In this document: positions 1 through 64,000 of the stretch, one piece after another
How the letters are laid out: the number at the start of each line of letters is the position of its first letter
Position numbering within the stretch: position 1 is the stretch's first letter
From: Psychrobacillus sp. FSL H8-0483
Lineage (GTDB): Bacteria; Bacillota; Bacilli; Bacillales_A; Planococcaceae
Assembly: GCF_038637725.1 (NCBI RefSeq)
Contig: NZ_CP152052.1
Span: forward strand, 1,099,501-1,163,500
DNA length: 64,000 nucleotides
Direction of reading: 5' to 3'
The notes under the pieces: generated by a model
Seen by the model: only the letters and a program-made list of their open reading frames with translations
The model's database searches: none
What the model was told of the DNA's origin: nothing
Translations under genes and position numbers: made by a program

Positions 1-1
1 A

Positions 2-901
2 CTTACTTTTGAAATGAAGGAATCGTCCATTTTATTAAGAGATGCAATTAGACAATACGGGATTTCAAAAAAAGCATTAACCAGTATTAAATATGAAGGC
101 GGCTTGATACTTGTCAACGGGGAAGAAAAAACGGTTCGCCATACATTACAAATAGGGGATATCGTTACGATTATTTTTCCGGATGAGAAGAAAAGTGAAG
201 GTTTAGTTGCACAAAAAGGTGTATTTCCGATTCTTTTTGAAGATGACCATCTATTAATGCTGACAAAAGAAGCTGGATTAAGTACAATCCCATCGCGAGA
301 GCATCCAAATGGTACTATTGCCAATCTAATAGCGGGCTACTTAGAGGAAAATGGACTAACATCTACGGTTCATATTGTTACTAGATTGGATAAAGATACT
401 TCAGGCATTATTTGTGTGGCGAAGCATCGTCATGCGCATCATCTATTAAGTGAAATGCAAAAATCCAATGACATCTCTAGAACATATGAAGCAATTGTTC
501 ATGGACATGTAGAAAAAGATAAATTTATGATCGATGCTCCTATTGGTCGCAAAGATAGTAGTATCATTGAGCGTATGATTTCTCCTGAGGGTAAATTTGC
601 TAAAACGTCTGTTGAAGTATTAAATAGGTTTACTATAAGTGGAGAAGAGCTATCACATGTGAAGCTAAATTTGCACACTGGACGAACGCATCAAATACGT
701 GTACATATGATGTCCATTGGGCATCCTTTAATTGGTGACGATTTATACGGGGGCAGCTTAACGTTGATAGAACGGCAAGCTCTTCATGCAAAAGAATTGA
801 CATTGATTCATCCATTTACAAAAGAGCCTCTTAAATTGGAAGCCCCTTTTCCTAGAGACATGACGGAGATTATACGATTTATTCCCACTAATAGAACCTG
901 A
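2..901 (+). CDS. RluA-family 23S rRNA pseudouridine synthase (5' end outside window)
   Basis: Isomerises specific uridines in RNA (probably 23S rRNA) to pseudouridine in the cytoplasm. The frame is open to the left edge. An ATG lies at 14, but residues before it (LTFE) fit the start of the family, so a few N-terminal residues are probably missing. Counted from that ATG, an S4-like RNA-binding segment covers about residues 5-55 and the catalytic domain follows, with the signature TRLDKDTSG (catalytic Asp about 126) and the later RTHQIRVH block. The B. subtilis counterpart is YjbO. The exact target uridine cannot be read from sequence. The gene ends in its own terminator, whose left arm overlaps the 3' end of the coding region. 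Confidence 0.9.
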   Translation, partial: LTFEMKESSILLRDAIRQYGISKKALTSIKYEGGLILVNGEEKTVRHTLQIGDIVTIIFPDEKKSEGLVAQKGVFPILFEDDHLLMLTKEAGLSTIPSREHPNGTIANLIAGYLEENGLTSTVHIVTRLDKDTSGIICVAKHRHAHHLLSEMQKSNDISRTYEAIVHGHVEKDKFMIDAPIGRKDSSIIERMISPEGKFAKTSVEVLNRFTISGEELSHVKLNLHTGRTHQIRVHMMSIGHPLIGDDLYGGSLTLIERQALHAKELTLIHPFTKEPLKLEAPFPRDMTEIIRFIPTNRT

Positions 902-928
902 AATTCAGGAGGAATTAGTGGTTTTTTT
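885..928 (+). terminator. Rho-independent terminator of the pseudouridine synthase gene
   Basis: CCACTAAT (885-892) pairs with ATTAGTGG (914-921), with an inner CCTGAA/TTCAGG stem (897-909), followed by seven T. The left arm lies inside the last codons of the gene. Confidence 0.85.
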
Positions 929-1056
929 CATTTAACTAAATATTATAGTTTTTTTATAATTTCCCGGGAAATAATGAATGTGGTAAGATTGCTGTTGCTT
1001 ATTGATTTTTAACAACATACAATAGATAATGAAAATCGCCGAGAGGAGGGATAAGT

Positions 1057-2421
1057 GTGAAAGAAGAAATGAATGAATTATTAATCGAGGAAAATAATCT
1101 AATAAATTTTTTAAGTAATGGATTAATGCATGAATTTAGAGAGAGCTTTATGCAACTTCACCCGTATGACCAATCGCTATTTTTTGAAAAGGTAGACCAA
1201 GAAATACGACAGAAAATCTTTCACTACCTATCTCCTAAAGAAATGGCGGAGTTGTTTGAGGCCACAAAATTTGATGAAGAGCGCTACGAGTTTTACTTAA
1301 AAGAAATGGACACAATATACGCAGCAGATATGCTTTCCTATATGTATGCAGATAATGCAGTAGACGTGCTTAACGAGTTAGGAAAAGATCAAGTAGCTAG
1401 TTATTTAAGCATAATGGATAAAGAATCTGCGCAAGAGATTAAAGACTTGTTACATTATGAGGAATATACTGCAGGATCTATTATGACAACGGAATATGTT
1501 GCTATTCCTGAAAATTCCACTTGTCGATCAGCTATGACGATTTTAAGAAGTGAAGCACCCAATGCAGAAACAATTTATTATTTATTTGTTGTGAATGAGG
1601 CTCATCACTTAACAGGTGTTATTTCTCTTCGAAACCTTATCATCGCGGAGGAAGATACATTAATTAAAGAAATTATGAACGAACGTGTAGTTAGTGTGTT
1701 AGTGAGTGAAGATCAAGAAGAAGTAGCACGAACCATTAAAGATTATAATTTCTTAGCAGTTCCAGTCGTAGATTTTGAGCAGCATCTACTTGGTATTGTT
1801 ACGGTGGATGATATTATAGATGTTTTAGATGAAGAAGCATCCGACGACTATTCCAAGCTAGCGGCTGTTTCAGATATGGATACTTTTGATAAAAGTCCTT
1901 TACAAGCTGCAAAGAAAAGACTTCCTTGGCTTGTTATCTTATTATTTTTAGGCATGATGACAGCGAATTTAATGAGTATTTTTGAGCAAACTCTAGATAA
2001 AGTCGCGCTACTTGCAGTTTTTATTCCTTTAATCGCTGGTATGGCTGGTAATAGTGGGACGCAGGCATTGGCGGTTGCAGTTCGTGGTATCGCAACTGGT
2101 GATATTGAAGAAGAAAGTAAAATGAAATTATTATTTAGAGAAGCAGGAACGGGGCTTATTACTGGTTTAATTTGCGGATTGTTAGTGATAGGAGTCGTTT
2201 TCTTTTGGAAGCATGACTTATTAATTGGTATTTTAGTGGGGACGGCTATTTTTGCATCTATTTTTATTGCGACACTAGGAGGATCTTTTATACCTTTACT
2301 AATTCATCGGATGAAAATCGACCCTGCTGTTGCATCGGGGCCTTTTATCACAACAATCAATGATGTCGTAAGTATTTTAATATATCTCGGTCTTGCAACA
2401 TTATTTATATCATCCTTATAA
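1057..2421 (+). CDS. mgtE: MgtE-type magnesium transporter
   Basis: Magnesium channel/transporter of the inner membrane, gated by cytosolic Mg. The 454 residues show the family order: acidic helical N-domain (about 1-130), a CBS pair (about 135-255) and a membrane domain with about five segments (285-454) containing GNSGTQALA, part of the conserved pore region. The GTG start at 1057 has a strong ribosome site GAGGAGGG six bases upstream. Length is normal for the family. The 128 bases upstream do not contain the conserved blocks of an M-box magnesium riboswitch, so control may be only through the protein's own Mg sensing. The gene stands alone between terminator-bounded neighbours. Confidence 0.95.
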   Translation: MKEEMNELLIEENNLINFLSNGLMHEFRESFMQLHPYDQSLFFEKVDQEIRQKIFHYLSPKEMAELFEATKFDEERYEFYLKEMDTIYAADMLSYMYADNAVDVLNELGKDQVASYLSIMDKESAQEIKDLLHYEEYTAGSIMTTEYVAIPENSTCRSAMTILRSEAPNAETIYYLFVVNEAHHLTGVISLRNLIIAEEDTLIKEIMNERVVSVLVSEDQEEVARTIKDYNFLAVPVVDFEQHLLGIVTVDDIIDVLDEEASDDYSKLAAVSDMDTFDKSPLQAAKKRLPWLVILLFLGMMTANLMSIFEQTLDKVALLAVFIPLIAGMAGNSGTQALAVAVRGIATGDIEEESKMKLLFREAGTGLITGLICGLLVIGVVFFWKHDLLIGILVGTAIFASIFIATLGGSFIPLLIHRMKIDPAVASGPFITTINDVVSILIYLGLATLFISSL

Positions 2422-2478
2422 GTATTAGGCAATTTTCACATTTTTAATTATAGGTGCATAAAGTAAAGGAAAAAGGAT

Positions 2479-2874
2479 GTGTCTGTGAATTCTTTTAATG
2501 ACCCTTTACTCTTTATAACAGGTCCTCCTGTATTTCATCTACCCCCTGGGGAGCGGGTAGAAGTGACTTTTGAAGTGCCTTTAGAAGTACCTTTGGAAGT
2601 ACTAGATGAAAGTACATCGATATACGAAATGCGAAAAAATATGTCAGCTAAAACAATTGCTCTAGTAGAAAAGATGAAATTTTTAGCAAAACCATTTCAA
2701 CGTAAAGCATATAGACCACTCCTATTCCATCTGGAAGATGGTGTAATTCTGCAAGGGGAAGTAGAAAAAGTAGATGACGAGCATGTGACATTTTTTCTTG
2801 GTGCAGGAGAGCTAATCACTTATCGAGTGGATCAAGTGAAAAAAATCGTTTGGCGTGGAAGTATTATGAAATGA
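2479..2874 (+). CDS. CotO-like spore coat protein
   Basis: Predicted spore coat morphogenetic protein of 131 residues. The C-terminal half (about 70-130), with RKAYRPLLFHLEDG, then GEVEKVDDEHV and a final VKKIVWRG, resembles the end of B. subtilis CotO (YjbX). The N-terminus is Pro-rich with a small VPLEVPLEV repeat. Start is GTG at 2479 after AAGGAAAAAGG; the overlapping ATG at 2477 hits a stop at once. The convergent neighbour is a CotY/CotZ gene, as in the B. subtilis cotO-cotZ region, which supports the call. The match is by motif and context, so the family assignment is good but not certain. Confidence 0.7.
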   Translation: MSVNSFNDPLLFITGPPVFHLPPGERVEVTFEVPLEVPLEVLDESTSIYEMRKNMSAKTIALVEKMKFLAKPFQRKAYRPLLFHLEDGVILQGEVEKVDDEHVTFFLGAGELITYRVDQVKKIVWRGSIMK

Positions 2875-2880
2875 TTATTG

Positions 2881-2911
2881 GCTACCCTTAGCATGGGTAG
2901 CTTTTTATTTT
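2881..2911 (+). terminator. Terminator after CotO-like gene
   Basis: GCTACCC (2881-2887) and GGGTAGC (2895-2901) around a 7-base loop, then TTTTTATTTT. Confidence 0.85.
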
Positions 2912-2924
2912 GAAAATAAGCATC

Positions 2925-2954
2925 GAAAAAACCGTTCGGCAATGACCCGAACGG
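2925..2954 (-). terminator. Terminator of the CotY/Z gene (minus strand)
   Basis: CCGTTCGG (2932-2939) pairs with CCGAACGG (2947-2954). On the minus strand the stem is followed by the T run complementary to 2926-2931. Confidence 0.8.
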
Positions 2955-2979
2955 AATAGACACTACAGTATTAAAACGA

Positions 2980-3492
2980 TCAGTCACATACATCTAAAAA
3001 TACATCTGCTACACATTCAATTGCACAGAAACAATCTAAGTCAACTGTGACACAACTTCCTGTTAATCTGAAATCTCGTACTTTACAAAGTTTTCTTAGA
3101 TCAATTTTTGTACCATCAGCATTCAATAGATCTACTTCTTTTCTATCTTTGTCAATTGGTTCTAATACGCGTAAAGTTGCACAACATCTATCAAAGATAT
3201 CTTCAACTCTGAAAAAGACAGAAATACAATCGTTATCACAGATATCTCTATCCCTGAAAAATGCTTTAAATGGTGTACCATCTTCCGTTAATAACATAAA
3301 AACTCGTGTGTCCGCTTGGTTACGACGAGCAGGACTAAGGCTTCCAAGTGGTTCTAAAAAGCAACTAGTAGGACAACCTGGACAATCATCTGTGGCTTGA
3401 TCTTGAATGTCTTTAATCGCACGAACCACATCGCAAACGCAGCGGTCATTTCTTTTGCCATCTCTTACATCTTCATCTCTTCCACAACCCAT
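2980..3492 (-). CDS. CotY/CotZ family cysteine-rich spore coat protein
   Basis: Structural protein of the insoluble outer spore coat/crust, cross-linked through many cysteines. The 170 residues contain about 16 Cys, including CVCDVV near the N-terminus, CPGCPTSC in the middle and CDNDC and CFCAIEC later. The body (FMLLTEDGTPFKAFFRDR) is typical of CotY/CotZ. Start ATG at 3490-3492 has GGAGGTG at 3501-3507 (minus strand). It cannot be assigned to CotY versus CotZ from sequence alone. A sigma-K-like -10 lies upstream. It converges with the CotO-like gene, each having its own terminator. Confidence 0.9.
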   Translation of the reverse strand: MGCGRDEDVRDGKRNDRCVCDVVRAIKDIQDQATDDCPGCPTSCFLEPLGSLSPARRNQADTRVFMLLTEDGTPFKAFFRDRDICDNDCISVFFRVEDIFDRCCATLRVLEPIDKDRKEVDLLNADGTKIDLRKLCKVRDFRLTGSCVTVDLDCFCAIECVADVFLDVCD

Positions 3493-3520
3493 TAAATTTC
3501 ACCTCCTTCTTACCTCTTTC

Positions 3521-3529
3521 TAATTTATG
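3521..3529 (-). promoter_or_regulatory. Possible sigma-K -10 element for the CotY/Z gene
   Basis: On the minus strand the element reads CATAAATTA, fitting the sigma-K -10 form CATAnnnTA, 29 bases upstream of the start codon. A convincing -35 is not seen, so this is tentative; late mother-cell expression is expected for a coat gene. Confidence 0.35.
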
Positions 3530-3571
3530 TAGCTTCTCTATTTAGATAAGGGCAAATACCTCAGTACACCT

Positions 3572-3601
3572 TGTATATTTCATTTTTCAGCGTACATACT
3601 A
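3572..3601 (+). promoter_or_regulatory. Sigma-G promoter of the spoVA operon
   Basis: TGTATA (3572-3577), 17-base spacer, CATACTA (3595-3601). This matches the forespore sigma-G consensus in both boxes and spacing, 22 bases before the first gene of the spoVA operon. spoVA is a known sigma-G target. Confidence 0.75.
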
Positions 3602-3623
3602 TTTTAAAAGGAGCAAGTATTCC

Positions 3624-4019
3624 ATGAAAAAAATAATGTACGTAGTTCTACTTTTTCTATTCATCACAGCGTGTTCAAATACAGAAGAAAAGGAAAATAC
3701 CTATTCTGAGAGTGATTCTACACAAGTTGAACAAGTACTAAAAAAACAGGAATCAATAAATGGATTTAAAAGTCTCATGGATAAAAATGATTTACTTGTT
3801 GCATTAGATATAAAAAGAATGAAACGATTTCAAATGGAAAAAATAACAACTAAAATAACGAAGGAATTAGAAGAGCAATTTCCAAACAAAGAGGTGACGG
3901 TCACAGGAGATCTAAAAATTAAATGGGAGATTGAAAAAGTAATCGATCAGCAATTAAAAGAAGATAAACTGGTAAAAGCGATTGAAAAAATAAAATCATT
4001 ATCGAAGGAAGAGACATAA
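3624..4019 (+). CDS. YhcN/YlaJ-type sporulation lipoprotein
   Basis: Small lipoprotein of 131 residues with a signal peptide ending in a lipobox (ITAC, Cys about 17), so likely anchored to the outer face of the forespore inner membrane. The part around residues 50-110 has the alternating pattern of the YhcN/YlaJ family (ALDIKRMKR ... FPNKEVTVTGD). It starts right after a sigma-G promoter and its stop codon overlaps the spoVAC start (TAATG), so it is the first gene of the spoVA operon. Lipoproteins of this family also accompany some spoVA operons in other Bacillales. The molecular role is unknown; influence on germinant or Ca-DPA movement is an inference from position. Confidence 0.7.
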   Translation: MKKIMYVVLLFLFITACSNTEEKENTYSESDSTQVEQVLKKQESINGFKSLMDKNDLLVALDIKRMKRFQMEKITTKITKELEEQFPNKEVTVTGDLKIKWEIEKVIDQQLKEDKLVKAIEKIKSLSKEET

Positions 4020-4474
4020 TGGATCAAAAGCAATTCGAAAAAATTGTTGATGAACAGAATCCGAAGGTACCATTATTTGTAAATACGTTAAAAGCATTTT
4101 TAGTTGGAGGAATTATTTGTACAATAGGGCAACTTATCACTTTTTTCTATATGCGTTTTTTTTCCTTTACAGAAAAAACAGCTGCTGGTCCAACGGTTGC
4201 AACTATGGTGTTTATCGCTATGATTTTAACAGGGACAGGGTTATATAAAAAAATTTCTCAGTTTGGTGGGGCGGGTTCTGCAGTACCTGTAACCGGTTTT
4301 GGAAATGCAGTTATTTCTGCTTCCATGGAACATAGGACAGAAGGCTATGTATTAGGTGTTGGTGGAAATATGTTCAAATTAGCTGGCTCTGTAATTGTAT
4401 TTGGCGTACTTTCAGCCTTTTTTGTAGCCCTAATTAAAACTATTCTAGTTAAAATGGGAGTGATCTCATGGTGA
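4019..4474 (+). CDS. spoVAC: Stage V sporulation protein AC
   Basis: Membrane subunit of the SpoVA channel, which loads Ca-dipicolinic acid into the forespore and releases it at germination. The 151 residues contain four to five hydrophobic segments and family blocks such as KAFLVGGIICTIGQ and FGGAGSAVPVTGFGN. The start overlaps the upstream lipoprotein stop and the end overlaps spoVAD by 7 bases, so translation is coupled. In B. subtilis SpoVAC behaves as a mechanosensitive channel. Confidence 0.95.
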   Translation: MDQKQFEKIVDEQNPKVPLFVNTLKAFLVGGIICTIGQLITFFYMRFFSFTEKTAAGPTVATMVFIAMILTGTGLYKKISQFGGAGSAVPVTGFGNAVISASMEHRTEGYVLGVGGNMFKLAGSVIVFGVLSAFFVALIKTILVKMGVISW

Positions 4475-5475
4475 ATACAACCGGAACGCTTCAATTTATG
4501 GGCAAACCAAGTATAGTAAGCACAGGTGTAATTGTAGGACCAATGGAAAAACAAAGTCCATTTGCAGATTCGTTTGATGAAATTCTTCCATTAGAAAATG
4601 AACCTAATGAAACATATGAACAAGCCAATACTCGTTTTATTGAAAAAGCTTGTTCGGTAGCTGTAAAGAAAGGACACGAAAAGCTAGAGAACGTCGATGT
4701 ATTTATAGGTGGAGATCTGATTAATCAGCTGTCCCCAACCAATTTTGCTGCTAGGCAGCTATCTATTCCATTGTTAGGTGTTTTTTCTGCTTGTGCGAGT
4801 TCTATGGAATCAATTATTTTGGGATGTCTACTACTAGAATCAGGCAATGCAAAATCTATTTTAGCAGGGGCTTCAAGCCATCATCCAGCAGTGGAACGGC
4901 AATTTAGATATCCACTTGAATACGGTGCACAAAAACCAAAAACTGCTCAATGGACGGTTACGGCGGCAGGTTTTGCATTATTACAGAAACAAGCAAAGAA
5001 TGCTCCAATTATTTCACATGCAACCATTGGTAGAGTGGTGGATGGCAAACAAAAGAATGCTCTACATATGGGAGCAGCCATGGCACCTGCTGCAAGGGAT
5101 ACGATTGAAAGACATTTAACTAATACTAATAGTAAAATGGCTGATTATGACATCATTATGACAGGCGATTTAGGGAAAATTGGATTGTCGATATTAAAGG
5201 AAATGTTTCAAGATGAGGATAGTGGTGTTATTTTACAAGATGCAGGTGCTCAATTTTATGGAGAAGACAGTTTTTTCAATGCAGGAGCTAGTGGAGCCGG
5301 CTGTTCAGCAGCCGTATTTTTTAGTCATATTTATGGTCAACTAAAAAAAGGTGTATTTAGTCGAGTATTACTGGTAGCTACTGGAGCATTATTGTCCCCT
5401 TTAACTTTTCAACAAGGGGAAACAATCCCATGTATAGCACATGCCATAGAATGCCGAATGGAAAAGAGGGGATAA
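4468..5475 (+). CDS. spoVAD: Stage V sporulation protein AD
   Basis: Peripheral SpoVA subunit on the outer face of the spore inner membrane; the B. subtilis protein binds dipicolinic acid. The 335 residues have a thiolase-like fold, with [12 protein letters not shown] around the thiolase nucleophile region and a late [12 protein letters not shown] block. Length matches the family. The start ATG at 4468 lies inside the end of spoVAC and the stop is one base before spoVAEb, so the three genes form one translational unit. Confidence 0.95.
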
Positions 5476-5476
5476 G

Positions 5477-5842
5477 ATGATTTCATCAATAATTACTGCA
5501 TTTATTGTCGGTGGTCTCATTTGTGTCATCGGACAACTATTAATGGACGGCTTTAAGCTTACTCCAGCACATACCTTAAGTACACTAGTTGTATGTGGTG
5601 CCATTTTAGATGGTTTTGGTTTATATGAGCCTTTAATTGATTTTGCTGGGGCGGGAGCAACTATTCCAATCACATCGTTTGGAAATTCACTAACTCATGG
5701 TGCAATGGCTGAAGCCGAAAAGCATGGGTTTATAGGTGTATTAACCGGAATGTTTGAAGTAACAAGCTCTGGAATTAGTTCTGCTATATTATTTGGTATC
5801 ATTGGTGCATTTATTTTTCAAAAGAAGAAAACCACGTACTAG
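5477..5842 (+). CDS. spoVAEB: Stage V sporulation protein AEb
   Basis: Third membrane subunit of the SpoVA DPA channel, 121 residues with about four hydrophobic segments. It is paralogous in pattern to SpoVAC ([28 protein letters not shown]). It begins one base after the spoVAD stop with AAGAGGGGATAAG as ribosome site. No spoVAA, spoVAB, spoVAEa or spoVAF is found around it, so this is the short AC-AD-AEb type of operon. Confidence 0.93.
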
Positions 5843-5908
5843 TTGAATCGCCCTTATTCCCTCGAACCCCCTGCATATTATACTTTGAAGAGGAAAGGAG
5901 GGAAAGAT

Positions 5909-6043
5909 ATGTACGGCTACTGTGGTGGTGGAGTAAATCCAGGGTATGGCTACGATAATTGTGGAAAACAAAGCACAACATTTGTACTAATCGTAGTTTT
6001 ATTCATTCTATTAATTATTGTCGGAGCAAGCTTTCTCCCTTAA
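5909..6043 (+). CDS. YjcZ family small sporulation protein
   Basis: A 44-residue protein beginning MYGYCGGG, with a Gly/Tyr-rich head and one C-terminal membrane segment (about residues 24-42, [18 protein letters not shown]). This head-plus-helix form is typical of the YjcZ family made during sporulation. The chosen ATG has GGAAAGGAGGG just upstream; the open frame extends further 5' but without a ribosome site. Function unknown. It follows the spoVA operon by 66 bases. Confidence 0.8.
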
Positions 6044-6075
6044 TTCAAAATATATAGATGAGGGGGAAAAATTAA

Positions 6076-6321
6076 GTGTCAAATTCATTTTTTAGAGCGA
6101 TTGAAAATAAAACTGGTGTATCAATGGAAGATCTTTTTACGCTTGCCAATGCCATCTCATATGCAGATTTTACGGATGAAAGTCAGGTTCGTAAAATAGT
6201 ACGTCAAGTTGGCAAGCTAGCAAATAAACCTGTTAACAAAGAATTAGAGGATCAACTTACGAATTCTATTTTACAAAAAGGAAATTCGCTAAGTTTATCT
6301 GATATAGAAAAAATGCTATAA
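6076..6321 (+). CDS. spoVIF: Stage VI sporulation protein F
   Basis: Spore coat assembly factor of the mother cell; in B. subtilis SpoVIF (YjcC) stabilises GerE and supports late coat gene expression. The 81 residues align along their length with that protein (FFRAIENKTGVSMEDLF, FTDESQVRKIVRQVGKLANKPV, KELEDQL). Start GTG at 6076 has GAGGGGGAA upstream. It lies 32 bases after the yjcZ-like gene, with which it may be co-transcribed. Confidence 0.88.
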   Translation: MSNSFFRAIENKTGVSMEDLFTLANAISYADFTDESQVRKIVRQVGKLANKPVNKELEDQLTNSILQKGNSLSLSDIEKML

Positions 6322-6423
6322 TTCGTTTATTTATTAGAAATTTCTGGTAAATAAAAAGGCTAGGTTTACTGAATAGTTTAAATGGGTATAGCGTATATAT
6401 ATATTTAAATGGAGGTTGAAAAA

Positions 6424-6708
6424 ATGGGCTATATTATTCCAGTTCAACCATTACAAGCGCAGATTTATGCGAACCGGATGCTAATGGATGAATATAATTT
6501 TGCTTATATAAGTAATGTTTCTCGTATGAAAATGAAATCCTTTCAGGATCATTTAGAGGAACAAGTAGAAAAGCAATTATCGGAACAACTAGAACCATCT
6601 AAACAACTGCCATTATATAAAAGCTTTATCCAACCGAAACCAGTAAAATTATCACCAATTATTGCAGATATATATGGGAAAGGTAACATTGTTAACGTTT
6701 ATATTTAA
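6424..6708 (+). CDS. Hypothetical 94-residue protein
   Basis: Not recognised. The ATG at 6424 is chosen because GGAGGTT sits 8 bases upstream; the in-frame ATG at 6409 overlaps that site. The protein starts MGYIIPVQPLQAQIYANRM, has a charged Glu/Gln/Lys-rich helix in the middle (about 40-62) and a Pro/Lys-rich end, with no membrane segment. It lies between spoVIF and a bidirectional terminator, so a sporulation link is possible but only from position. Confidence 0.65.
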   Translation: MGYIIPVQPLQAQIYANRMLMDEYNFAYISNVSRMKMKSFQDHLEEQVEKQLSEQLEPSKQLPLYKSFIQPKPVKLSPIIADIYGKGNIVNVYI

Positions 6709-6726
6709 CAATCGTATAAAACAAGC

Positions 6727-6764
6727 AAAAACCGCTAACCGAAATTTTTCAGTTAGCGGTTTTT
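6727..6764. terminator. Bidirectional terminator
   Basis: AAAAACCGCTAAC (6727-6739) pairs with GTTAGCGGTTTTT (6752-6764). The A and T runs let it serve both the plus-strand gene ending at 6708 and the minus-strand yjcF ending at 6766. Confidence 0.85.
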
Positions 6765-6765
6765 C

Positions 6766-7197
6766 TTATGATAAGCTCTTCTCCATTGCACGGTGTGGTA
6801 TACCGGCCTCTAAAAACTCTGGTGATGTCATAATATAATTTCTTTTTTCATAAAAGGGTAAAGCATGGCTTTGTGCATTTAATTTAAGCTTATGGAAGAG
6901 TTTTGAAATTGCGTAATCTTCCATAGATTGCATTATTAGGTTCCCTAGATTTTTCCCTCGATAGTTCTCAAGAATACATACTCGCTCTATTTTCCCAATA
7001 GAAGGCTCTATCTTGCGAATACGACCTGCACCAAAGGGAGTTTCTCCGTCATAAGCAATAAAATGTACAGCTTCTGAATCGAACTCGTCTAGTTCTAAAT
7101 GAGCTGGTACATCTTGCTCTTCCACAAATACTTTTCTTCTTATTAATATCGCATCATTATATTCTTTTTCTGTTTCTACTATTTTTGCGAAAACCAA
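6766..7197 (-). CDS. yjcF: GNAT family N-acetyltransferase YjcF
   Basis: Predicted acetyl-CoA dependent acyltransferase of unknown substrate, 143 residues. It aligns along its length with B. subtilis YjcF: RRKVFVEEQDVP near the N-terminus, GAGRIRKI, the acetyl-CoA loop region ENYRGKNLGNLIM, and LNAQSHALPFYEKRNY. It stands 3 bases downstream of yjcG on the same strand, as in B. subtilis. Confidence 0.9.
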   Translation of the reverse strand: MVFAKIVETEKEYNDAILIRRKVFVEEQDVPAHLELDEFDSEAVHFIAYDGETPFGAGRIRKIEPSIGKIERVCILENYRGKNLGNLIMQSMEDYAISKLFHKLKLNAQSHALPFYEKRNYIMTSPEFLEAGIPHRAMEKSLS

Positions 7198-7200
7198 TGA

Positions 7201-7716
7201 TTATTCAGCTCCAGACAGTCTAAATGTTTCGTAAACAGTCCACGAACCATCTTCTAATTGATAAAGTAAGTGAAGACGATCAATTTCTTCCTCAAATTCT
7301 GCGCCAATCATTTTTAATTGCGGATAGATATCGTCATGCTCACTTGCATTCATTTTTTGTGCAATTGTAATATGAGGTACAAAGGCATAATTTTCTAAAT
7401 CATTTAATCGGATAGAATGTAAATCTTCATGCAATGATAACAACTCATCGGTTGGTTCGACTTTAAAGTAAATAGCATTTGTAACAGGTGCAAATGAACT
7501 CACTTTAGCAGTTTTCAATGTAAATGGTTTATGTTCCTTTACGACCTCTGCAATTTTTTGAGCAATTGTTTTGATTTCATTTTCATCTGCTTCAAAAACA
7601 CCTTTAATCGTCATATGAGGTGTAATTAACGCATAATGAGGGTCGTAACGCTTTCTGTAAGAATTAGCAAAGTCCTGTACCTTTTTTGATGGGAAAGCAA
7701 CAATACCGTATTTCAT
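7201..7716 (-). CDS. yjcG: YjcG, 2H phosphoesterase family protein
   Basis: Member of the 2H (LigT-like) phosphoesterase superfamily, 171 residues. Both catalytic signatures are present: HMTIKG (His 34) and HITIAQ (His 115), about 80 residues apart. These proteins act on 2',3'-cyclic or similar phosphoesters; the substrate of YjcG is not known. The C-terminal RLHLLYQLEDGSWTVYETF matches B. subtilis YjcG closely. A ribosome site AGGAGGG precedes the ATG (minus strand). Confidence 0.9.
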   Translation of the reverse strand: MKYGIVAFPSKKVQDFANSYRKRYDPHYALITPHMTIKGVFEADENEIKTIAQKIAEVVKEHKPFTLKTAKVSSFAPVTNAIYFKVEPTDELLSLHEDLHSIRLNDLENYAFVPHITIAQKMNASEHDDIYPQLKMIGAEFEEEIDRLHLLYQLEDGSWTVYETFRLSGAE

Positions 7717-7776
7717 TTTTTATACCCTCCTCGTAATTTTTATTCAGCTCACATAATAATTATAACAATAAAATCG

Positions 7777-8499
7777 TTATAAACTGAAATTGTTTACTAG
7801 TGATCTTTTTACATCTGGTTGCCAAAGCTTCCAAGTATGGTCTCCATTTAATTCTTCATAGAACGTCGAATATCCTTTACTTATTAGTAATTTATGCAAT
7901 TTTCTATTTGGCGTGATGAAATCGGTTAATAATCCATCCCCAGTTTTTACTGCAGTTTCTTCATTGCCTATGACATGATAGAGAGAAAAAGCATGGACTA
8001 CTTTATTGCTTTCTATTTTTTCTAATACATAGTCATTTACAAGGGGGGAATGCATAATTACTTTTCCAAATGTATTAGGATAGTTAAGTGCAGTAAGCAA
8101 CGATACGGTTGCAGCCAGTGAATCCCCGATTAGGGCCCTCCCCATTCCAATTTGATAAGTTGGGTAGTGCTCGTCAATATATGGTACAAGTTCTTGTGCT
8201 AAAAAGCGGGTATATGCAGTATGCTTTTCACCATCCGGGTGGTATTTTGCTCTACGGTCTTTTACATTTTTGTAGGGGACACCAACAATTATTAAATTTT
8301 CAATTTCATCATTTTCATATAATTCGTCTGCTATGCGAGAAATTCTACCAAGTTGAAAATAGTCTTTCCCATCAGAAGCTATCAGAACAGAATATTTGTA
8401 TAATGGTGAATAATTTGGTGGTAAATAAATAAGCAATTGCATTTCTTCTTGAAGTGCTTCGCTATAAATCGTTATATCTTGCAGTGTTCCTCTGTTCAT
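7777..8499 (-). CDS. yjcH: YjcH, esterase D/enterochelin-esterase-like hydrolase
   Basis: Cytosolic alpha/beta hydrolase of 240 residues. The nucleophile elbow is GDSLAA (Ser 127) and a C-terminal GDHTWKLW supplies the likely catalytic His, as in the putative esterase family that includes ferric enterochelin esterase-like enzymes. No signal peptide. Ribosome site GAGGAGGAAC upstream of the ATG. It lies upstream of yjcG on the same strand as in B. subtilis. Substrate unknown. Confidence 0.85.
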   Translation of the reverse strand: MNRGTLQDITIYSEALQEEMQLLIYLPPNYSPLYKYSVLIASDGKDYFQLGRISRIADELYENDEIENLIIVGVPYKNVKDRRAKYHPDGEKHTAYTRFLAQELVPYIDEHYPTYQIGMGRALIGDSLAATVSLLTALNYPNTFGKVIMHSPLVNDYVLEKIESNKVVHAFSLYHVIGNEETAVKTGDGLLTDFITPNRKLHKLLISKGYSTFYEELNGDHTWKLWQPDVKRSLVNNFSL

Positions 8500-8600
8500 A
8501 AGTTCCTCCTCTAGATGTCATGTTATACAGAAATTGTATCATATACTGCGTTAGAGGTATAATAAGAGAAGCATTAGGGTGTTCCTTTCTTCATTTTTTT

Positions 8601-8677
8601 AGGCTCTGTTTAAGTACGCTGTTGTTTTTTAGAAGCATATATTTCGTCCATAATAACATATTCGTATAACAGAGCCT
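8601..8677. repeat. Short inverted-repeat element (family D, 77 bp)
   Basis: AGGCTCTGTT (8601-8610) and AACAGAGCCT (8668-8677) bound an AT-rich centre, followed by TTTT. Related left ends occur at about 13193, 18084 and 30378. It looks like a small non-coding dispersed element; the T run could also let it act as a weak terminator. Confidence 0.55.
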
Positions 8678-8716
8678 TTTTAAAGAGATAGCCAAACGAT
8701 AAAGGGGATTACAAAG

Positions 8717-9301
8717 ATGGATAAACAAACTTCAAGAGTACATTCAAGAACAGTTGAACAAGCAACACACGATGCTTTAAAACGAAGAGGGGTAACAATC
8801 GATGAGATTGCTACAATTGTATATGAAATGCAATTTCCATACAATAAAGGACTAACAATTGAGCATTGTGTCGAATCCATAAAAAGTGTGTTAAAAAAGA
8901 GAGAAATGCAACATGCAATTTTAGTGGGCATTGAACTGGATGAACTTGCCGAGAAAAAAATGTTATCAGCGCCACTTCAACAAATAGTCGAAGCTGATGA
9001 AGGCTTATTTGGAGTAGATGAAACAATTGCATTAGGTGCTGTATATACTTATGGGAGCATAGCAGTTACAACTTTTGGTCATTTAGACAAAAATAAAACT
9101 GGCTTAATTTCGAAACTGGATACAAAAATAGGTGGAGGTATTCATACATTTTTAGATGATCTTGTTGCAAGTATTGCAGCATGTGCTGCCTCTCGTTTAG
9201 CACACCGCACAAGAGATCTAGAAGAAGCAAATGAAACATTTGCGGACATTTCACCAAAAGAAACGGCACCGGAATCCAACATTGAAGGTACAAGAACGTA
9301 A
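8717..9301 (+). CDS. Phosphatidylglycerophosphatase A family protein (YutG-like)
   Basis: Probably dephosphorylates phosphatidylglycerophosphate to phosphatidylglycerol, a membrane lipid step. The 194 residues include the PgpA/YutG blocks GVDETIALGAVYTYGSIAVTTFG and KIGGGIHTFLDDLVASIAA, with the acidic FLDD motif. It lacks strong membrane helices, as do Bacillus YutG proteins. Start ATG at 8717 follows AAAGGGGATTAC. Monocistronic as far as can be seen. Confidence 0.85.
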   Translation: MDKQTSRVHSRTVEQATHDALKRRGVTIDEIATIVYEMQFPYNKGLTIEHCVESIKSVLKKREMQHAILVGIELDELAEKKMLSAPLQQIVEADEGLFGVDETIALGAVYTYGSIAVTTFGHLDKNKTGLISKLDTKIGGGIHTFLDDLVASIAACAASRLAHRTRDLEEANETFADISPKETAPESNIEGTRT

Positions 9302-9318
9302 AAATAGTATATAAAATC

Positions 9319-9351
9319 AAACTACCATGGATCCAGTTTTCATGGTAGTTT
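9319..9351 (+). terminator. Probable terminator hairpin after the PgpA gene
   Basis: AAACTACCATG (9319-9329) and CATGGTAGTTT (9341-9351) form an 11-bp stem just after the gene. The U tract is short (TTT within the stem end), so efficiency is uncertain. Confidence 0.55.
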
Positions 9352-9692
9352 GATGCACAAAAACCTCTAATGGATTATATGCGGGGCTAAATGCTCCTTT
9401 TTAAAACCGTAAATTTTATTAAGGGACTTTGCGCTTTACTTACGGAATAAGAAGACAAATACTTTTCTACTCAATAACTATCAAGACTTAGTAAAATGGG
9501 CATACATTTATCCACTTTATATTTTATCTTTTTCAGTGTGCTGGACAACTGCTACAACAATACAGGTTTTCTAGATTCGTGGACATGACTCAGTCACGTC
9601 CACGAATCTTTTCTATAATCAGATGGCTGAGGAGCTACTCCTCGCTATTCTCCGTTTGCCAGTCGGGGTAGGCATAGGCGCTTGCACTTTAC
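9352..9692. other. Gene-free stretch with one strong hairpin
   Basis: No convincing gene. Its main feature is a hairpin at 9573-9609: AGATTCGTGGAC and GTCCACGAATCT with an apical TGACTCAGTCA palindrome, followed by TTTTC. The apex shares the TGAC...CAGTCAC core with the hairpin of repeat family B. A small GAGGAG/CTCCTC hairpin lies near 9629-9643. Confidence 0.6.
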
Positions 9693-10415
9693 TTATTCCC
9701 CTGATTTTTTATATCCAGCATTTTGAGCTTCTTGTTCGGAACAGAACCATTCTTCGGGATTAGTTTGTTCATAATACTTCCCACCTCGAATATGGTAAAT
9801 TTTCTTACCTTGTCGATTAATATTTCCCTTAATCTCACATTTGCCAGGAGACTCAGTTACCAGTTCATTGAAATCCTCCTCAATAACAGAGGCATTAAAA
9901 CCACGTGAAGTAACGTAATTATTTGTTTCCCATACACCGATTTGAGCATCCTTTGCAAATTCAGAAGCATTTTCAAACACGTCTAAGTATCTTGTATTAG
10001 GAGGAAATACGTAGGCTACACGGGCTAACCCTTCTTCCAAAAGCGTTTCTTGAACGCTAACACTATCTACGTAAATATAGGCAAGCATGCGGTCGTAGTC
10101 ATCGAATCGATTTCCTACATCAAATTCAATAGTCACATCGCCGCTGTTTAAAAGCTCTTTATTACGAACTTTTGCCTCTTCTCCATACGGTTGTTTACCA
10201 AGTGTTTGATGGTTTGTTTCGGGCGTATCAACAAGTAAGTATCGAACTGTTTCAATGTTTGAATTATTTACTTTAATTGTATCACCATCAATTACTTCCA
10301 CTAGCTCTACAGGAATCTGGTCAGTTTTGCCACTCGTTTTTGTGACGCCGTTTGATGGAATTTCCGAGCATCCAAAAAGCAGGGAAATAACTATTAATAT
10401 GAACCCTTTTTTCAT
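9693..10415 (-). CDS. Thermonuclease-like (SNase family) lipoprotein
   Basis: Secreted, lipid-anchored nuclease of the staphylococcal nuclease family, likely degrading extracellular DNA/RNA with Ca. The signal peptide ends in a lipobox (LLFGC). The SNase fold has the active-site pieces VIDGDTIKV, RYLLVDTPET and YDRMLAYIYV, so the two catalytic Arg and the Asp/Glu are kept. A C-terminal tail (KIYHIRGGKYY ... WFCSEQEAQNAGY) is a short conserved extension found on other Bacillus secreted nucleases. The start MKKGF at 10415 is preferred over the ATG at 10427 because GGTGAT precedes it at good spacing. Confidence 0.88.
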   Translation of the reverse strand: MKKGFILIVISLLFGCSEIPSNGVTKTSGKTDQIPVELVEVIDGDTIKVNNSNIETVRYLLVDTPETNHQTLGKQPYGEEAKVRNKELLNSGDVTIEFDVGNRFDDYDRMLAYIYVDSVSVQETLLEEGLARVAYVFPPNTRYLDVFENASEFAKDAQIGVWETNNYVTSRGFNASVIEEDFNELVTESPGKCEIKGNINRQGKKIYHIRGGKYYEQTNPEEWFCSEQEAQNAGYKKSGE

Positions 10416-10464
10416 TTTAATCACCATTCATAGTGTAGCATACTGTAGAAAAGGAGAGATCATA

Positions 10465-11307
10465 TTGACGCAGACAATTGAATTACCTTTCGCTTATAGA
10501 TTTGATGACGCAATTGCAAGACTTGCTTTAGACCCTCTAAATGCAGTAGATATAAACAATCAATTAGTAAAAATACCATTAGATCATTCGATTATCACTT
10601 TGCAAAGTATTGGATCATTTCATGAGCCAAAATTTGAGATAACTGGAATTGAATCGGATGAACAGCTTCATCGTATTTCTTCCATATTTCACTTTAATCG
10701 TAGTTTAGAATCAGTTAATGCTCACTTTGCTAAAACAAATTTGCATGAATTATTTTCTAAATTTGAAGGTACACCTATTATTACCGATTATTCTTTATTC
10801 GCAAATCTGATTAAGAGCATTATTCATCAACAACTAAATCTCTCTTTTGCAAGAACATTAACTACCCGTTTTGTGAAAAGTTTTGGAACACAAGTGGATG
10901 ATGTATGGATTTACCCGACAGCTGATAAGATAGCAAACCTTGATGTGGATACACTAAAGAGCATGCAATTTAGTGCAAGGAAAGCAGAGTATATAATTGG
11001 TATCTCTCAAGCAATAGCACAAGGAGAGTTACGGTTAGAATCCCTTTCGAATGAAACAGACGAAAACATCTTAAAAATACTCACTAAATATCGTGGAATC
11101 GGCCCTTGGACGGCAGAAAGCTTCTTACTTTTTGGACTTGGGCGAGAAAATCTATTTCCAGTGGGGGATATAGGTCTTCAAAACTCATTGAAACAACTTT
11201 GGAAAATGGAGAATAAGCCAATAAAAGAAGAAATCAATTCTCATTTTAAAGCTTGGTCTCCATATCTTAGTTATGCCGCCTTATATCTATGGAGAAATAT
11301 CGAATAA
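10465..11307 (+). CDS. AlkA-type DNA-3-methyladenine glycosylase II
   Basis: Base-excision repair glycosylase removing alkylated bases such as 3-methyladenine. The chosen TTG at 10465 has AAGGAGAGA just upstream and gives 280 residues; the open frame continues 5' only as antisense of the nuclease gene. The HhH-GPD core is seen in YRGIGPWTAESFLLFGLGR and VGDIGLQ, with the catalytic Asp at about 235. It resembles B. subtilis YfjP. It diverges from the nuclease gene, sharing a short intergenic region. Confidence 0.88.
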   Translation: MTQTIELPFAYRFDDAIARLALDPLNAVDINNQLVKIPLDHSIITLQSIGSFHEPKFEITGIESDEQLHRISSIFHFNRSLESVNAHFAKTNLHELFSKFEGTPIITDYSLFANLIKSIIHQQLNLSFARTLTTRFVKSFGTQVDDVWIYPTADKIANLDVDTLKSMQFSARKAEYIIGISQAIAQGELRLESLSNETDENILKILTKYRGIGPWTAESFLLFGLGRENLFPVGDIGLQNSLKQLWKMENKPIKEEINSHFKAWSPYLSYAALYLWRNIE

Positions 11308-11347
11308 AAATCAGCTTTTCCTTCTTTTATGAAAGGGAAAGCTGATT
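11307..11347 (+). terminator. Terminator after the glycosylase gene
   Basis: AAATCAGCTTTTCCTTC pairs with GAAAGGGAAAGCTGATTT; the long stem begins at the stop codon. AT-rich ends allow use from both sides. Confidence 0.75.
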
Positions 11348-11364
11348 TCATGATGAGTCATTAT

Positions 11365-11508
11365 TCAATTATTCGTCTCCATTTCTTTTGTTTCTTCTTC
11401 GAAGTAAAGAAAAGATTCTTCCTCCAATTCAATCATTCGCTCTTTATTAAGTCCCATTGTTAAGGCTCCTTTAAAAATTGGTTCCCACCATGTTTCTGTT
11501 TCTGTCAT
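11365..11508 (-). CDS. Small acidic 47-residue protein, unknown function
   Basis: Not recognised. On the minus strand an ATG at 11508 follows GGGAGGATATAAA and opens a 47-codon frame starting MTETETWWEPIFKGAL and ending in a run rich in Glu (ELEEESFLYFEEETKE). Good ribosome site, clean start and a terminator-like hairpin beyond the stop (11307-11347, pairing on both strands) support expression. No membrane segment or Cys. It could be a small regulatory or sporulation-stage protein, but nothing in sequence decides this. Confidence 0.55.
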   Translation of the reverse strand: MTETETWWEPIFKGALTMGLNKERMIELEEESFLYFEEETKEMETNN

Positions 11509-11802
11509 TTTATATCCTCCCTTTCCAAAAACAAATAATTAATCATTTGACCATCATATACCCTAGAAAGTTTTCTACTCAAACGTTTCATTTGAAAAAT
11601 GAATCTTTCCTCATATGTGGTGGATAAGGCTAAAAGACTAAAAGGAGCAATGCGTATTTCCTAATAGATTTTATACAAGTAGTATTCCAAAAATAAAAAG
11701 AATCATGTATTGGAATAAAATTTGTTTATTCTTTCGTCTACTTGAGATAAATAGTATGATTCTGTTAAGACTTAAAAATACATAAAAAGGAGTGTTAATA
11801 TT

Positions 11803-13191
11803 ATGAGTTTTACTATGCAACAGCTAGATAAAATGTTAGAGGAACATCATGCTTTTTATTATTCTGGAATGACGAAATCAGCAACATTTCGTATAAATCA
11901 GTTGAATATGTTAAAAAATACAATAAAAAAATATGAAAAAGATGTTATACAAGCACTTTTTCATGATTTAAGAAAAAGTGAATTCGAAGCATATACGACT
12001 GAAATAGGCTTAGTGTACGAAAGTATTTCCTTTATGAAAAAAAATCTGGAAAAATGGATGGAGCCAAAGCAAGTAAAAACTCCAATAGCACTTATGCCAG
12101 CTAAAAGTTTTATGGTTCATGATCCTTACGGAACCGTATTAATCATTGCACCTTTTAATTATCCTTTTCAATTAGTGATGGAACCATTACTCGGTGCAAT
12201 TGTCGGAGGAAACTGTGCTGTGATCAAACCTTCTGAGGCAACTCCTCATACAACTAGCATAATAAAAAAAATAATTGCAGAGGCATTTACGCCTCATTAC
12301 ATTCGGGTAGTGGAAGGAGAAAAAGAGGAAACATCCTTATTAATTCATGCGCCTTTTGATTTTATCTTTTTTACCGGGAGTGTGAATGTAGGAAAAGTAG
12401 TTATGAAAGCAGCCTCAGAAAGGTTAACACCAGTTGCACTAGAGCTAGGTGGAAAGAGTCCAGCAATAGTTGATCATACAGCAAATTTAGAGTTAGCCGC
12501 AAAACGAATCGTATGGGGTAAATTTGTAAATGCTGGTCAAACTTGTATTGCACCTGATTATTTATTAGTAGAAGAAAATGTAAAAGAAAAGTTTATCAAA
12601 ATTTTAAAGCGTACGATTCATCAATTTTACGGCAAGAATATTCAAGAGAGCCCTGATTTGGGAAGAATTGTAAACGTAAATCATTTTAATCGATTAAAGG
12701 AAATAATGGACCAAGAAAAAGAGCATATAATCTTTGGTGGATACACAGACAAAAATGATTTATTTATAGAGCCGACCGTTTTAGATGAGATAACATTTTC
12801 AAGTCCTTCCATGCAAGATGAAATTTTCGGTCCCATATTACCGATTATAAGCTATAAGGATTTGCCAACTATTATTCATCAAATACGAAAATTACCAAAA
12901 CCATTAGCTGCTTATATGTTTAGTGAACAGGAACGCGCACAACATTATTTCTTAGAGGAATTTTCATTTGGTGGAGGATGTATCAACGATGCGATCACAC
13001 ATGTAGGTAGTACTCATTTGCCGTTTGGGGGAGTAGGTAACTCAGGGGTTCGAGCATATCATGGAGAAGCAAGCTTTACGTTATTTACACATCAAAAATC
13101 TATTCTGAAAAAAAGCACATCATTACCTGTAAACATTGTCTATCCACCATATAAAAATAAAGTAAAACTAGTAAGAGGATTATTAAAATAA
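11803..13191 (+). CDS. NAD(P)-dependent aldehyde dehydrogenase (YwdH-like, class 3 type)
   Basis: Oxidises aldehydes, probably long-chain or aromatic, to acids. The 462 residues have the full family set: cofactor-site FTGSVNVGK, the general-base Glu in ELGGKSP (Glu 214) and the catalytic Cys in NAGQTCIAPDY (Cys 248). The short length without an extended N-terminus and the substrate-site pattern resemble class 3 fatty aldehyde dehydrogenases such as B. subtilis YwdH. Ribosome site AAAAGGAGTG. About 300 bases upstream hold nothing else recognised. Confidence 0.92.
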   Translation: MSFTMQQLDKMLEEHHAFYYSGMTKSATFRINQLNMLKNTIKKYEKDVIQALFHDLRKSEFEAYTTEIGLVYESISFMKKNLEKWMEPKQVKTPIALMPAKSFMVHDPYGTVLIIAPFNYPFQLVMEPLLGAIVGGNCAVIKPSEATPHTTSIIKKIIAEAFTPHYIRVVEGEKEETSLLIHAPFDFIFFTGSVNVGKVVMKAASERLTPVALELGGKSPAIVDHTANLELAAKRIVWGKFVNAGQTCIAPDYLLVEENVKEKFIKILKRTIHQFYGKNIQESPDLGRIVNVNHFNRLKEIMDQEKEHIIFGGYTDKNDLFIEPTVLDEITFSSPSMQDEIFGPILPIISYKDLPTIIHQIRKLPKPLAAYMFSEQERAQHYFLEEFSFGGGCINDAITHVGSTHLPFGGVGNSGVRAYHGEASFTLFTHQKSILKKSTSLPVNIVYPPYKNKVKLVRGLLK

Positions 13192-13470
13192 AGGCTCTAT
13201 TAAATTAGTTGTTTTTCAGAAGAATATTTTGTGACCAACATTGTTGCTCCTGAGGAGGCTTGGCAGTTTGTCAACGGAAAGCGTCCGTCTGGAACGGAAA
13301 TTAATACATTTAGTTTAATAAAAAGTATACAAAAAACAGGTGTAGAAAAAGACTCGTTTTTCTACACCTGCTTCAATTTATAGGCTTATTGGACAGCCCT
13401 TTTTGATTAAAAATAACATCTAGGTGATTCCGTTGCAAGCGGACGATTTCCACTCTAATCTCCTTAAAAT
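13192..13470. repeat. Composite of dispersed repeats (families D, A and C)
   Basis: A family D left end (AGGCTCTATTAAA, from 13193) is followed by a partial, reversed family A element (about 13240-13305, containing GGAAAGCGTCCGTCTGGAAC). Then comes a family C hairpin unit (13317-13380) identical over 64 bases to 44275-44338, with arms CAGGTGTAGAAAAA and TTTTTCTACACCTG (13337-13370). A deleted family A remnant lies at about 13422-13460. No coding signal. The family C hairpin may terminate transcription from both sides. Confidence 0.75.
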
Positions 13471-13501
13471 AAATACTCTTTAAACTAAAAAAGAGGCACA
13501 A

Positions 13502-15067
13502 TTAGCAGTCCTTTTCCTTATGTGGCATTTGAATGGTTACAGTTGTCCCAGTACCTTCTTTACTTTCAATAAAAATATTACCTCCATGTTCGGTAATTAT
13601 TTTTTCTGAAATCATCATGCCTAGCCCTGTGCCTTTCACTTTTGTCGTAAAGAATGGATCAAATACTTTCTCAGCAGTAGACATATCCATTCCAATCCCA
13701 TTGTCCATAATTTTTAGTGTTAGGATTTCCTTTTGATCACTTGTGCAAATGATATTTATTTTTCCGTTATCAGTAATTGCTTCAATTGCATTTTTAATCA
13801 GATTAATAAGAACTTGTTTCATCTGGCTTTCTTCTCCAAATATATAAGCGTCCTCTAATAATATCTCTTTAGACAAGACAATTCCCTTTAAATTTAGCTC
13901 GGGCTGAAACAACATGCAAATGTCGTCAAGTGTTTTAATAAAGTTATATCGCTTTGATAACCTCGCGTGTGGTTTTGCTAATATAAGAAATTCACTAATT
14001 ATATAATCAATACGCTCTATCTCTTTTTCAATAAGCATTGAGTATTGATAATACGGCTGTTCTGGATCCTTATTCATAATTTGAATAAATCCAGATATAA
14101 CAGTCATTGGATTACGAATTTCATGCGCTACTCCTGCAGCCATCTCTCCTGCGATTTTTAGTTTTTCTGATTGTAAAAGCAAATTTTCAGCTTCTTTTTT
14201 AAAGCTGATATCTCGGCTTATCACAGAAAGGGCAACTAAGGCGCCTTCATAATCATAAATTGGAGATATTGTGATTTGTGCGTCAAAACAGGTCCCATCT
14301 TTTTTCATATCCTTCGTTTCTAGAAAATGATAGCTTGCTCCATTTAAGACTTGTTTCCTTCTAGCTTCTGCATCAAGTTTATTTTGTGGTGAAACTAATG
14401 GTACATTTTTCCCTATTATTTCTTCTCTTCTCCATCCGTACAACTCTTCAAATGCGGGGTTTACTTCAATTATTTTATTATCCTTGTCGAATACAGCTAT
14501 ACTATCTTTTGCGTTGTCAAAAAATAACTGTAAATAACTTTCTCTAGAATGTAACTTCTTTCGCATTGATCTATTTTGGTCAGAAAGTCGCGACCAATAT
14601 TTATTGTCAAAAAGAGTATTAAGTATTGAAGTGGATACTAACATAGTTAATAGAATGATAAAGGCTATAAAATCATCCAGTGTAAAAATATAATTATACG
14701 AAGCTTTGTTGAAATATATTAAACCACAGATTTCGATTAATGTAGTGAAGAACAATATTATTCTAGGTAAAATAGAATTGTAAAGGATGGCTATGTAAAT
14801 CGGGTAAATAAAGAATATTGTCATTACTACACTAACACTATGAATATTCACTATTAATATGTATACGTTTAAACAAGATAGTAAGATGTATTGAATGACC
14901 GGCCTTTCTGAATTCCAAAAAAATAAAGTTGCAAGTAAAACTAAATAAATGAGCGCATAATAGATAGTTGATTCACCTTCAAAAAAACGAAGATGACTGA
15001 TAGTGAAGAGTGTGAAAATTGTAAAAAATAATTTATTCTTTTTCTGATAAATTTTAAAAGTTTCCAT
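13502..15067 (-). CDS. Membrane PAS sensor histidine kinase (sporulation-kinase type)
   Basis: Sensor kinase of 521 residues. About the first 155 residues carry five or six membrane segments with short loops, then a PAS domain (about 172-290), HisKA with the phospho-accepting His 315 in HEIRNPMTVISGF, and an HATPase with N box (NLIKNAIEAI), DNGIGMD and GTGLGMM. The HEIRNP form and the lack of a neighbouring response regulator are typical of orphan kinases feeding the Spo0F/Spo0A phosphorelay (KinB/KinC/KinD type). Phosphorelay use is therefore inferred. Ribosome site AAGAGGTGC upstream of ATG. Confidence 0.88.
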   Translation of the reverse strand: METFKIYQKKNKLFFTIFTLFTISHLRFFEGESTIYYALIYLVLLATLFFWNSERPVIQYILLSCLNVYILIVNIHSVSVVMTIFFIYPIYIAILYNSILPRIILFFTTLIEICGLIYFNKASYNYIFTLDDFIAFIILLTMLVSTSILNTLFDNKYWSRLSDQNRSMRKKLHSRESYLQLFFDNAKDSIAVFDKDNKIIEVNPAFEELYGWRREEIIGKNVPLVSPQNKLDAEARRKQVLNGASYHFLETKDMKKDGTCFDAQITISPIYDYEGALVALSVISRDISFKKEAENLLLQSEKLKIAGEMAAGVAHEIRNPMTVISGFIQIMNKDPEQPYYQYSMLIEKEIERIDYIISEFLILAKPHARLSKRYNFIKTLDDICMLFQPELNLKGIVLSKEILLEDAYIFGEESQMKQVLINLIKNAIEAITDNGKINIICTSDQKEILTLKIMDNGIGMDMSTAEKVFDPFFTTKVKGTGLGMMISEKIITEHGGNIFIESKEGTGTTVTIQMPHKEKDC

Positions 15068-15173
15068 ATTGCACCTCTTATCTGATAACTCTTACCTATA
15101 GTAACGTATTTATTAGTATCTGAATATATAAGATTTTGTTAATATAGAAGAAGGAACTAAAGGAGGATTCAAT

Positions 15174-16223
15174 ATGTCATATACATTTCAAGCAAAAGAA
15201 ACCGTATCCCTATTAAAACAATTAGTGGAAATACCAAGTCCATCAGGATATACGAAGGAAATAATGGATTTTATGGAGAGAATTTTGAAGGAGCTAAATG
15301 TCTCTTATATACGTACAAATAAGGGCGCTTTAATTGCTACCATCAAAGGAACAGATGATACAAAGCATCGGCTATTAACAGCACATACGGACACCCTTGG
15401 TGCGATGGTGAAAGAAGTCAAAGCTAGTGGAAGATTGAAACTAGCGATGGTTGGAGGGTTCAACTGGAATGCTGTAGAAGGGGAATATTGCACCATACAT
15501 ACTGCGAGTGGAAAGAGGATTCGTGGAACTATATTAATGCATCAAACGACCGTGCATGTATATAAAAATGCGAGTAGTCTTCCAAGAGATGAACAAAACA
15601 TCGAAGTTCGTGTGGATGAAAAAGTAACAAATGCTGATGGTACGCGAGAATTAGGAATAGAAGTAGGAGACTTTGTCTCATTTGATCCTCGATTTGAAGA
15701 AACCAAAACAGGTTTTATAAAATCACGTCATTTAGACGATAAAGCGAGTACTGCGTTGTTGCTACAGCTGATTAAAGCGGTACAGGAAAACAATTGGACA
15801 TTACCTCATACAACGCATTTTTATATTTCGAACAATGAGGAGATAGGTTTTGGTGGTAATTCCAATATTCCAGAGCAAACAGTTGAATATATAGCTGTAG
15901 ATATGGGAGCAATCGGAGACGGGCAAACATCGGATGAATATACGGTATCTATTTGTGCGAAAGATTCTTCGGGACCTTATCATTATGAATTAACACGTCA
16001 ATTAGTTGAACTTGCGAAACAAGAAAATATTGAGTATCAATTAGATATTTACCCTTTCTATGGATCTGACGCATCCGCCGCAATTCGTGCAGGCTTTGAT
16101 GTAAAGCATGCATTATTTGGCCCAGGAATAGAAGCATCCCATGCATATGAGCGTACGCATATTGAATCGTTAGAAAACACGGCAAAACTGTTGTATGCCT
16201 ATGTAAATTCGAAAATGGTGTAA
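15174..16223 (+). CDS. M42 family metallo-aminopeptidase
   Basis: Two-metal cytosolic aminopeptidase/deblocking enzyme of 349 residues. Predicted ligands and catalytic residues are all visible: His 71 in TAHTDTLG, Asp 188/189 in RHLDDKAS, the Glu pair 222/223 in NNEEIGFGG, Asp 243 in VDMG and His 323 in the C-terminal ASHAYERTH. The lid subdomain lies between about 80 and 170. Peptide specificity (glutamyl or general) cannot be told. Ribosome site AAAGGAGGATTC. Confidence 0.9.
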   Translation: MSYTFQAKETVSLLKQLVEIPSPSGYTKEIMDFMERILKELNVSYIRTNKGALIATIKGTDDTKHRLLTAHTDTLGAMVKEVKASGRLKLAMVGGFNWNAVEGEYCTIHTASGKRIRGTILMHQTTVHVYKNASSLPRDEQNIEVRVDEKVTNADGTRELGIEVGDFVSFDPRFEETKTGFIKSRHLDDKASTALLLQLIKAVQENNWTLPHTTHFYISNNEEIGFGGNSNIPEQTVEYIAVDMGAIGDGQTSDEYTVSICAKDSSGPYHYELTRQLVELAKQENIEYQLDIYPFYGSDASAAIRAGFDVKHALFGPGIEASHAYERTHIESLENTAKLLYAYVNSKMV

Positions 16224-16253
16224 GTCATCTAAATAATTCAAGTAAATTTCATA

Positions 16254-16312
16254 GAATCAGCAAACTTTTATACGATTAAAATCGTTAAAAAACGTGAGCT
16301 GGTTCTTTTTTT
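16254..16312 (+). terminator. Terminator after the M42 peptidase gene
   Basis: GAATCAGC (16254-16261) pairs with GCTGGTTC (16298-16305, one G-U pair), enclosing a small ACGATT/AATCGT hairpin (16273-16286), then seven T. Confidence 0.65.
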
Positions 16313-16374
16313 ACTTGTATTTTTGGGCTTAAATCCATATGATAAAAAAGTGAATAAGAAGGAGATATAACGTT

Positions 16375-17949
16375 ATGGACATAAAATTACAAGATGAAAT
16401 ATTAAAAAGAAGAACTTTTGCAATTATTTCCCACCCAGATGCTGGTAAAACAACTATTACGGAAAAGCTTTTATACTTTGGTGGAGCAATTCGTGATGCA
16501 GGAACAGTAAAAGGGAAAAAGTCAGGGAAATTTGCAACATCTGACTGGATGGAAATTGAAAAACAACGTGGAATTTCCGTTACATCCTCTGTTATGCAAT
16601 TTGACTTTAATAATTGCCGTATTAATATTCTCGATACTCCTGGACATCAGGATTTCAGTGAAGATACGTATCGTACGCTTATGGCTGTAGATAGTGCAGT
16701 AATGATCGTGGATGCAGCTAAAGGGATTGAGGCCCAGACGTTAAAACTTTTTAAAGTTTGCCGTATGAGAGGAATTCCGATTTTTACATTTATAAACAAA
16801 CTAGATCGTCAAGGTAAAGAACCTCTTGAACTAATGGAAGAACTTGAAGAAGTGTTAGGAATTCAGTCTTATGCAATGAACTGGCCAATCGGTATGGGGA
16901 AAGAATTTTTAGGGATTTATGATCGATTTAATGGCCGTATCGAACAATTCCGAACAGAAGAATCAGAAAGATTTCTTCCATTAAATGAGGATGGGGAACT
17001 TGCTGTTGATCATTCGATGAAACAAACTTCTTATTATACACAAGCTATGGAAGACATCATGCTTTTAAATGAAGCAGGGAATGATTTTGATAAAGAAAAA
17101 GTACTGGCAGGAGATTTAACGCCTGTTTTCTTTGGTAGTGCCCTAACTAACTTCGGAGTACAAACCTTTTTAGAAACATACTTACAATTTGCACCGACTC
17201 CACAGCCTCGAATGACGGAAAATGAAGAGGAAGTAAATCCTCTCAATGAAGATTTTTCCGGATTTATATTTAAAATACAAGCAAATATGAATCCAGCACA
17301 CCGAGATCGTATTGCTTTCGTACGCATCGTTTCTGGTAAGTTTGAGAGAGGGATGACTGTAACGCTTGCACGAACAGGCAAAACGTTCAAAGTGACTCAA
17401 TCTACTCAGTTTTTAGCAGATGATCGAGAAACAGTAGATATTGCTGTAGCTGGTGATATTATTGGACTTTACGATGTGGGGAACTATCAAATTGGTGACA
17501 CGGTTGTTGGGGGGAAAAAAGCATTTAATTATGAAAAACTTCCTCAATTTACACCCGAAATGTTTGTAAAAGTAACTGCCAAAAATGTGTTAAAATCAAA
17601 GCATTTCCATAAAGGAATCATGCAGCTTGTTCAAGAAGGTGCGATTCAATATTACAAGACACTGCATACAGAAGAAGTTATATTAGGAGCAGTTGGACAG
17701 CTTCAATTCGAAGTATTTGAGCATCGTATGAGAAATGAATACAACGTCGAAGTTCGAATTGAACCGATTGGATCAAAAGTAGCTCGTTGGATTGAAAATG
17801 AAGAAGATGTAAAAGAATCTATGACTGGTCCAAGAAGTATGCTTGTGAAAGATCGTTATGATCAATTTGTGTTCTTATTTGAAAATGAATTTGCGACTCG
17901 TTGGTTCCAAGATAAATACGAGCATATTAAATTGTATAATCTTCTATAA
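16375..17949 (+). CDS. prfC: Peptide chain release factor 3
   Basis: Translational GTPase that removes RF1/RF2 from the ribosome after peptide release. The 524 residues show the EF-G-like G domain with P-loop SHPDAGKTT (about 19-27), switch [10 protein letters not shown] and NKLD (INKLDRQGK), then domain 2 (about 300-390) and the RF3 C-terminal domain. Length is standard. B. subtilis lacks prfC, while several other Bacillales have it, so its presence helps place the organism. Ribosome site AAGGAGATATAAC. Confidence 0.95.
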
Positions 17950-17954
17950 TCTAC

Positions 17955-17992
17955 AAGAGGCTAACTTTTTTTATAAAAGTAGCCTCTTTTTT
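17955..17992 (+). terminator. Terminator of prfC
   Basis: AAGAGGCT (17955-17962) and AGCCTCTT with a further ACTTTT/AAAAGT extension, followed by a T run. Confidence 0.85.
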
Positions 17993-18082
17993 ACTCATTA
18001 ACTATCCAGACACCGGCATTTTTTGAGCGCATCATGAAAATGTACCTGACATCAATCTACTAAAAAAACAAAGCCTAAATAA

Positions 18083-18862
18083 AGGCTCTGTTAAACGATA
18101 GTGTTGTTACCAGCCTAATATCCGCTTGCTTTCCGCGGACGAACTGCCAAGCCTTCAATCCGTTACCACATGGATGTGGCGAATATTGGACTTAAGAAAA
18201 ATAATTAACACTGATTTCTTAAACTTGTAAATAGAGCATATGACAATCCAGTGTTTCAGGTATTTTGGAGAAAAAGATCGATTTGTTGATTTCCGTTGCA
18301 GGCGGACGCTTTCCGCGGGCGGTCCGTGAGCCTCCTCGTCGCAAGCTCCTGCGGGGTCTCACCTGGACGCTCTTTTCCCGCCGGAGTCGCCGCCTTCCAC
18401 TCCAATCACCATAAAGAAAAATGCAGTGGATTGTATACAAGGTAAGGTAGAGGAGATGGACCGGTTAGCTAGCAAGAATCTTAAAGAAGAGCATTTCTGC
18501 TAATTTTTTTGCTGGTAAAAGAGTATATGACCAAAAAATAGTTAGCATCTATTGTATAGAGGAGCACTAGTGCTCCTGAAATTGCATCTTCGGGTGCTTC
18601 CTTTATGAGTTGGAAAGCATCTTTTCACTCATTATCCAAAAAGATCTTAACCTTTTTCGTACTGTTGAAGGAGGGCGACGGACGGACAAACGCCATAAGA
18701 TTACCGAGAAAAGAGATGCTGGTCGTGACGTCAGTCACGACCAGCATCTCTTAAAAATCAATAGGTAATGATATAGCAATAAGTCGTCCAAAGACCTCCG
18801 AAAACGATGCAAAACAGGTTTTGTACTTAGATTGCGCTTGCGCTTTTCTAAAGTGAGGGCAA
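18083..18862. repeat. Repeat composite D + A + A + B (copy 1)
   Basis: No gene is seen between 17993 and 19021. A family D end and a truncated family A element (18084-18170) are followed by a full family A hairpin (18291-18408: outer arms GGCGGACGCTTTCCGCGGG and CCCGCCGGAGTCGCCGCC) and a family B unit (about 18420-18862). The B hairpin is at 18712-18751, with 18-bp arms AGAGATGCTGGTCGTGAC and its complement around a GTCA loop. A perfect palindrome AGGAGCACTAGTGCTCCT lies within the B unit. Copies of A+B recur at 25816-26495 and 58993-59840. Confidence 0.8.
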
Positions 18863-19021
18863 GTTCAAAACGGAGAAACTCCCGAAATGATAGAATCACC
18901 TCTTAAATAGTAATATACCTATAAAAAACCAATTTTCTCACTGCTTTCGAAATTATAAATTTGAACTCTTGCTTTCTAGGGCATATGATAGAAATAGCAA
19001 ATAAGAAGGTGGTCCCTAAAG

Positions 19022-22000
19022 ATGAAAATAAGTGATTTTTCCATAAAAAGGCCGGTCTTTACAACCGTTATAATGTTTTTAGTTATCATTTTGGGCGGAG
19101 TGTCTTTTTTTAAAATTCCTATCACTTTAATTCCCGATTTAAATCCCCCAATTGCCGTAGTGGTAACGAATTATCCAGGGGCAAGTCCTGTAGAAGTAGA
19201 TGAAAAAATTACAAAGCCTTTGGAATCATCTTTAAGCACACTACAAGGAATTAAAAATATAAGTAGTACTTCTCAAGAAGGTGCTAATTTCATTCTCCTA
19301 GAGTTTGATTGGTCAACAGATATGGATAATATTCAGTTAGATGTTATGCAAAGAATTGACAACGTCCCAATTCCTACTGGAGCAGACAAGCCTAGATATT
19401 TAAAGTTTGACCCGGCACAATTTCCAGTCATTCAGTTATCACTTAGATCAGCAGATACTGAAACGGATATTCGTTTGATTGCAGAGCAATTAGAAAAAGA
19501 ATTAATAGGCACTGAAGGTGTTGCCAGTGTAAATATTTCTGGATCCCTCGTGGAAGAAGTACAAATTTTATTGGATCAAGAAAAGTTACAAAGCAAAGGA
19601 CTTACACAAAATGATATTGTTCAATTGATCCAAGCTAATAATATTTCACTTCCAGGGGATCCAATTGAAACAGAAGATAAAAAATCTTTAACTACTCGTA
19701 TTATAAGTACTTTAACGTCTATAGATGACATTAAAAACTTAGTCGTTTCTGTAAATCCACTTGATGGGAAAAAGGTAACTATTGCGGATGTTGCAACTGT
19801 TCAACTGACCGAACAAGAGAGAAATTCGGAAACAAGAGCAAATGAAGAACCTGCCGTATTATTATCTGTTTTTCAAGAATCAAGTGCGAATACTGCCAGT
19901 GTGTCCTCGGCCTTTGAAGAAGCTTTAAACAAGCAATTAGAAAAAGATTCGTTTAAAGGTGTTACAGCAGATATTTTGTTCGACCAAGGTGACTATGTCA
20001 AACTTGCGATTAATAATATTGGTTCAACACTTATCTCAGGTGGTTTATTGGCAATGGTTGTACTATTTGTTTTCTTAAGAGGAATCAGAAGTCCAATTAT
20101 TATTGGTGTTGCAATACCTTATTCTGTTATTGTGACGTTTGTTTTAATGTATTTTGCAGGTTTTTCATTAAATATTATGACACTAGGTGCTCTTGCACTG
20201 GGAATTGGAATGCTTGTAGATAACTCTATTGTGGTTATTGAAAACATTGAGCGTCATTTAAGTTTAGGGAAAAATCCAAAAGAAGCAACTTTTACGGGGA
20301 CTAAAGAAGTGATTGGTGCTATTACGGCTTCCACATTAACAACCATTGCGGTTTTTGTACCTGTCGTATTTCTTTCGGGTTTGATTGGTCAAATTTTTAC
20401 GGAATTTGCTTTAACTATTTCATTTAGTTTAATTGCTTCATTAGTTGTAGCAATTACTGTAATCCCGATGATGGCAAGTAGAATGCTCAAAAAGCCAAAA
20501 GGAAACGTCGAAGCGAAGAGACGCAGATCCAAAACTTATAATAATTTTGAACGATCTGTAAAATGGTCGCTAAACCATCGTACAATCATCCTTTCGTTAA
20601 CGGTAGTATTGCTTTTTGTTTCTGTATTTGGATTGTTTCGGGTGGGTACTGAATTTTTACCAGCAACCGATGAAGGATTTGTCTCCATTTCAGTGAAGCT
20701 TGAAAATGGCTCTTCTTTTACTGCAACGGACGAGGTCGTAAATAAAATTGAAGCGCTATTACAAAAAGAAAAAGATGTTGAAGTATACGTCAGCTTTGTA
20801 GGTGGGAGTCAAGAGGGTCAGTCGCGGGGTACTTCCAGGTCAAATGTTGCAGAAATATCCGTTAAGCTAAAACCTTTAGCAGAACGGAACCGCTCTATAT
20901 TCTCATTTGTCGATGAAGTGCAACCAAAAGTAGTGGATGTCGTTGGAGAAAATGTCGATATTAACTTTAATTTACAAAATGCTTCTGGCTCTTCTCCAAA
21001 TGTAGTTTCTTTCACCGTTTCTTCTGTGGATAAACAAGCATTAACTACTGCAGTGGAAGATTTACAAAGTGACTTGGAGAAGTTAGATGGGGTAGTAAAA
21101 GTAAATAATGACTTAATTTCTACAGTAGAAGAAGTACAAATGACTGTAAAACGTGATGCAGCTACAGAATATGGATTAGCTCCGTTTCAAATAGCACAAA
21201 CGGTGAACAACGTCACTAGAGGTGTGTTTGCATCACAAATTATTTCTGAAAACAATGAAGTATATGGTGTGTACGTTAAATATGACGAGGCTTATCGCAA
21301 TAGTGTAGAAAAGTTAAAGCAATTGAAACTTCGTACACCCTCTGGACAGTTTATAGAACTGCAAGACGTTGCAAATATAGAAATTGCGAAAGGCCCAGTA
21401 GCGATTAGAAGTATAAATCAAGCGAGTGCAGTAGCTTTTTCTATTAAATACGAATCTAAATACTCACTAGGTGAAATGTCTGATTTAATAGATGAGACCA
21501 TTCAAAATCAAGGTTTAAAAGAAAATGTTGCTATTTCATTTGGTGGAGATCGTGAACTGTTGGATAATGCTAAAAATGATATGATTTTAGCAGTTTTATT
21601 AGCTGTAGTTTTAGTATATATTGTAATGGCTGCACAATTTGAGTCGTTTAAATATCCTTTCGTTATTATGTTTACAGTACCTCTTATCGTTATTGGTATA
21701 TTTATCGGTTTATTTACAACAAGTACACCAATTAGTATTTCCGCAGTTATTGGTATATTGATATTAGTTGGGATAGTCGTAAATAACGGTATTGTATTAG
21801 TTGATTATATTAACCAACGTAAAGCAGAGGGAATAAATTCGTATGATGCAATTACTTCTGCGGTTAGAGACCGTGTACGACCAATACTAATGACTGCCCT
21901 TACTACTATTCTTGGATTAGTTCCATTAGCTCTGGGGATTGGAGAAGGGACTGAAATTAATCAACCAATGGCTCTTACAGTAATCGGTGGATTAATCAGT

Positions 22001-22099
22001 TCTACTTTCTTAACTTTATATGTAGTGCCAGTGATATATAGTTTTTTCGATAAAGAAACAAGAAGAAAAAGGTCATCTAAACATTCTGAAAATATTTAG
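19022..22099 (+). CDS. swrC: RND family efflux/export protein (SwrC/AcrB-like)
   Basis: Proton-driven RND transporter of 1025 residues with the usual two repeats: an N-terminal helix (about 12-30), a large extracellular loop, a membrane block with the LGIGMLVDNSIVVIENIERH motif of TM4, a second large loop and the mirrored block (VGIVVNNGIVLVDYINQRKAEG). In B. subtilis SwrC gives surfactin resistance and helps swarming; a similar role is inferred only from homology. It has no adjacent membrane-fusion gene, as usual in Gram-positives. Ribosome site AAGGTGGTCC. The symbol marks the family member best recognised. Confidence 0.88.
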   Translation: MKISDFSIKRPVFTTVIMFLVIILGGVSFFKIPITLIPDLNPPIAVVVTNYPGASPVEVDEKITKPLESSLSTLQGIKNISSTSQEGANFILLEFDWSTDMDNIQLDVMQRIDNVPIPTGADKPRYLKFDPAQFPVIQLSLRSADTETDIRLIAEQLEKELIGTEGVASVNISGSLVEEVQILLDQEKLQSKGLTQNDIVQLIQANNISLPGDPIETEDKKSLTTRIISTLTSIDDIKNLVVSVNPLDGKKVTIADVATVQLTEQERNSETRANEEPAVLLSVFQESSANTASVSSAFEEALNKQLEKDSFKGVTADILFDQGDYVKLAINNIGSTLISGGLLAMVVLFVFLRGIRSPIIIGVAIPYSVIVTFVLMYFAGFSLNIMTLGALALGIGMLVDNSIVVIENIERHLSLGKNPKEATFTGTKEVIGAITASTLTTIAVFVPVVFLSGLIGQIFTEFALTISFSLIASLVVAITVIPMMASRMLKKPKGNVEAKRRRSKTYNNFERSVKWSLNHRTIILSLTVVLLFVSVFGLFRVGTEFLPATDEGFVSISVKLENGSSFTATDEVVNKIEALLQKEKDVEVYVSFVGGSQEGQSRGTSRSNVAEISVKLKPLAERNRSIFSFVDEVQPKVVDVVGENVDINFNLQNASGSSPNVVSFTVSSVDKQALTTAVEDLQSDLEKLDGVVKVNNDLISTVEEVQMTVKRDAATEYGLAPFQIAQTVNNVTRGVFASQIISENNEVYGVYVKYDEAYRNSVEKLKQLKLRTPSGQFIELQDVANIEIAKGPVAIRSINQASAVAFSIKYESKYSLGEMSDLIDETIQNQGLKENVAISFGGDRELLDNAKNDMILAVLLAVVLVYIVMAAQFESFKYPFVIMFTVPLIVIGIFIGLFTTSTPISISAVIGILILVGIVVNNGIVLVDYINQRKAEGINSYDAITSAVRDRVRPILMTALTTILGLVPLALGIGEGTEINQPMALTVIGGLISSTFLTLYVVPVIYSFFDKETRRKRSSKHSENI

Positions 22100-22102
22100 T
22101 GG

Positions 22103-22130
22103 AAGGGTCTTCAATTGAAGACCCTTTTTC
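22103..22130 (+). terminator. Terminator after the RND gene
   Basis: AAGGGTCTTC / GAAGACCCTT with a short AATT loop (22103-22126), then TTTC. Confidence 0.85.
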
Positions 22131-22160
22131 ATTATACTTTTTATAAAGGGGTGGACTTAA

Positions 22161-23249
22161 ATGTCAATAGCACTAATATCTGGATTTCCAGGGTTTCTAG
22201 CAAAAAATATTATAAAAGAACTTCGCCAGCAAATGGTATTATCTTCCGTTTATGTAATCGTTCTCCCGTATCAATTAGATAGAGCAAAAGAAATGATTCA
22301 AGAAATTTATGAAGATGGATTGGAGGACCAGCGTATTGTGATTGTAGAAGGGGATATTACAAAAACTAACGCTGGTATTGAAAAGGAGTTACTTATTCAA
22401 CTACAAAGCGAAGTAGAATATATTTGGCATCTTGCTGCCATTTATGATCTGGCAGTTCCTAAAGATATTGCTTGGAAAGTTAATGTCCAAGGCACAGAGA
22501 ATTTTAATGAACTAGTTGTTCAGTTCCCTCGTATTAAGAGATATATTTATTTCAGTACTGCTTATGTTGCAGGGAAAAGAGAAGGAAAGTTATTAGAAAC
22601 AGAGCTAGTGAAACCAACTGGATTTAAAAATCATTATGAAGCGACAAAATATGAAGCGGAAGTTCTTGTGGAAAAACTGAAAGAAAAAATACCAGTTACC
22701 ATTATTCGACCGGGAATAGTAAGAGGTCATTCTGAAACAGGTGTAACCATTAAATTTGATGGTCCATATTTCTTTATTAATATGATTACAAATTTAAGGA
22801 GACTTCCTTTTCTACCTTACTTAGGAAAGTCCAGTGCTTTTATTAATGTGGTGCCTAGTGATTATATAACAAAAGCATCTATTTATTGTAGCTTTAGTGA
22901 AGATGCAATTGGTCAAACCGTCCATTTAACAGATCCTAAACCATATCCTGTGGAAGAAGTGTATCGCACGTTTGTGAAAGAAATTACTGGGAAATATCCA
23001 AAAGGAAGAATTCCCTTATCTCTTGCGAAGGCTTCTGTTGCTATTTATCCTGTTCGGAAAATGCTACAAGTTGAAAAAGAAACATTGGACTATTTAACAT
23101 GGAATTCTTCTTTTGATACAACTGTGGCGGAAAGTATCTTATCCAAAGGGAATATAACCTGTCCAGATTTTATTGAATCGGTTCCTGCAATGATTAGTTT
23201 TTATAATTTGCATAGAAAAGACCAAGCTTTTCATATTCGGATTAAATAG
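22161..23249 (+). CDS. Extended SDR oxidoreductase (NAD-binding 4 / thioester-reductase-like)
   Basis: NAD(P)-dependent reductase or epimerase-like enzyme of 362 residues. The Rossmann start is a variant (ISGFPGFLAKNI), with the active-site Ser-Tyr-Lys set in YFSTAYVAGK and YEATK (Tyr 159, Lys 163). The overall layout is that of the family containing fatty acyl-CoA reductase and carboxylate-reductase C-domains, but here it stands alone without acyl-carrier or adenylation domains. Substrate unknown. Ribosome site AAAGGGGTGG. Confidence 0.75.
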   Translation: MSIALISGFPGFLAKNIIKELRQQMVLSSVYVIVLPYQLDRAKEMIQEIYEDGLEDQRIVIVEGDITKTNAGIEKELLIQLQSEVEYIWHLAAIYDLAVPKDIAWKVNVQGTENFNELVVQFPRIKRYIYFSTAYVAGKREGKLLETELVKPTGFKNHYEATKYEAEVLVEKLKEKIPVTIIRPGIVRGHSETGVTIKFDGPYFFINMITNLRRLPFLPYLGKSSAFINVVPSDYITKASIYCSFSEDAIGQTVHLTDPKPYPVEEVYRTFVKEITGKYPKGRIPLSLAKASVAIYPVRKMLQVEKETLDYLTWNSSFDTTVAESILSKGNITCPDFIESVPAMISFYNLHRKDQAFHIRIK

Positions 23250-23311
23250 TTTTTATTTACAAATGAGTTAGTTGTGTTATAATAAATAACATAATTAAAT
23301 AGACTTTTGAC

Positions 23312-23446
23312 TTTCGTCAAAGGGGAGTAGCTATAGGGAAACCTATTTCATAGTCGTCATTACATGGCTTTAGCCATCGGTTATGATAGCAATTATTATA
23401 TTTGCTTAGCAAGACCTTTGCCTTTTTAAAGGCAGGGGTCTTTTTA
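23312..23446 (+). promoter_or_regulatory. yybP-ykoY manganese riboswitch with terminator
   Basis: The leader contains the class signature AAAGGGGAGTAGC near its 5' side and GCAAGACCTTTG near its 3' side. CAAAGG (23318-23323) can pair with CCTTTG (23415-23420) to close the aptamer. The same CCTTTG is also part of a terminator, GACCTTTGCC (23413-23422) with GGCAGGGGTC (23431-23440) then TTTTT, so the two folds exclude each other. Known members of this class bind Mn2+ and switch on efflux or TerC-type genes. It lies 21 bases before terC. Confidence 0.85.
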
Positions 23447-23467
23447 TATGCAAAAAGGAGGATAACA

Positions 23468-24235
23468 ATGGATATAGCAATTTTATTAGAGTATGGTTGG
23501 GTTCTACTTGTACTAGTCGGACTAGAGGGATTACTTGCAGCTGACAATGCAGTCGTTATGGCTGTAATGGTGAAACATTTACCGAAAGTACAACAGAAAA
23601 AAGCGTTATTTTACGGACTATTAGGTGCGTTCGTATTTAGATTTTTAGCGTTATTCATGATTACATTCTTGGTGAATATTTGGCAGGTTCAAGCGATAGG
23701 AGCAGCTTACTTACTATTTATTTCGATTAAACATATTTATGATCAACGGAAGAAACCAGATTCGCATATGGAGGATGAAGAAAAGGAATCAAAAGGATCA
23801 GGTTTTTGGTTTACTGTTTTAAAAGTAGAGCTTGCAGATATTGCTTTTGCAATCGACTCAATGCTTGCTGCAGTTGCTATCGCAGTTACGTTACCACATT
23901 TAGGTAACTTTGAAATTGGTGGTATTAACGGTGGGCAATTTACAGTTATGTTCCTAGGCGGGGTTATGGGTCTTATCATTATGCGATTCGCTGCACATAA
24001 ATTTGTTCAATTGCTAGAGAGATATCCAACACTTGAAACTGCAGCTTTTTTAATCGTAGGTTGGGTAGGGGTTAAACTAACGGTATTAACACTTTCCCAT
24101 CCGGGTGTAGGAATATTGGATGAGGACTTTCCGCATTCGACACCATGGACGATTACATTCTGGGTTGTGCTACTTTCAATTGCGCTTGGTGGTTACTTAC
24201 TAGGTGTTGTGAAGAATAAGAATCATAGTGCTTAA
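23468..24235 (+). CDS. ykoY: TerC/YkoY family membrane protein, likely manganese exporter
   Basis: Integral membrane protein of 255 residues with seven or so membrane segments. Two acidic membrane motifs typical of TerC are visible: GLLAADNAVVMA near the N-terminus and ELADIAFAIDSMLA in the second half. TerC proteins help move Mn2+ out or deliver it to exoenzymes. The manganese riboswitch directly upstream supports a metal role. The ATG at 23468 has AAAAAGGAGGATAAC upstream; the open frame begins further 5' inside the riboswitch and is not the real start. Confidence 0.9.
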   Translation: MDIAILLEYGWVLLVLVGLEGLLAADNAVVMAVMVKHLPKVQQKKALFYGLLGAFVFRFLALFMITFLVNIWQVQAIGAAYLLFISIKHIYDQRKKPDSHMEDEEKESKGSGFWFTVLKVELADIAFAIDSMLAAVAIAVTLPHLGNFEIGGINGGQFTVMFLGGVMGLIIMRFAAHKFVQLLERYPTLETAAFLIVGWVGVKLTVLTLSHPGVGILDEDFPHSTPWTITFWVVLLSIALGGYLLGVVKNKNHSA

Positions 24236-24268
24236 TTAACTAGATAATCTGAGGTGATACATTCCAAT

Positions 24269-24334
24269 TTGGGATTTGTTGTCAACCTACGCTATAATGA
24301 GTATGAAAAGATAGTTTCTTTCGACTATCTTTTT
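24269..24334 (+). promoter_or_regulatory. Promoter followed by leader terminator upstream of the K+ transporter
   Basis: TTGGGA (24269-24274), 18-base spacer, TATAAT (24293-24298). A stem AAAAGATAG (24306-24314) / CTATCTTTTT (24325-24334) follows almost at once, with further T. Either this is simply the terminator of terC next to a fortuitous -10, or it is a short attenuated leader for the next gene. Confidence 0.5.
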
Positions 24335-24394
24335 ATACTTTTTTTTTTACAATATGTAAATAGGCTTTAAGCTTTACTGAAAGGAAATAGTCAA

Positions 24395-25747
24395 ATGAAA
24401 CAAACTAAACTAAGAGCCAAATTAAAATTTACTCCAGCTCAAGTGATTGTCATTTATTACTTTATAGCAATTGCTGTCTCTGTTCTTCTCCTGAGCCTTC
24501 CAGGTGTTCATAAACCTGGTGTAAAAGTAGATTTTATAGATAGCTTATTTACAGCGGTTAGTGCAGTTAGTGTTACTGGATTAACTGCCATAAATATTTC
24601 AGAGACATACAGTGTATTTGGATACGTCATGATAATACTTATTTTGCAACTAGGCGGAATCGGCATTATGTCTTTAGGAACCTTTATTTGGCTAATATCT
24701 GGAAAGAAAATTGGTTTGCGTGAGAGACAGTTAATTATGGTCGACCATAATCAATCTAGCTTATCGGGAGTTGTACACTTAATCCGAGAAATTGTGAAGA
24801 TTCTAATATTTATACAAATTCTTGGTGGAGTGCTTTTAACCATGTATTTTACTCAGTATTATGATTCACTTAAAGAAGCCTTTATTCATGGGATATTTAC
24901 TTCTGTGTCTGCTACAACAAATGCAGGGTTTGATATTACAGGCGAATCACTAGTCCCTTATCATCATGATTATTTCATTCAAATCATAACAAGTATATTA
25001 ATTGTTTTTGGAGCGATTGGTTTCCCTGTATTAATAGAAGTTAAAGAGTTTCTTTCTAATAAAAACAAAAATTTTCGTTTCTCTTTATTTACAAAGCTAA
25101 CAACTATTACGTATGGAATACTTTTGGTGTTTGGAACCATAATGATCTACTTGCTAGAAATGTTTAACTCCTTTAAAGGTATGCCTTGGCATGAAAAGTT
25201 TTTTACTGCCTTTTTTCACTCCGTTTCGACTCGTTCCGCGGGTTTAACGACATTTGATGTGACACTTTTCAACGAGGGTACAAATTTATTTATGAGTGCA
25301 CTTATGTTCATTGGTGCTTCACCGAGTTCAGTTGGTGGGGGGATCAGAACAACAACCTTTGCAATCGCAATACTGTTTTTAATTAATTTCTCGAGAGGTA
25401 AAGATAATATTCAAATATTTAATCGTGAAATTCAGCTAGTTGATGTGTTTCGTGCATTTGCCGTTATTATCTTAGCCCTTACAATGGTGTTGGTAGCAAC
25501 GATTTTAATGTCCATTACCGAGCCAGATATTCCTATTACAACCTTAATATTTGAAATCACATCTGCTTTCGGTACCTGTGGAATGTCATTAGGAATTACG
25601 GAAGATCTGTCGAATACTGGTAAAATAACTATAATGATCCTCATGTTCATCGGACGAGTAGGCTTAATTTCTTTCTTGTTTACATTAGGAGGAAAGAGTA
25701 ATAAAACAAAATATCGCTATCCAAAAGAACGTGTCATCATTGGTTAA
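24395..25747 (+). CDS. TrkH/KtrB family potassium uptake membrane protein
   Basis: Membrane subunit of a Ktr/Trk potassium transporter, 450 residues, with four M1-P-M2 repeats. The pore loops with the key Gly are seen as SAVSVTGLTA, SATTNAGFD, STRSAGLTTFD and SAFGTCGMS. It works with a cytosolic RCK protein (KtrA/KtrC), which is not encoded here; this fits an orphan subunit like KtrD. Ribosome site GAAAGGAAATAG. A short promoter-plus-hairpin leader lies upstream. Confidence 0.92.
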   Translation: MKQTKLRAKLKFTPAQVIVIYYFIAIAVSVLLLSLPGVHKPGVKVDFIDSLFTAVSAVSVTGLTAINISETYSVFGYVMIILILQLGGIGIMSLGTFIWLISGKKIGLRERQLIMVDHNQSSLSGVVHLIREIVKILIFIQILGGVLLTMYFTQYYDSLKEAFIHGIFTSVSATTNAGFDITGESLVPYHHDYFIQIITSILIVFGAIGFPVLIEVKEFLSNKNKNFRFSLFTKLTTITYGILLVFGTIMIYLLEMFNSFKGMPWHEKFFTAFFHSVSTRSAGLTTFDVTLFNEGTNLFMSALMFIGASPSSVGGGIRTTTFAIAILFLINFSRGKDNIQIFNREIQLVDVFRAFAVIILALTMVLVATILMSITEPDIPITTLIFEITSAFGTCGMSLGITEDLSNTGKITIMILMFIGRVGLISFLFTLGGKSNKTKYRYPKERVIIG

Positions 25748-25765
25748 AAAGTATCTAAAATATAA

Positions 25766-25811
25766 AAAACGAGCAATTCGTTCTATTAAAGACGAGATGC
25801 TCGTTTTTTTT
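25766..25811 (+). terminator. Terminator after the K+ transporter gene
   Basis: AAAACGAGCA (25766-25775) pairs with TGCTCGTTTT, followed by more T (to 25811). Confidence 0.8.
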
Positions 25812-25815
25812 AAAA

Positions 25816-26495
25816 GAATAAGAAAGTATATAATTTTCCGTTCCAGGCGGACGCTTTCCGCGGGGTGAGCGATGAGCCATCACCGTAGCTCACGCGTCCG
25901 TTGTGATGTCTCATCTGTCTCACTCATCCCGCTGGAGTCGCCGCCTTCCACTACAATCAAGTAAATGTTTTCAAATCAATCATAAAAGAAAGGACAACTA
26001 AAAGATAGGAAGGATATAGTTTTTGAGTGCATAAAGTCACTGGTACTTTGAACGATAGTAAAATGCAGAGGATTGAATACAAGGTAAGGTAGAGGAGATG
26101 GACCTGGTAGCTAGCAAGAATCTTTAAGACGAGCATTTCTGCTAATTTACTTCTACTGGTAAAAGAGTATATGGCCCAAAAATAGTTAGCATCTATTACA
26201 TAAAGGAGCACTAGAGCAACCGAAATTGCATCTTCGGGTGCTTCCTTTATGAGTTGGAAAGCATCTTTTCACTCATTATCCAAAAAACTTAACCTTATTC
26301 GTACTGTTGAAGGAGGGCGACGGAGAGACAAACGCCATAAGATTACCCAGAAAAGAGAGGCTGGTCGTGACGTCAGTCACGACCAGCCTCTCTTAAAAAT
26401 CAATCGGTAATGATATAGCAATAAGTCTATCCAAAGACCTCCGAAAACGATACAAAACAGGTTTTGTACTTAGAGGGCGCTTGCGCTTTTCTTAA
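25816..26495. repeat. Repeat composite A + B (copy 2)
   Basis: Starts with a lead also seen at 41210 and 58993 (AAGAATAAGAAAGTATATAA). It holds a family A hairpin (25836-25960) and a family B unit with the 40-base hairpin at 26354-26393 (18-bp arms, AGAGAGGCTGG end). A 2-base change relative to copy 1 and the copy at 42160 breaks the longest frame shared by the copies, so it is not coding. Confidence 0.8.
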
Positions 26496-26509
26496 GAATT
26501 ACTCTCTGA

Positions 26510-26850
26510 TTTCTCATACTTGTAAGGAGAGCATATGACTTAAAAATAGTTAGCATCCTCTTTTAGAACTGCAAAAAAGCTCCCAAAATTGCATCTTCGG
26601 GAGCCTTCAACTTGAAAAAGAAAGAATCTATTCTCTTATTAATCCAAACATCACTAACCTGTTGCCAGTTTTTTTGAGTGCTGTGGAAGGAAGAAATTCA
26701 CAAAATTACTGAAAAAGGAGAGGAGGATCGTAACGTTAGTCACGATCCTCCTCTCCTAAAAATCGCGCGGTAATGTTGTAGCTAAAGTCCATTTCAAAGC
26801 AATCCGTAAACGTCTGCCAAAAGGTTTAGCAATTAGTGGCAGCATGCGCA
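26510..26850. repeat. Diverged family B repeat
   Basis: Same order of blocks as the family B unit but strongly diverged. A hairpin GCTCCC...GGGAGC encloses the common TTGCATCTTC core (about 26570-26595). The main stem at 26716-26757 has 16-bp arms AGGAGAGGAGGATCGT and complement. The stem differs at many positions from the other copies yet remains fully paired. No gene is seen here. Confidence 0.65.
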
Positions 26851-26859
26851 TATCTTAGA

Positions 26860-28599
26860 TTATTTCGTTTGGATAAAAGAAAAATGAGGGGATGCACTTT
26901 TACCAAATGTAGTTAGAAGGTATCCTTCTCTTTCTTTAATAATTCCTTGCTTATAAGAATCAACACAAATAGAGATTGGAGTGACAAATGTTTGCTTAAA
27001 TAGCTCTCGTTCATTTAAACCTAATAACACAAATTCTTCACCAGCAATAGAAGGATTCTCTAATATTTGCTTGTATAATGTAGATTGTTCTTCTTTATTT
27101 ATGTCATTTTCCCACCAAGGTTTACGAGGTTGGAACTTTTGTTTAGATAAATAATCGAGTTTCATGACACTTTGGATGGTTGGTACAGAAATACTATCTA
27201 GTCCGTCTAAGAATGCAAATAATCGTGTATATAGATCTTCTAATTGATGGCCAATTTTCGACCAGTTTTTCTCTTCCCAGAACGTCCCAAATTGTTGGAA
27301 AAAGTCAAATGGTGTATCAAACACATGAGCAAATAAATATTCCAGTGTATGGTCCATTCGGTGTGCATTCCAATACTTTTCTAATACATCCTCTACCTGT
27401 TTAATGCGCAAAATATCAGTAAATGTTAACACATTATTAGAGAAAATTTCGTAAGGAGCTTGATCTACATAGACGTAACCATATTTCTCTGCTTCTACTC
27501 GGAGACCTGTACCACGAAGTAACTTTAAAAATCCTAGTTGCAATTCCTCGGGACGCATTTCAAATACTTCATTAAAAGTTCTCGTAAACGAGTCGTAATC
27601 TTCTTCAGGAAGACCTGCAATTAAGTCTAGATGCTGATCAATTTTGCCGCCACTTTTAACCATTGTTACCGTGCGTTTTAGCTTATCGAAGTTTTGTCTT
27701 CGTTTTACGAGCTCATTCGTCAAATCATTTGTGGACTGAACGCCGATTTCAAAGCGGAAAAGTCCAGCTGGAGCGTTATCATTTAAAAATTGTATTACTT
27801 CAGGTCTCATAATGTCAGCTGTAATCTCAAATTGAAATACAACTCCTGGTATATGTTCATCCATCAGAAATTGAAACATTTCCATTGCGTAGCTTCTACT
27901 GATGTTAAATGTTCTATCAACGAATTTAATTGTTTTGGCACCATTCGCCATTAAATAGCGAATATCGTCTTTTACTTTATCTCGATTAAAATATCTTACG
28001 CCAACTTCAATAGAGGACAAGCAAAATTGACACGAAAACGGGCAACCACGACTTGTTTCAATGTATGCAATTCGTTTAGAGAGATTGGGAAGATCTTCTT
28101 CAAAGCGATAGGAGGAAGGGGAATCTCTTAAATCTAACTTTGGTGGTAGCGGATTAAGCATAAATTTGTCGTCATGCACATAAGCTACTCCAGGTACATC
28201 TTTTAAAGTTTGTTTTTCATGTAGATAGTTTAGCAATTCTTTAAAAGAATGTTCTCCTTCACCAACGACAATATAATCAATTTCTTTCACTTGTCGTAGC
28301 CATACGTTTGTATCGTATGAGACTTCAGGCCCGCCTAAAACGACCGTAATGGATGGGTCTACTGTTTTTAACATCTTGATCACTTTTATCGTCTCTTCAA
28401 TGTTCCAAATATAGCAACTAAATCCAACTATATCAGGCTTTTTTTGATATAAATCAGCAACTATATTGAATGTTGGATCTTTAATGGTGTATTCAACTAT
28501 AAGGGGGGAATATTCAGGTTCTGCATAAGCCTTTAAGCAACGAAGCGCTAAATTAGTGTGAATGAACTTTGCATTCAAGGTTGTTAATATAATGTTCAT
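26860..28599 (-). CDS. B12-binding domain radical SAM protein (DUF4080-type)
   Basis: Radical S-adenosylmethionine enzyme of 579 residues. The N-terminal 1-140 form a B12-binding-like Rossmann domain (VVLGGPEVSYD, VVGEGEHSF). The radical SAM core has the cluster motif GCPFSCQFC (Cys 186, 190, 193). A C-terminal domain of about 200 residues matches the DUF4080 type. Members are widespread in Firmicutes and may methylate or rearrange an unknown substrate; the reaction is not known. A TATA-poor leader precedes it, with AAGGAGTTTAAGAAC as ribosome site. It is single, next to repeat elements. Confidence 0.85.
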   Translation of the reverse strand: MNIILTTLNAKFIHTNLALRCLKAYAEPEYSPLIVEYTIKDPTFNIVADLYQKKPDIVGFSCYIWNIEETIKVIKMLKTVDPSITVVLGGPEVSYDTNVWLRQVKEIDYIVVGEGEHSFKELLNYLHEKQTLKDVPGVAYVHDDKFMLNPLPPKLDLRDSPSSYRFEEDLPNLSKRIAYIETSRGCPFSCQFCLSSIEVGVRYFNRDKVKDDIRYLMANGAKTIKFVDRTFNISRSYAMEMFQFLMDEHIPGVVFQFEITADIMRPEVIQFLNDNAPAGLFRFEIGVQSTNDLTNELVKRRQNFDKLKRTVTMVKSGGKIDQHLDLIAGLPEEDYDSFTRTFNEVFEMRPEELQLGFLKLLRGTGLRVEAEKYGYVYVDQAPYEIFSNNVLTFTDILRIKQVEDVLEKYWNAHRMDHTLEYLFAHVFDTPFDFFQQFGTFWEEKNWSKIGHQLEDLYTRLFAFLDGLDSISVPTIQSVMKLDYLSKQKFQPRKPWWENDINKEEQSTLYKQILENPSIAGEEFVLLGLNERELFKQTFVTPISICVDSYKQGIIKEREGYLLTTFGKSASPHFSFIQTK

Positions 28600-28795
28600 G
28601 TTCTTAAACTCCTTTTTTTCGTATAACTATTGTAACAATGAAACGCATAGACGACAATATAGGTAAAAAGAATCATTTCAATATCGTAATTAATATGAAA
28701 TAATCAGAATAAATAAAATATTGAATGATTTTGTTGAAATGATTGTTGAAATTCATTTATTCATGAAACTCCTGTTGAGAGGTTTGGTGATATAG

Positions 28796-29851
28796 TTGTT
28801 AGCTGAGTATAAGTACAAGCAAAAATTTGAACATGTCTTTCAGCTTTTTTCGTGTGGGCTAATTTTAATAAATGAAAAAGGAACAATATTAGAAGCTAAT
28901 TCACATATCGAAAAAATTTTCCAAATAAGCAGAGATGAACTCCTCACGATGAATGCTTTACAGCTTTTTGAAATATTTTTAGCAACAGAAGAAAACAAAA
29001 AAGTATTAATGGAAGAATTATTTCAAAATGGATATGCAGAGCTATTTAGTGAGGTTCGAACATTTATAGGTGAATATAAGTATATCCATTTGATTGTTTC
29101 CAAACAAAATGACACAAACATTTATTTAACGGAAATATATGATGAATCGGAAAAAATGAATATGAAAAGACGTCTCGACCATACTGAATCCCTTAGCGCT
29201 CTTGGACAACTCGCTGCAAGTATTGCCCATGAAATACGTAATCCAATAACTTCCCTAAAAGGGTTTACCCAATTATTATTAAAAACAGCAACAGAAGATA
29301 GTAAACGATACTTAAACGTTATTGATGATGAAATTCAAAGAATGGAAGAAATTCTGACTGAGTTTTTACAAATTTCCAAGCCAGTTAATACAGAGTATAC
29401 TTATTTTGAAGTGCAATGGTTAATGAAGGAAGTAGTAAATTTTATGGCACCACAAGCGTTAATGCAAGGAATTGATATCGTTATACTATTAGAAATTAAT
29501 AATGGAAGTAAAATATTTGGAAATCGAAATTTATTGAAACAAGTATTTATCAATTCAATAAAAAATGCTATTGAATCGATGCCGGATGGTGGGAAAATTC
29601 GCATTAATATCAAATGTGTTGATAATAATTATATAAATGTTGAAATACACGATCAAGGCCAAGGAATTGCAGGTAATGACTTAGACAAAATCTTTGATCC
29701 ATTCTTCACTACAAAAAATACTGGGACTGGCCTAGGATTGTCTCATGTGTCCAAGGTTATAGAGGCACATGGGGGCACTATTGAAGTAAGTAGCACAGTA
29801 GGAAAAGGAACAACATTTAAATTTATCCTTCCACTACACATCGGTTCCTAA
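28796..29851 (+). CDS. Soluble PAS sensor histidine kinase
   Basis: Cytosolic kinase of 351 residues: one PAS domain (about 8-115, SCGLILINEKGTILEAN), HisKA with His 145 in HEIRNPITSLKGFTQLL, and HATPase (IKNAIESMPDGGK, DQGQGIA, GTGLGLSH). No membrane segments and no adjacent response regulator, so an orphan kinase of the Spo0F phosphorelay type (like KinA/KinE) is the likely reading. The start TTG at 28796 follows GAGAGGTTTGGTGATATAG; no ATG is better placed. Confidence 0.85.
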   Translation: MLAEYKYKQKFEHVFQLFSCGLILINEKGTILEANSHIEKIFQISRDELLTMNALQLFEIFLATEENKKVLMEELFQNGYAELFSEVRTFIGEYKYIHLIVSKQNDTNIYLTEIYDESEKMNMKRRLDHTESLSALGQLAASIAHEIRNPITSLKGFTQLLLKTATEDSKRYLNVIDDEIQRMEEILTEFLQISKPVNTEYTYFEVQWLMKEVVNFMAPQALMQGIDIVILLEINNGSKIFGNRNLLKQVFINSIKNAIESMPDGGKIRINIKCVDNNYINVEIHDQGQGIAGNDLDKIFDPFFTTKNTGTGLGLSHVSKVIEAHGGTIEVSSTVGKGTTFKFILPLHIGS

Positions 29852-29858
29852 TCCTATT

Positions 29859-29910
29859 TTGACAATATAATAGGAAGACCTATATAATAATGTTTAATGT
29901 ATTATATAGG
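29859..29910 (+). promoter_or_regulatory. SigA promoter with overlapping perfect inverted repeat (MarR operator)
   Basis: TTGACA (29859-29864), 18-base spacer, TATAAT (29883-29888). An inverted repeat CCTATATAATA (29879-29889) and TATTATATAGG (29900-29910), with a 10-base centre, covers the -10 and transcription start, just before the MarR gene. The position suggests autorepression. Confidence 0.75.
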
Positions 29911-29924
29911 TGAGGATGAAGAGA

Positions 29925-30371
29925 ATGACAATTGAACAATCGAACAGTGCCTTAAAATTATTTATTGTACTGTCACGCGCTCATAAAGTAATTCATGAAT
30001 GTACGAATCATTTTATTCAGAAAAATGGCATAAATCCAACGGAATTTGCAGTGCTAGAGCTCTTATATCATAAAGGTAAACAGCCCCTCCAACAGATTGG
30101 TAACAAAATTTTGCTGGCGAGTGGCTCTATTACTTATGTAGTAGATAAATTAGAGGGGCGTGGATATATTAGCCGCATCTCAAGTGCCACCGATCGACGT
30201 GTAACATATGCAGAAATCACTAACGAAGGAAGCAAGTTTATGGACGAGCTCTTTCCTCGTCACGAGGAACAATTAGTGGAATTAATGAATGCTTTATCAG
30301 AGGAAGAAAAAGAACAAGTAATTGCACTCTTGAAGAAGCTAGGTTTATCGATTAAAAATTTATCGTATTAA
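29925..30371 (+). CDS. yusO: MarR family transcriptional regulator (YusO-like)
   Basis: Winged-helix dimeric repressor of about 148 residues. The DNA-binding core includes NPTEFAVLELLYHKGKQPLQQIG, a recognition-helix region LLASGSITYVVDKLEGRG and the wing DRRVTYAEITNEG. It closely resembles B. subtilis YusO, which controls an MFS exporter; no such exporter follows here. The ATG at 29925 is chosen because GAGG lies 9 bases upstream; in-frame starts at 29910 and 29916 overlap that site. The palindrome at its promoter suggests autoregulation. Confidence 0.88.
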   Translation: MTIEQSNSALKLFIVLSRAHKVIHECTNHFIQKNGINPTEFAVLELLYHKGKQPLQQIGNKILLASGSITYVVDKLEGRGYISRISSATDRRVTYAEITNEGSKFMDELFPRHEEQLVELMNALSEEEKEQVIALLKKLGLSIKNLSY

Positions 30372-30372
30372 A

Positions 30373-30470
30373 ATAAGAGTCTGTTAAACAGTTTATTGGT
30401 AGAATCCGCTTGCTTTCTACGGGAGAACCGACAAGCCTCCTCGGCTGCGCGGATTCTCCCGCAAATGATA
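30373..30470. repeat. Truncated repeat D + A element
   Basis: AGTCTGTTAAAC (family D-like) followed by a short family A element (ATCCGCTTGCTTTCTACGGG ... CTCCCGCAAATGAT). The same order is seen at 18084-18170. Non-coding. Confidence 0.55.
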
Positions 30471-30503
30471 TGCTAAAAACTACACTAAAATATTTCACAA
30501 AAT

Positions 30504-30539
30504 AAAAACTTCGAGCCTTCATGAAGGCCCGAAGTTTTT
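30504..30539. terminator. Bidirectional terminator
   Basis: AAAAACTTCG (30504-30513) and CGAAGTTTTT (30530-30539) with an inner GCCTTC/GAAGGC stem. It can end the minus-strand lipoprotein gene and plus-strand transcripts from the MarR gene. Confidence 0.8.
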
Positions 30540-31134
30540 ATTTTACTTTAATTGTTTCTGCCATTTTTACAAAGGTTTCAAGTGCTGGAGATTCATTTGT
30601 ATCAAAAACAGTAAGCTTAACTATTAACCCTTCTCGTACAAATGTATAACCAGTAACTTTTCCACTAGATGTATCTATTTGAAATGCTTTAGCATCCTCA
30701 ATAGATTCATTTGTTGGAATAAGCTTTTGATCTGTAATTTCGACTACAGTCCCGCTATCATTTGATGCTTGCAAGGTATCAACTAGATTTTGTGTGACGT
30801 CTTTTAGAGTTCCATTGTTTGGGTCAAATGTTTCAATTCGCATGGATTGCAAGTCATTTTCTTGATTGAATATCAAATCTTTGTTTGGCTCTTCACTAGT
30901 TAGTTCAAAATTATCTACTACAGTGATAGAGTAGTTTTGATTTTCACTTTCTACAGTTGTTCCTAAAAGTTCTTTTTCAGGATTAGTAGGACTAACCGTT
31001 TCTTCGCTGTTCTTAGTTTCTGTTGTAGGTGCTGGCTGGTCCGTTTTTTCACTCTCCGTAGTTGTTCCACAAGCTGCAAGTACGATAGAAAGTGAAATAA
31101 TAGAAATTAGAGAATGTACTTTTTTCAATATCAT
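30538..31134 (-). CDS. Hypothetical lipoprotein
   Basis: Not recognised beyond its form: 198 residues, signal peptide with lipobox (LAAC, Cys about 22), then a Thr/Glu/Pro-rich linker (about 23-60) and a compact globular domain ending near residue 198 (ETFVKMAETIKVK). The globular part alternates beta-like segments (NYSITVVDNFELTSEE, KVTGYTFVREGLIVKLTVFD). The protein is probably tethered outside the cell membrane. It lies 42 bases downstream of a CPBP protease gene on the same strand, so co-expression is likely. Confidence 0.75.
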   Translation of the reverse strand: MILKKVHSLISIISLSIVLAACGTTTESEKTDQPAPTTETKNSEETVSPTNPEKELLGTTVESENQNYSITVVDNFELTSEEPNKDLIFNQENDLQSMRIETFDPNNGTLKDVTQNLVDTLQASNDSGTVVEITDQKLIPTNESIEDAKAFQIDTSSGKVTGYTFVREGLIVKLTVFDTNESPALETFVKMAETIKVK

Positions 31135-31176
31135 TCAACTCCTTTTTTAAATAGACGAGATGGATTCCAAAATGTT

Positions 31177-31788
31177 TCAACGAAGTGGAAGTACTAAAAA
31201 TAATAGTACTAATAGCGTAATATGGGATAATATGATAAGAGGCATACTTTTTTTCCATTCATATAAAATGCCGAAAATAATACCCGTCATGAACGCAGCA
31301 AAAATACCTAACGGAAAACCACTAAAGACGAATGAAAAACCATATAGTACAGAACTTAAAATAATGGAAAACACTGGGGAGAGCCATCTTTTCAACTGAT
31401 GTTGAATATAACCTCTCCAAAATAATTCTTCTCCAGGAGCAATGATAAGTAAAAGTAAAAGGTATTGCCATATGGCAACAGGTCCAAACTTACTTAAAAA
31501 GGCTGTCACACTCTTTGTGGACATAAATGGGGTAATATCAATAGCTTTATAACCTAAAACAAATAAAGCATATGTGATCGCTCCAAAAGCCAGCCCAAGT
31601 ATGACATAATGAGTTGTTCTTAAGCTATCTTCTATTTTAGCGTAATAGAAAGCCAATGACATGAGAAATAATACGGTAAATGTGTAGAAATACCAAAATA
31701 CTTTGTCATTTGAAAATGTTAGCCAATTAAAAGCATAGGCTAAACAAAGTGAAAGTATTAATCCGATTATTGGTATTTGACGAAACAT
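31177..31788 (-). CDS. CPBP family intramembrane metalloprotease (CAAX-protease-like)
   Basis: Membrane protein of about 203 residues with six to seven segments. The catalytic signature of the Abi/CPBP family is present: PGEELFWRGYIQ (Glu-Glu...Arg), then FVFSGFPLGIF and a late HIT motif (LSHITLLV). Such proteases process membrane proteins or peptides; bacterial members often serve self-immunity or regulation. The ATG at 31788 is preferred, with AAGGA 10 bases upstream; a GTG three codons earlier overlaps that site. The downstream lipoprotein gene may be in the same operon. Confidence 0.8.
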   Translation of the reverse strand: MFRQIPIIGLILSLCLAYAFNWLTFSNDKVFWYFYTFTVLFLMSLAFYYAKIEDSLRTTHYVILGLAFGAITYALFVLGYKAIDITPFMSTKSVTAFLSKFGPVAIWQYLLLLLIIAPGEELFWRGYIQHQLKRWLSPVFSIILSSVLYGFSFVFSGFPLGIFAAFMTGIIFGILYEWKKSMPLIILSHITLLVLLFLVLPLR

Positions 31789-31904
31789 AAAAAGCACATC
31801 CTTACTAGATTCAGAAAAAATAAAACGTCCTATGAGTTGGGGGTGGGAAAGTCTACTTCAAAGAGCTTTAGGCGGGAGAGAAGTAAAAGGTGTAATTACC
31901 AGTT

Positions 31905-31935
31905 AAAAAACCGTTCATCTAAAGGAGAGGAACGG
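31905..31935 (-). terminator. Terminator of the DUF2187 gene (minus strand)
   Basis: CCGTTCATCT (31911-31920) pairs with AGAGGAACGG (31926-31935, one mismatch); on the minus strand the stem is followed by the T run opposite 31905-31910. Confidence 0.75.
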
Positions 31936-31943
31936 CATGACGT

Positions 31944-32132
31944 TTAATCTTCGTTACTATATAATATCTTATAACGCTTATGATTGATTACCGTCTTTTC
32001 TTCTATTTCAAGCTCGTTAAAGTTCTCCATATAGGTTAAATCAACTATTACAGAGTTTTCATTAACCTTTTCAACAATACCTTGAAGTCCATCCTTAAAT
32101 TCAATAATATTACCGACTTCAGCAATTTTCAT
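31944..32132 (-). CDS. ykvS: YkvS-like DUF2187 small protein
   Basis: A 62-residue small beta protein, near identical in pattern to B. subtilis YkvS: MKIAEVGNIIEFKDG, IVEKVNENSVIVDLTYM and a final KTVINHKRYKI. The DUF2187 family has a KOW/SH3-like fold; function unknown, nucleic acid contact is only a guess. The ATG at 32132 is chosen over the in-frame ATG at 32144 because the ribosome site AAAAGGGG overlaps the earlier one. It diverges from the next gene. Confidence 0.82.
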   Translation of the reverse strand: MKIAEVGNIIEFKDGLQGIVEKVNENSVIVDLTYMENFNELEIEEKTVINHKRYKILYSNED

Positions 32133-32258
32133 AGATTGTCCCATCCCCTTTTAGAACATAATATTAATAGTTTGCCCTAAAAAAAGCTGTACGTAAAGTA
32201 TTTTAATCAAAAGTTTGGAAACTATACATCATTTGATAAATAGAAAGGAGCAGCTTGA

Positions 32259-32447
32259 GTGGATTTATTTGAAGATAAATTAAATATGCTCCAAAATGGA
32301 GAAATTAAAACGTTGGAAATTTCCAAAAATGATTTTTTGTTGTTTCGAGAAGTATTGGTCAAAAGAGAGGATTTTAAACACTTCTCTGGAAATGCATTGC
32401 AGGGTGGCCAAATAGTATATACCTATTTAAGCAAAGCGAGAAGCTGA
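32259..32447 (+). CDS. Small 62-residue protein of unknown function
   Basis: Not recognised with confidence. GTG at 32259 follows GAAAGGAGC at good spacing. The protein is acidic at the N-terminus (MDLFEDKLNML) and has a compact amphipathic pattern (LEISKNDFLLFREVLVKREDFKHF) then a Gly-rich QGGQIVYTYL. It looks like a small cytosolic protein conserved in Bacillales. It precedes a Spo0E-like gene by 94 bases. Confidence 0.6.
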   Translation: MDLFEDKLNMLQNGEIKTLEISKNDFLLFREVLVKREDFKHFSGNALQGGQIVYTYLSKARS

Positions 32448-32541
32448 TTTGTCGTCAATTGTCGATATATTCTATGTTTAAACGCTGAAGACAAAAGGTA
32501 AGCTGAGAGGAATATACATTTTGTAAAAGGGGCGATTCTTT

Positions 32542-32718
32542 ATGTTAGAATCTTTTTTAAATAAATTAGAGTATACTAGAGAAAAAATGATTCAATCCGC
32601 AATTGAAAAAGGTGTGACAAATAGAGAAACTATTCAGCTTAGTGAGGAATTGGATCATTTATTAAATGAATTTCAATCACAAGTAAAACAGCATAGCAAA
32701 TTGGATAAAGCTGAGTAG
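32542..32718 (+). CDS. Spo0E-family aspartyl-phosphate phosphatase
   Basis: A 58-residue two-helix protein starting MLESFLNKLEYTREKMIQSA. The family signature SxxLD appears as SEELDHLLNEF (about residues 34-44). Proteins of this family (Spo0E, YnzD, YisI) dephosphorylate Spo0A and delay sporulation. The ATG follows AAAGGGGCGATTCTT. It lies 21 bases before a MoxR operon, perhaps as its first gene or read through into it. Too short to have been called easily, but the motif and length are diagnostic. Confidence 0.85.
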   Translation: MLESFLNKLEYTREKMIQSAIEKGVTNRETIQLSEELDHLLNEFQSQVKQHSKLDKAE

Positions 32719-32739
32719 TTTTCAAAGGGAGAATTATAC

Positions 32740-33678
32740 ATGCTCAATATATCACTACTTCAAGATGAATTGAACAAGGCTATTGTCGGTAGGGAAAAAG
32801 AAATTAACTTTATGCTCATGGGATTATTAGTACAGGGGCATGTTCTGTTAGAAAGTGTGCCAGGCTCAGGAAAAACAATGATGGCTAAATCGTTTGCAGA
32901 TGCAATTCAAGGAGAATTTAAAAGACTCCAATTTACTCCTGATGTATTACCTTCTGATGTCACGGGCATAAGTTTTTTCCATCCACAAAAACAATCATTT
33001 ATCCTTCGAGTTGGTCCTGTGATGAGTAATATTTTACTTGCGGATGAAATTAATCGAGCTACTCCACGTACTCAATCTAGTTTGTTAGAGGCAATGGAAG
33101 AAAAACAAGTGACGATAGATGGGGAAACGATTAAGCTACTATCACCCTTTATGGTTATTGCAACACAAAATCCAGTGGAATCTCAGCAAGGAACGTTTCC
33201 TCTCCCAGCTGCACAATTAGATCGGTTTTTATTTAAACTAACAATTGATTACCCGACATTGGAAGAGGAAAGAATTATTTTACAAAAGTTCGGTCGAGCT
33301 CCTGGAGAAATTAAAACGAAAAAAATCGTTTCATTGGAACAAGTGGAAGCATGGTCAAAGGAAGTGAAAGAAGTAGTCGTTCATGAGGATATTTTAACGT
33401 ACATTATACAAATTGTGCACAAGACAAGGAGCCATCCATACATAGAGCTTGGATTGAGTAGTCGTGCATCTCTAGCATTACTACAAGCTGCAAAAGCAAG
33501 TGCATTTATTAATGGAAGAATGTATGTTACACCTGACGATGTAAAAAATGTAATAGAACCTGTATGTCTTCACCGTATGAAACTTTCTTCACAAGGAATG
33601 CTCATTCATAATTTAGCAGAAATAATGAGAGAGCTAGTTTGTGAGATTGAAGTTCCAGTTGAGGCTAATGTTCGATGA
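32740..33678 (+). CDS. MoxR-type AAA+ ATPase (operon 1)
   Basis: Cytosolic AAA+ chaperone-like ATPase of 312 residues. Walker A is ESVPGSGKTMMA, Walker B is LADEINRATPRTQ, and sensor I region IATQNPVESQQGTF is clear. MoxR proteins are thought to help assemble or activate von Willebrand A proteins. It overlaps the DUF58 gene by 4 bases (ATGA), so both are coupled. A second, separate MoxR is at 52513. Confidence 0.92.
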   Translation: MLNISLLQDELNKAIVGREKEINFMLMGLLVQGHVLLESVPGSGKTMMAKSFADAIQGEFKRLQFTPDVLPSDVTGISFFHPQKQSFILRVGPVMSNILLADEINRATPRTQSSLLEAMEEKQVTIDGETIKLLSPFMVIATQNPVESQQGTFPLPAAQLDRFLFKLTIDYPTLEEERIILQKFGRAPGEIKTKKIVSLEQVEAWSKEVKEVVVHEDILTYIIQIVHKTRSHPYIELGLSSRASLALLQAAKASAFINGRMYVTPDDVKNVIEPVCLHRMKLSSQGMLIHNLAEIMRELVCEIEVPVEANVR

Positions 33679-34853
33679 ATTGGACTCGTCAAGATCTAGG
33701 TATGAAGAATACGAGAATATATGTAGATCTTCTTGTATTCACATGTATTTTTAGTCTTTTCTTTAAACAATATCTCTTGTTATCTGTTCTTTCTTTTTTA
33801 CTAATTATTGCTCTCTTGCAAGTGTACTATTATAAAAAAGTAGGAAAAAAGTTAGAACTGATAAATGAAAAAAAGAGAGTTCGTTTAATTAAAGATTCCA
33901 CGTCTCACATTGTACTAACTTTCCAAAATAAAGGATTGCCCATTTGGAATGCAACTCTCTTAATATCATTTCAATCTGCTATAGCACCTAATGGAATTTC
34001 AAATACAACAAATGCTGGTTTTCATGAGGTAAAAGTTCCTTTCTCTATTGGCTATAAAAAGAGTGTAAAAGTAAAAATCCCAATAAAAGGTATTCGAAGA
34101 GGTCTTGCTAGGATAAAACAAATCGAGGTTCAAATCCCACATCCTTTAACGGAGGGATCGGTATGGTTGGACTTTAAGCCGTTTATATTAATGGATGCGA
34201 TTGTGTTCCCACAGATGTATACCATTGACGAAGAGTTTACTCCATCTAAATTGAAGCAAGGTCATTTAGAATTAACTTCTTCCTTATATGATGATCCTTT
34301 TTTTCCTATTGGAACAAGAGAGTATGAACCAGGAGATCAATTTCACCATATTCATTGGAAGGCTAGTGCGAAAATGCAACAGCTTCAAACCAAGGTATTT
34401 ACAAAAGTAGCAAACGTCTCCGTATTATTTCTTGTAAATGTTGTGGAGAAGTATAGAGTAGTTGAAGATTTTGAAGAAAAAATTGAGTGGCTCGCCTCTC
34501 ATATAGATGCCTGTTATAAAGAAGACATCCCCTTCTCTTTTGCAATAAATATACGTGCATATGGAAAAATCCCTTTTGTTTATTTACCAATAGGAAGTGG
34601 AGATACGCATCGCATTCAAGCATTAGAGCTTCTATCTTTATTGTCAATTAGTGATTTTTTCGTTCCATTTGAAAGGATCATTACTTACATAGAAACCCAT
34701 GAGGAGCTCCCTGTTGCGGTTTATGTTATGACACATGAGTTAGAACAGTTTTTGCCTTTACTAACTCATTGGGAGCGTCGGACAAATGTTTTGTACCGAA
34801 CGGATGTAAGTAAAGGGGGAAATTATGATACTTCACTCTACCCACCAGATTAA
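33675..34853 (+). CDS. DUF58 membrane protein (operon 1, YeaD-like)
   Basis: A 392-residue protein with two N-terminal membrane segments (about 18-55), a beta-rich part and the DUF58 block EYEPGDQFHHIHWKASAKMQQLQTKVF (about 214-240). After it comes a vWA-like region whose metal-site motif is degenerate (SVLFLVNVVEK rather than DxSxS). In B. subtilis the same order is YeaC (MoxR)-YeaD-YebA. It ends 29 bases inside the next gene. Role unknown; MoxR partner is inferred from coupling. Confidence 0.85.
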   Translation: MNWTRQDLGMKNTRIYVDLLVFTCIFSLFFKQYLLLSVLSFLLIIALLQVYYYKKVGKKLELINEKKRVRLIKDSTSHIVLTFQNKGLPIWNATLLISFQSAIAPNGISNTTNAGFHEVKVPFSIGYKKSVKVKIPIKGIRRGLARIKQIEVQIPHPLTEGSVWLDFKPFILMDAIVFPQMYTIDEEFTPSKLKQGHLELTSSLYDDPFFPIGTREYEPGDQFHHIHWKASAKMQQLQTKVFTKVANVSVLFLVNVVEKYRVVEDFEEKIEWLASHIDACYKEDIPFSFAINIRAYGKIPFVYLPIGSGDTHRIQALELLSLLSISDFFVPFERIITYIETHEELPVAVYVMTHELEQFLPLLTHWERRTNVLYRTDVSKGGNYDTSLYPPD

Positions 34854-36069
34854 TATTCAAGTCCAGTCGTTTGGAAAATATTTGCAAGATATTTGGATTC
34901 TTGCTTTGATTTTTGTATTGTTTCAAAATGGAACAACTAATGCACTCCCGTTCATCTGGATTGGACTACAATTCGTTATTGCGATTGCAGCCCAGCTAAT
35001 CTTCCATAAAACAGGACCAAATATCTTAGTACCATTTATTCTCCCTTCTTTTATCCTGTTATTCCTGTTCTTTATTGGATCTCCTTTTTGGTTATTTGGG
35101 TTAAGTGTTATTTTTTCAATTTGGCGCATTCAAGCTAGATTTAACACAATGCAAAATGAGCAAGGAAATGATAGTTTATTTACGCTATTATTTTTTGCTA
35201 CATTTTTGGTGGTACATTGTATTAATTTTTTCCTGGGATATGAAGGGTATCAATCTATTCTTTATACAGTGTTTGTAACTGGAATCGCTTTATTTGTAGG
35301 GATACGATTATTCTCTGTTTGGATAAATACGGACAAGCACAATTCCTTTACATTTGGCAAAGTATTAGGTATCTATCTTATTAGTTTAGTAAGCGTAGCA
35401 AGTTTCACTGTTTTTATTTATTTCATTGCTCCAGTTGTTCGTAAAATGATGGATGTTTTCTTTGTAGTCATAATGCGTGTAGTAGTCATACCTTTTGGAC
35501 CTTTACTAGAATATCTAGAGAATTTAATGAATAGCTTGGAAATTAGAGAACTAAAAGAAGATACACGAATACCAGTTGGAGAACAAGTTAAAATAAAGCC
35601 GAATAAAATTGTTTCGGAAGAAACTTTTTTAAACTTTCCAGTGGAATGGATAGTTTTTGGGTTAACTACTATTGTCATTCTATTTTTTGTACGCTATTTG
35701 TTGAAAAATAAACCAGAGAAATTAGAAGTAGAACGGATTAATTTTCAAAATGAAACAAATCAAATGATCAATTCGGAAGAGAATCAACAAAGTCAACAAA
35801 GCTCATTATATAAAGTAGAAGCTTCCCTATTAAGAGAAAAGTATTTGCAATTTGAATTAGAAGCGCAGCGATTTAAATTGGATAGAAATAAAAGCGAAAC
35901 TGTTAGAGAATGGTTTAAAAGAATGGACTGGCTAGTAGAGGATAAATTTTTTTATATATACGAGGAAGTTAGGTATGGGGGACAATTAATAGAAAATACA
36001 AAAGCTGATATGTTTATAAAAAACCTAGAGGAAATAAAAAAATATTATTTTGTTGAAAAAAATGTTTAA
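34825..36069 (+). CDS. Membrane protein with DUF4129-like C-terminus, lacking the transglutaminase core
   Basis: A 414-residue protein in the place of YebA (transglutaminase-type). The N-terminal 240 residues carry six to seven membrane segments, then one more at about 270-290. The soluble C-terminus (about 330-410, TVREWFKRMDWLVEDKFFY, YEEVRYGG) is like DUF4129. No Cys-His-Asp transglutaminase domain is present, so it is shorter than the usual ~730 residue relatives. The gene overlaps DUF58 by 29 bases. Confidence 0.75.
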   Translation: MILHSTHQINIQVQSFGKYLQDIWILALIFVLFQNGTTNALPFIWIGLQFVIAIAAQLIFHKTGPNILVPFILPSFILLFLFFIGSPFWLFGLSVIFSIWRIQARFNTMQNEQGNDSLFTLLFFATFLVVHCINFFLGYEGYQSILYTVFVTGIALFVGIRLFSVWINTDKHNSFTFGKVLGIYLISLVSVASFTVFIYFIAPVVRKMMDVFFVVIMRVVVIPFGPLLEYLENLMNSLEIRELKEDTRIPVGEQVKIKPNKIVSEETFLNFPVEWIVFGLTTIVILFFVRYLLKNKPEKLEVERINFQNETNQMINSEENQQSQQSSLYKVEASLLREKYLQFELEAQRFKLDRNKSETVREWFKRMDWLVEDKFFYIYEEVRYGGQLIENTKADMFIKNLEEIKKYYFVEKNV

Positions 36070-36131
36070 AAAAAAGATAGCCGGGCATAATAATAAAGAA
36101 CACAGCAACATTCTCATTTCCCCCTTTTTAA

Positions 36132-36168
36132 AGGACCATCCAAATGCTACATGGATGGTCCTCTTTTT
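36132..36168 (+). terminator. Terminator of MoxR operon 1
   Basis: AGGACCATCC (36132-36141) and GGATGGTCCT (36153-36162), 11-base loop, then CTTTTTT. Confidence 0.85.
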
Positions 36169-36210
36169 TGGTACACTATATATATTCACAATGTAAATGG
36201 AGGGTTTCAA

Positions 36211-37080
36211 ATGACAGAGCATTTAAAAATTGGTTTTATTGGTACGGGTGTTATGGGGAAAAGTTTAGTAAAGCATTTATTGAAAGCAGGTCATGAAGTC
36301 GTTATTTATACAAGAACGAAAGAGAAAGCCGAGGAATTAATAACAATAGGTGCATCTTGGGTAGAGCATGCAAGTGATGTAGCTGAAAATGTACATATTA
36401 TTTTTACAATGGTAGGTTATCCGCATGATGTAGAAGAGATCTATTTTGGAATAAACGGTATTTTTTCTGTGGAAAACAAAGGTCTAGTTGTAATTGATAT
36501 GACTACGTCTACTCCAACTCTTGCAAAAAAAATCAATATAACAGCAAAAGAGAAAGGAATGCTCTCATTAGATGCCCCAGTTTCCGGTGGAGATATCGGT
36601 GCGCAATTAGGTAAACTTTCCATTATGTGTGGAGGAGATAAAGAAACATTTGAACAAGTGCTGCCTGTATTAAATCTTTTTGGCGAAACAATTTTATATC
36701 AAGGTGCTGCTGGAGCAGGTCAACATACGAAAATGTGCAATCAAATTACGATTGCTACAGGGATGATTGGGGTTTGTGAAGCACTTGCCTATGGGAAAAA
36801 GGCTGGACTAGACTTAGAACATGTCCTACGGTCTATCTCAACTGGAGCAGCTGGATCATGGTCTTTAAGTAATTTAGGACCTCGAATGATTACCGAAAAT
36901 TACGAACCTGGATTTTATATTAAACATTTTGTAAAAGATATGAAAATAGCCCTAGAAGAAGCTGAAAACATGAATTTACAATTACCAGGATTGCAACTGG
37001 CAAAATCTATGTACGATGAGTTAATAGCAAAAGGTTACGAAAATAATGGAACCCAGACTTTAATAAAAACATACGAATGA
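36211..37080 (+). CDS. ykwC: NAD(P)-dependent beta-hydroxyacid dehydrogenase (YkwC-like)
   Basis: Oxidoreductase of the 3-hydroxyisobutyrate/6-phosphogluconate dehydrogenase superfamily, 289 residues. N-terminal Rossmann GFIGTGVMGKSLVKHLL, substrate block DAPVSGGDIGAQLGKLSIMCGG and the catalytic Lys region GAAGAGQHTKMCNQ are all present. Substrate unknown. The ATG at 36211 follows AATGGAGGG; the open frame starts 20 codons earlier inside a terminator and is not used. Gene order ykwC-cheV-kre matches B. subtilis. Confidence 0.9.
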   Translation: MTEHLKIGFIGTGVMGKSLVKHLLKAGHEVVIYTRTKEKAEELITIGASWVEHASDVAENVHIIFTMVGYPHDVEEIYFGINGIFSVENKGLVVIDMTTSTPTLAKKINITAKEKGMLSLDAPVSGGDIGAQLGKLSIMCGGDKETFEQVLPVLNLFGETILYQGAAGAGQHTKMCNQITIATGMIGVCEALAYGKKAGLDLEHVLRSISTGAAGSWSLSNLGPRMITENYEPGFYIKHFVKDMKIALEEAENMNLQLPGLQLAKSMYDELIAKGYENNGTQTLIKTYE

Positions 37081-37148
37081 CATAGTAATTATTTACTGCT
37101 ATATGATACAATCGGATTATTCTAGTTGTTAAGGAAAGGGCGATTTAT

Positions 37149-38051
37149 GTGAGTGACCATAAAGGAATATTACTGGAAAGTGGAACAAATGAGTTAGAAA
37201 TAGTGGAATTTCAAGTAGGATCTAATAACTTTGGAATTAATGTTATTAAAGTAAAAGAAATCATTCAACCAATTGCTGTCACATATATTCCACATGCACA
37301 TCCACATGTAGAAGGTATCGTTCAACTCCGTGGGGAAGTATTACCAGTTGTTAATATGAGTAAAGTTCTAGGACTTCCAGCTATCAATAGTGAGCAAGAA
37401 AAATATATAGTTGCAGAATTTAATAAACAACGAGTAGTTTTCCATGTTGACAATGTTACGCAGATTCATCGGATTTCTTGGAACCAAATAGAAAAGCCCT
37501 CCAATATTTATCAAGGTGGAACTTCTCATGTAATAGGTGTTATTAAACGAGATGATGTAATGATCCTCTTACTAGATTTTGAGAAAATTATTGTAGATAT
37601 TAACCCGGAGTCGGGTATAAATGTAGATTCTGTCAAAAAACTAGGTCATCGAGAGCGTTCCAATAAGAAAATAGTCGTTGCCGAAGATTCTCCACTTCTG
37701 CGAAAGCTATTACATGATACATTAAACGAAGCAGGCTACGTTAATCTGGAATTTTTCGAAAATGGAAAGGACACTCTTAACTATTTAGAACAATTAGAAA
37801 AAGTGTCACCAGATATTTCGGAACATGTTCAAATAGTGGTGACAGACATTGAAATGCCTCAAATGGATGGACATGCTTTAACGAGAAATATAAAAGAAAA
37901 TAGCCACTTATCTAAACTTCCAGTACTTATTTTTAGTAGTTTAATAACGGATGATCTTCGTCATAAAGGCGATCAAGTGGGAGCGGAAGATCAAATTAGC
38001 AAACCTGAAATTGCAGAACTAGTATTAAAAATAGATAAATTTATATTATAA
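37149..38051 (+). CDS. cheV: Chemotaxis coupling protein CheV
   Basis: Couples chemoreceptors to CheA and takes part in adaptation. The 300 residues hold a CheW domain (about 15-155; IVQLRGEVLPVVNM) and a receiver domain (about 172-300) with acidic pocket AEDS, phospho-acceptor Asp 233 in VVTDIEMPQMDG, and conserved Lys in ISKPE. Start GTG at 37149 with AAGGAAAGGGCG upstream. Shows that the organism is probably motile. Confidence 0.93.
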   Translation: MSDHKGILLESGTNELEIVEFQVGSNNFGINVIKVKEIIQPIAVTYIPHAHPHVEGIVQLRGEVLPVVNMSKVLGLPAINSEQEKYIVAEFNKQRVVFHVDNVTQIHRISWNQIEKPSNIYQGGTSHVIGVIKRDDVMILLLDFEKIIVDINPESGINVDSVKKLGHRERSNKKIVVAEDSPLLRKLLHDTLNEAGYVNLEFFENGKDTLNYLEQLEKVSPDISEHVQIVVTDIEMPQMDGHALTRNIKENSHLSKLPVLIFSSLITDDLRHKGDQVGAEDQISKPEIAELVLKIDKFIL

Positions 38052-38092
38052 AAAACTAGCGTGAAAAGAATTCTTTTCACGCTAGTTTTTTT
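38051..38092. terminator. Bidirectional terminator between cheV and kre
   Basis: A 20-bp perfect inverted repeat, 38051-38070 with 38071-38090 (core CTAGCGTG ... CACGCTAG), flanked by A and T runs; usable by both converging genes. Confidence 0.85.
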
Positions 38093-38172
38093 CGTTCTCG
38101 AATGTTTCTATTTTCTATTCTCATTTAATACCGTAACTGTTGTACCAGTATAAATGAGAGACTAACCATCTA

Positions 38173-38637
38173 TTATCGATCTAAATAGGATTTCATCGTT
38201 TGCGGGCGTTTGTTTGTTACTCGCGCAGATTTTTTAGCAAAATGTGTAGTTTGGCTTGAGGACTTTTTGATGATAGGTTGAGGTCCTATATAATCGGTAA
38301 GAATTTGTCTCGCAGTTCTTAAATTCATTTTTCTAATGGGGTTCCGATATGTATCATCGAGATGCCCAAGATGTTGTAGTTGTTTAAAGTCCTCTTTTAC
38401 AGGGATAATATGAAAAAAATAATCTGCACATTGTATTAATACGGAGGATTGCTGTTGACTATTTTTCGGATTGCGAACAAAATGAAGTCCAATTTTTTTA
38501 GCTTTGTTTTCTACTATTAGTTTTTGAATTGCTAATTTCTTTAGTTCATAAAGCGGCTTATTGTCGATTGCCGTTTTAGCATGTCTATTTACGGTGTATA
38601 TTGCAGTAGCTATTAGTTCTTCAACGCTGGTGGCTAT
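38173..38637 (-). CDS. kre: Kre (YkyB) family regulator with a non-standard start codon
   Basis: Homologue of B. subtilis YkyB/Kre, which limits competence by affecting comK mRNA. The frame gives 154 residues from an ATA at 38637 (or 155 from an ATC at 38640), equal to the known length. Family blocks are VEELIATAIYTVNRHAKTA, KKIGLHFVRNPKNSQQQSSVL, DYFFHIIPVKEDF and LGHLDDTYRNP. AGGAGG lies 5 bases before ATC and 8 before ATA; a TAG in the same frame precedes it. No ATG, GTG or TTG occurs until codon 105. Either an AUA/AUC start is used or the sequence has an error. Confidence 0.78.
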   Translation of the reverse strand: MATSVEELIATAIYTVNRHAKTAIDNKPLYELKKLAIQKLIVENKAKKIGLHFVRNPKNSQQQSSVLIQCADYFFHIIPVKEDFKQLQHLGHLDDTYRNPIRKMNLRTARQILTDYIGPQPIIKKSSSQTTHFAKKSARVTNKRPQTMKSYLDR

Positions 38638-38842
38638 GATAAATTCCTCCTACGAAAGCTTTTTATATACTCCATCATACCAATTTTCCAAGTAATTGTG
38701 TAAACAAATCAAAAAAATATTGTACAAAAGGATTTTAACCTTTATTATCTAAAGAAAGTGAGAATTGTGTCGATAAAATGAGGTAAAGTATTATTTATAA
38801 ATTGTATCGTATTCTTCAGTGCGCTACATAATGGAGGACTAC

Positions 38843-40885
38843 ATGAACAAATCTACAGATACAAAGCAAGCTATTAGTAATTATTTAGTTGATGTAATCC
38901 AAGATAATTTATTTCTACTTACTTGTATTTTGAAGAAAAATAGGAAAAATGAGTTTTCAATTATATATCTAAATAATGCTGCAACAAACTTTTTGGCAAA
39001 GATAAATACAGTTTCCCAAGCTTTATCATTAGAAAATATTTGGAATCAGTTGCCTATTCATACAAATTTAGAACAAAAGCAACAGGTGCTATATAATTTC
39101 CCATTAAAACTTGAAGATGAGCTATATGTGTTTGATATTTCGATTGTTTTAATAGAAGAAGGATACAATAATGTGTACGGAATTACAATGAATAACAAGA
39201 CAGAAGAAGAAACTGAAAAACGTGTTTTAACAGAAGTGAAAGAAAAATATCTTTCACTTGTAAACAATAATTTAGATTCTATCTTCTCTATTGATGAAAA
39301 TGGTATTATTCAGTATTTGAATATGGTGACTTCAAAAGTTTTCGGATATGATCCTGTTAAGCTGGTCAAGAAACCAATCGAAAAATTGATTGAAGAAAAT
39401 TCCTTAAGAAATTTCCAACTTATGATGAAGCAAACCTTAAGTGGTTATGCTACTGAAATGCAGAATTGTTTAATTCAGCACGATAAAGGTCATTATATTA
39501 CTACTTACTTAAAAGCGATTCCTATACAAAATAAAGAGATAGTAACTGGTTTTCATTTAATAATTCGGGATACAATGACAGACACGGATGAACAAAACCA
39601 ATTATTTTATCTTGCTTACCATGATCATTTAACGGGATTATGGAATCGAAGAGCATTAAAAGAGCATTTACGTGATAATTTAATTCAAGCAAATAGCTTA
39701 CAAAGTGAAATAGCCATTATGCGAATTGACTTAGATAGATTTAAACTTATAAATGAATCACTTGGCTATAGCTATGGAGATGAATTATTAAAGAAAATAG
39801 CAGATCGTCTTGGTCTTTATATTGATAAAATGAGTAATTTATATAGACAAAGTGGAGATGAATTTGTTTTTATTTTAAAAGGTAAATCCCGAGAAGAGAC
39901 GAGCTTGTTTTCCGAAAGTATTTTAATGGAGCTTTCTAAACCCATTTATTTGGACCATCAAGAATACTTTGTTACTGCGTCTGTAGGAATCTCTATGTTC
40001 CCTCATGATGGTAATAAAATTGATGAGTTGCTTCTTAAAGCCGACCAAGCTTTATATGTAGCAAAAGACAGAGGACGAGCACATTATCGTTATTTTCAGG
40101 AGCAAATGAACTTATCTTTTCCAAACGAAGCATTGATGGAATCTCATTTGCGAAGAGCGATAGAAAAAGAAGAGCTTTCTATTCATTTTCAGCCACAAGT
40201 TAATTTAGTGACAGGTGAAATAAACTCTTTTGAAGCCTTACTTCGCTGGAATAATAGAAAGTTTGGTTATGTTTCACCAATGCAATTTATCCCACTTGCG
40301 GAACAATCAGGGATGATTATGCAAATTGGTGATTGGGTATTGGAAGAGGTTTGTAAACAGTTAAAATATTGGCAAGAGAAAGGTTATCGTGAAGTTCGTA
40401 TTGCCGTAAATATTTCACCCCAGCAATTTAAACAAGAAAATTTTGCTGTTAAAATTCGGGATAAAATACGTAAATATAATATAAGTCCTTGCTCATTAGA
40501 AGTAGAAATTACCGAGAGTGCAATGACTGATATGCAAGATACGCTTACCATGTTAAAAGAGTTGAAAGACATTGGGATCGTTATTTCTATCGATGATTTT
40601 GGAACAGGATATTCTTCTTTAAGCTATTTGAAAAAGTATCCGATTGATATAATTAAAATTGATCAGTCGTTTATTAAAGATATGGAATTGGATGAAAAAA
40701 ATGCAGCGATTGCAACTACGATTATTCAACTGGCACATAGCTTAGGAATGGAAGTTATTGCAGAAGGTGTAGAAAAAGATAAGCAAGTGGAAATATTAAA
40801 GGCTGCAAATTGTCAAAAAGCCCAGGGCTATTATTTTAGTCGTCCAGTACCAATAGACGATATTAACAAATCATATATGAATTGA
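38843..40885 (+). CDS. PAS-GGDEF-EAL cyclic-di-GMP protein
   Basis: Cytosolic 680-residue protein that may make and/or break c-di-GMP. An N-terminal PAS-like region (about 10-110), a PAS domain (about 115-235), GGDEF (about 245-410) with the active-site motif as SGDEF (337-341), and EAL (about 425-670) with FEALLRW (Glu 464), the DDFGTGYSSL loop and KIDQSF. The EAL residues look complete; the S in the cyclase motif may or may not keep activity. ATG at 38843 follows ATGGAGGAC. It lies where B. subtilis has other EAL genes near fadH-darB. Confidence 0.9.
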   Translation: MNKSTDTKQAISNYLVDVIQDNLFLLTCILKKNRKNEFSIIYLNNAATNFLAKINTVSQALSLENIWNQLPIHTNLEQKQQVLYNFPLKLEDELYVFDISIVLIEEGYNNVYGITMNNKTEEETEKRVLTEVKEKYLSLVNNNLDSIFSIDENGIIQYLNMVTSKVFGYDPVKLVKKPIEKLIEENSLRNFQLMMKQTLSGYATEMQNCLIQHDKGHYITTYLKAIPIQNKEIVTGFHLIIRDTMTDTDEQNQLFYLAYHDHLTGLWNRRALKEHLRDNLIQANSLQSEIAIMRIDLDRFKLINESLGYSYGDELLKKIADRLGLYIDKMSNLYRQSGDEFVFILKGKSREETSLFSESILMELSKPIYLDHQEYFVTASVGISMFPHDGNKIDELLLKADQALYVAKDRGRAHYRYFQEQMNLSFPNEALMESHLRRAIEKEELSIHFQPQVNLVTGEINSFEALLRWNNRKFGYVSPMQFIPLAEQSGMIMQIGDWVLEEVCKQLKYWQEKGYREVRIAVNISPQQFKQENFAVKIRDKIRKYNISPCSLEVEITESAMTDMQDTLTMLKELKDIGIVISIDDFGTGYSSLSYLKKYPIDIIKIDQSFIKDMELDEKNAAIATTIIQLAHSLGMEVIAEGVEKDKQVEILKAANCQKAQGYYFSRPVPIDDINKSYMN

Positions 40886-41370
40886 ATCAATTTCATAATT
40901 CCATACCTAAATGAAAAGACACGAACAAAACTAAAGGAAACTAAAGAAATTATATTTTACACGCAAAAAGTATAATTGATTTCCGCTATAGGCGGACGCT
41001 TTCCGCGTGGTGAGCGATAAGCCATCACTGCCGCTACGCATCGTTTGTGATGTCTTATCTGTCTCACTCATCCCGCTGGAGTCGCCACCTCCGCTTCAAT
41101 CAACAAAGTGATAAATGTTCGTATTTTTATGACAAAGTACTATTTATGAAATTAACTCAATAAAGTAAAAACGTAGATTTCTTTTAGAGATTTACGTTTT
41201 TTTTAATAGAATAAGAAAGTATATAATTTTCCGTTCCATAGCTCCAATGTTTCAGACATCGTTATCACGACAAGAAAAATAATCGCAATCGTTATTGGCT
41301 GCCGAATTTTGATTGCTGTCCGAATTTCCAATCCCTCCTCTTCATCCGATTTTCGCTCCTCGACCTTTCC
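40886..41370. repeat. Gene-free stretch with repeat family A and a terminator-like stem
   Basis: A full family A hairpin is at 40981-41104 (inner arms GATAAGCCATCAC / GTGATGTCTTATC). A 14-bp stem at 41167-41104+ follows: AAAACGTA (about 41167-41175) pairs with TACGTTTT (about 41093+100), ending in eight T, and could stop the GGDEF-EAL transcript. At 41210-41238 lies a truncated lead of the A+B composite. No gene is seen. Confidence 0.65.
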
Positions 41371-41721
41371 TTATGAAAAATCCTTTTTATATCGGACGGC
41401 CAGGTAAATTCCACCAGCTAAAAATGCCAGCGTATATTTGAACAAGAAAAAGATGTTCCACATATAGTCTTTAGGAAAAATCAAGTCACATAGAATAATT
41501 GCCCACAGCACACAGTAACTGCTTTTCAAAAAGATTTTATTTGTCCGTTCGTCGTCTTGCCCAATCTTCTTATAAAATACATAGGTAAAAATTGCACTAC
41601 CCATAAGCAGTAAAAAACCAACTCCAATGAGAATATTCCAATTTCCCGTAGATTGTTCAGCCCAGGACTTTAAAGGGTGAAAAATTGCGTTATGGATATC
41701 TGAGATAAACTTAATTTTCAT
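41371..41721 (-). CDS. Four-helix membrane protein paired with an HTH regulator
   Basis: A 116-residue membrane protein with about four segments (about 30-50, 65-80, 85-100 region). Its family is not certain; small membrane proteins of this size (DUF2178/DUF3796-like) are often encoded directly after a Cro/CI regulator in Firmicutes. ATG at 41721 with AAGGAAGTGA upstream is preferred over the GTG at 41730. It overlaps the regulator gene by 11 bases, so expression is coupled. Confidence 0.7.
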   Translation of the reverse strand: MKIKFISDIHNAIFHPLKSWAEQSTGNWNILIGVGFLLLMGSAIFTYVFYKKIGQDDERTNKIFLKSSYCVLWAIILCDLIFPKDYMWNIFFLFKYTLAFLAGGIYLAVRYKKDFS

Positions 41722-41950
41722 TTTGATCACTTCCTTTCACATAAGTAAAAATATCGTTTACATCAACATTAAAAAAATCGGCAATTCGAAAAGCCAACAG
41801 CAGAGTCGGAACATAATTTCCTTTTTCCATTACGAAGATGGTTTGTTTGGAAACCCCGACTTTCTCTGCTAAATCTTGCTGAGACATTCTGGCAAGTACA
41901 CGATATTCATAAACCTTATTTGATATCGAATCACCAAAATCTTTCTTCAT
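41711..41950 (-). CDS. Cro/CI (XRE) family HTH transcriptional regulator
   Basis: A 79-residue DNA-binding protein made almost only of an HTH domain: VYEYRVLARMSQQDLAEKVGVSKQTIFVMEKGNYVPTLLLAFRIADFF (helix-turn-helix at about 20-45). ATG at 41950 follows AGAGGTGATTGTC. Partner of the membrane protein gene that overlaps its 3' end. It probably regulates its own small operon; the signal is unknown. Confidence 0.85.
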   Translation of the reverse strand: MKKDFGDSISNKVYEYRVLARMSQQDLAEKVGVSKQTIFVMEKGNYVPTLLLAFRIADFFNVDVNDIFTYVKGSDQNEN

Positions 41951-42044
41951 GACAATCACCTCTTGAATCATATTATAAACTCAACTTTTCCAAAAGTAAA
42001 GTAAACTTATACTAAAGGTTGAAGTATCTTTATAACCGCCTCGT

Positions 42045-42405
42045 CGGAGGCCCGCACGATGCGGGTCAGACAGTCGTTGCGAAATGTTCTTTTATTTTGC
42101 GACGCGCTTTGCGCAGGAGCACCATGAAGTCGCGAACATAGACTGTCCTCCTCTGAAGCTATATGAGTTGGAAAGCATCTTTTCATTCATTATCCAAAAA
42201 GATCTTAACCTTATTCGTACTGTTGAAGGAGGGCGACGGACAGACAAACGCCATAAGATTACCGAGAAAAGAGAGGCTGGTCGTGACGTCAGTCACGACC
42301 AGCCTCTCTAAAAATCAATCGGTAGTGATATAGCAATAAGTCTGTCCAAAGACCTACGAAAACGATACAAAACAGGTTTTGTACTTAGAGGGCGCTTGAG
42401 CTTTT
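42045..42405. repeat. Partial family B repeat with exchanged inner module
   Basis: The first part (about 42047-42155) is a GC-rich, multiply paired module with CCCGCA/TGCGGG and GACAGTC ... GACTGTC arms, nearly identical to about 59482-59598. The second part (42160-42405) is the 3' half of family B with the 40-base hairpin at 42270-42309. It ends at the fadH promoter region. Confidence 0.75.
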
Positions 42406-42427
42406 CTAATATTATGATAAAATAAAT

Positions 42428-42445
42428 GAATGAATATTCATTTAT
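42428..42445 (+). promoter_or_regulatory. FadR operator upstream of fadH
   Basis: TGAATGAATATTCATTTA matches the B. subtilis FadR consensus (TGAATGA-N-TA-N-TCATTCA) at all but one fixed position. It lies 20 bases upstream of fadH, a known FadR target type, so repression relieved by long-chain acyl-CoA is expected. A TATGAT -10-like box lies at 42413-42418. Confidence 0.82.
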
Positions 42446-42464
42446 TTTAAAGGGGTGCTGACTA

Positions 42465-43232
42465 ATGTTGAAAGAGAAGACGATTATCGTTACTGGCGGT
42501 TCAAATGGGATGGGAAAATACATGGCAATGAAGTTTGTTTCAGAAGGAGCAAATGTTGTCATTACTGGTCGTGACTTAGAAAGGCTAGAAAGCGCAAAAA
42601 AAGAAATTGAAGCATATGGTAATACGATAGCCATTTTTCAAATGGATGTGCGCAATCCGGAGCATGTTTCAGCGATGGTAGAGTTTACAGATAAAACGTA
42701 TGGTCAGATCGATGGTTTGGTAAACAATGCAGCTGGTAATTTTATTGTAGAGTCAGAGAAACTTACACCTAATGGCTGGAAAGCTGTTATTGATATAGTT
42801 TTAAATGGATCTTTTTACTGTTCCAATGCGGTAGGGAATTATTGGATCAGTAAAGGAACGAAAGGATCTATTTTGAATATGCTTGTAACTTATGCATGGG
42901 GAGCAGGGGTGGGCGTAGTTCATTCTGCAGCTGCGAAAGCGGGAGTTATGTCACTAACTAGGACTTTAGCGGTCGAGTGGGGAACTAAATACGGTATTCG
43001 AGTGAATGGTATTGCTCCTGGCCCAATTGAGCGAACAGGTGGAGCAGGGAAACTCTGGGAATCGGAGGAAGCAGCAAAACGAACCATTCAATCCATTCCA
43101 TTAGGTCGCCTTGGTAAACCAGAAGAAATTGCAGAGCTTGCTGCATTTATTTTATCTGATAAAGCTTCCTATATGAATGGAGAAATTGTAACATTAGACG
43201 GAGGTCAGTGGTTAAATCAATTTCCATTCTAA
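42465..43232 (+). CDS. fadH: 2,4-dienoyl-CoA reductase (FadH/YkuF)
   Basis: NADPH-dependent SDR enzyme reducing 2,4-dienoyl-CoA during breakdown of unsaturated fatty acids. The 255 residues match B. subtilis FadH (YkuF): cofactor motif GGSNGMGKYMA, NNAAGNF, then HSAAAKAG, where the usual SDR Tyr-x-x-x-Lys is Ser-x-x-x-Lys as in this family, and APGPIERTGGAGKLW. Ribosome site AAAGGGGTGC. The FadR box upstream fits the function. Confidence 0.93.
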   Translation: MLKEKTIIVTGGSNGMGKYMAMKFVSEGANVVITGRDLERLESAKKEIEAYGNTIAIFQMDVRNPEHVSAMVEFTDKTYGQIDGLVNNAAGNFIVESEKLTPNGWKAVIDIVLNGSFYCSNAVGNYWISKGTKGSILNMLVTYAWGAGVGVVHSAAAKAGVMSLTRTLAVEWGTKYGIRVNGIAPGPIERTGGAGKLWESEEAAKRTIQSIPLGRLGKPEEIAELAAFILSDKASYMNGEIVTLDGGQWLNQFPF

Positions 43233-43346
43233 AAAATTATAAATAGTTTGTAAGCGATTTCACAGGTTTTTATTCCTTTCATATGCTATCATAGTTTTAT
43301 ACGTTATGTTTTCATAACATGAAAACAAACAAAGGAGTAGAATGCA

Positions 43347-43799
43347 ATGATATCTGTGAGCAGCAAAGATTTTTTACAAATTCCGATTGAGGATTACATT
43401 ATTTCAGCGGAAAAAGTAGCACACGTACAATTAGGAAATAACGCTGAACATGCATTATTAGTATTAACTAAAACTGGATACTCTTCTATTCCAGTGCTAG
43501 ACGTGAAATATAGACTGCAAGGTTTAATAAGTACACAACAAATAACAGATGAAATATTAGGATTAGAACATATTGAATACGAACGACTACCAGATTTAAA
43601 AGTAGATAGTATTATGAAAAAAGATATACCAGTCATTCATTTTAATGAAAAATTTCAAAAAGGTTTAGATTTATTAGTTAACAATCCTTATGTATGTGTA
43701 GTCGATGATGAGCAAACATTTTTAGGTATATTAACGAGAAGAGTTATTTTAAAGCAAATGAAAAAGTATTTATATCAATCACAAGAAACTCAAGTGTAA
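43347..43799 (+). CDS. darB: c-di-AMP-binding CBS protein DarB (CbpB/YkuL)
   Basis: Cytosolic 150-residue protein with two CBS domains. In B. subtilis apo-DarB stimulates Rel and pyruvate carboxylase and is blocked by c-di-AMP. Characteristic blocks align: AEKVAHVQLGNNAEHALLVLTKTGYSSIPVLD, YRLQGLIS and the C-terminal ILTRRVILKQMKK. Ribosome site AAAGGAGTAG. In B. subtilis it directly precedes ccpC; here an MFS gene and repeats lie between. Confidence 0.92.
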   Translation: MISVSSKDFLQIPIEDYIISAEKVAHVQLGNNAEHALLVLTKTGYSSIPVLDVKYRLQGLISTQQITDEILGLEHIEYERLPDLKVDSIMKKDIPVIHFNEKFQKGLDLLVNNPYVCVVDDEQTFLGILTRRVILKQMKKYLYQSQETQV

Positions 43800-43810
43800 C
43801 GACAACCTGG

Positions 43811-43839
43811 GAAGGCCTCTTAAAAGGCCTTCTTTTTTT
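43811..43839 (+). terminator. Terminator of darB
   Basis: GAAGGCCT (43811-43818) and AGGCCTTC (43825-43832) then TTTTTTT. Confidence 0.87.
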
Positions 43840-43969
43840 CAGAGTAAAAAAGTATATACGCTTCTACTCATTAACTATCCAGACTCCAGTACTTTTCGGG
43901 CACTCTCTTGAAAAAGTACCTACATCCATTAACTTTTAAGATGATCGTTTACTATTTTTTTGTATGCAA

Positions 43970-44338
43970 TTGATTATAGTGAAAGACGGCGACTCCAGCG
44001 GGAATAGCAGATGTTTTCTGCACCGAAAGCGAAGCGGCAGGTGCATGAGCTGAAGGCCCCGCAGAAGCGAACAAAGGAACGAAGGCTAAGAACGCCACCT
44101 CGTGTGGCAACGCCTTCGTGACCAACATCCTGTTGGCCTGAGGAGACTGAAGCCATGCCCGCGGAAAGCGTCCGTCTGGAACGGAAATCAATACATTGGA
44201 AAAGGGACCAACTATCAGTCTCTAAATAACTTTAGGACAGCCTCCCACTCAGAAATCACGATCCTGGTATGTTGAATAAAAAGTATACAAAAAACAGGTG
44301 TAGAAAAAGACTCGTTTTTCTACACCTGCTTCAATTTA
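43970..44338. repeat. Long family A element (reversed) plus family C hairpin
   Basis: A 220-base family A element in reverse orientation (43970-44190) with a longer central part, ending GGAAAGCGTCCGTCTGGAAC. After about 85 bases comes the family C unit 44275-44338, identical over 64 bases to 13317-13380. Both C copies have the same reversed A end upstream, so A and C moved together. No protein frame in this stretch looks real. Confidence 0.75.
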
Positions 44339-44463
44339 TGGACTTATACGGCTGTGCGCAGGAGCATGATCCACGCCGTGTGGACCTAAGATGCAATTTT
44401 GGCTACGCAGTCCTTATATATCTTGTTGCGACCATTCTTTTATTAGGAAATGGGGGGGGAGTT

Positions 44464-45933
44464 TTGAAGAGTAAAGCAACAAAAAGACCTTTTGTATTAG
44501 TAGCGGTGATGCTTGCGATGTTTATGGGAGCCGTCGAAGCGACTATCATTGCAACAGCTATGCCCAGTATAACATCTGACTTAGGTGGCTTTTCTCGATA
44601 TAGTTGGGTATTTTCAGCTTATTTATTAATGAGCACAATAACCGTTTTAATTTATGGGAAGCTAGCTGATTTATTTGGAAGGAAAATAATATTTTTTATT
44701 GGCGTTACATTATTTTTAATCGGTTCATTCCTATGTGGTTTCGCTACCTCGATGGAGCAATTAATTGTTTACCGCTTAATACAAGGGTTAGGTGCTGGAG
44801 CAGTACAACCAATTGCGACCATTATTATAGGAGACATTTATCAAGGAGATGAACGCGCAAAAATACAGGGTTATTTAGCAAGTGTTTGGGGGATATCCGC
44901 TGTTTCTGGACCTGCTATAGGTGGGATATTAGTAGAAACAGTCGGGTGGGAGTTTGTATTTTGGGTGAATATTCCACTAGGTCTTATTGCGATGCTTGGA
45001 ATAGTTCTATTTTTGCATGAGCCTGTTTCAAGCAAGAAGCCAGTAGTTGATTATAAAGGGGCTTTGCTAATGACGGTTATCCTGTCTTCTTTACTATTTT
45101 GGTTAGTAGAAGGAGGACAATCTTTTCCTTGGATATCTTTAGTAAGTTTTAGTTTACTGGGTGTAGTGATGATTGGATGTATCATTTTTCTTAAAGTCGA
45201 AAGAAAAGCAATGGAACCATTTATGCCAATGGTAATATGGAAAAATAAAATAATCTTGTTCGCCAATCTAATTTCATTTTCTACCGGTGTAATTTTAATA
45301 GGCTTATCCAGTTATTTACCAATGTATGTAACTGGTGTAATGGAGCAAAAAGCAATTGTTGCTGGATTTACATTAACTGCTGTATCTATTGGCTGGCCTC
45401 TTGCGTCAACGGCAGCAGGCCGTTTACTTCCCAAATATGGAGCATCCAAACTTTCGTTTATAGGGACAATATTTTTAATGATTGGAACTTTTTCTTTTAT
45501 TTTCATTTATCCTTTACTTCATCCGATTATAATTGCAGTATGTAGTTTTTGCATTGGTATTGGTATGGGACTTACAAGTACATCCTTCATTGTAACGATT
45601 CAAGAAGCAGTCACGCATGAATGGAGGGGCGTTGCAACAGCCAGTAATTTATTTATGCGTAATTTCGGGAATATGTTTGGAGCGGCTTTGCTTGGAGTCA
45701 TAGTAAATAAAACAATTAGCAGATATTTAAGTATTCATTCATCCACATTTGAATTAAGTAACGTAAATCAGTTGCTTGATGCAGATGAACGAAAACTATT
45801 CTCTATGGAGCAGCTATCATTTTTGCAAAAAGGACTAGAGTATGCTCTCCATGGAGTATTTATTGCATCTTTTATCTTCGCAATAATTAGTTTTGTATTA
45901 GTATTTGGACTACCTAAAAAGAAAGAGGTTTAA
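44464..45933 (+). CDS. MFS drug exporter, DHA2 (EmrB/QacA) family
   Basis: Proton-driven exporter of 489 residues with 14 predicted membrane segments. Family motifs: AMFMGAVEATIIATAMPSI (motif D1), GKLADLFGRK (motif A) and RLIQGLGAGAVQP, WGISAVSGPAIGG (motif C). The start is TTG at 44464 after a G-rich ribosome site (GGGGGGGGA); the open frame extends 65 codons 5' through repeat C and is not real there. It ends 2 bases before ccpC and is likely co-transcribed with it. Substrate unknown. It sits between darB and ccpC, which are neighbours in B. subtilis. Confidence 0.85.
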   Translation: MKSKATKRPFVLVAVMLAMFMGAVEATIIATAMPSITSDLGGFSRYSWVFSAYLLMSTITVLIYGKLADLFGRKIIFFIGVTLFLIGSFLCGFATSMEQLIVYRLIQGLGAGAVQPIATIIIGDIYQGDERAKIQGYLASVWGISAVSGPAIGGILVETVGWEFVFWVNIPLGLIAMLGIVLFLHEPVSSKKPVVDYKGALLMTVILSSLLFWLVEGGQSFPWISLVSFSLLGVVMIGCIIFLKVERKAMEPFMPMVIWKNKIILFANLISFSTGVILIGLSSYLPMYVTGVMEQKAIVAGFTLTAVSIGWPLASTAAGRLLPKYGASKLSFIGTIFLMIGTFSFIFIYPLLHPIIIAVCSFCIGIGMGLTSTSFIVTIQEAVTHEWRGVATASNLFMRNFGNMFGAALLGVIVNKTISRYLSIHSSTFELSNVNQLLDADERKLFSMEQLSFLQKGLEYALHGVFIASFIFAIISFVLVFGLPKKKEV

Positions 45934-45935
45934 AA

Positions 45936-46811
45936 ATGACATCAGATTTTCTCATTATTAAAGTATTAGCAGAAGAACAAAATATGCGAAAAGCAGCAGA
46001 GAGATTATTCCTTTCTCAACCAGCTCTCTCTCTACGTCTTCAAACCATTGAGAAAGAATGGCAGACAAAACTATTTTTACGATCTCAGAAAGGGTTAACC
46101 CCAACACCAGAAGGAGAACTTGTAATCGAGTATGCTGTAAATATGCTTCAGCAGAAAGAAGAAGTATATGAGGCGATTCAGTCGTTAACCTCTAAAGTAC
46201 ATGGAACGTTAAAAATTGCTTGTGCTTCCATCGTTGGTCATAATTGGCTGCCGAAAGTTTTGAAAGATTTCGTACAAACGTATCCGGAAGCAAAGATTTC
46301 CCTTCTTACAGGCTGGAGTTCAGAAATTGTAAAATCCATATACGATGGAGAGGCACAGATTGGAATTGTACGTGGACAAACAGATTGGAAAGGAAATAAA
46401 ATTCATTTATTCAGAGATACACTTTACCTTGTGGATAAAGAGATGACCTCGGTTAGCGATGTTTTAACAACAGAGAAACCATTTATTCAATTTAAAAGTG
46501 ATTCTAACTATTATCAAGAAATTCAGCAATGGTGGCAAAAACATTTTTCGATTAATCCAAAGAGACAAATAATCGTAGATCAAATTGAGACATGTAAACA
46601 AATGGCTTTAAATGGTATTGGATACGCGATACTTCCTTCCATTACATTGACTGGTCATGAGGACGTGCAGAAGATACCTTTGACGAACGATGAAGAGCAG
46701 TTTGAGTTAACGAGAGACACTTGGCTTATTGGTTATGATGCTGCATTTGACCTTCCACAAGTAGAAGCTTTTGTCACAATTGTAAAAGAACATGCAAAAA
46801 AGTTTCAATAA
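45936..46811 (+). CDS. ccpC: LysR-type regulator CcpC
   Basis: Catabolite control protein C, citrate-responsive repressor of citB and citZ in B. subtilis. The 291 residues align with CcpC through the HTH (AEEQNMRKAAERLFLSQPALSLRLQTIEKEW), SQKGLTPTPEGE, LTGWSSEIVKSIY and FIQFKSDSNYYQEIQQWW, and the end IDQIETCKQMALNGIGYAILPS. ATG is two bases after the MFS stop, with AAAGAGGT inside the end of that gene. It may be translationally coupled to the exporter. The gene order suggests that the MFS was inserted next to it. Confidence 0.93.
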   Translation: MTSDFLIIKVLAEEQNMRKAAERLFLSQPALSLRLQTIEKEWQTKLFLRSQKGLTPTPEGELVIEYAVNMLQQKEEVYEAIQSLTSKVHGTLKIACASIVGHNWLPKVLKDFVQTYPEAKISLLTGWSSEIVKSIYDGEAQIGIVRGQTDWKGNKIHLFRDTLYLVDKEMTSVSDVLTTEKPFIQFKSDSNYYQEIQQWWQKHFSINPKRQIIVDQIETCKQMALNGIGYAILPSITLTGHEDVQKIPLTNDEEQFELTRDTWLIGYDAAFDLPQVEAFVTIVKEHAKKFQ

Positions 46812-46868
46812 GGAACTTCCATCTGCGATAAACGTACTAATAGATATACATAAAAAGGGGGAAATTAA

Positions 46869-49280
46869 ATGCGTATCCAAAAAATTACATTGGTTATTTC
46901 TGCACTCTTTATCTATTTTTTGCTATTACCAACAATTGAAGCCTCGGCTGCACCTAACCTACAAGTAAAAGCAAATGCTGGATTTAATGGTAAAGCGAAA
47001 TATGGGAAAGGGCTGCCAATTACCATTACCGTTGAGAATAAAGGGGACGCCTTTTCAGGAGACATCGTATTAGATATTTTGGAATCCTACAATCTTGGAA
47101 ATGCACAAGCGATCCCATTTGAAATTGGTGCGGGAGAGACAAAGACAATTCAGGTTGCAGCGTCTGGAATGTCCGAAGACTATATGTATCAAGGGTCTAC
47201 ATTTCAAATGATTCACTTTTACGAAGGTGGTTGGGAAAAAGGAAAGTCCATTGATTTTAAAGGCACTAAAAATTTAAGAGTAAGCTTTAATGATCCATCA
47301 TCTATATTTTATTTATCTTTCACCAATAGTGCTGACAGGTTAAAAGTATTAAGCCAAATAAAACAACAAAATCAAATAGGTAACCAAGTGATTCATGTAG
47401 CTCAACTGAGTAACTTTCCGCTCCCAACAGAGGCTGAAGCTTGGCAAATGGCAGACTATATTGTCATTGATGAATTTGTCCTTGCAGATTTAGAAGAGCA
47501 ACAACAACAAGCGCTTGTTGACTATGTTAGTGCAGGAGGCTTTATTGTAGTTGGGGCCTCTGACAATACAAAAGTGGAATTAGGCAAGTTAGGAGAATAC
47601 TTACCACTAACTCTTCAAACAAGTACCCAATCTTTATCTCCTGAAAAAGTACTTGGTTTGACTGCAAATAACCCATTGTCCAATGCTTTAACAGTGTATG
47701 ATGCATCTTTAAATGAGGGAGCAACACCGTCATTTAATATAGATGGAACAATAATAGCCGCAAAGAAACAATTAGGTAAAGGTGCTATTATTCAAACAAC
47801 CTTTTCTCTTGGTGATGAACCCTTATCAAAAGACCCTGTCTATAGTGACTTGATGACTACAATTGTACAGTCCGTAAAAGCACAAAATACATCTAATAAT
47901 ATGATGTATGGCTACAATGGAAAGGATCAACTAGTGTATGAAGTAGGAAACACAAACTCATTATTTAGCTCATTCAAAGTATCAACTCCTTTAATGATTA
48001 GTATTGTGTTAATTTATATGATACTAGTAGGACCGCTCTTATACCTTTTATTGAAAAGAAAAGACAAACGAGAGTACGCGTGGGGTATTATTCCACTTAC
48101 CGCTATTATTGCATCCGCTGCTATTTTCGGGTACGGAGCGAAGGATCGTATTGCACGTCCACAAGTACAACAATCCTCCTTCTTATATGTTAATGAGGAT
48201 AATAGTTTAAGTGGTTATTATGCTGAATCTTTATTAAGTAATAAAAGCGGGGAATTCTCATTTGTTGCACCAACATCCACTACAATGGTTGCCCAAAGAA
48301 ATAACAATTCATTTAATGGTCAGAATATGAATGTACATGAAAAAACTATTATTGAAAAACATGCTTCCAATAGTGAATTAACGTTCAGAGATGTAGGTTA
48401 CTGGTCTGTCTCGAATTTCTTTGGTGATACACATCTGAAAGACGTGGGGAATTTTGAAGTAGACCTTCGAGTAGATGCGAGTAAATTAATTGGAACAGTA
48501 AAGAATAACTTTCCATTTGCTCTGAAAGAAGTTTCTGTTTGGTCTGGAAGCAAACTCATCAAGTTAGGTGATCTTCAGCCTGGTGAACAGCTAGAAGTGA
48601 ATAAAGACTTAGGAACTGTTATGTTAACACCAGCCTCCAATCCATATATTAATAGAAACTACGGCATGAACATTGGAAATCAAATTGATTTGACTGAACA
48701 AAGAAAGCAATCCTTATATTCTTCTAGTCAAATGTTCAATCAATTAGGTAGTAGTCCAGCAATTACGGCCTTTGCAGAGGACAATCTAATTCCAATCGAA
48801 TTAAAGGACAAAAAAGTGGAGATGTCTGCTCTCCATTTAATTATTCAGCCGTTCAAAGCTGAAACGATTTTTGCAGGTGATTTTGTGCTACCAGCTACAA
48901 CGTTTACGGTAAATGTTAATACAAATGAATTTGGAAAGTATATGGAACCAGTGCAAAATAGCAATTTAGAATGGTATTTAGATGATGGTGAATATAACAT
49001 CTATTGGAAAATACCTGATACCATTCCTACTAATAAAGTAATGTGGACACAATTACAAATAGCGAATACCGATCGAAATTCTCAAACAATTGAAATTTGG
49101 AATATGGAAACCGAAGCTTTTGAACCAATAGAAGAAAGTAGATTTACAATTTCCGAAAACATTCAAAATTATATTAATGATTCCGGGGAAGTATATTACA
49201 AATTAATCAAAAAATCAGCTCAAGGTGATCCGTATACAAGACTTCCAGAGGTTCGCTTAAAAGGGGAGGTTCAGAAATGA
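46869..49280 (+). CDS. Large secreted/membrane beta-rich protein, first gene of the ABC-MoxR-vWA operon
   Basis: Not assigned to a named family. The 803 residues begin with a signal peptide (cleaved about residue 27, ASAAP). Then come Ig-like beta domain (about 30-140), a domain like a catalytically inactive glutamine amidotransferase (about 150-350; VDYVSAGGFIVVGA), two membrane segments (about 373-395 and 403-423) and a beta-rich C-terminal half (about 430-800) outside or inside the cell. Ribosome site AAAGGGGGAAATT. The stop overlaps the ABC ATPase start by 4 bases. Function unknown; perhaps an auxiliary part of the ABC exporter, like GldG-type proteins. Confidence 0.72.
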   Translation: MRIQKITLVISALFIYFLLLPTIEASAAPNLQVKANAGFNGKAKYGKGLPITITVENKGDAFSGDIVLDILESYNLGNAQAIPFEIGAGETKTIQVAASGMSEDYMYQGSTFQMIHFYEGGWEKGKSIDFKGTKNLRVSFNDPSSIFYLSFTNSADRLKVLSQIKQQNQIGNQVIHVAQLSNFPLPTEAEAWQMADYIVIDEFVLADLEEQQQQALVDYVSAGGFIVVGASDNTKVELGKLGEYLPLTLQTSTQSLSPEKVLGLTANNPLSNALTVYDASLNEGATPSFNIDGTIIAAKKQLGKGAIIQTTFSLGDEPLSKDPVYSDLMTTIVQSVKAQNTSNNMMYGYNGKDQLVYEVGNTNSLFSSFKVSTPLMISIVLIYMILVGPLLYLLLKRKDKREYAWGIIPLTAIIASAAIFGYGAKDRIARPQVQQSSFLYVNEDNSLSGYYAESLLSNKSGEFSFVAPTSTTMVAQRNNNSFNGQNMNVHEKTIIEKHASNSELTFRDVGYWSVSNFFGDTHLKDVGNFEVDLRVDASKLIGTVKNNFPFALKEVSVWSGSKLIKLGDLQPGEQLEVNKDLGTVMLTPASNPYINRNYGMNIGNQIDLTEQRKQSLYSSSQMFNQLGSSPAITAFAEDNLIPIELKDKKVEMSALHLIIQPFKAETIFAGDFVLPATTFTVNVNTNEFGKYMEPVQNSNLEWYLDDGEYNIYWKIPDTIPTNKVMWTQLQIANTDRNSQTIEIWNMETEAFEPIEESRFTISENIQNYINDSGEVYYKLIKKSAQGDPYTRLPEVRLKGEVQK

Positions 49281-50206
49281 TAGAGATTAAAGGGTTAACA
49301 AAAAAATACGGTTCTTTTTATGCTTTAAATGATTTAAACCTTAGCCTACAAGAAGGAACTGTATTTGGATTTGTGGGGGCAAATGGAGCAGGGAAATCGA
49401 CAACTTTTTCTATATTAGCTACACTGCTACAACCAACTTCTGGAGAGGCATATGTGAATGGGAAAAGTGTCAAAACCGAACCGCATGAAGTACGGAAACA
49501 AATAGGTTATATGCCTGACTTTTTCGGGGTCTATGATCAACTAAAAGCAAATGAGTATTTAGATTTTTACGGCGCAAGCTATGGAATTCCAGAGGCTGAG
49601 AGACAAATTCTGATTCCCCAACTACTAGAGTTGGTTAACCTAACGCATAAACGTTATGACTACGTAGATCTATTATCAAGGGGGATGAAACAACGTTTAT
49701 GTTTAGCGCGTGCACTTATTCATGATCCTAAAGTGTTGATACTGGATGAACCTGCTTCGGGACTTGATCCGCGTGCTCGTGTGGAAATGAGAGATATCCT
49801 AAGACAACTAAAAAATATGGGGAAAACAATTTTAATTTCTTCGCATATATTGCCAGAGCTTGCTGAAATGTGTGATGAAATTGGAGTAATTGATGGGGGT
49901 AAATTGATTGCGCACGGCTCGGTTGCTGAAATTCAAGCACAACTTGCAGGGGAAAAACAAATTACGGTGAGGGTTAAAGGATTGTTGGAGAATGCTGCAA
50001 CGTTTTTTGAAGAAGATCCCTTTGCTTCAAAAGTGGAAATACATGAAGAGAAAAGTTCCATTATATTTAATTATCGAGGTTCCGAAGAAGATCAAATTAA
50101 TTTGTTGAAAAAAGCTTTAGACCAACAACTAAGAATTATTTCCTTCTCGGAGACAGAAACGAACCTTGAAGATGTCTTTATGGAAATTACAAAGGGGGCG
50201 AAATAA
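49277..50206 (+). CDS. ABC transporter ATP-binding protein (exporter type)
   Basis: Cytosolic ATPase of 309 residues. Walker A GANGAGKST, signature LSRGMKQRL, Walker B VLILDEPASGLDPRA and the H-loop SSHILPE are all intact. A C-terminal extension of about 80 residues is typical of ABC-2 exporters. It overlaps the preceding gene (ATGA) and precedes its permease by one base, so they form an ABC-2 pair. Confidence 0.92.
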   Translation: MIEIKGLTKKYGSFYALNDLNLSLQEGTVFGFVGANGAGKSTTFSILATLLQPTSGEAYVNGKSVKTEPHEVRKQIGYMPDFFGVYDQLKANEYLDFYGASYGIPEAERQILIPQLLELVNLTHKRYDYVDLLSRGMKQRLCLARALIHDPKVLILDEPASGLDPRARVEMRDILRQLKNMGKTILISSHILPELAEMCDEIGVIDGGKLIAHGSVAEIQAQLAGEKQITVRVKGLLENAATFFEEDPFASKVEIHEEKSSIIFNYRGSEEDQINLLKKALDQQLRIISFSETETNLEDVFMEITKGAK

Positions 50207-50207
50207 G

Positions 50208-51050
50208 ATGAAGCAAGCATTTTCAAATCCAGTATTAGTAAAAGAAATTAAATTACGCTTTCGTTCCCTAAAAAGCTTTACTGGAATTCTCTTTTATTTA
50301 CTTGCAATGTCTATCTTTGTTTTCGGCTTTATTATGTTGACCACTTCCTTCACAGGTACAGGTTATTTTCGACCAGAAGAAAGCTTTTTCATGTTCTCTA
50401 TGCTGACATATATTCAGTTAGGTCTTATTGTCTTTATTACTCCTGGGCTAACAGCAGGTGCCATTAGTTCCGAGAGAGAAAAGCAAACGTTAAATATATT
50501 ATTAACTACATCTCAGACTTCCTTTCAAATCATTATTGGGAAGTTAACATCGTCTATTGCTTTTCTTCTCTTGTTATTAGTCGCAGGATTACCAATCTAC
50601 AGTTTAGTTTTTCTTTTTGGAGGAGTATCTCCAGGACAGCTAGGCATCATTTTCTTATTCTTCTTTTTAACTATGCTTGCCATTGGTGGAATAGGAATTA
50701 TGTATTCAACAATTATTCGTAAAACGATCGTTTCGATGATTGCAACGTATGGAACAATGATATTTCTAACTGCGGTTACTGGTTTTATTTATCTTGTCAT
50801 TACTGGAATGAATTCTATGGCAACAGGTACACTAACTTCCTCACCAATTGGTCACTTTTTTGCAAGTATTAATCCGATTGTTTTAATGCTTACGCTTATC
50901 ACTCCAGGGTCGGATGATTTTATTACACAATCTACAAAGGTGGAATTTCCAATTTGGGCTGGATATACAATTTTTTATGTTTGTATAACTATTCTATCTG
51001 TATTTATTGCTGTAAAAAAATTACGTGTGAATATGAAACGTAAAAAATGA
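50208..51050 (+). CDS. ABC-2 type permease
   Basis: Membrane partner of the upstream ATPase, 280 residues with six membrane segments. The N-terminal NPVLVKEIKLRFRS and the SSEREKQTLNILLTTSQTS loop are typical of ABC-2 permeases. ATG at 50208 follows AAAGGGGGCG; an earlier in-frame ATG lies within the ATPase gene and has no ribosome site. It ends 13 bases before the next gene. Confidence 0.88.
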   Translation: MKQAFSNPVLVKEIKLRFRSLKSFTGILFYLLAMSIFVFGFIMLTTSFTGTGYFRPEESFFMFSMLTYIQLGLIVFITPGLTAGAISSEREKQTLNILLTTSQTSFQIIIGKLTSSIAFLLLLLVAGLPIYSLVFLFGGVSPGQLGIIFLFFFLTMLAIGGIGIMYSTIIRKTIVSMIATYGTMIFLTAVTGFIYLVITGMNSMATGTLTSSPIGHFFASINPIVLMLTLITPGSDDFITQSTKVEFPIWAGYTIFYVCITILSVFIAVKKLRVNMKRKK

Positions 51051-51063
51051 GGAGGAATTATAG

Positions 51064-52500
51064 ATGAATAGCCAACATAAGCTAATTCGTTTCGTCCATA
51101 AAGCTAGACGTAGACTTACAGTAGAGCACTACAGTAGAATGCTCCAAGCTGCTTTGTTTTACGGATTCACTTCTGCTGCGTCTATTCTATTTGTTTCTCG
51201 CTTATTTGTATTTCCATACTATATCCGAACCGCAGTTATTGTTGGAGGTATTGTTTTTGTAGCAGTTTTTGTATACGCATTTTGGAGACGACCTTCCAAA
51301 GAAGCGGCACTTCATAAACTAGATTCCTTTTTCCATGATAATTTATTAATTTCTGCAGTATCATTTCTTAACGAAAAATCTATGCTTATTAAAGGTTTAT
51401 TAGCAAAGGCAGAACTGGGCTGTGAGAAAGCATTTGAGAAATTTAAACAACGAGAAAAACACTATTTCCAGCCTAAATGGCTTCTAGGATTTGTTCTTGC
51501 ACTAGCGGCAGTTTTAGTACTGTATGCTTTTCCAGCAGCAACACAATTAGAAGCAAAGGATATGGAAAAAGAAGATCGAGTTGTAAAAGAAATGAAAAAA
51601 GAAATAGAAAAACTTGAGAAAAAAGAATTAGCGAAGTCCGTAAAAAAAGACTTGAAGGATTTAAAAGAAAAGCTAAAAGAAGTAGATACTGCAGAGGAAG
51701 CGTTACGTGAAGTAGTGAAAAAACAAAAAGAATTGGCTTTAAAAGAACAAAAGCTTGAAAAGAAGAAAGAACTAACGGAACAAGAGGGATCGACTGAATC
51801 GTCTTTAACAGCAGATGAACAAAAAGAATTAGCCTCTTTAGAAGATGTAAATAATACATTGGCGAAAAGTGCTGCTTCTACTCAGACTGCTTTAAGCAAG
51901 ATGGGTAAATCCCTGCCATATAACGCTAGTGCAGTAGCACAAGGAAACTCGACTAACACCAATAATAATAGTAATAATAAAAGTAATGCAAGCAATACAG
52001 GAAAAGGAAACCAACAAGGCTCCAGTCAAAATCAAAGTGCTGGACAAAACAATCAAGGCCAGGGTCAAGGCCAAGGTCAAGGCCAAGGTCAAGGTCAAGG
52101 CCAAGGTCAAGGCCAAGGTCAAGGTCAGGGTCAAGGCCAAGGCCAAGGCCAAGGTCAAGGCCAAGGTCAAGGCCAAGGTCAAGGCCAGGGTCAAGGCCAA
52201 GGTCAAGGTCAAGGTTCAGGGGCAGGAACCGGCTCTGGTGGAAGAAATCTCCTTTCGATTCCAACAAGAGTTGGTGGAACTTCTGAAACTAGCGTAGATG
52301 GAGGAGAGCTTGGAGATGGAACATCTGCAAGTGAGCAACCAGCAGAAGGACCTGTTACTCGTGGTTCTGCAAGACCATATGAAGAAGTTGTTAATGAATA
52401 TTCAGAATCGTATATAAAGAGTTCAGAGCGTATGCAATTACCGTCTGACCTGCAGCGAATTGTGCAAGATTACTTTTCATCAGTTGAAAATAGCGAATAA
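51064..52500 (+). CDS. Membrane coiled-coil protein with a 26-unit Gly-Gln tract
   Basis: Not recognised as a named family. A 478-residue protein with two N-terminal membrane segments (about 28-75), a third (about 140-158), then a charged coiled coil (about 165-245), Ser/Asn linker and an uninterrupted (Gly-Gln)26 tract from 52057 to 52212. The C-terminal RPYEEVVNEYSESYIKSSERMQLPSDL resembles ends of proteins next to MoxR/DUF58 genes. It is coupled by close spacing (13 and 12 bases) to its neighbours. Probably a membrane anchor or scaffold; the tract may change in length. Confidence 0.75.
   Translation: MNSQHKLIRFVHKARRRLTVEHYSRMLQAALFYGFTSAASILFVSRLFVFPYYIRTAVIVGGIVFVAVFVYAFWRRPSKEAALHKLDSFFHDNLLISAVSFLNEKSMLIKGLLAKAELGCEKAFEKFKQREKHYFQPKWLLGFVLALAAVLVLYAFPAATQLEAKDMEKEDRVVKEMKKEIEKLEKKELAKSVKKDLKDLKEKLKEVDTAEEALREVVKKQKELALKEQKLEKKKELTEQEGSTESSLTADEQKELASLEDVNNTLAKSAASTQTALSKMGKSLPYNASAVAQGNSTNTNNNSNNKSNASNTGKGNQQGSSQNQSAGQNNQGQGQGQGQGQGQGQGQGQGQGQGQGQGQGQGQGQGQGQGQGQGQGQGQGQGQGSGAGTGSGGRNLLSIPTRVGGTSETSVDGGELGDGTSASEQPAEGPVTRGSARPYEEVVNEYSESYIKSSERMQLPSDLQRIVQDYFSSVENSE
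52057..52212 (+). repeat. In-frame hexanucleotide tandem repeat (26 units)
   Basis: Twenty-six copies of a 6-base unit GG(T/C)CA(A/G), encoding Gly-Gln 26 times. Third-position variation among units suggests slow divergence rather than a very recent expansion. The 6-base unit keeps frame on gain or loss. Confidence 0.95.
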
Positions 52501-52512
52501 TGGAGGAAACTA

Positions 52513-53505
52513 ATGACTTTCACAACAGAAGATTATGTAAATATAAGTAAACAGTTAGATGAAGTACGTGCAGAGATTGGGAATTTCATCGTGGGTCAAA
52601 AAGAAGCGGTGGAGTTTTCCATTTACTGCGTTTTAGCAGATGGGCATGCACTATTAGAGGGTTTGCCTGGACTTGGTAAAACCATGCTTATTCGAACAGT
52701 TTCAGAAGTTTTGGATCTATCTTTTTCGCGAATTCAGTTCACCCCTGATTTAATGCCATCTGATATTACGGGAACAAGTACGATTGAACGTTTAGAAAAT
52801 GGTAAGCAGCAATTCACCTTTCAAAAAGGACCTATTTTTAGCCAAATGGTTTTAGCGGATGAGATTAACCGAGCAACACCAAAAACACAAAGTGCTCTAT
52901 TAGAGGCAATGGGAGAAAAAACGGTAACTGTACTAGGTGAAACGAAACAAATGGATAGACCATTCTTTGTACTTGCTACTCAAAACCCCATTGAAATGGA
53001 AGGAACATATCCATTACCCGAAGCTCAAATGGACCGTTTTTTGTGCAAAATTTTGGTCTCTTATCCTTCCAAAGAAGAGCTTATGGAAATTACAAAGCGA
53101 ACAACGGGCGGTCAAACCATTGAGTTAAATAAAATAATGAATGCGGAAGAAATTGTACACGCACAGCAAATGGTGAAAGAAGTTCTAATTGCAGATGAAA
53201 TGCTGGAGTATGCCGTAGATATTATTGCCGCGACCCATCCAGAGGCGGCAGTAATTCCTGAAATTGCAAAGTACGTTCAGTATGGAAGTGGACCTCGAGG
53301 TTTACAAAGTCTTATCAAGCTCGCGAAAGCACGTGCGCTAGTTGCGGGACGTTATCATGTCTCTATTGCAGATATTAAATCAGTTGCTAAGCCTGTACTT
53401 AGACATCGTTTATTACTTAATTACGAAGGAGAAGCAGAAGGTAAAACAGCAGATGAACTCTTAGATCTTGTATTACAAACGATTAAGCAAGGACAAACCG
53501 TATGA
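52513..53505 (+). CDS. MoxR-type AAA+ ATPase (operon 2)
   Basis: Cytosolic AAA+ ATPase, 330 residues, with Walker A GLPGLGKTML, Walker B LADEINRATPKTQSALLEAM and ATQNPIEMEGTYPLPEAQMDRF. Closer to the canonical MoxR pattern than the copy at 32740. ATG follows TGGAGGAAACTA. Overlaps the DUF58 gene by 4 bases. It probably acts on the vWA proteins of this operon. Confidence 0.93.
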   Translation: MTFTTEDYVNISKQLDEVRAEIGNFIVGQKEAVEFSIYCVLADGHALLEGLPGLGKTMLIRTVSEVLDLSFSRIQFTPDLMPSDITGTSTIERLENGKQQFTFQKGPIFSQMVLADEINRATPKTQSALLEAMGEKTVTVLGETKQMDRPFFVLATQNPIEMEGTYPLPEAQMDRFLCKILVSYPSKEELMEITKRTTGGQTIELNKIMNAEEIVHAQQMVKEVLIADEMLEYAVDIIAATHPEAAVIPEIAKYVQYGSGPRGLQSLIKLAKARALVAGRYHVSIADIKSVAKPVLRHRLLLNYEGEAEGKTADELLDLVLQTIKQGQTV

Positions 53506-54377
53506 GTACAGATCAATTAGTACCAAAGGATTGGGCAGGTAAACTGAGTCGGCTTTCCATCTCGACAAGATCAAAGTTACGTGGTCAACATAAAGGGTCA
53601 CATCGTTCCGCACGTTTTGGTGCTTCTCTCGATTTTTCGGATTTCCGAGAATATGCTCCAGGTGATGATGTTCGTCAAATAGATTGGAATGTATATGCTC
53701 GAACAGATAAGTATTTTATTAAACGATTTTTAGACGAACAGGAAATGCGAGTTCATATATTGCTAGATTCAACAAAATCAATGGGAGATCCATTGAAATG
53801 GACATTTGCCAAACAGCTAGCTGTTTCTCTGGGGATTCTTGTACTACAAAGAGATGATCGTTTAACATTTTCAGCCGTAACAACTGAAAAGAAACCACCA
53901 TTTCGACGGAAGGGAGCAACTTATCGAAAAGCATTTACACAGACTGTTTCTGATTTAAAGGAACCAACTATGGTACAGTCTTTTGCTGAAAATGCCCCTA
54001 TTTTTTTACCAAAAGATAGTACTGTATTATTTGTTATTTCAGATTGCTTAGAAAGTCTTGAGTCGTGGGAGAGGTTACTTCAAAAGCTACCAAAGTTTGC
54101 TGGTGATATTCGCATTTTGCAGATTGTTACAAGTGACGAGCTTGCACCATCATATACAGGAGATGTCCAACTTGAAGATGTAGAGACATCACATCAGTTA
54201 AATGTATCGATGTCTTCTCGCGTACTGGAAACATATGAGCAAGAAAGAAAACTACATCAAAGAGGCCTTGAATTATTATGTAGTAAATTTGGAGCGAAAA
54301 TGGTTCAAGTAAATGCAGAAGATGGGATTTCACATGTATTATTTCATCAGCTTTTACGTGCAAATTGGGTGCAGTGA
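53502..54377 (+). CDS. DUF58 protein with vWA-like metal site (operon 2)
   Basis: Soluble 291-residue DUF58 protein without membrane segments. The family block FSDFREYAPGDDVRQIDWNVYARTDKYFIKRFLDEQE is near residue 45-80, then a vWA-like fold with a MIDAS-like DSTKS (LLDSTKSMGDP). This site is lost in the DUF58 of operon 1. It overlaps moxR (ATGA) and precedes a vWA gene by 11 bases. Likely partner or substrate of MoxR. Confidence 0.88.
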   Translation: MSTDQLVPKDWAGKLSRLSISTRSKLRGQHKGSHRSARFGASLDFSDFREYAPGDDVRQIDWNVYARTDKYFIKRFLDEQEMRVHILLDSTKSMGDPLKWTFAKQLAVSLGILVLQRDDRLTFSAVTTEKKPPFRRKGATYRKAFTQTVSDLKEPTMVQSFAENAPIFLPKDSTVLFVISDCLESLESWERLLQKLPKFAGDIRILQIVTSDELAPSYTGDVQLEDVETSHQLNVSMSSRVLETYEQERKLHQRGLELLCSKFGAKMVQVNAEDGISHVLFHQLLRANWVQ

Positions 54378-54388
54378 GGTGAGAATAT

Positions 54389-56146
54389 TTGGGGTTTAAT
54401 CAACTATTATTTTTATGGACAGCGATATTTCCAATAGCTGTATTGCTTTATTATTTCTTTCGAAAAAAATATACGAAGCAGTCTGTTTCTTCTACACTTT
54501 TTTGGCAGGAAGTGATGAAAGAAACGAAAGCATCCCCTTATTTGCAGCATTTACAGCGCAATGCTTTATTTTATTTACAAATGCTTGCAATGATATTACT
54601 TGTTATTGCTTTACTTCAGCCGTTTTGGAAAACGAAAGCGCTTGCTGGGGAACAAGTAATCTTCATCGTAGATACTTCTGCAACAATGGAAGTAAATACA
54701 AATGATACTACGCTTTTTGAACAGCATAAAATAGAGATGCTAAGTCTTGTGGATCAATTATCAGGAAAGCCATTAACAGTGATTACTACGGGAAATCAAC
54801 CAGCTGTTCTTCTGCGCCAAGAAACGAATCTTAATCTTATTAAAAGTGAGATAAATAAATTAGAAGTAAGCTATGAAGACGAAAATATGTCGAAGTCATT
54901 AGATTTTGCCCAATCCTTTTTCCAAAAAAAGGCTAGCTCCGTATATGTTTTTACAGATGAGTTAGATAGACAGTCGTTGCCTTTACAATATGAAAATGTT
55001 AGTTGGAATGTGGAAGGGCAAACATCGGAAGTAACCAATACGTCTATTAAACGTTTTGGTGCAACGAAAACGAGTAATGGAATTTCAGCTCTCATTCAAC
55101 TAGAAAATCAGTCGAACAAGGAACAAGTAACCACTCTAAGTCTTTCAAACGAGCAGAAAGAATTAGTGAAAGAAGATGTGACAATACCACCAAATGAAAC
55201 GGTTACGTTATCCTTCGATGAAATGATAGAATCTTCTTATTTAAAAGCATCTTTAGATGTTCAGGATCAATATGCTTTAGATAATTCGATGACTGTATTT
55301 ATGCAGGATCAATTATCCAAAGTGTTTGTGGACAGTTCTATGCATGCACTTGTTCGTACTGCATTTCAATCGATGGATATAGAAGTGAGCAGTGTACCAG
55401 CTGAACAAGTGGGTTTATTGAAGGAAGAAGGCATAATCGTAACGAATCAATTCGGTTTAATTGAACAATTAGAAAGTGCCTCCTTATTTATTGGTAGAAA
55501 TGACGTTTCTGCAAAAGAGATAAATGGAGTCGTTCAAACTACTGAACATCCGCTTTTTTCATTTGCTAATTTATCGGATATTTATGTAAGTGCCGTATAC
55601 CCACCGATCGATGGATATACTACCATTGCGACAGTAGGTGAAGAGCCGTTTATACAGGTATCCCCGCGTGGAGATATTATCATTCTTTCCGATATTCAAA
55701 TGACAGATTGGCCACTAAGTCCTTCATTTCCCTTATTCATGTGGAGTGTGAAGGAACAACTGTCCGCCGGAAATACGTATATAGGAACTTTTTCACCAAA
55801 TGAGCGAAAGCCACAGTCACTTGGAAGTGCATTAAATGAATGGGAAATTTACACAATGGATGATTCTTATGAATGTTCCATTGAAAACGGTGGAGCTTTT
55901 GTTGCACCGAAGAAGCCAGGGTTATATGTGCTTCGTTCGAACGACATAGAAAAGAACTTTGCAGTTGCTTTATCTCAAAAGGAAAAAGAAATTGCAAAAG
56001 GAGCTACTTATCAATTAAGTGGACAACAGATAGATCAGCTAGAAAATTATGATCAGCAATCGTTTGTCCCTTATATTCTAGTACTATTATTGTTATTGTT
56101 TGTTATGGAGTGGGAGGTGCAAAGACGACGTGGATTTACGAGTTGA
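54389..56146 (+). CDS. Membrane vWA protein (BatA N-domain type)
   Basis: A 585-residue protein. Two N-terminal membrane segments (about 5-22 and 58-78) match the BatA N-terminal domain, then an extracellular vWA domain (about 85-200) with MIDAS DTSATM, a beta-rich middle and a C-terminal membrane segment (about 558-575). Start TTG at 54389 with GAGGTGA upstream. Overlaps the next gene by 17 bases. Probably exposed outside with both ends at the membrane. Partner of MoxR/DUF58 by context. Confidence 0.8.
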   Translation: MGFNQLLFLWTAIFPIAVLLYYFFRKKYTKQSVSSTLFWQEVMKETKASPYLQHLQRNALFYLQMLAMILLVIALLQPFWKTKALAGEQVIFIVDTSATMEVNTNDTTLFEQHKIEMLSLVDQLSGKPLTVITTGNQPAVLLRQETNLNLIKSEINKLEVSYEDENMSKSLDFAQSFFQKKASSVYVFTDELDRQSLPLQYENVSWNVEGQTSEVTNTSIKRFGATKTSNGISALIQLENQSNKEQVTTLSLSNEQKELVKEDVTIPPNETVTLSFDEMIESSYLKASLDVQDQYALDNSMTVFMQDQLSKVFVDSSMHALVRTAFQSMDIEVSSVPAEQVGLLKEEGIIVTNQFGLIEQLESASLFIGRNDVSAKEINGVVQTTEHPLFSFANLSDIYVSAVYPPIDGYTTIATVGEEPFIQVSPRGDIIILSDIQMTDWPLSPSFPLFMWSVKEQLSAGNTYIGTFSPNERKPQSLGSALNEWEIYTMDDSYECSIENGGAFVAPKKPGLYVLRSNDIEKNFAVALSQKEKEIAKGATYQLSGQQIDQLENYDQQSFVPYILVLLLLLFVMEWEVQRRRGFTS

Positions 56147-58730
56147 CCAACCGCTATGGCTTTTAATACTTATTCCAATTGTTATTTATTTTATGTGGAC
56201 TTGGAGAAAAGATAAAAAGATTTTTCGAAGAGAAGGAAAAGTAGTATTTTTTCTTCGACTTGTTGCTGTTTTCTGCTTAGTTCTTGGTTTAACAAATCCT
56301 TATCTTTTATTACCCATTAAAGAAGAACAAGTTCTCTTTTTAGTGGACCGTTCAGCTTCTGTCCAAGGCACTGAGCAACAAGTGACGGAATGGATTGAAG
56401 AGAGTCTATCTTCTCGAAAAAATTCACATGTTGTAGGGGTATATACATTTGCAGAAGATTTTCAATCGGAAGTTGCGTTAACTGCTGAAGAAGTAAATTT
56501 ACCGGTATTTACACCGATGAAGTCACCTGGAAATACGGATATAGCAAGAGCTTTACAACTATCTACAGGTATAGTAGATCCTAACAAAGCGACAAGAATA
56601 GTTCTGTTCACGGATGGATTAGAAACAAGTGGATCCGTGGCAGATGAGTTAGTGAAAGTTGCTGGGGGAAATGTCACAATAGATGTTGTACAGCTAGAAA
56701 GAGTAGCTTCGGAAGATGTTGCTGTCACGTCTTTTGAAACTCCGCCAGTTGCTTTTGAAGGAGAACAACAGCAGCTTAATGTTAAATTAGAAGCAACTAA
56801 GGATACTAAAGGAGAGCTGCTTCTTTATCAAAATGACCAATTATTGTCACGAGAACAAATTACATTAGAAAAAGGAACTAATAGCTTTACTTTCCGAAAT
56901 GCTTCTAAAGGTGAAGGACTATTAAAGTATCAAGTTCAGGTGATAGTTCCTGATGATGGCTTAATTGAAAATAATAAATTGACGAGCGTGACGAATGTAG
57001 AAAGCTCTCCAAGACTGTTAGTTGTCACAAACGAAGGAAGCCATTCTAATATTCCAACGGTTATTGATCAAGAAGCAATAACAACTGACGTAATAGACGC
57101 AATTGCACTACCTTATGATCTATCCAATTATTTAGCCTATGATGCTATTATTTTTGACAATGTCCCTGGGCACGCAGTTGGGGAGCAGAAAATGACAGTT
57201 ATTGAACAAGCTGTGAAAAATTTCGGTGTTGGCTTTATGATGGTTGGAGGTAAAAATAGCTTTGGCTTAGGGGGATATTTCAAAACTCCAATTGAAAAGC
57301 TATTACCGGTTGAAATGGAAATCAAAGGGAAACAACAGTTACCATCTCTAGGGTTAATTATTGTGATGGATCGTTCAGGCAGTATGAGTGGTTCTAAATT
57401 AGAATATGCGAAAGAAGCAGCTGCACGTTCTGTAGAGATGCTTCGTGACGAGGATACACTTGGATTTATAGCTTTTGATGATCGTCCTTGGGAAATTATC
57501 GAAGCAGAACCCCTTTCCAATAGGGATGCTGCAGTGGAGAGTATTTTATCTGTAGGATCCGGTGGAGGAACGGAAATTTATTCTGGTCTGGCTCTCGCAT
57601 ATGAACGTTTAGCTCCATTAAAGCTTCAAAGAAAGCATATCATTTTACTAACAGACGGTCAGTCTTCTACTAGTAATGACTATCAAACGTTAATCGAAGA
57701 GGGAGCTGAGAATTTAATTACGGTGTCGACTGTTGCAGTGGGGCAAGATGCGGATAGAGCACTACTGGAAAGTTTAGCTGAAATGGGTGGAGGTACCTTT
57801 TACGAGGTGGAAGATGAATCGACCATTCCTGCTATCATGTCGACGGAAACAGCAATGATTTCTAGAACATATATTGAAGATAATCCTTTCTATCCGATCA
57901 TTTATGGTGATGCAACTTGGACCAGTTTATTTGCAGACGGGGTACCACAAATGAATGCATATATTGCAACGACTCCTAAGCAAACTGCTACAGTAATTGC
58001 CGAAAGTGAGAAGGAAGATCCTGTACTAGCGGAATGGATGTATGGATTAGGAAGAACGATTGCCTTTACCTCTGATTCTACTGGAGAGTGGAGTGGAGAT
58101 TTCGCTAGATGGAGTAATTGGGGAGACCTTTGGAACACTGCTATTTCAAGACTTCTACCAGCATATAGTGAAGTTCCTTTTACGATTCAAAAGGCTAGTG
58201 ACGGCAGTTATACAGTAACGGATCCTTCGGGGAAATCTTCTTTTATTGAAATAGCTGCGGTTAATGAAAAAGGAGAAGAGCTACCAGTATTGTCAGAGCC
58301 GCTTGCACCAGGCAAATCGAGAGTGACTGTTGATAGTGAACCAGGACTAGTGTTTTTCCGAGTATCAAATGAGCAAGAGGCGGTGTATCAAGCAGGTATT
58401 TCCATTCCATATAGCGAAGAATATAAAGTCCAAAAGCCGAACACAGGAAATTTGGAGATGATCGCTAGTCGGACAGGTGGAAAGATGCTTACCGAACCTT
58501 CTGAAGCATTCCGAACAATCGATTTAAAAAGTTCTGAAAAACAATCGATTCAGCAGTTCCTTATACTCGCTGCAATAATATTGTTCTTCATGGATATCAC
58601 GATCAGAAGATTTGGGTTTAGACAATTGCTTGCTCCATTTTCTCAAATGAACCGGAAAAAAGAAATTAGTGCTAACACAGATGTAACAAGCAATGTAGAA
58701 AAACTCGTAAAAGGCAAAAAGAATCGTTAA
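56130..58730 (+). CDS. Large membrane protein with two vWA domains
   Basis: An 866-residue protein. Two N-terminal membrane segments (about 7-25, 33-58), a first vWA domain with DRSAS (about 72-235), an Ig-like part, an amidotransferase-like domain without a nucleophilic Cys (about 290-395), a second vWA with DRSGS (MIDAS about 413; TDGQSS) and a C-terminal beta part and membrane segment (about 807-826). GTG at 56130 is chosen with GGAGGTG ten bases upstream; the open frame begins ten codons earlier at a TTG with no site. Final gene of the operon. Both MIDAS sets look able to bind metal. Confidence 0.8.
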   Translation: MDLRVDQPLWLLILIPIVIYFMWTWRKDKKIFRREGKVVFFLRLVAVFCLVLGLTNPYLLLPIKEEQVLFLVDRSASVQGTEQQVTEWIEESLSSRKNSHVVGVYTFAEDFQSEVALTAEEVNLPVFTPMKSPGNTDIARALQLSTGIVDPNKATRIVLFTDGLETSGSVADELVKVAGGNVTIDVVQLERVASEDVAVTSFETPPVAFEGEQQQLNVKLEATKDTKGELLLYQNDQLLSREQITLEKGTNSFTFRNASKGEGLLKYQVQVIVPDDGLIENNKLTSVTNVESSPRLLVVTNEGSHSNIPTVIDQEAITTDVIDAIALPYDLSNYLAYDAIIFDNVPGHAVGEQKMTVIEQAVKNFGVGFMMVGGKNSFGLGGYFKTPIEKLLPVEMEIKGKQQLPSLGLIIVMDRSGSMSGSKLEYAKEAAARSVEMLRDEDTLGFIAFDDRPWEIIEAEPLSNRDAAVESILSVGSGGGTEIYSGLALAYERLAPLKLQRKHIILLTDGQSSTSNDYQTLIEEGAENLITVSTVAVGQDADRALLESLAEMGGGTFYEVEDESTIPAIMSTETAMISRTYIEDNPFYPIIYGDATWTSLFADGVPQMNAYIATTPKQTATVIAESEKEDPVLAEWMYGLGRTIAFTSDSTGEWSGDFARWSNWGDLWNTAISRLLPAYSEVPFTIQKASDGSYTVTDPSGKSSFIEIAAVNEKGEELPVLSEPLAPGKSRVTVDSEPGLVFFRVSNEQEAVYQAGISIPYSEEYKVQKPNTGNLEMIASRTGGKMLTEPSEAFRTIDLKSSEKQSIQQFLILAAIILFFMDITIRRFGFRQLLAPFSQMNRKKEISANTDVTSNVEKLVKGKKNR

Positions 58731-58819
58731 AAAGCTGCTAGTGAGAAGTGAACTGCCCCATAAATGTTAGACACTAACTAACATTTATAGGGCAGTCCAG
58801 AAATTCACTAGCAGCTTTT
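58730..58819. terminator. Large nested terminator hairpin containing IS-end-like arms
   Basis: Outer arms AAAAGCTGCTAGTGA and TCACTAGCAGCTTTT (to 58819) enclose a second stem: ACTGCCC...AAATGTTAG with CTAACATTT...GGGCAGT (about 58752-58796). The inner arms resemble terminal repeats of IS3-family (IS150 group) elements placed head to head. The structure lies just after the operon stop and can end transcription from both sides. Confidence 0.65.
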
Positions 58820-58849
58820 CATGTTATGACACAGCCCAAATCTCCTCGA

Positions 58850-59840
58850 AAAAGAGAGCGAACAGTTTGGCTTTTACAGGATGCTTGCTCTTTTCTTAAA
58901 AGATTAGGATGTAGCTAAAGTCCATTCCAAAGCAATCCGGAAACGTCTGCGAACAGGTATTGCACTTAAAGGGCACTTGCGCTTTTTTAAAAGAATAAGA
59001 AAGTATATAATTTTCCGATCCATAAATCCAGTGTTTCAGATATTTTGGAGAAAAAGATCGATTCAATACTACTGTTGATTTCCGTTCCAGGCCTACGCTT
59101 TCCGCTGGGTGAGTGATGAGCCATCACCGCCGCTAAAGCGTCCGTTGTGATGTCTCATCTTTCTCACTCATCCCGCTGGAGTCGCCACCTTCCACTACAA
59201 TCAAGTAAATGTTTTCAAATCAATCATAAAAGAAAGGACAACTAAAAGATAAGGAAGTATATAGTTTTGGAGTGCATAAAGTAAAGTCACTGGTACTTTG
59301 ACCGATAGGAAAATGCAGTGGATTGTATACAAGGTAAGGTAGAGGATGGACCTGTCAGCTAGCAAGAATCTTTAAGAAGAGCATTTCTGCTAATTTTCTT
59401 CTACTGGTAAAAGAGTATATGACCAAAAAATAGTTAGTATCTATTGTATAGAGGAACACTAGAGCACCCGAAATTGTATTTTCGGAGGCCCGCACGATGC
59501 GGGTCAGACAGTCGTTGCGAAATGTTCTTTTATTTTGCGACGAGCTTTGCGCAGGAGCACCATTAAGTCGCGAACTTAGACTGTCCTCCTCTGAAGCTTT
59601 ATGAGTTGGAAAGCATCTTTTCACTCATTATCCAAAAAGATCTTAAACTTATTCGTACTGTTGAAGGAGGGCGACGGACGGACAAACGCCATAAGATTAC
59701 CGAGAAAAGAGAGGCTGGTCGTGACGTCAGTCAAGACCAGCCTCTCTTAAAAATCAATCGGTAATGATATAGCAATAAGTCTGTCCAAAGACCTCCGAAA
59801 ACGATACAAAACAGGTATTTCACTTAATGGACGCTATGCT
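58850..59840. repeat. Repeat composite: B fragment, A, B with exchanged module (copy 3)
   Basis: A short piece of the diverged B type (about 58900-58990) is followed by the common lead (58993-59030), a family A hairpin (59080-59204) and a family B unit (about 59310-59840). The GC-rich module seen at 42047-42155 is inserted at about 59482-59598. The 40-base B hairpin is at 59708-59747 with one mismatch (A for C). No real gene is found in this kilobase. Confidence 0.8.
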
Positions 59841-59849
59841 CTATTGTTA

Positions 59850-61034
59850 TTATATAATCGGTTTTTTCTTTTTAATCCAAACAAGCGTTATACCCCAAGA
59901 GAATAGTAAAATAATCGAGCCTATAACAAATGGAATGTTAATATTTATATCAAAAAGTATTCCTGCTAATGCTGGCCCAATCATATTTCCTAAACTCATA
60001 TAGGCATTATTCATACCAGCAGCAAATCCCTGCTCATGCCCAGCTAGCTTGGATACAACCGTGTTTACAGCTGGTCGAATAAGTGTAGTTGCTGTTGAGA
60101 AAATAGAAGCTACTACTAATATTAGCCAGTATCCATCTACAACGAAAAATAGCAAGAATGACAACGCTGCAACTACTAAGCTTACCAAGATTACATTCAA
60201 TTCACCAAACCGTTTAAATAACTTAGAGACGACAAGTGTTTGAATGAGTACTCCAATGAATCCACCGACTGTTAGAACTACTGCGATATCTTGTGGTGTG
60301 TAATTGTATTTATGATCCACGTATAAAGAGAAGGTCGTTTGGAAATTGGCGATACCAAATGAGAAAACAAAGATGATGATTAACATCATAAAATAAGGTG
60401 TTTTAACTGAGTTTTTCATTTGAATTAATATGTTTTCTCGTTTTTTCTTTTCTAAAGGATTTGCGGAGACAACATTTTTAATATCCGGCAATATGATGAA
60501 TGAGACAACAGCAGAAATAATTGCTGCTAGAGCAGCCATATAGAATGGGAAAGTTAAGCTAACTTTCGCTAAAAATCCACCTAAAGCGGGTCCAATCATG
60601 AATCCAAGTGACATGGAAGCGCCTAATAGTCCCATCCCTTTTCCACGGTCTTCAAATGATGTTATGTCTGCAACAAATGCCATCGTTGCCGGAATTAAAA
60701 AAGCTCCCCCAATTCCGCTAACAAAACGTGCAGCATAAAGCATCCATTCATGAGTTGCCAATCCAAACCATAATTGAGAGGCAGAGAAGACTACTAAACC
60801 TACTATAATTAATTTTTTACGTCCAAATGAATCGGATAAATCTCCCGCTATAGGAGAAAATAAAAATTGGCCTAAAGCAAAGGAAGCGACAATAAATCCA
60901 AGTGCTTGACCCGCTACACCAAACGTTTCTAAATATTGAGGCATAACTGGAACAACTAGCCCAATTCCAGCCATCGCTATAAACATATTAAACATTAATA
61001 TGTAAAGTGCAAATTGATTTGATTTCTTTGTCAT
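59850..61034 (-). CDS. MFS multidrug exporter, 12-segment (NorA/Bmr-like)
   Basis: Proton-driven drug exporter of 394 residues with 12 predicted membrane segments. Motif A is AGDLSDSFGRKKL, motif C region GASMSLGFMIGPALGG, and the N-terminal GIGLVVPVMPQYL are typical of the DHA1 family (NorA/Bmr/Blt). Substrates unknown. ATG follows AGTAGGAAAAGT (minus strand). It lies between a repeat composite and a gene-poor stretch, with no regulator beside it. Confidence 0.88.
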   Translation of the reverse strand: MTKKSNQFALYILMFNMFIAMAGIGLVVPVMPQYLETFGVAGQALGFIVASFALGQFLFSPIAGDLSDSFGRKKLIIVGLVVFSASQLWFGLATHEWMLYAARFVSGIGGAFLIPATMAFVADITSFEDRGKGMGLLGASMSLGFMIGPALGGFLAKVSLTFPFYMAALAAIISAVVSFIILPDIKNVVSANPLEKKKRENILIQMKNSVKTPYFMMLIIIFVFSFGIANFQTTFSLYVDHKYNYTPQDIAVVLTVGGFIGVLIQTLVVSKLFKRFGELNVILVSLVVAALSFLLFFVVDGYWLILVVASIFSTATTLIRPAVNTVVSKLAGHEQGFAAGMNNAYMSLGNMIGPALAGILFDININIPFVIGSIILLFSWGITLVWIKKKKPII

Positions 61035-61402
61035 ACTTTTCCTACTTTCTATAAAAAAATCTTACATATGTCTATAGATTCTATCACATTCCTAGAAGAA
61101 TAAAAACTTTCGTATCACGAATTATTATTAATTGTTTATTAAGAGAACACGGCTGTTGATTATCCAATTTTCCCCATTAAAATTTCACAAGAAATGTGCA
61201 AGGATTCCATTTTGCCCTTGTACGTTTTTGGTTCGGTTTGGACGAAATGATTACTAGAGGGCTAAACTATTTTCGATTATCCTGTTGTGGAGATTTGTCC
61301 GTTACGTACCTACAACGCTCAAAAGAAAACCGAGATAGTTTGGAAAATGTTAATAAGCAAATTACTGGGCACTTTTGGTTAATCAACACGTGTGTTAAGA
61401 AT
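61035..61402. other. Gene-free stretch
   Basis: AT-rich sequence between two minus-strand genes. An 88-codon plus-strand frame from 61196 was considered and rejected because it runs across the potD terminator and lacks a ribosome site. It probably holds the promoter of the MFS gene; no clear box was identified. Confidence 0.6.
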
Positions 61403-61440
61403 AAAAAAATTAGAATCGCCTATAAAAAGACGATTCTAAT
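61403..61440 (-). terminator. Terminator of the pot operon
   Basis: ATTAGAATCG (61409-61418) and CGATTCTAAT (61431-61440); on the minus strand the stem is followed by the T run opposite the A run at about 61402-61408. Confidence 0.8.
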
Positions 61441-61442
61441 TA

Positions 61443-62516
61443 TTAGTTTGAGCTCATCTTAAATTCTAAAAATAATTCATTGTACTTACCAAGCATTTCA
61501 AGGCCAAGATTATTGTATACCTCTAGGTTGTCCCGTTGTTCCACAGAAGGATAAAAACGCTCATCGGAAGTAACCTCTTCATCCATTAACTCCATCGCAG
61601 CTGCATTTGGAATAGAATAACCGACATAATCAGCATTTTGAGCTGAAACTTCTGCATCTAATATGAAATTAATAAATGCATGAGCACCTTCTATATTAGC
61701 TGCTGTTTTAGGAATAACCATATTATCAAACCATAAGTTCGATCCTTCTTTAGGAACAGCATAGTCAAGTTCCTCATTTTCCCACATCATATCCGCTGCT
61801 TGACCAGACCAGGTGAGTGCTACAGCAGCTTCTTCGTTTATCATGAGCTGAGTTACTTCATCTCCAATGATTGCCTTAATGTTTGGAGAAAGCTTTTTCA
61901 GTTTCTCTACTGCTTCATGTAATTCTTTTTCATTTGTTGAGTTTAGCGAGTATCCTAAACTATTTAGTCCCATTCCAATAACTTCACGAGCACCATCAAC
62001 TAAAAGAACTTGCCCTCTTAAAGAAGGATCCCAAAGTGTTTCCCAGCTTTCAAAAGTTTGTCCATCGAGCAATGTAGGATTAAAAACAATTCCTACTGTT
62101 CCCCAGAAATATGGGATCGAATATTTATTTTTGGGGTCAAATGATAAATCTAAAAAGTAAGGGTCAATATTTTTTAAGTTTGGAATCTTTGTATGATCAA
62201 TCGAAAGAAGTAAATCTTTTTCCTTCATTTTCTCAATTGCGTATTCAGAAGGAATCGCAATATCATACGAAGTACCACCTTGCTCTATTTTCGTCATCAT
62301 TGCTTCGTTTGAGTCAAATGTTTCATACACAACACGGTAGCCTGATTCTTCTTCAAACTGAGCAATCAAATCTGGATCGATGTATTCTCCCCAGTTAAAT
62401 ATAGTTACCGTATCACTACCAGCCTTACCAGAGCTTTTATCCAAATAATCATTTACTATAAATAAAACGATACAAACGATCAAGATAGCTATCGACGCTC
62501 TAAGTATGTCTTTCAT
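61443..62516 (-). CDS. potD: Spermidine/putrescine ABC transporter substrate-binding protein
   Basis: Extracellular polyamine-binding protein of 357 residues. Conserved blocks: IFNWGEYIDPDLIAQFEEESGYRVVYETFDSNEAM, YDIAIPSEYAIEKM, VPYFWGT-like IPYFWGTVGIV and ALTWSGQAADMMWENEELDYAVP. The N-terminus has a hydrophobic segment (about 8-25) with LIVC, which is not a good lipobox, so it may be membrane-anchored rather than lipid-modified. Start overlaps potC by 4 bases (ATGA). Confidence 0.93.
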   Translation of the reverse strand: MKDILRASIAILIVCIVLFIVNDYLDKSSGKAGSDTVTIFNWGEYIDPDLIAQFEEESGYRVVYETFDSNEAMMTKIEQGGTSYDIAIPSEYAIEKMKEKDLLLSIDHTKIPNLKNIDPYFLDLSFDPKNKYSIPYFWGTVGIVFNPTLLDGQTFESWETLWDPSLRGQVLLVDGAREVIGMGLNSLGYSLNSTNEKELHEAVEKLKKLSPNIKAIIGDEVTQLMINEEAAVALTWSGQAADMMWENEELDYAVPKEGSNLWFDNMVIPKTAANIEGAHAFINFILDAEVSAQNADYVGYSIPNAAAMELMDEEVTSDERFYPSVEQRDNLEVYNNLGLEMLGKYNELFLEFKMSSN

Positions 62517-63316
62517 TTTCGTACCCCCATTCCGATAGGGTTTTTCCCGCGTTGGCTTATAAAGTAATAACCCACAACGAGAACAAGTGTCACGATAAAG
62601 ATTATGCCGGATAATGCATTAATCGTTAGAGTGATGCCTGCACGTGCCATCGAGTATATTTCAACAGAAAGTGTGCTAAAACCATTTCCTGTTACAAAAA
62701 AGGTTACAGCAAAATCATCTAAGGAATACGTAAGTGCTAGAAAGAAACCTGCAAAAATTCCCGGTTTGATAAATGGAATAATAACGCGTGTTAATATATC
62801 TCTTTTAGTAGCACCTAAATCAGCGGCCGCGTCTATTAATGAGCTATTCATTTCTTGCAGCTTAGGTAATACCATAAGCACAACGATTGGAATACTAAAA
62901 GCAATATGTGAAATTAAAACGGATGCAAATCCAAGTTTCACTCCAATCATCGTAAATAAGATTAAGAAAGAAGCACCAATTACAACATCAGGACTTACGA
63001 TTAATACATTATTTAACGATAATATGGAATTACGTAGCGATTTGTTACGCATGTAAACGATACCGAGCGAACCAAATACTCCAATTATTGTAGATAGTAG
63101 TGCCGAAAGAAGCGCTACAATCACCGTATTAATAAGAATCATCATAAGTCGTGTATCCGAAAACACAGCAGCGTAATGTTCTAGCGTGAAAGATTCAAAA
63201 TCATTCATGCTGCCGCCACTATTGAAAGAGTAAAAGATTAAGTAAAAGATGGGTGCATACAAAATGACAAAAACAAGGACTAAGTACAGTTTTGCTGTTC
63301 TACTAGTTTTTTCCAT
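62513..63316 (-). CDS. potC: Spermidine/putrescine ABC transporter permease
   Basis: Membrane permease of 267 residues with six segments. The cytoplasmic EAA-type loop is DAAADLGATKRDILTRVIIPFIKPGI, and the family block ALTYSLDDFAVTFFVTGNG follows. It overlaps potB by 14 bases and potD by 4 bases, so the three form a coupled operon. Confidence 0.93.
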   Translation of the reverse strand: MEKTSRTAKLYLVLVFVILYAPIFYLIFYSFNSGGSMNDFESFTLEHYAAVFSDTRLMMILINTVIVALLSALLSTIIGVFGSLGIVYMRNKSLRNSILSLNNVLIVSPDVVIGASFLILFTMIGVKLGFASVLISHIAFSIPIVVLMVLPKLQEMNSSLIDAAADLGATKRDILTRVIIPFIKPGIFAGFFLALTYSLDDFAVTFFVTGNGFSTLSVEIYSMARAGITLTINALSGIIFIVTLVLVVGYYFISQRGKNPIGMGVRK

Positions 63317-64000
63317 TAGAAGTAGCCCCCTTGTCTCTCTGACCAGTAATAATCATTATAATGACCATAAATATAATTAGGAACACGGCAATTGTTGAAC
63401 CCATTCCCCAGTTCTGAGTTACTAGAAATTGTTGCTCAATAGCAGTTCCTAGTGTAATTACTTTGTTCCCCGCAATTAATCGCGTAATCATAAATAGCGA
63501 AAGGGAAGGAATGAATACCGCTTGAATTCCAGCCTTAACCCCATTTACTGTTAAGGGGAAAATAACCTTTGAAAAGGTTGTCCAACTGGAAGCACCTAAA
63601 TCTCTACTCGCATCGATTAACGATGGGTTTAATTTATCAAGAGAGTTAAAGATAGGTAAGATCATAAATGGAATAAAAATATAAACAGATACAAAAATAA
63701 AACTAAAGTCTGTAAATAATATTTGTGTTTCCTTCATACCAAAAACATTTAAAAATGCATTAACCGGTCCGTACAATCCAAAAATTCCAATGAATGCATA
63801 CGTTTTTAAAAGTAAGTTAATCCAAGATGGAATGATGATAAGTAATAACCATAACTGTTTATGTCTTGTTTTTGTCAGTAGATAAGCAGTTGGGTATGCC
63901 ACAAATAATGAAAACAGAGTAATAAGAAATGCATACCAGAAAGAACTAAGAGTTAACTTTAAATAGACAGAAGTAAAGAAGTTTTTATAATTGTCTAATG
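63303..64000 (-). CDS. potB: Spermidine/putrescine ABC transporter permease (5' end outside window)
   Basis: Permease partner of PotC. The frame is open to the right edge and in-frame residues before the GTG at 63902 (LDNYKNFFTSVYLKLTLSS...) match the expected N-terminal region of PotB, so the gene is truncated at the edge and the GTG is not the start. The EAA loop reads DASRDLGASSWTTFSKVIFPLTVNGVKAG. At least 232 residues are present. PotA should lie beyond. Confidence 0.92.
   Translation of the reverse strand, partial: LDNYKNFFTSVYLKLTLSSFWYAFLITLFSLFVAYPTAYLLTKTRHKQLWLLLIIIPSWINLLLKTYAFIGIFGLYGPVNAFLNVFGMKETQILFTDFSFIFVSVYIFIPFMILPIFNSLDKLNPSLIDASRDLGASSWTTFSKVIFPLTVNGVKAGIQAVFIPSLSLFMITRLIAGNKVITLGTAIEQQFLVTQNWGMGSTIAVFLIIFMVIIMIITGQRDKGATSNGKN

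Follow-up and report, generated by a model that had tools for sequence, protein, structure and literature searches.

The kre locus

The window, that is, the whole 64,000-nt stretch of the Psychrobacillus sp. FSL H8-0483 genome analysed here (NZ_CP152052.1, positions 1,099,501 to 1,163,500), contains on its minus strand an open YkyB/Kre frame that runs from 38649 to 38173 and is bounded by TAG and TAA. The features of the locus are the following.

38173..38640, minus strand: kre/ykyB coding frame (Pfam YkyB), 155 codons from ATC, 154 from ATA
38175-38173, minus strand: stop codon TAA of kre
38652-38650, minus strand: in-frame TAG upstream of kre
38646..38651, minus strand: Shine-Dalgarno (SD) sequence AGGAGG, overlapping the in-frame TAG; duplex with the 16S tail, -10.2 kcal/mol
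38638..38640, minus strand: candidate start ATC, 5 nt after GGAGG, in ungapped alignment with the ATG of most congeners
38635..38637, minus strand: candidate start ATA, one codon after ATC and 8 nt after GGAGG
38326..38328, minus strand: first in-frame canonical start, an ATG at codon 105 counted from ATC
38674..38682, minus strand: extended -10 element TGGTATGAT, with a poor -35 element, TACACA, from 38702

In a Pfam profile search the frame matches PF14177 (YkyB) with an E value of 2.3e-51 and 173.6 bits against a curated cut-off of 28.4, residues 12-122 of the stop-to-stop frame lying on profile positions 4-114 of 116. Between the TAG at 38652-38650 and codon 105 the frame contains no ATG, GTG or TTG, and a protein begun at codon 105 would have about 50 residues, with most of the YkyB domain gone. 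Both ATC and ATA are one base from ATG. The preliminary description had reported a kre homologue without an ATG, GTG or TTG start, aligning with YkyB/Kre along its length and giving the expected 154-155 residues, with only ATC (38640) and ATA (38637) near the AGGAGG, a TAG just upstream and the first ATG at codon 105; all of this proved right, coordinates included.

By eye, the extended -10 is present in 17 of the 18 congeners, G002 having TTGCTATGAT, and is absent in G012. An inverted repeat with A and T runs, also noted by eye and absent from the consensus scan list, lies 3′ of the gene at ~38092-38049. The -35 element is covered by TTGTTTACACAA (window 38707-38696, minus strand); several congeners have a perfect palindrome, TTGTGTACACAA, at this site and others have TTGTATACAA; the element is reminiscent of a GntR-type operator.

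The kre start across relatives

Each of the 19 Psychrobacillus genomes has one kre match, and in all 18 others the gene starts with ATG. The wider comparison covered 107 other kre loci, made up of 27 loci and the best 80 of 149 relatives, two sets that overlap in that at least 13 in-genus genomes occur in both; many Sporosarcina start kre with TTG. The oddity of the present copy goes beyond chance, since an in-frame ATG, GTG or TTG precedes the conserved block at 107/107 of these loci, and since the relative G011 shares 89 of the 104 residues encoded ahead of the first canonical start of this copy. These data support the earlier proposal that the gene is a kre homologue and that its one plausible start is a near-cognate AUH codon (AUA, AUC or AUU). 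That proposal had also named two findings that would speak against it, an ordinary start in relatives and a pseudogene here; the first was found, whereas signs of the second were not (see below). The AUH state occurs in 1 of the 19 Psychrobacillus genomes and so does not amount to a conserved means of regulation.

The two candidate codons differ in how they fit the genus. ATA requires a one-codon gap to align with the congeners' ATG, and the 5-nt spacing of ATC from GGAGG recurs at kre in 6 of the 18 congeners. Among 149 ATG frames with GGAGG in this genome, the spacing is 7 nt in 49, 8 nt in 38 and 5 nt in 5, so that ATA (8 nt) is close to the commonest spacing of 7-8 nt and that of ATC is uncommon. 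The SD duplex is the second weakest of the 19 kre leaders, only that of G011 being weaker, and it is not extended; the SD of ccpN in the same genome reaches -17.3 kcal/mol.

Putative AUH starts elsewhere in Psychrobacillus

To place kre among other genes, two 400-kb blocks of this genome were scanned for start codons against blocks of G011, each way. First scans gave many false flags from upstream-extended frames, antisense open reading frames and rRNA/tRNA regions. A stricter scan flagged 11/238 and 6/289 orthologues in this genome and 4/240 and 8/290 in G011; sorting by eye kept kre and slt here and a TetR-type gene in G011, and the other 26 flags were dropped. An AUH codon at the aligned start, with an SD, thus stands in 2/527 judged orthologues here (17 flags sorted; kre and the slt/YjbJ-like gene) and in 1/530 in G011 (12 flags sorted; the TetR-type gene). 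The two further genes are the following.

G000:C1:1096763-1096128 (L118 16128-16763), minus strand, ~3 kb outside the window: slt/YjbJ-like gene with an ATC start
G011, L143 2943-3587, minus strand: TetR-type gene with an ATT/ATA start, adjoining an efflux-pump-like frame

The first gene, which we take to be slt/YjbJ-like from its sequence, starts with ATG in 5, TTG in 7, GTG in 3, ATA in 3 and ATC in 1 of the 19 genomes (canonical in 15/19), a count that leaves out L170, a second slt-like match. The ATA genomes are G001, G013 and G018. Codons 2-9 differ between G001 and G013 at five positions, all synonymous, the chance of which is ~0.0004 if the segment is untranslated and changes are uniform; in these genomes translation could otherwise begin at an ATG, codon 10. 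The proteins of G013 and G018 are indistinguishable in the four genes used for a tree, and the two are therefore counted as one lineage, though they are separate assemblies. That unrooted tree, which includes kre and slt, places this genome as sister to the ATA-slt clade, with weak support (61) on the branch bounding the two; given these properties of the tree, we make no claim of one versus two AUH origins. For the second gene, presumably TetR-type as judged by eye, three orthologues start with ATG or TTG; a close orthologue occurs in 4/19 genomes only, and the best matches in the other 15 are 33-37% identical paralogues, which were not counted.

Two further genes appear to lack an ordinary start throughout the genus. 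In 19/19 genomes the stretch of infC from its SD to an ATG seven codons downstream is free of canonical starts, and in 19/19 the likely start of ccpN, upstream of yqfL (L235-L254), is ATC, preceded by a long SD that itself contains a GTG; L236, a second Kinase-PPPase match in G002, yielded no ccpN. AUH starts recur in Psychrobacillus and look tolerated there, as was measured for AUA and AUU in Staphylococcus aureus (PMC13009471); to judge by these comparisons they seem to be used, with which infC and ccpN agree.

Initiation machinery and RNA structure

An odd IF3 was rejected as a cause, the compared 81-residue segment being ordinary and 97.5-100% identical across the 19 genomes. An altered initiator tRNA was likewise rejected: an anticodon-arm pattern that allows any first anticodon base returned only CAT anticodons among the matches listed, with four copies in this genome, three each in G003, G008, G011 and G013, and none found in G016. 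An RNA structure hiding the kre start was discarded as well, a 77-nt fold giving z +0.66, with no special structure. None of these comparisons, of IF3, of the initiator tRNA or of RNA folding, sets kre apart, and any AUH start would be sensitive to IF3; the control of competence through an IF3-sensitive start, suggested in the preliminary description, is therefore a speculative role for this gene. IF3 favours strong codon-anticodon pairs, according to the available part of PMC10158994.

Constraint on kre and lesions in the assembly

The mean distance of this Kre protein to the other 18 is 0.274, within the range among the others (0.224-0.301), and pN/pS over alignment columns 11-105 is 0.099, compared with 0.104 in 141 other pairs. 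It has two private changes at otherwise invariant columns, both conservative (Y>F, K>R), where relatives have 0-3. There is no internal stop across the 155 codons. Distances, pN/pS and private changes thus give no sign of relaxed constraint, stops or frameshifts, a result that a very recent loss would also pass; kre is without visible decay on these sequence measures, and a loss late on the branch would leave no trace. The ComK family is found above cut-off in 19/19 genomes of the genus, with two copies in this one, and the ComEC family in 19/19.

Among 516 orthologues of at least 100 residues in the two blocks of this genome, seven were flagged for lesions, of which one was kept and six were dropped by eye, one of these (a 168-residue frame near G000:C1:2753870) being ambiguous. 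The clear nonsense codon lies ~60 codons into the match of a conserved oxidoreductase-like gene near G000:C1:1311822, outside the window, which is intact in G011; its presence in the same 400 kb shows that this assembly is not free of lesions or errors. No frameshift was flagged in the 234 orthologues of block 1, apart from which stands a 459-residue frame, o143, that is matched over residues 1-294 only and ends early. By target size, one nonsense codon predicts 0.05 start losses, and two were seen (P 0.001 for at least two; 0.03 if the nonsense count is taken at its upper 95% limit). Since the start of kre was the reason for choosing it, a fair test counts only slt, for which P is 0.047 for at least one start loss and 0.23 at the upper limit. 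The loss of two starts looks hard to account for by substitution lesions at so low a frequency, an argument that is supportive and not decisive.

Discussion

We favour, at a probability of roughly 0.6, the reading that kre in this species is functional and that, its ATG having been lost on the lineage of this species, it is translated from a weak AUC or AUA start at a reduced rate. The AGGAGG would direct initiation to AUC (38640) or AUA (38637), the codon being read by the usual initiator tRNA (anticodon CAU), and the output of Kre would be a fraction of the AUG level. Kre lowers the stability of comK mRNA in Bacillus subtilis and is itself repressed by ComK, as described in the available part of PMC4482431, so a lower level of Kre may make ComK easier to induce. 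The frame that would be translated is intact, and it is conserved together with the SD and the promoter ahead of it. The reading draws further on the AUH starts of other genes in the genus and on the rarity of lesions, and it is weakened by the unextended SD, by the uncommon spacing of ATC and by the nonsense codon in the same block.

The alternative that survives best is that kre is a recent start-loss pseudogene, in which the ATG is gone, no useful Kre is made and the frame has yet to decay. Such a history would fit the retention of ATG in 18/18 congeners, which confines the change to this branch, as well as the SD that has not been strengthened and the nonsense codon in another gene of the same block. 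However, kre shows no sign of relaxed selection and 155 codons have accumulated no internal stop, the change is to an AUH codon, a class that still initiates, and the same kind of start recurs in slt, where two relatives show only synonymous change after it. We consider start-loss unlikely. That the true start is ordinary and the assembly carries a wrong base here appears distinctly improbable: ATC or ATA is a single base from ATG, only one assembly is at hand and the nonsense codon of the conserved oxidoreductase-like gene in this block might be another such error, but the assembly is one contig with a completeness of 100, the early end of o143 aside it drew no frameshift flag in block 1, and one clear nonsense codon in 516 genes leads us to expect start-codon base errors in well under one gene; moreover, the slt start is of the same kind and is backed in relatives by three assemblies. 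Translation by another route, whether by readthrough of the TAG, by frameshifting out of an ATG further 5′ or by initiation inside the gene at codon 105, is very improbable. In its favour, a short upstream frame (ATGATGGAG...) ends, by eye, in a TAG overlapping the ATA, and the in-frame TAG has three TTG codons of the same frame ahead of it. However, the upstream ATG sits in the -10 box and is therefore not transcribed from the conserved promoter, and by eye its frame is not kept in relatives; the TTG codons, placed within the promoter or further 5′, are separated from kre by the TAG, and initiation at codon 105 would cost the protein most of a strongly constrained domain.

A functional kre with a weak AUH start would have several counterparts. 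Known infC genes have an AUU or AUA start with autoregulation by IF3. They resemble kre in the AUH start, and infC of Psychrobacillus likewise has no canonical start near its SD; they differ in that infC feeds back on IF3 and has this state in 19/19 genomes, compared with 1/19 for kre. In S. aureus, infC starts with AUA, and ccpN (AUA), citZ (AUA, NCTC 8325 lineage) and cvfC1 (AUU) are, like kre, intact Bacillales frames with an SD and an AUH start, according to the available part of PMC13009471. As given there, ccpN encodes a repressor and citZ is lineage-limited, as kre is here, and AUA/AUU starts work at ~10% of AUG, ccpN reaching as much as 30% in rich medium. Initiation in S. aureus was measured by Ribo-Ret and luciferase, whereas initiation at the AUH codon of kre is predicted; ccpN, cvfC1 and infC have extended SD pairing, unlike kre, and kre is absent from the four non-canonical sites in the same part of that report. 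The AUH start is conserved in ccpN, cvfC1 and infC, but not in citZ or kre. The ccpN start reported for S. aureus in the text available to us is AUA (PMC13009471), and that of Psychrobacillus is ATC.

Other reports bear on the codons and on the gene. An AUC-start rny fusion was expressed in B. subtilis, at a much lower level (PMC10303841, available part), and in a different organism and gene, pncA/bbe22 of Borrelia burgdorferi, mis-annotation was owing to an AUU start demonstrated by genetics, biochemistry and structure (PMC13398362, available part). The kre/ykyB gene of B. subtilis is of the same family and length (154 aa), in a genome that likewise has ComK, but starts with ATG, and the function was tested only there (PMC4482431, available part). 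Among titles and abstract openings, with partial coverage of the literature, no report was found of a kre with an AUA, AUU or AUC start.

The kre gene described here is a new example of a kind of weak start already known in Bacillales. A broader proposal, which we regard as rather doubtful, is that AUA, AUC and AUU starts recur in Psychrobacillus, are tolerated, are missed by annotation and turn down regulators and enzymes of the wall (kre, slt, the TetR repressor and ccpN), with a weak kre start that depends on IF3 and growth loosening competence in this species. Gene finders limited to ATG, GTG and TTG lose or truncate genes with AUH starts. If kre is truly AUH-started, it would be an allele that naturally supplies a low dose of a competence regulator, and kre and slt together would suggest that start codons change to AUH by drift and are then kept by selection, a process that may be checked across the genus by comparison alone.
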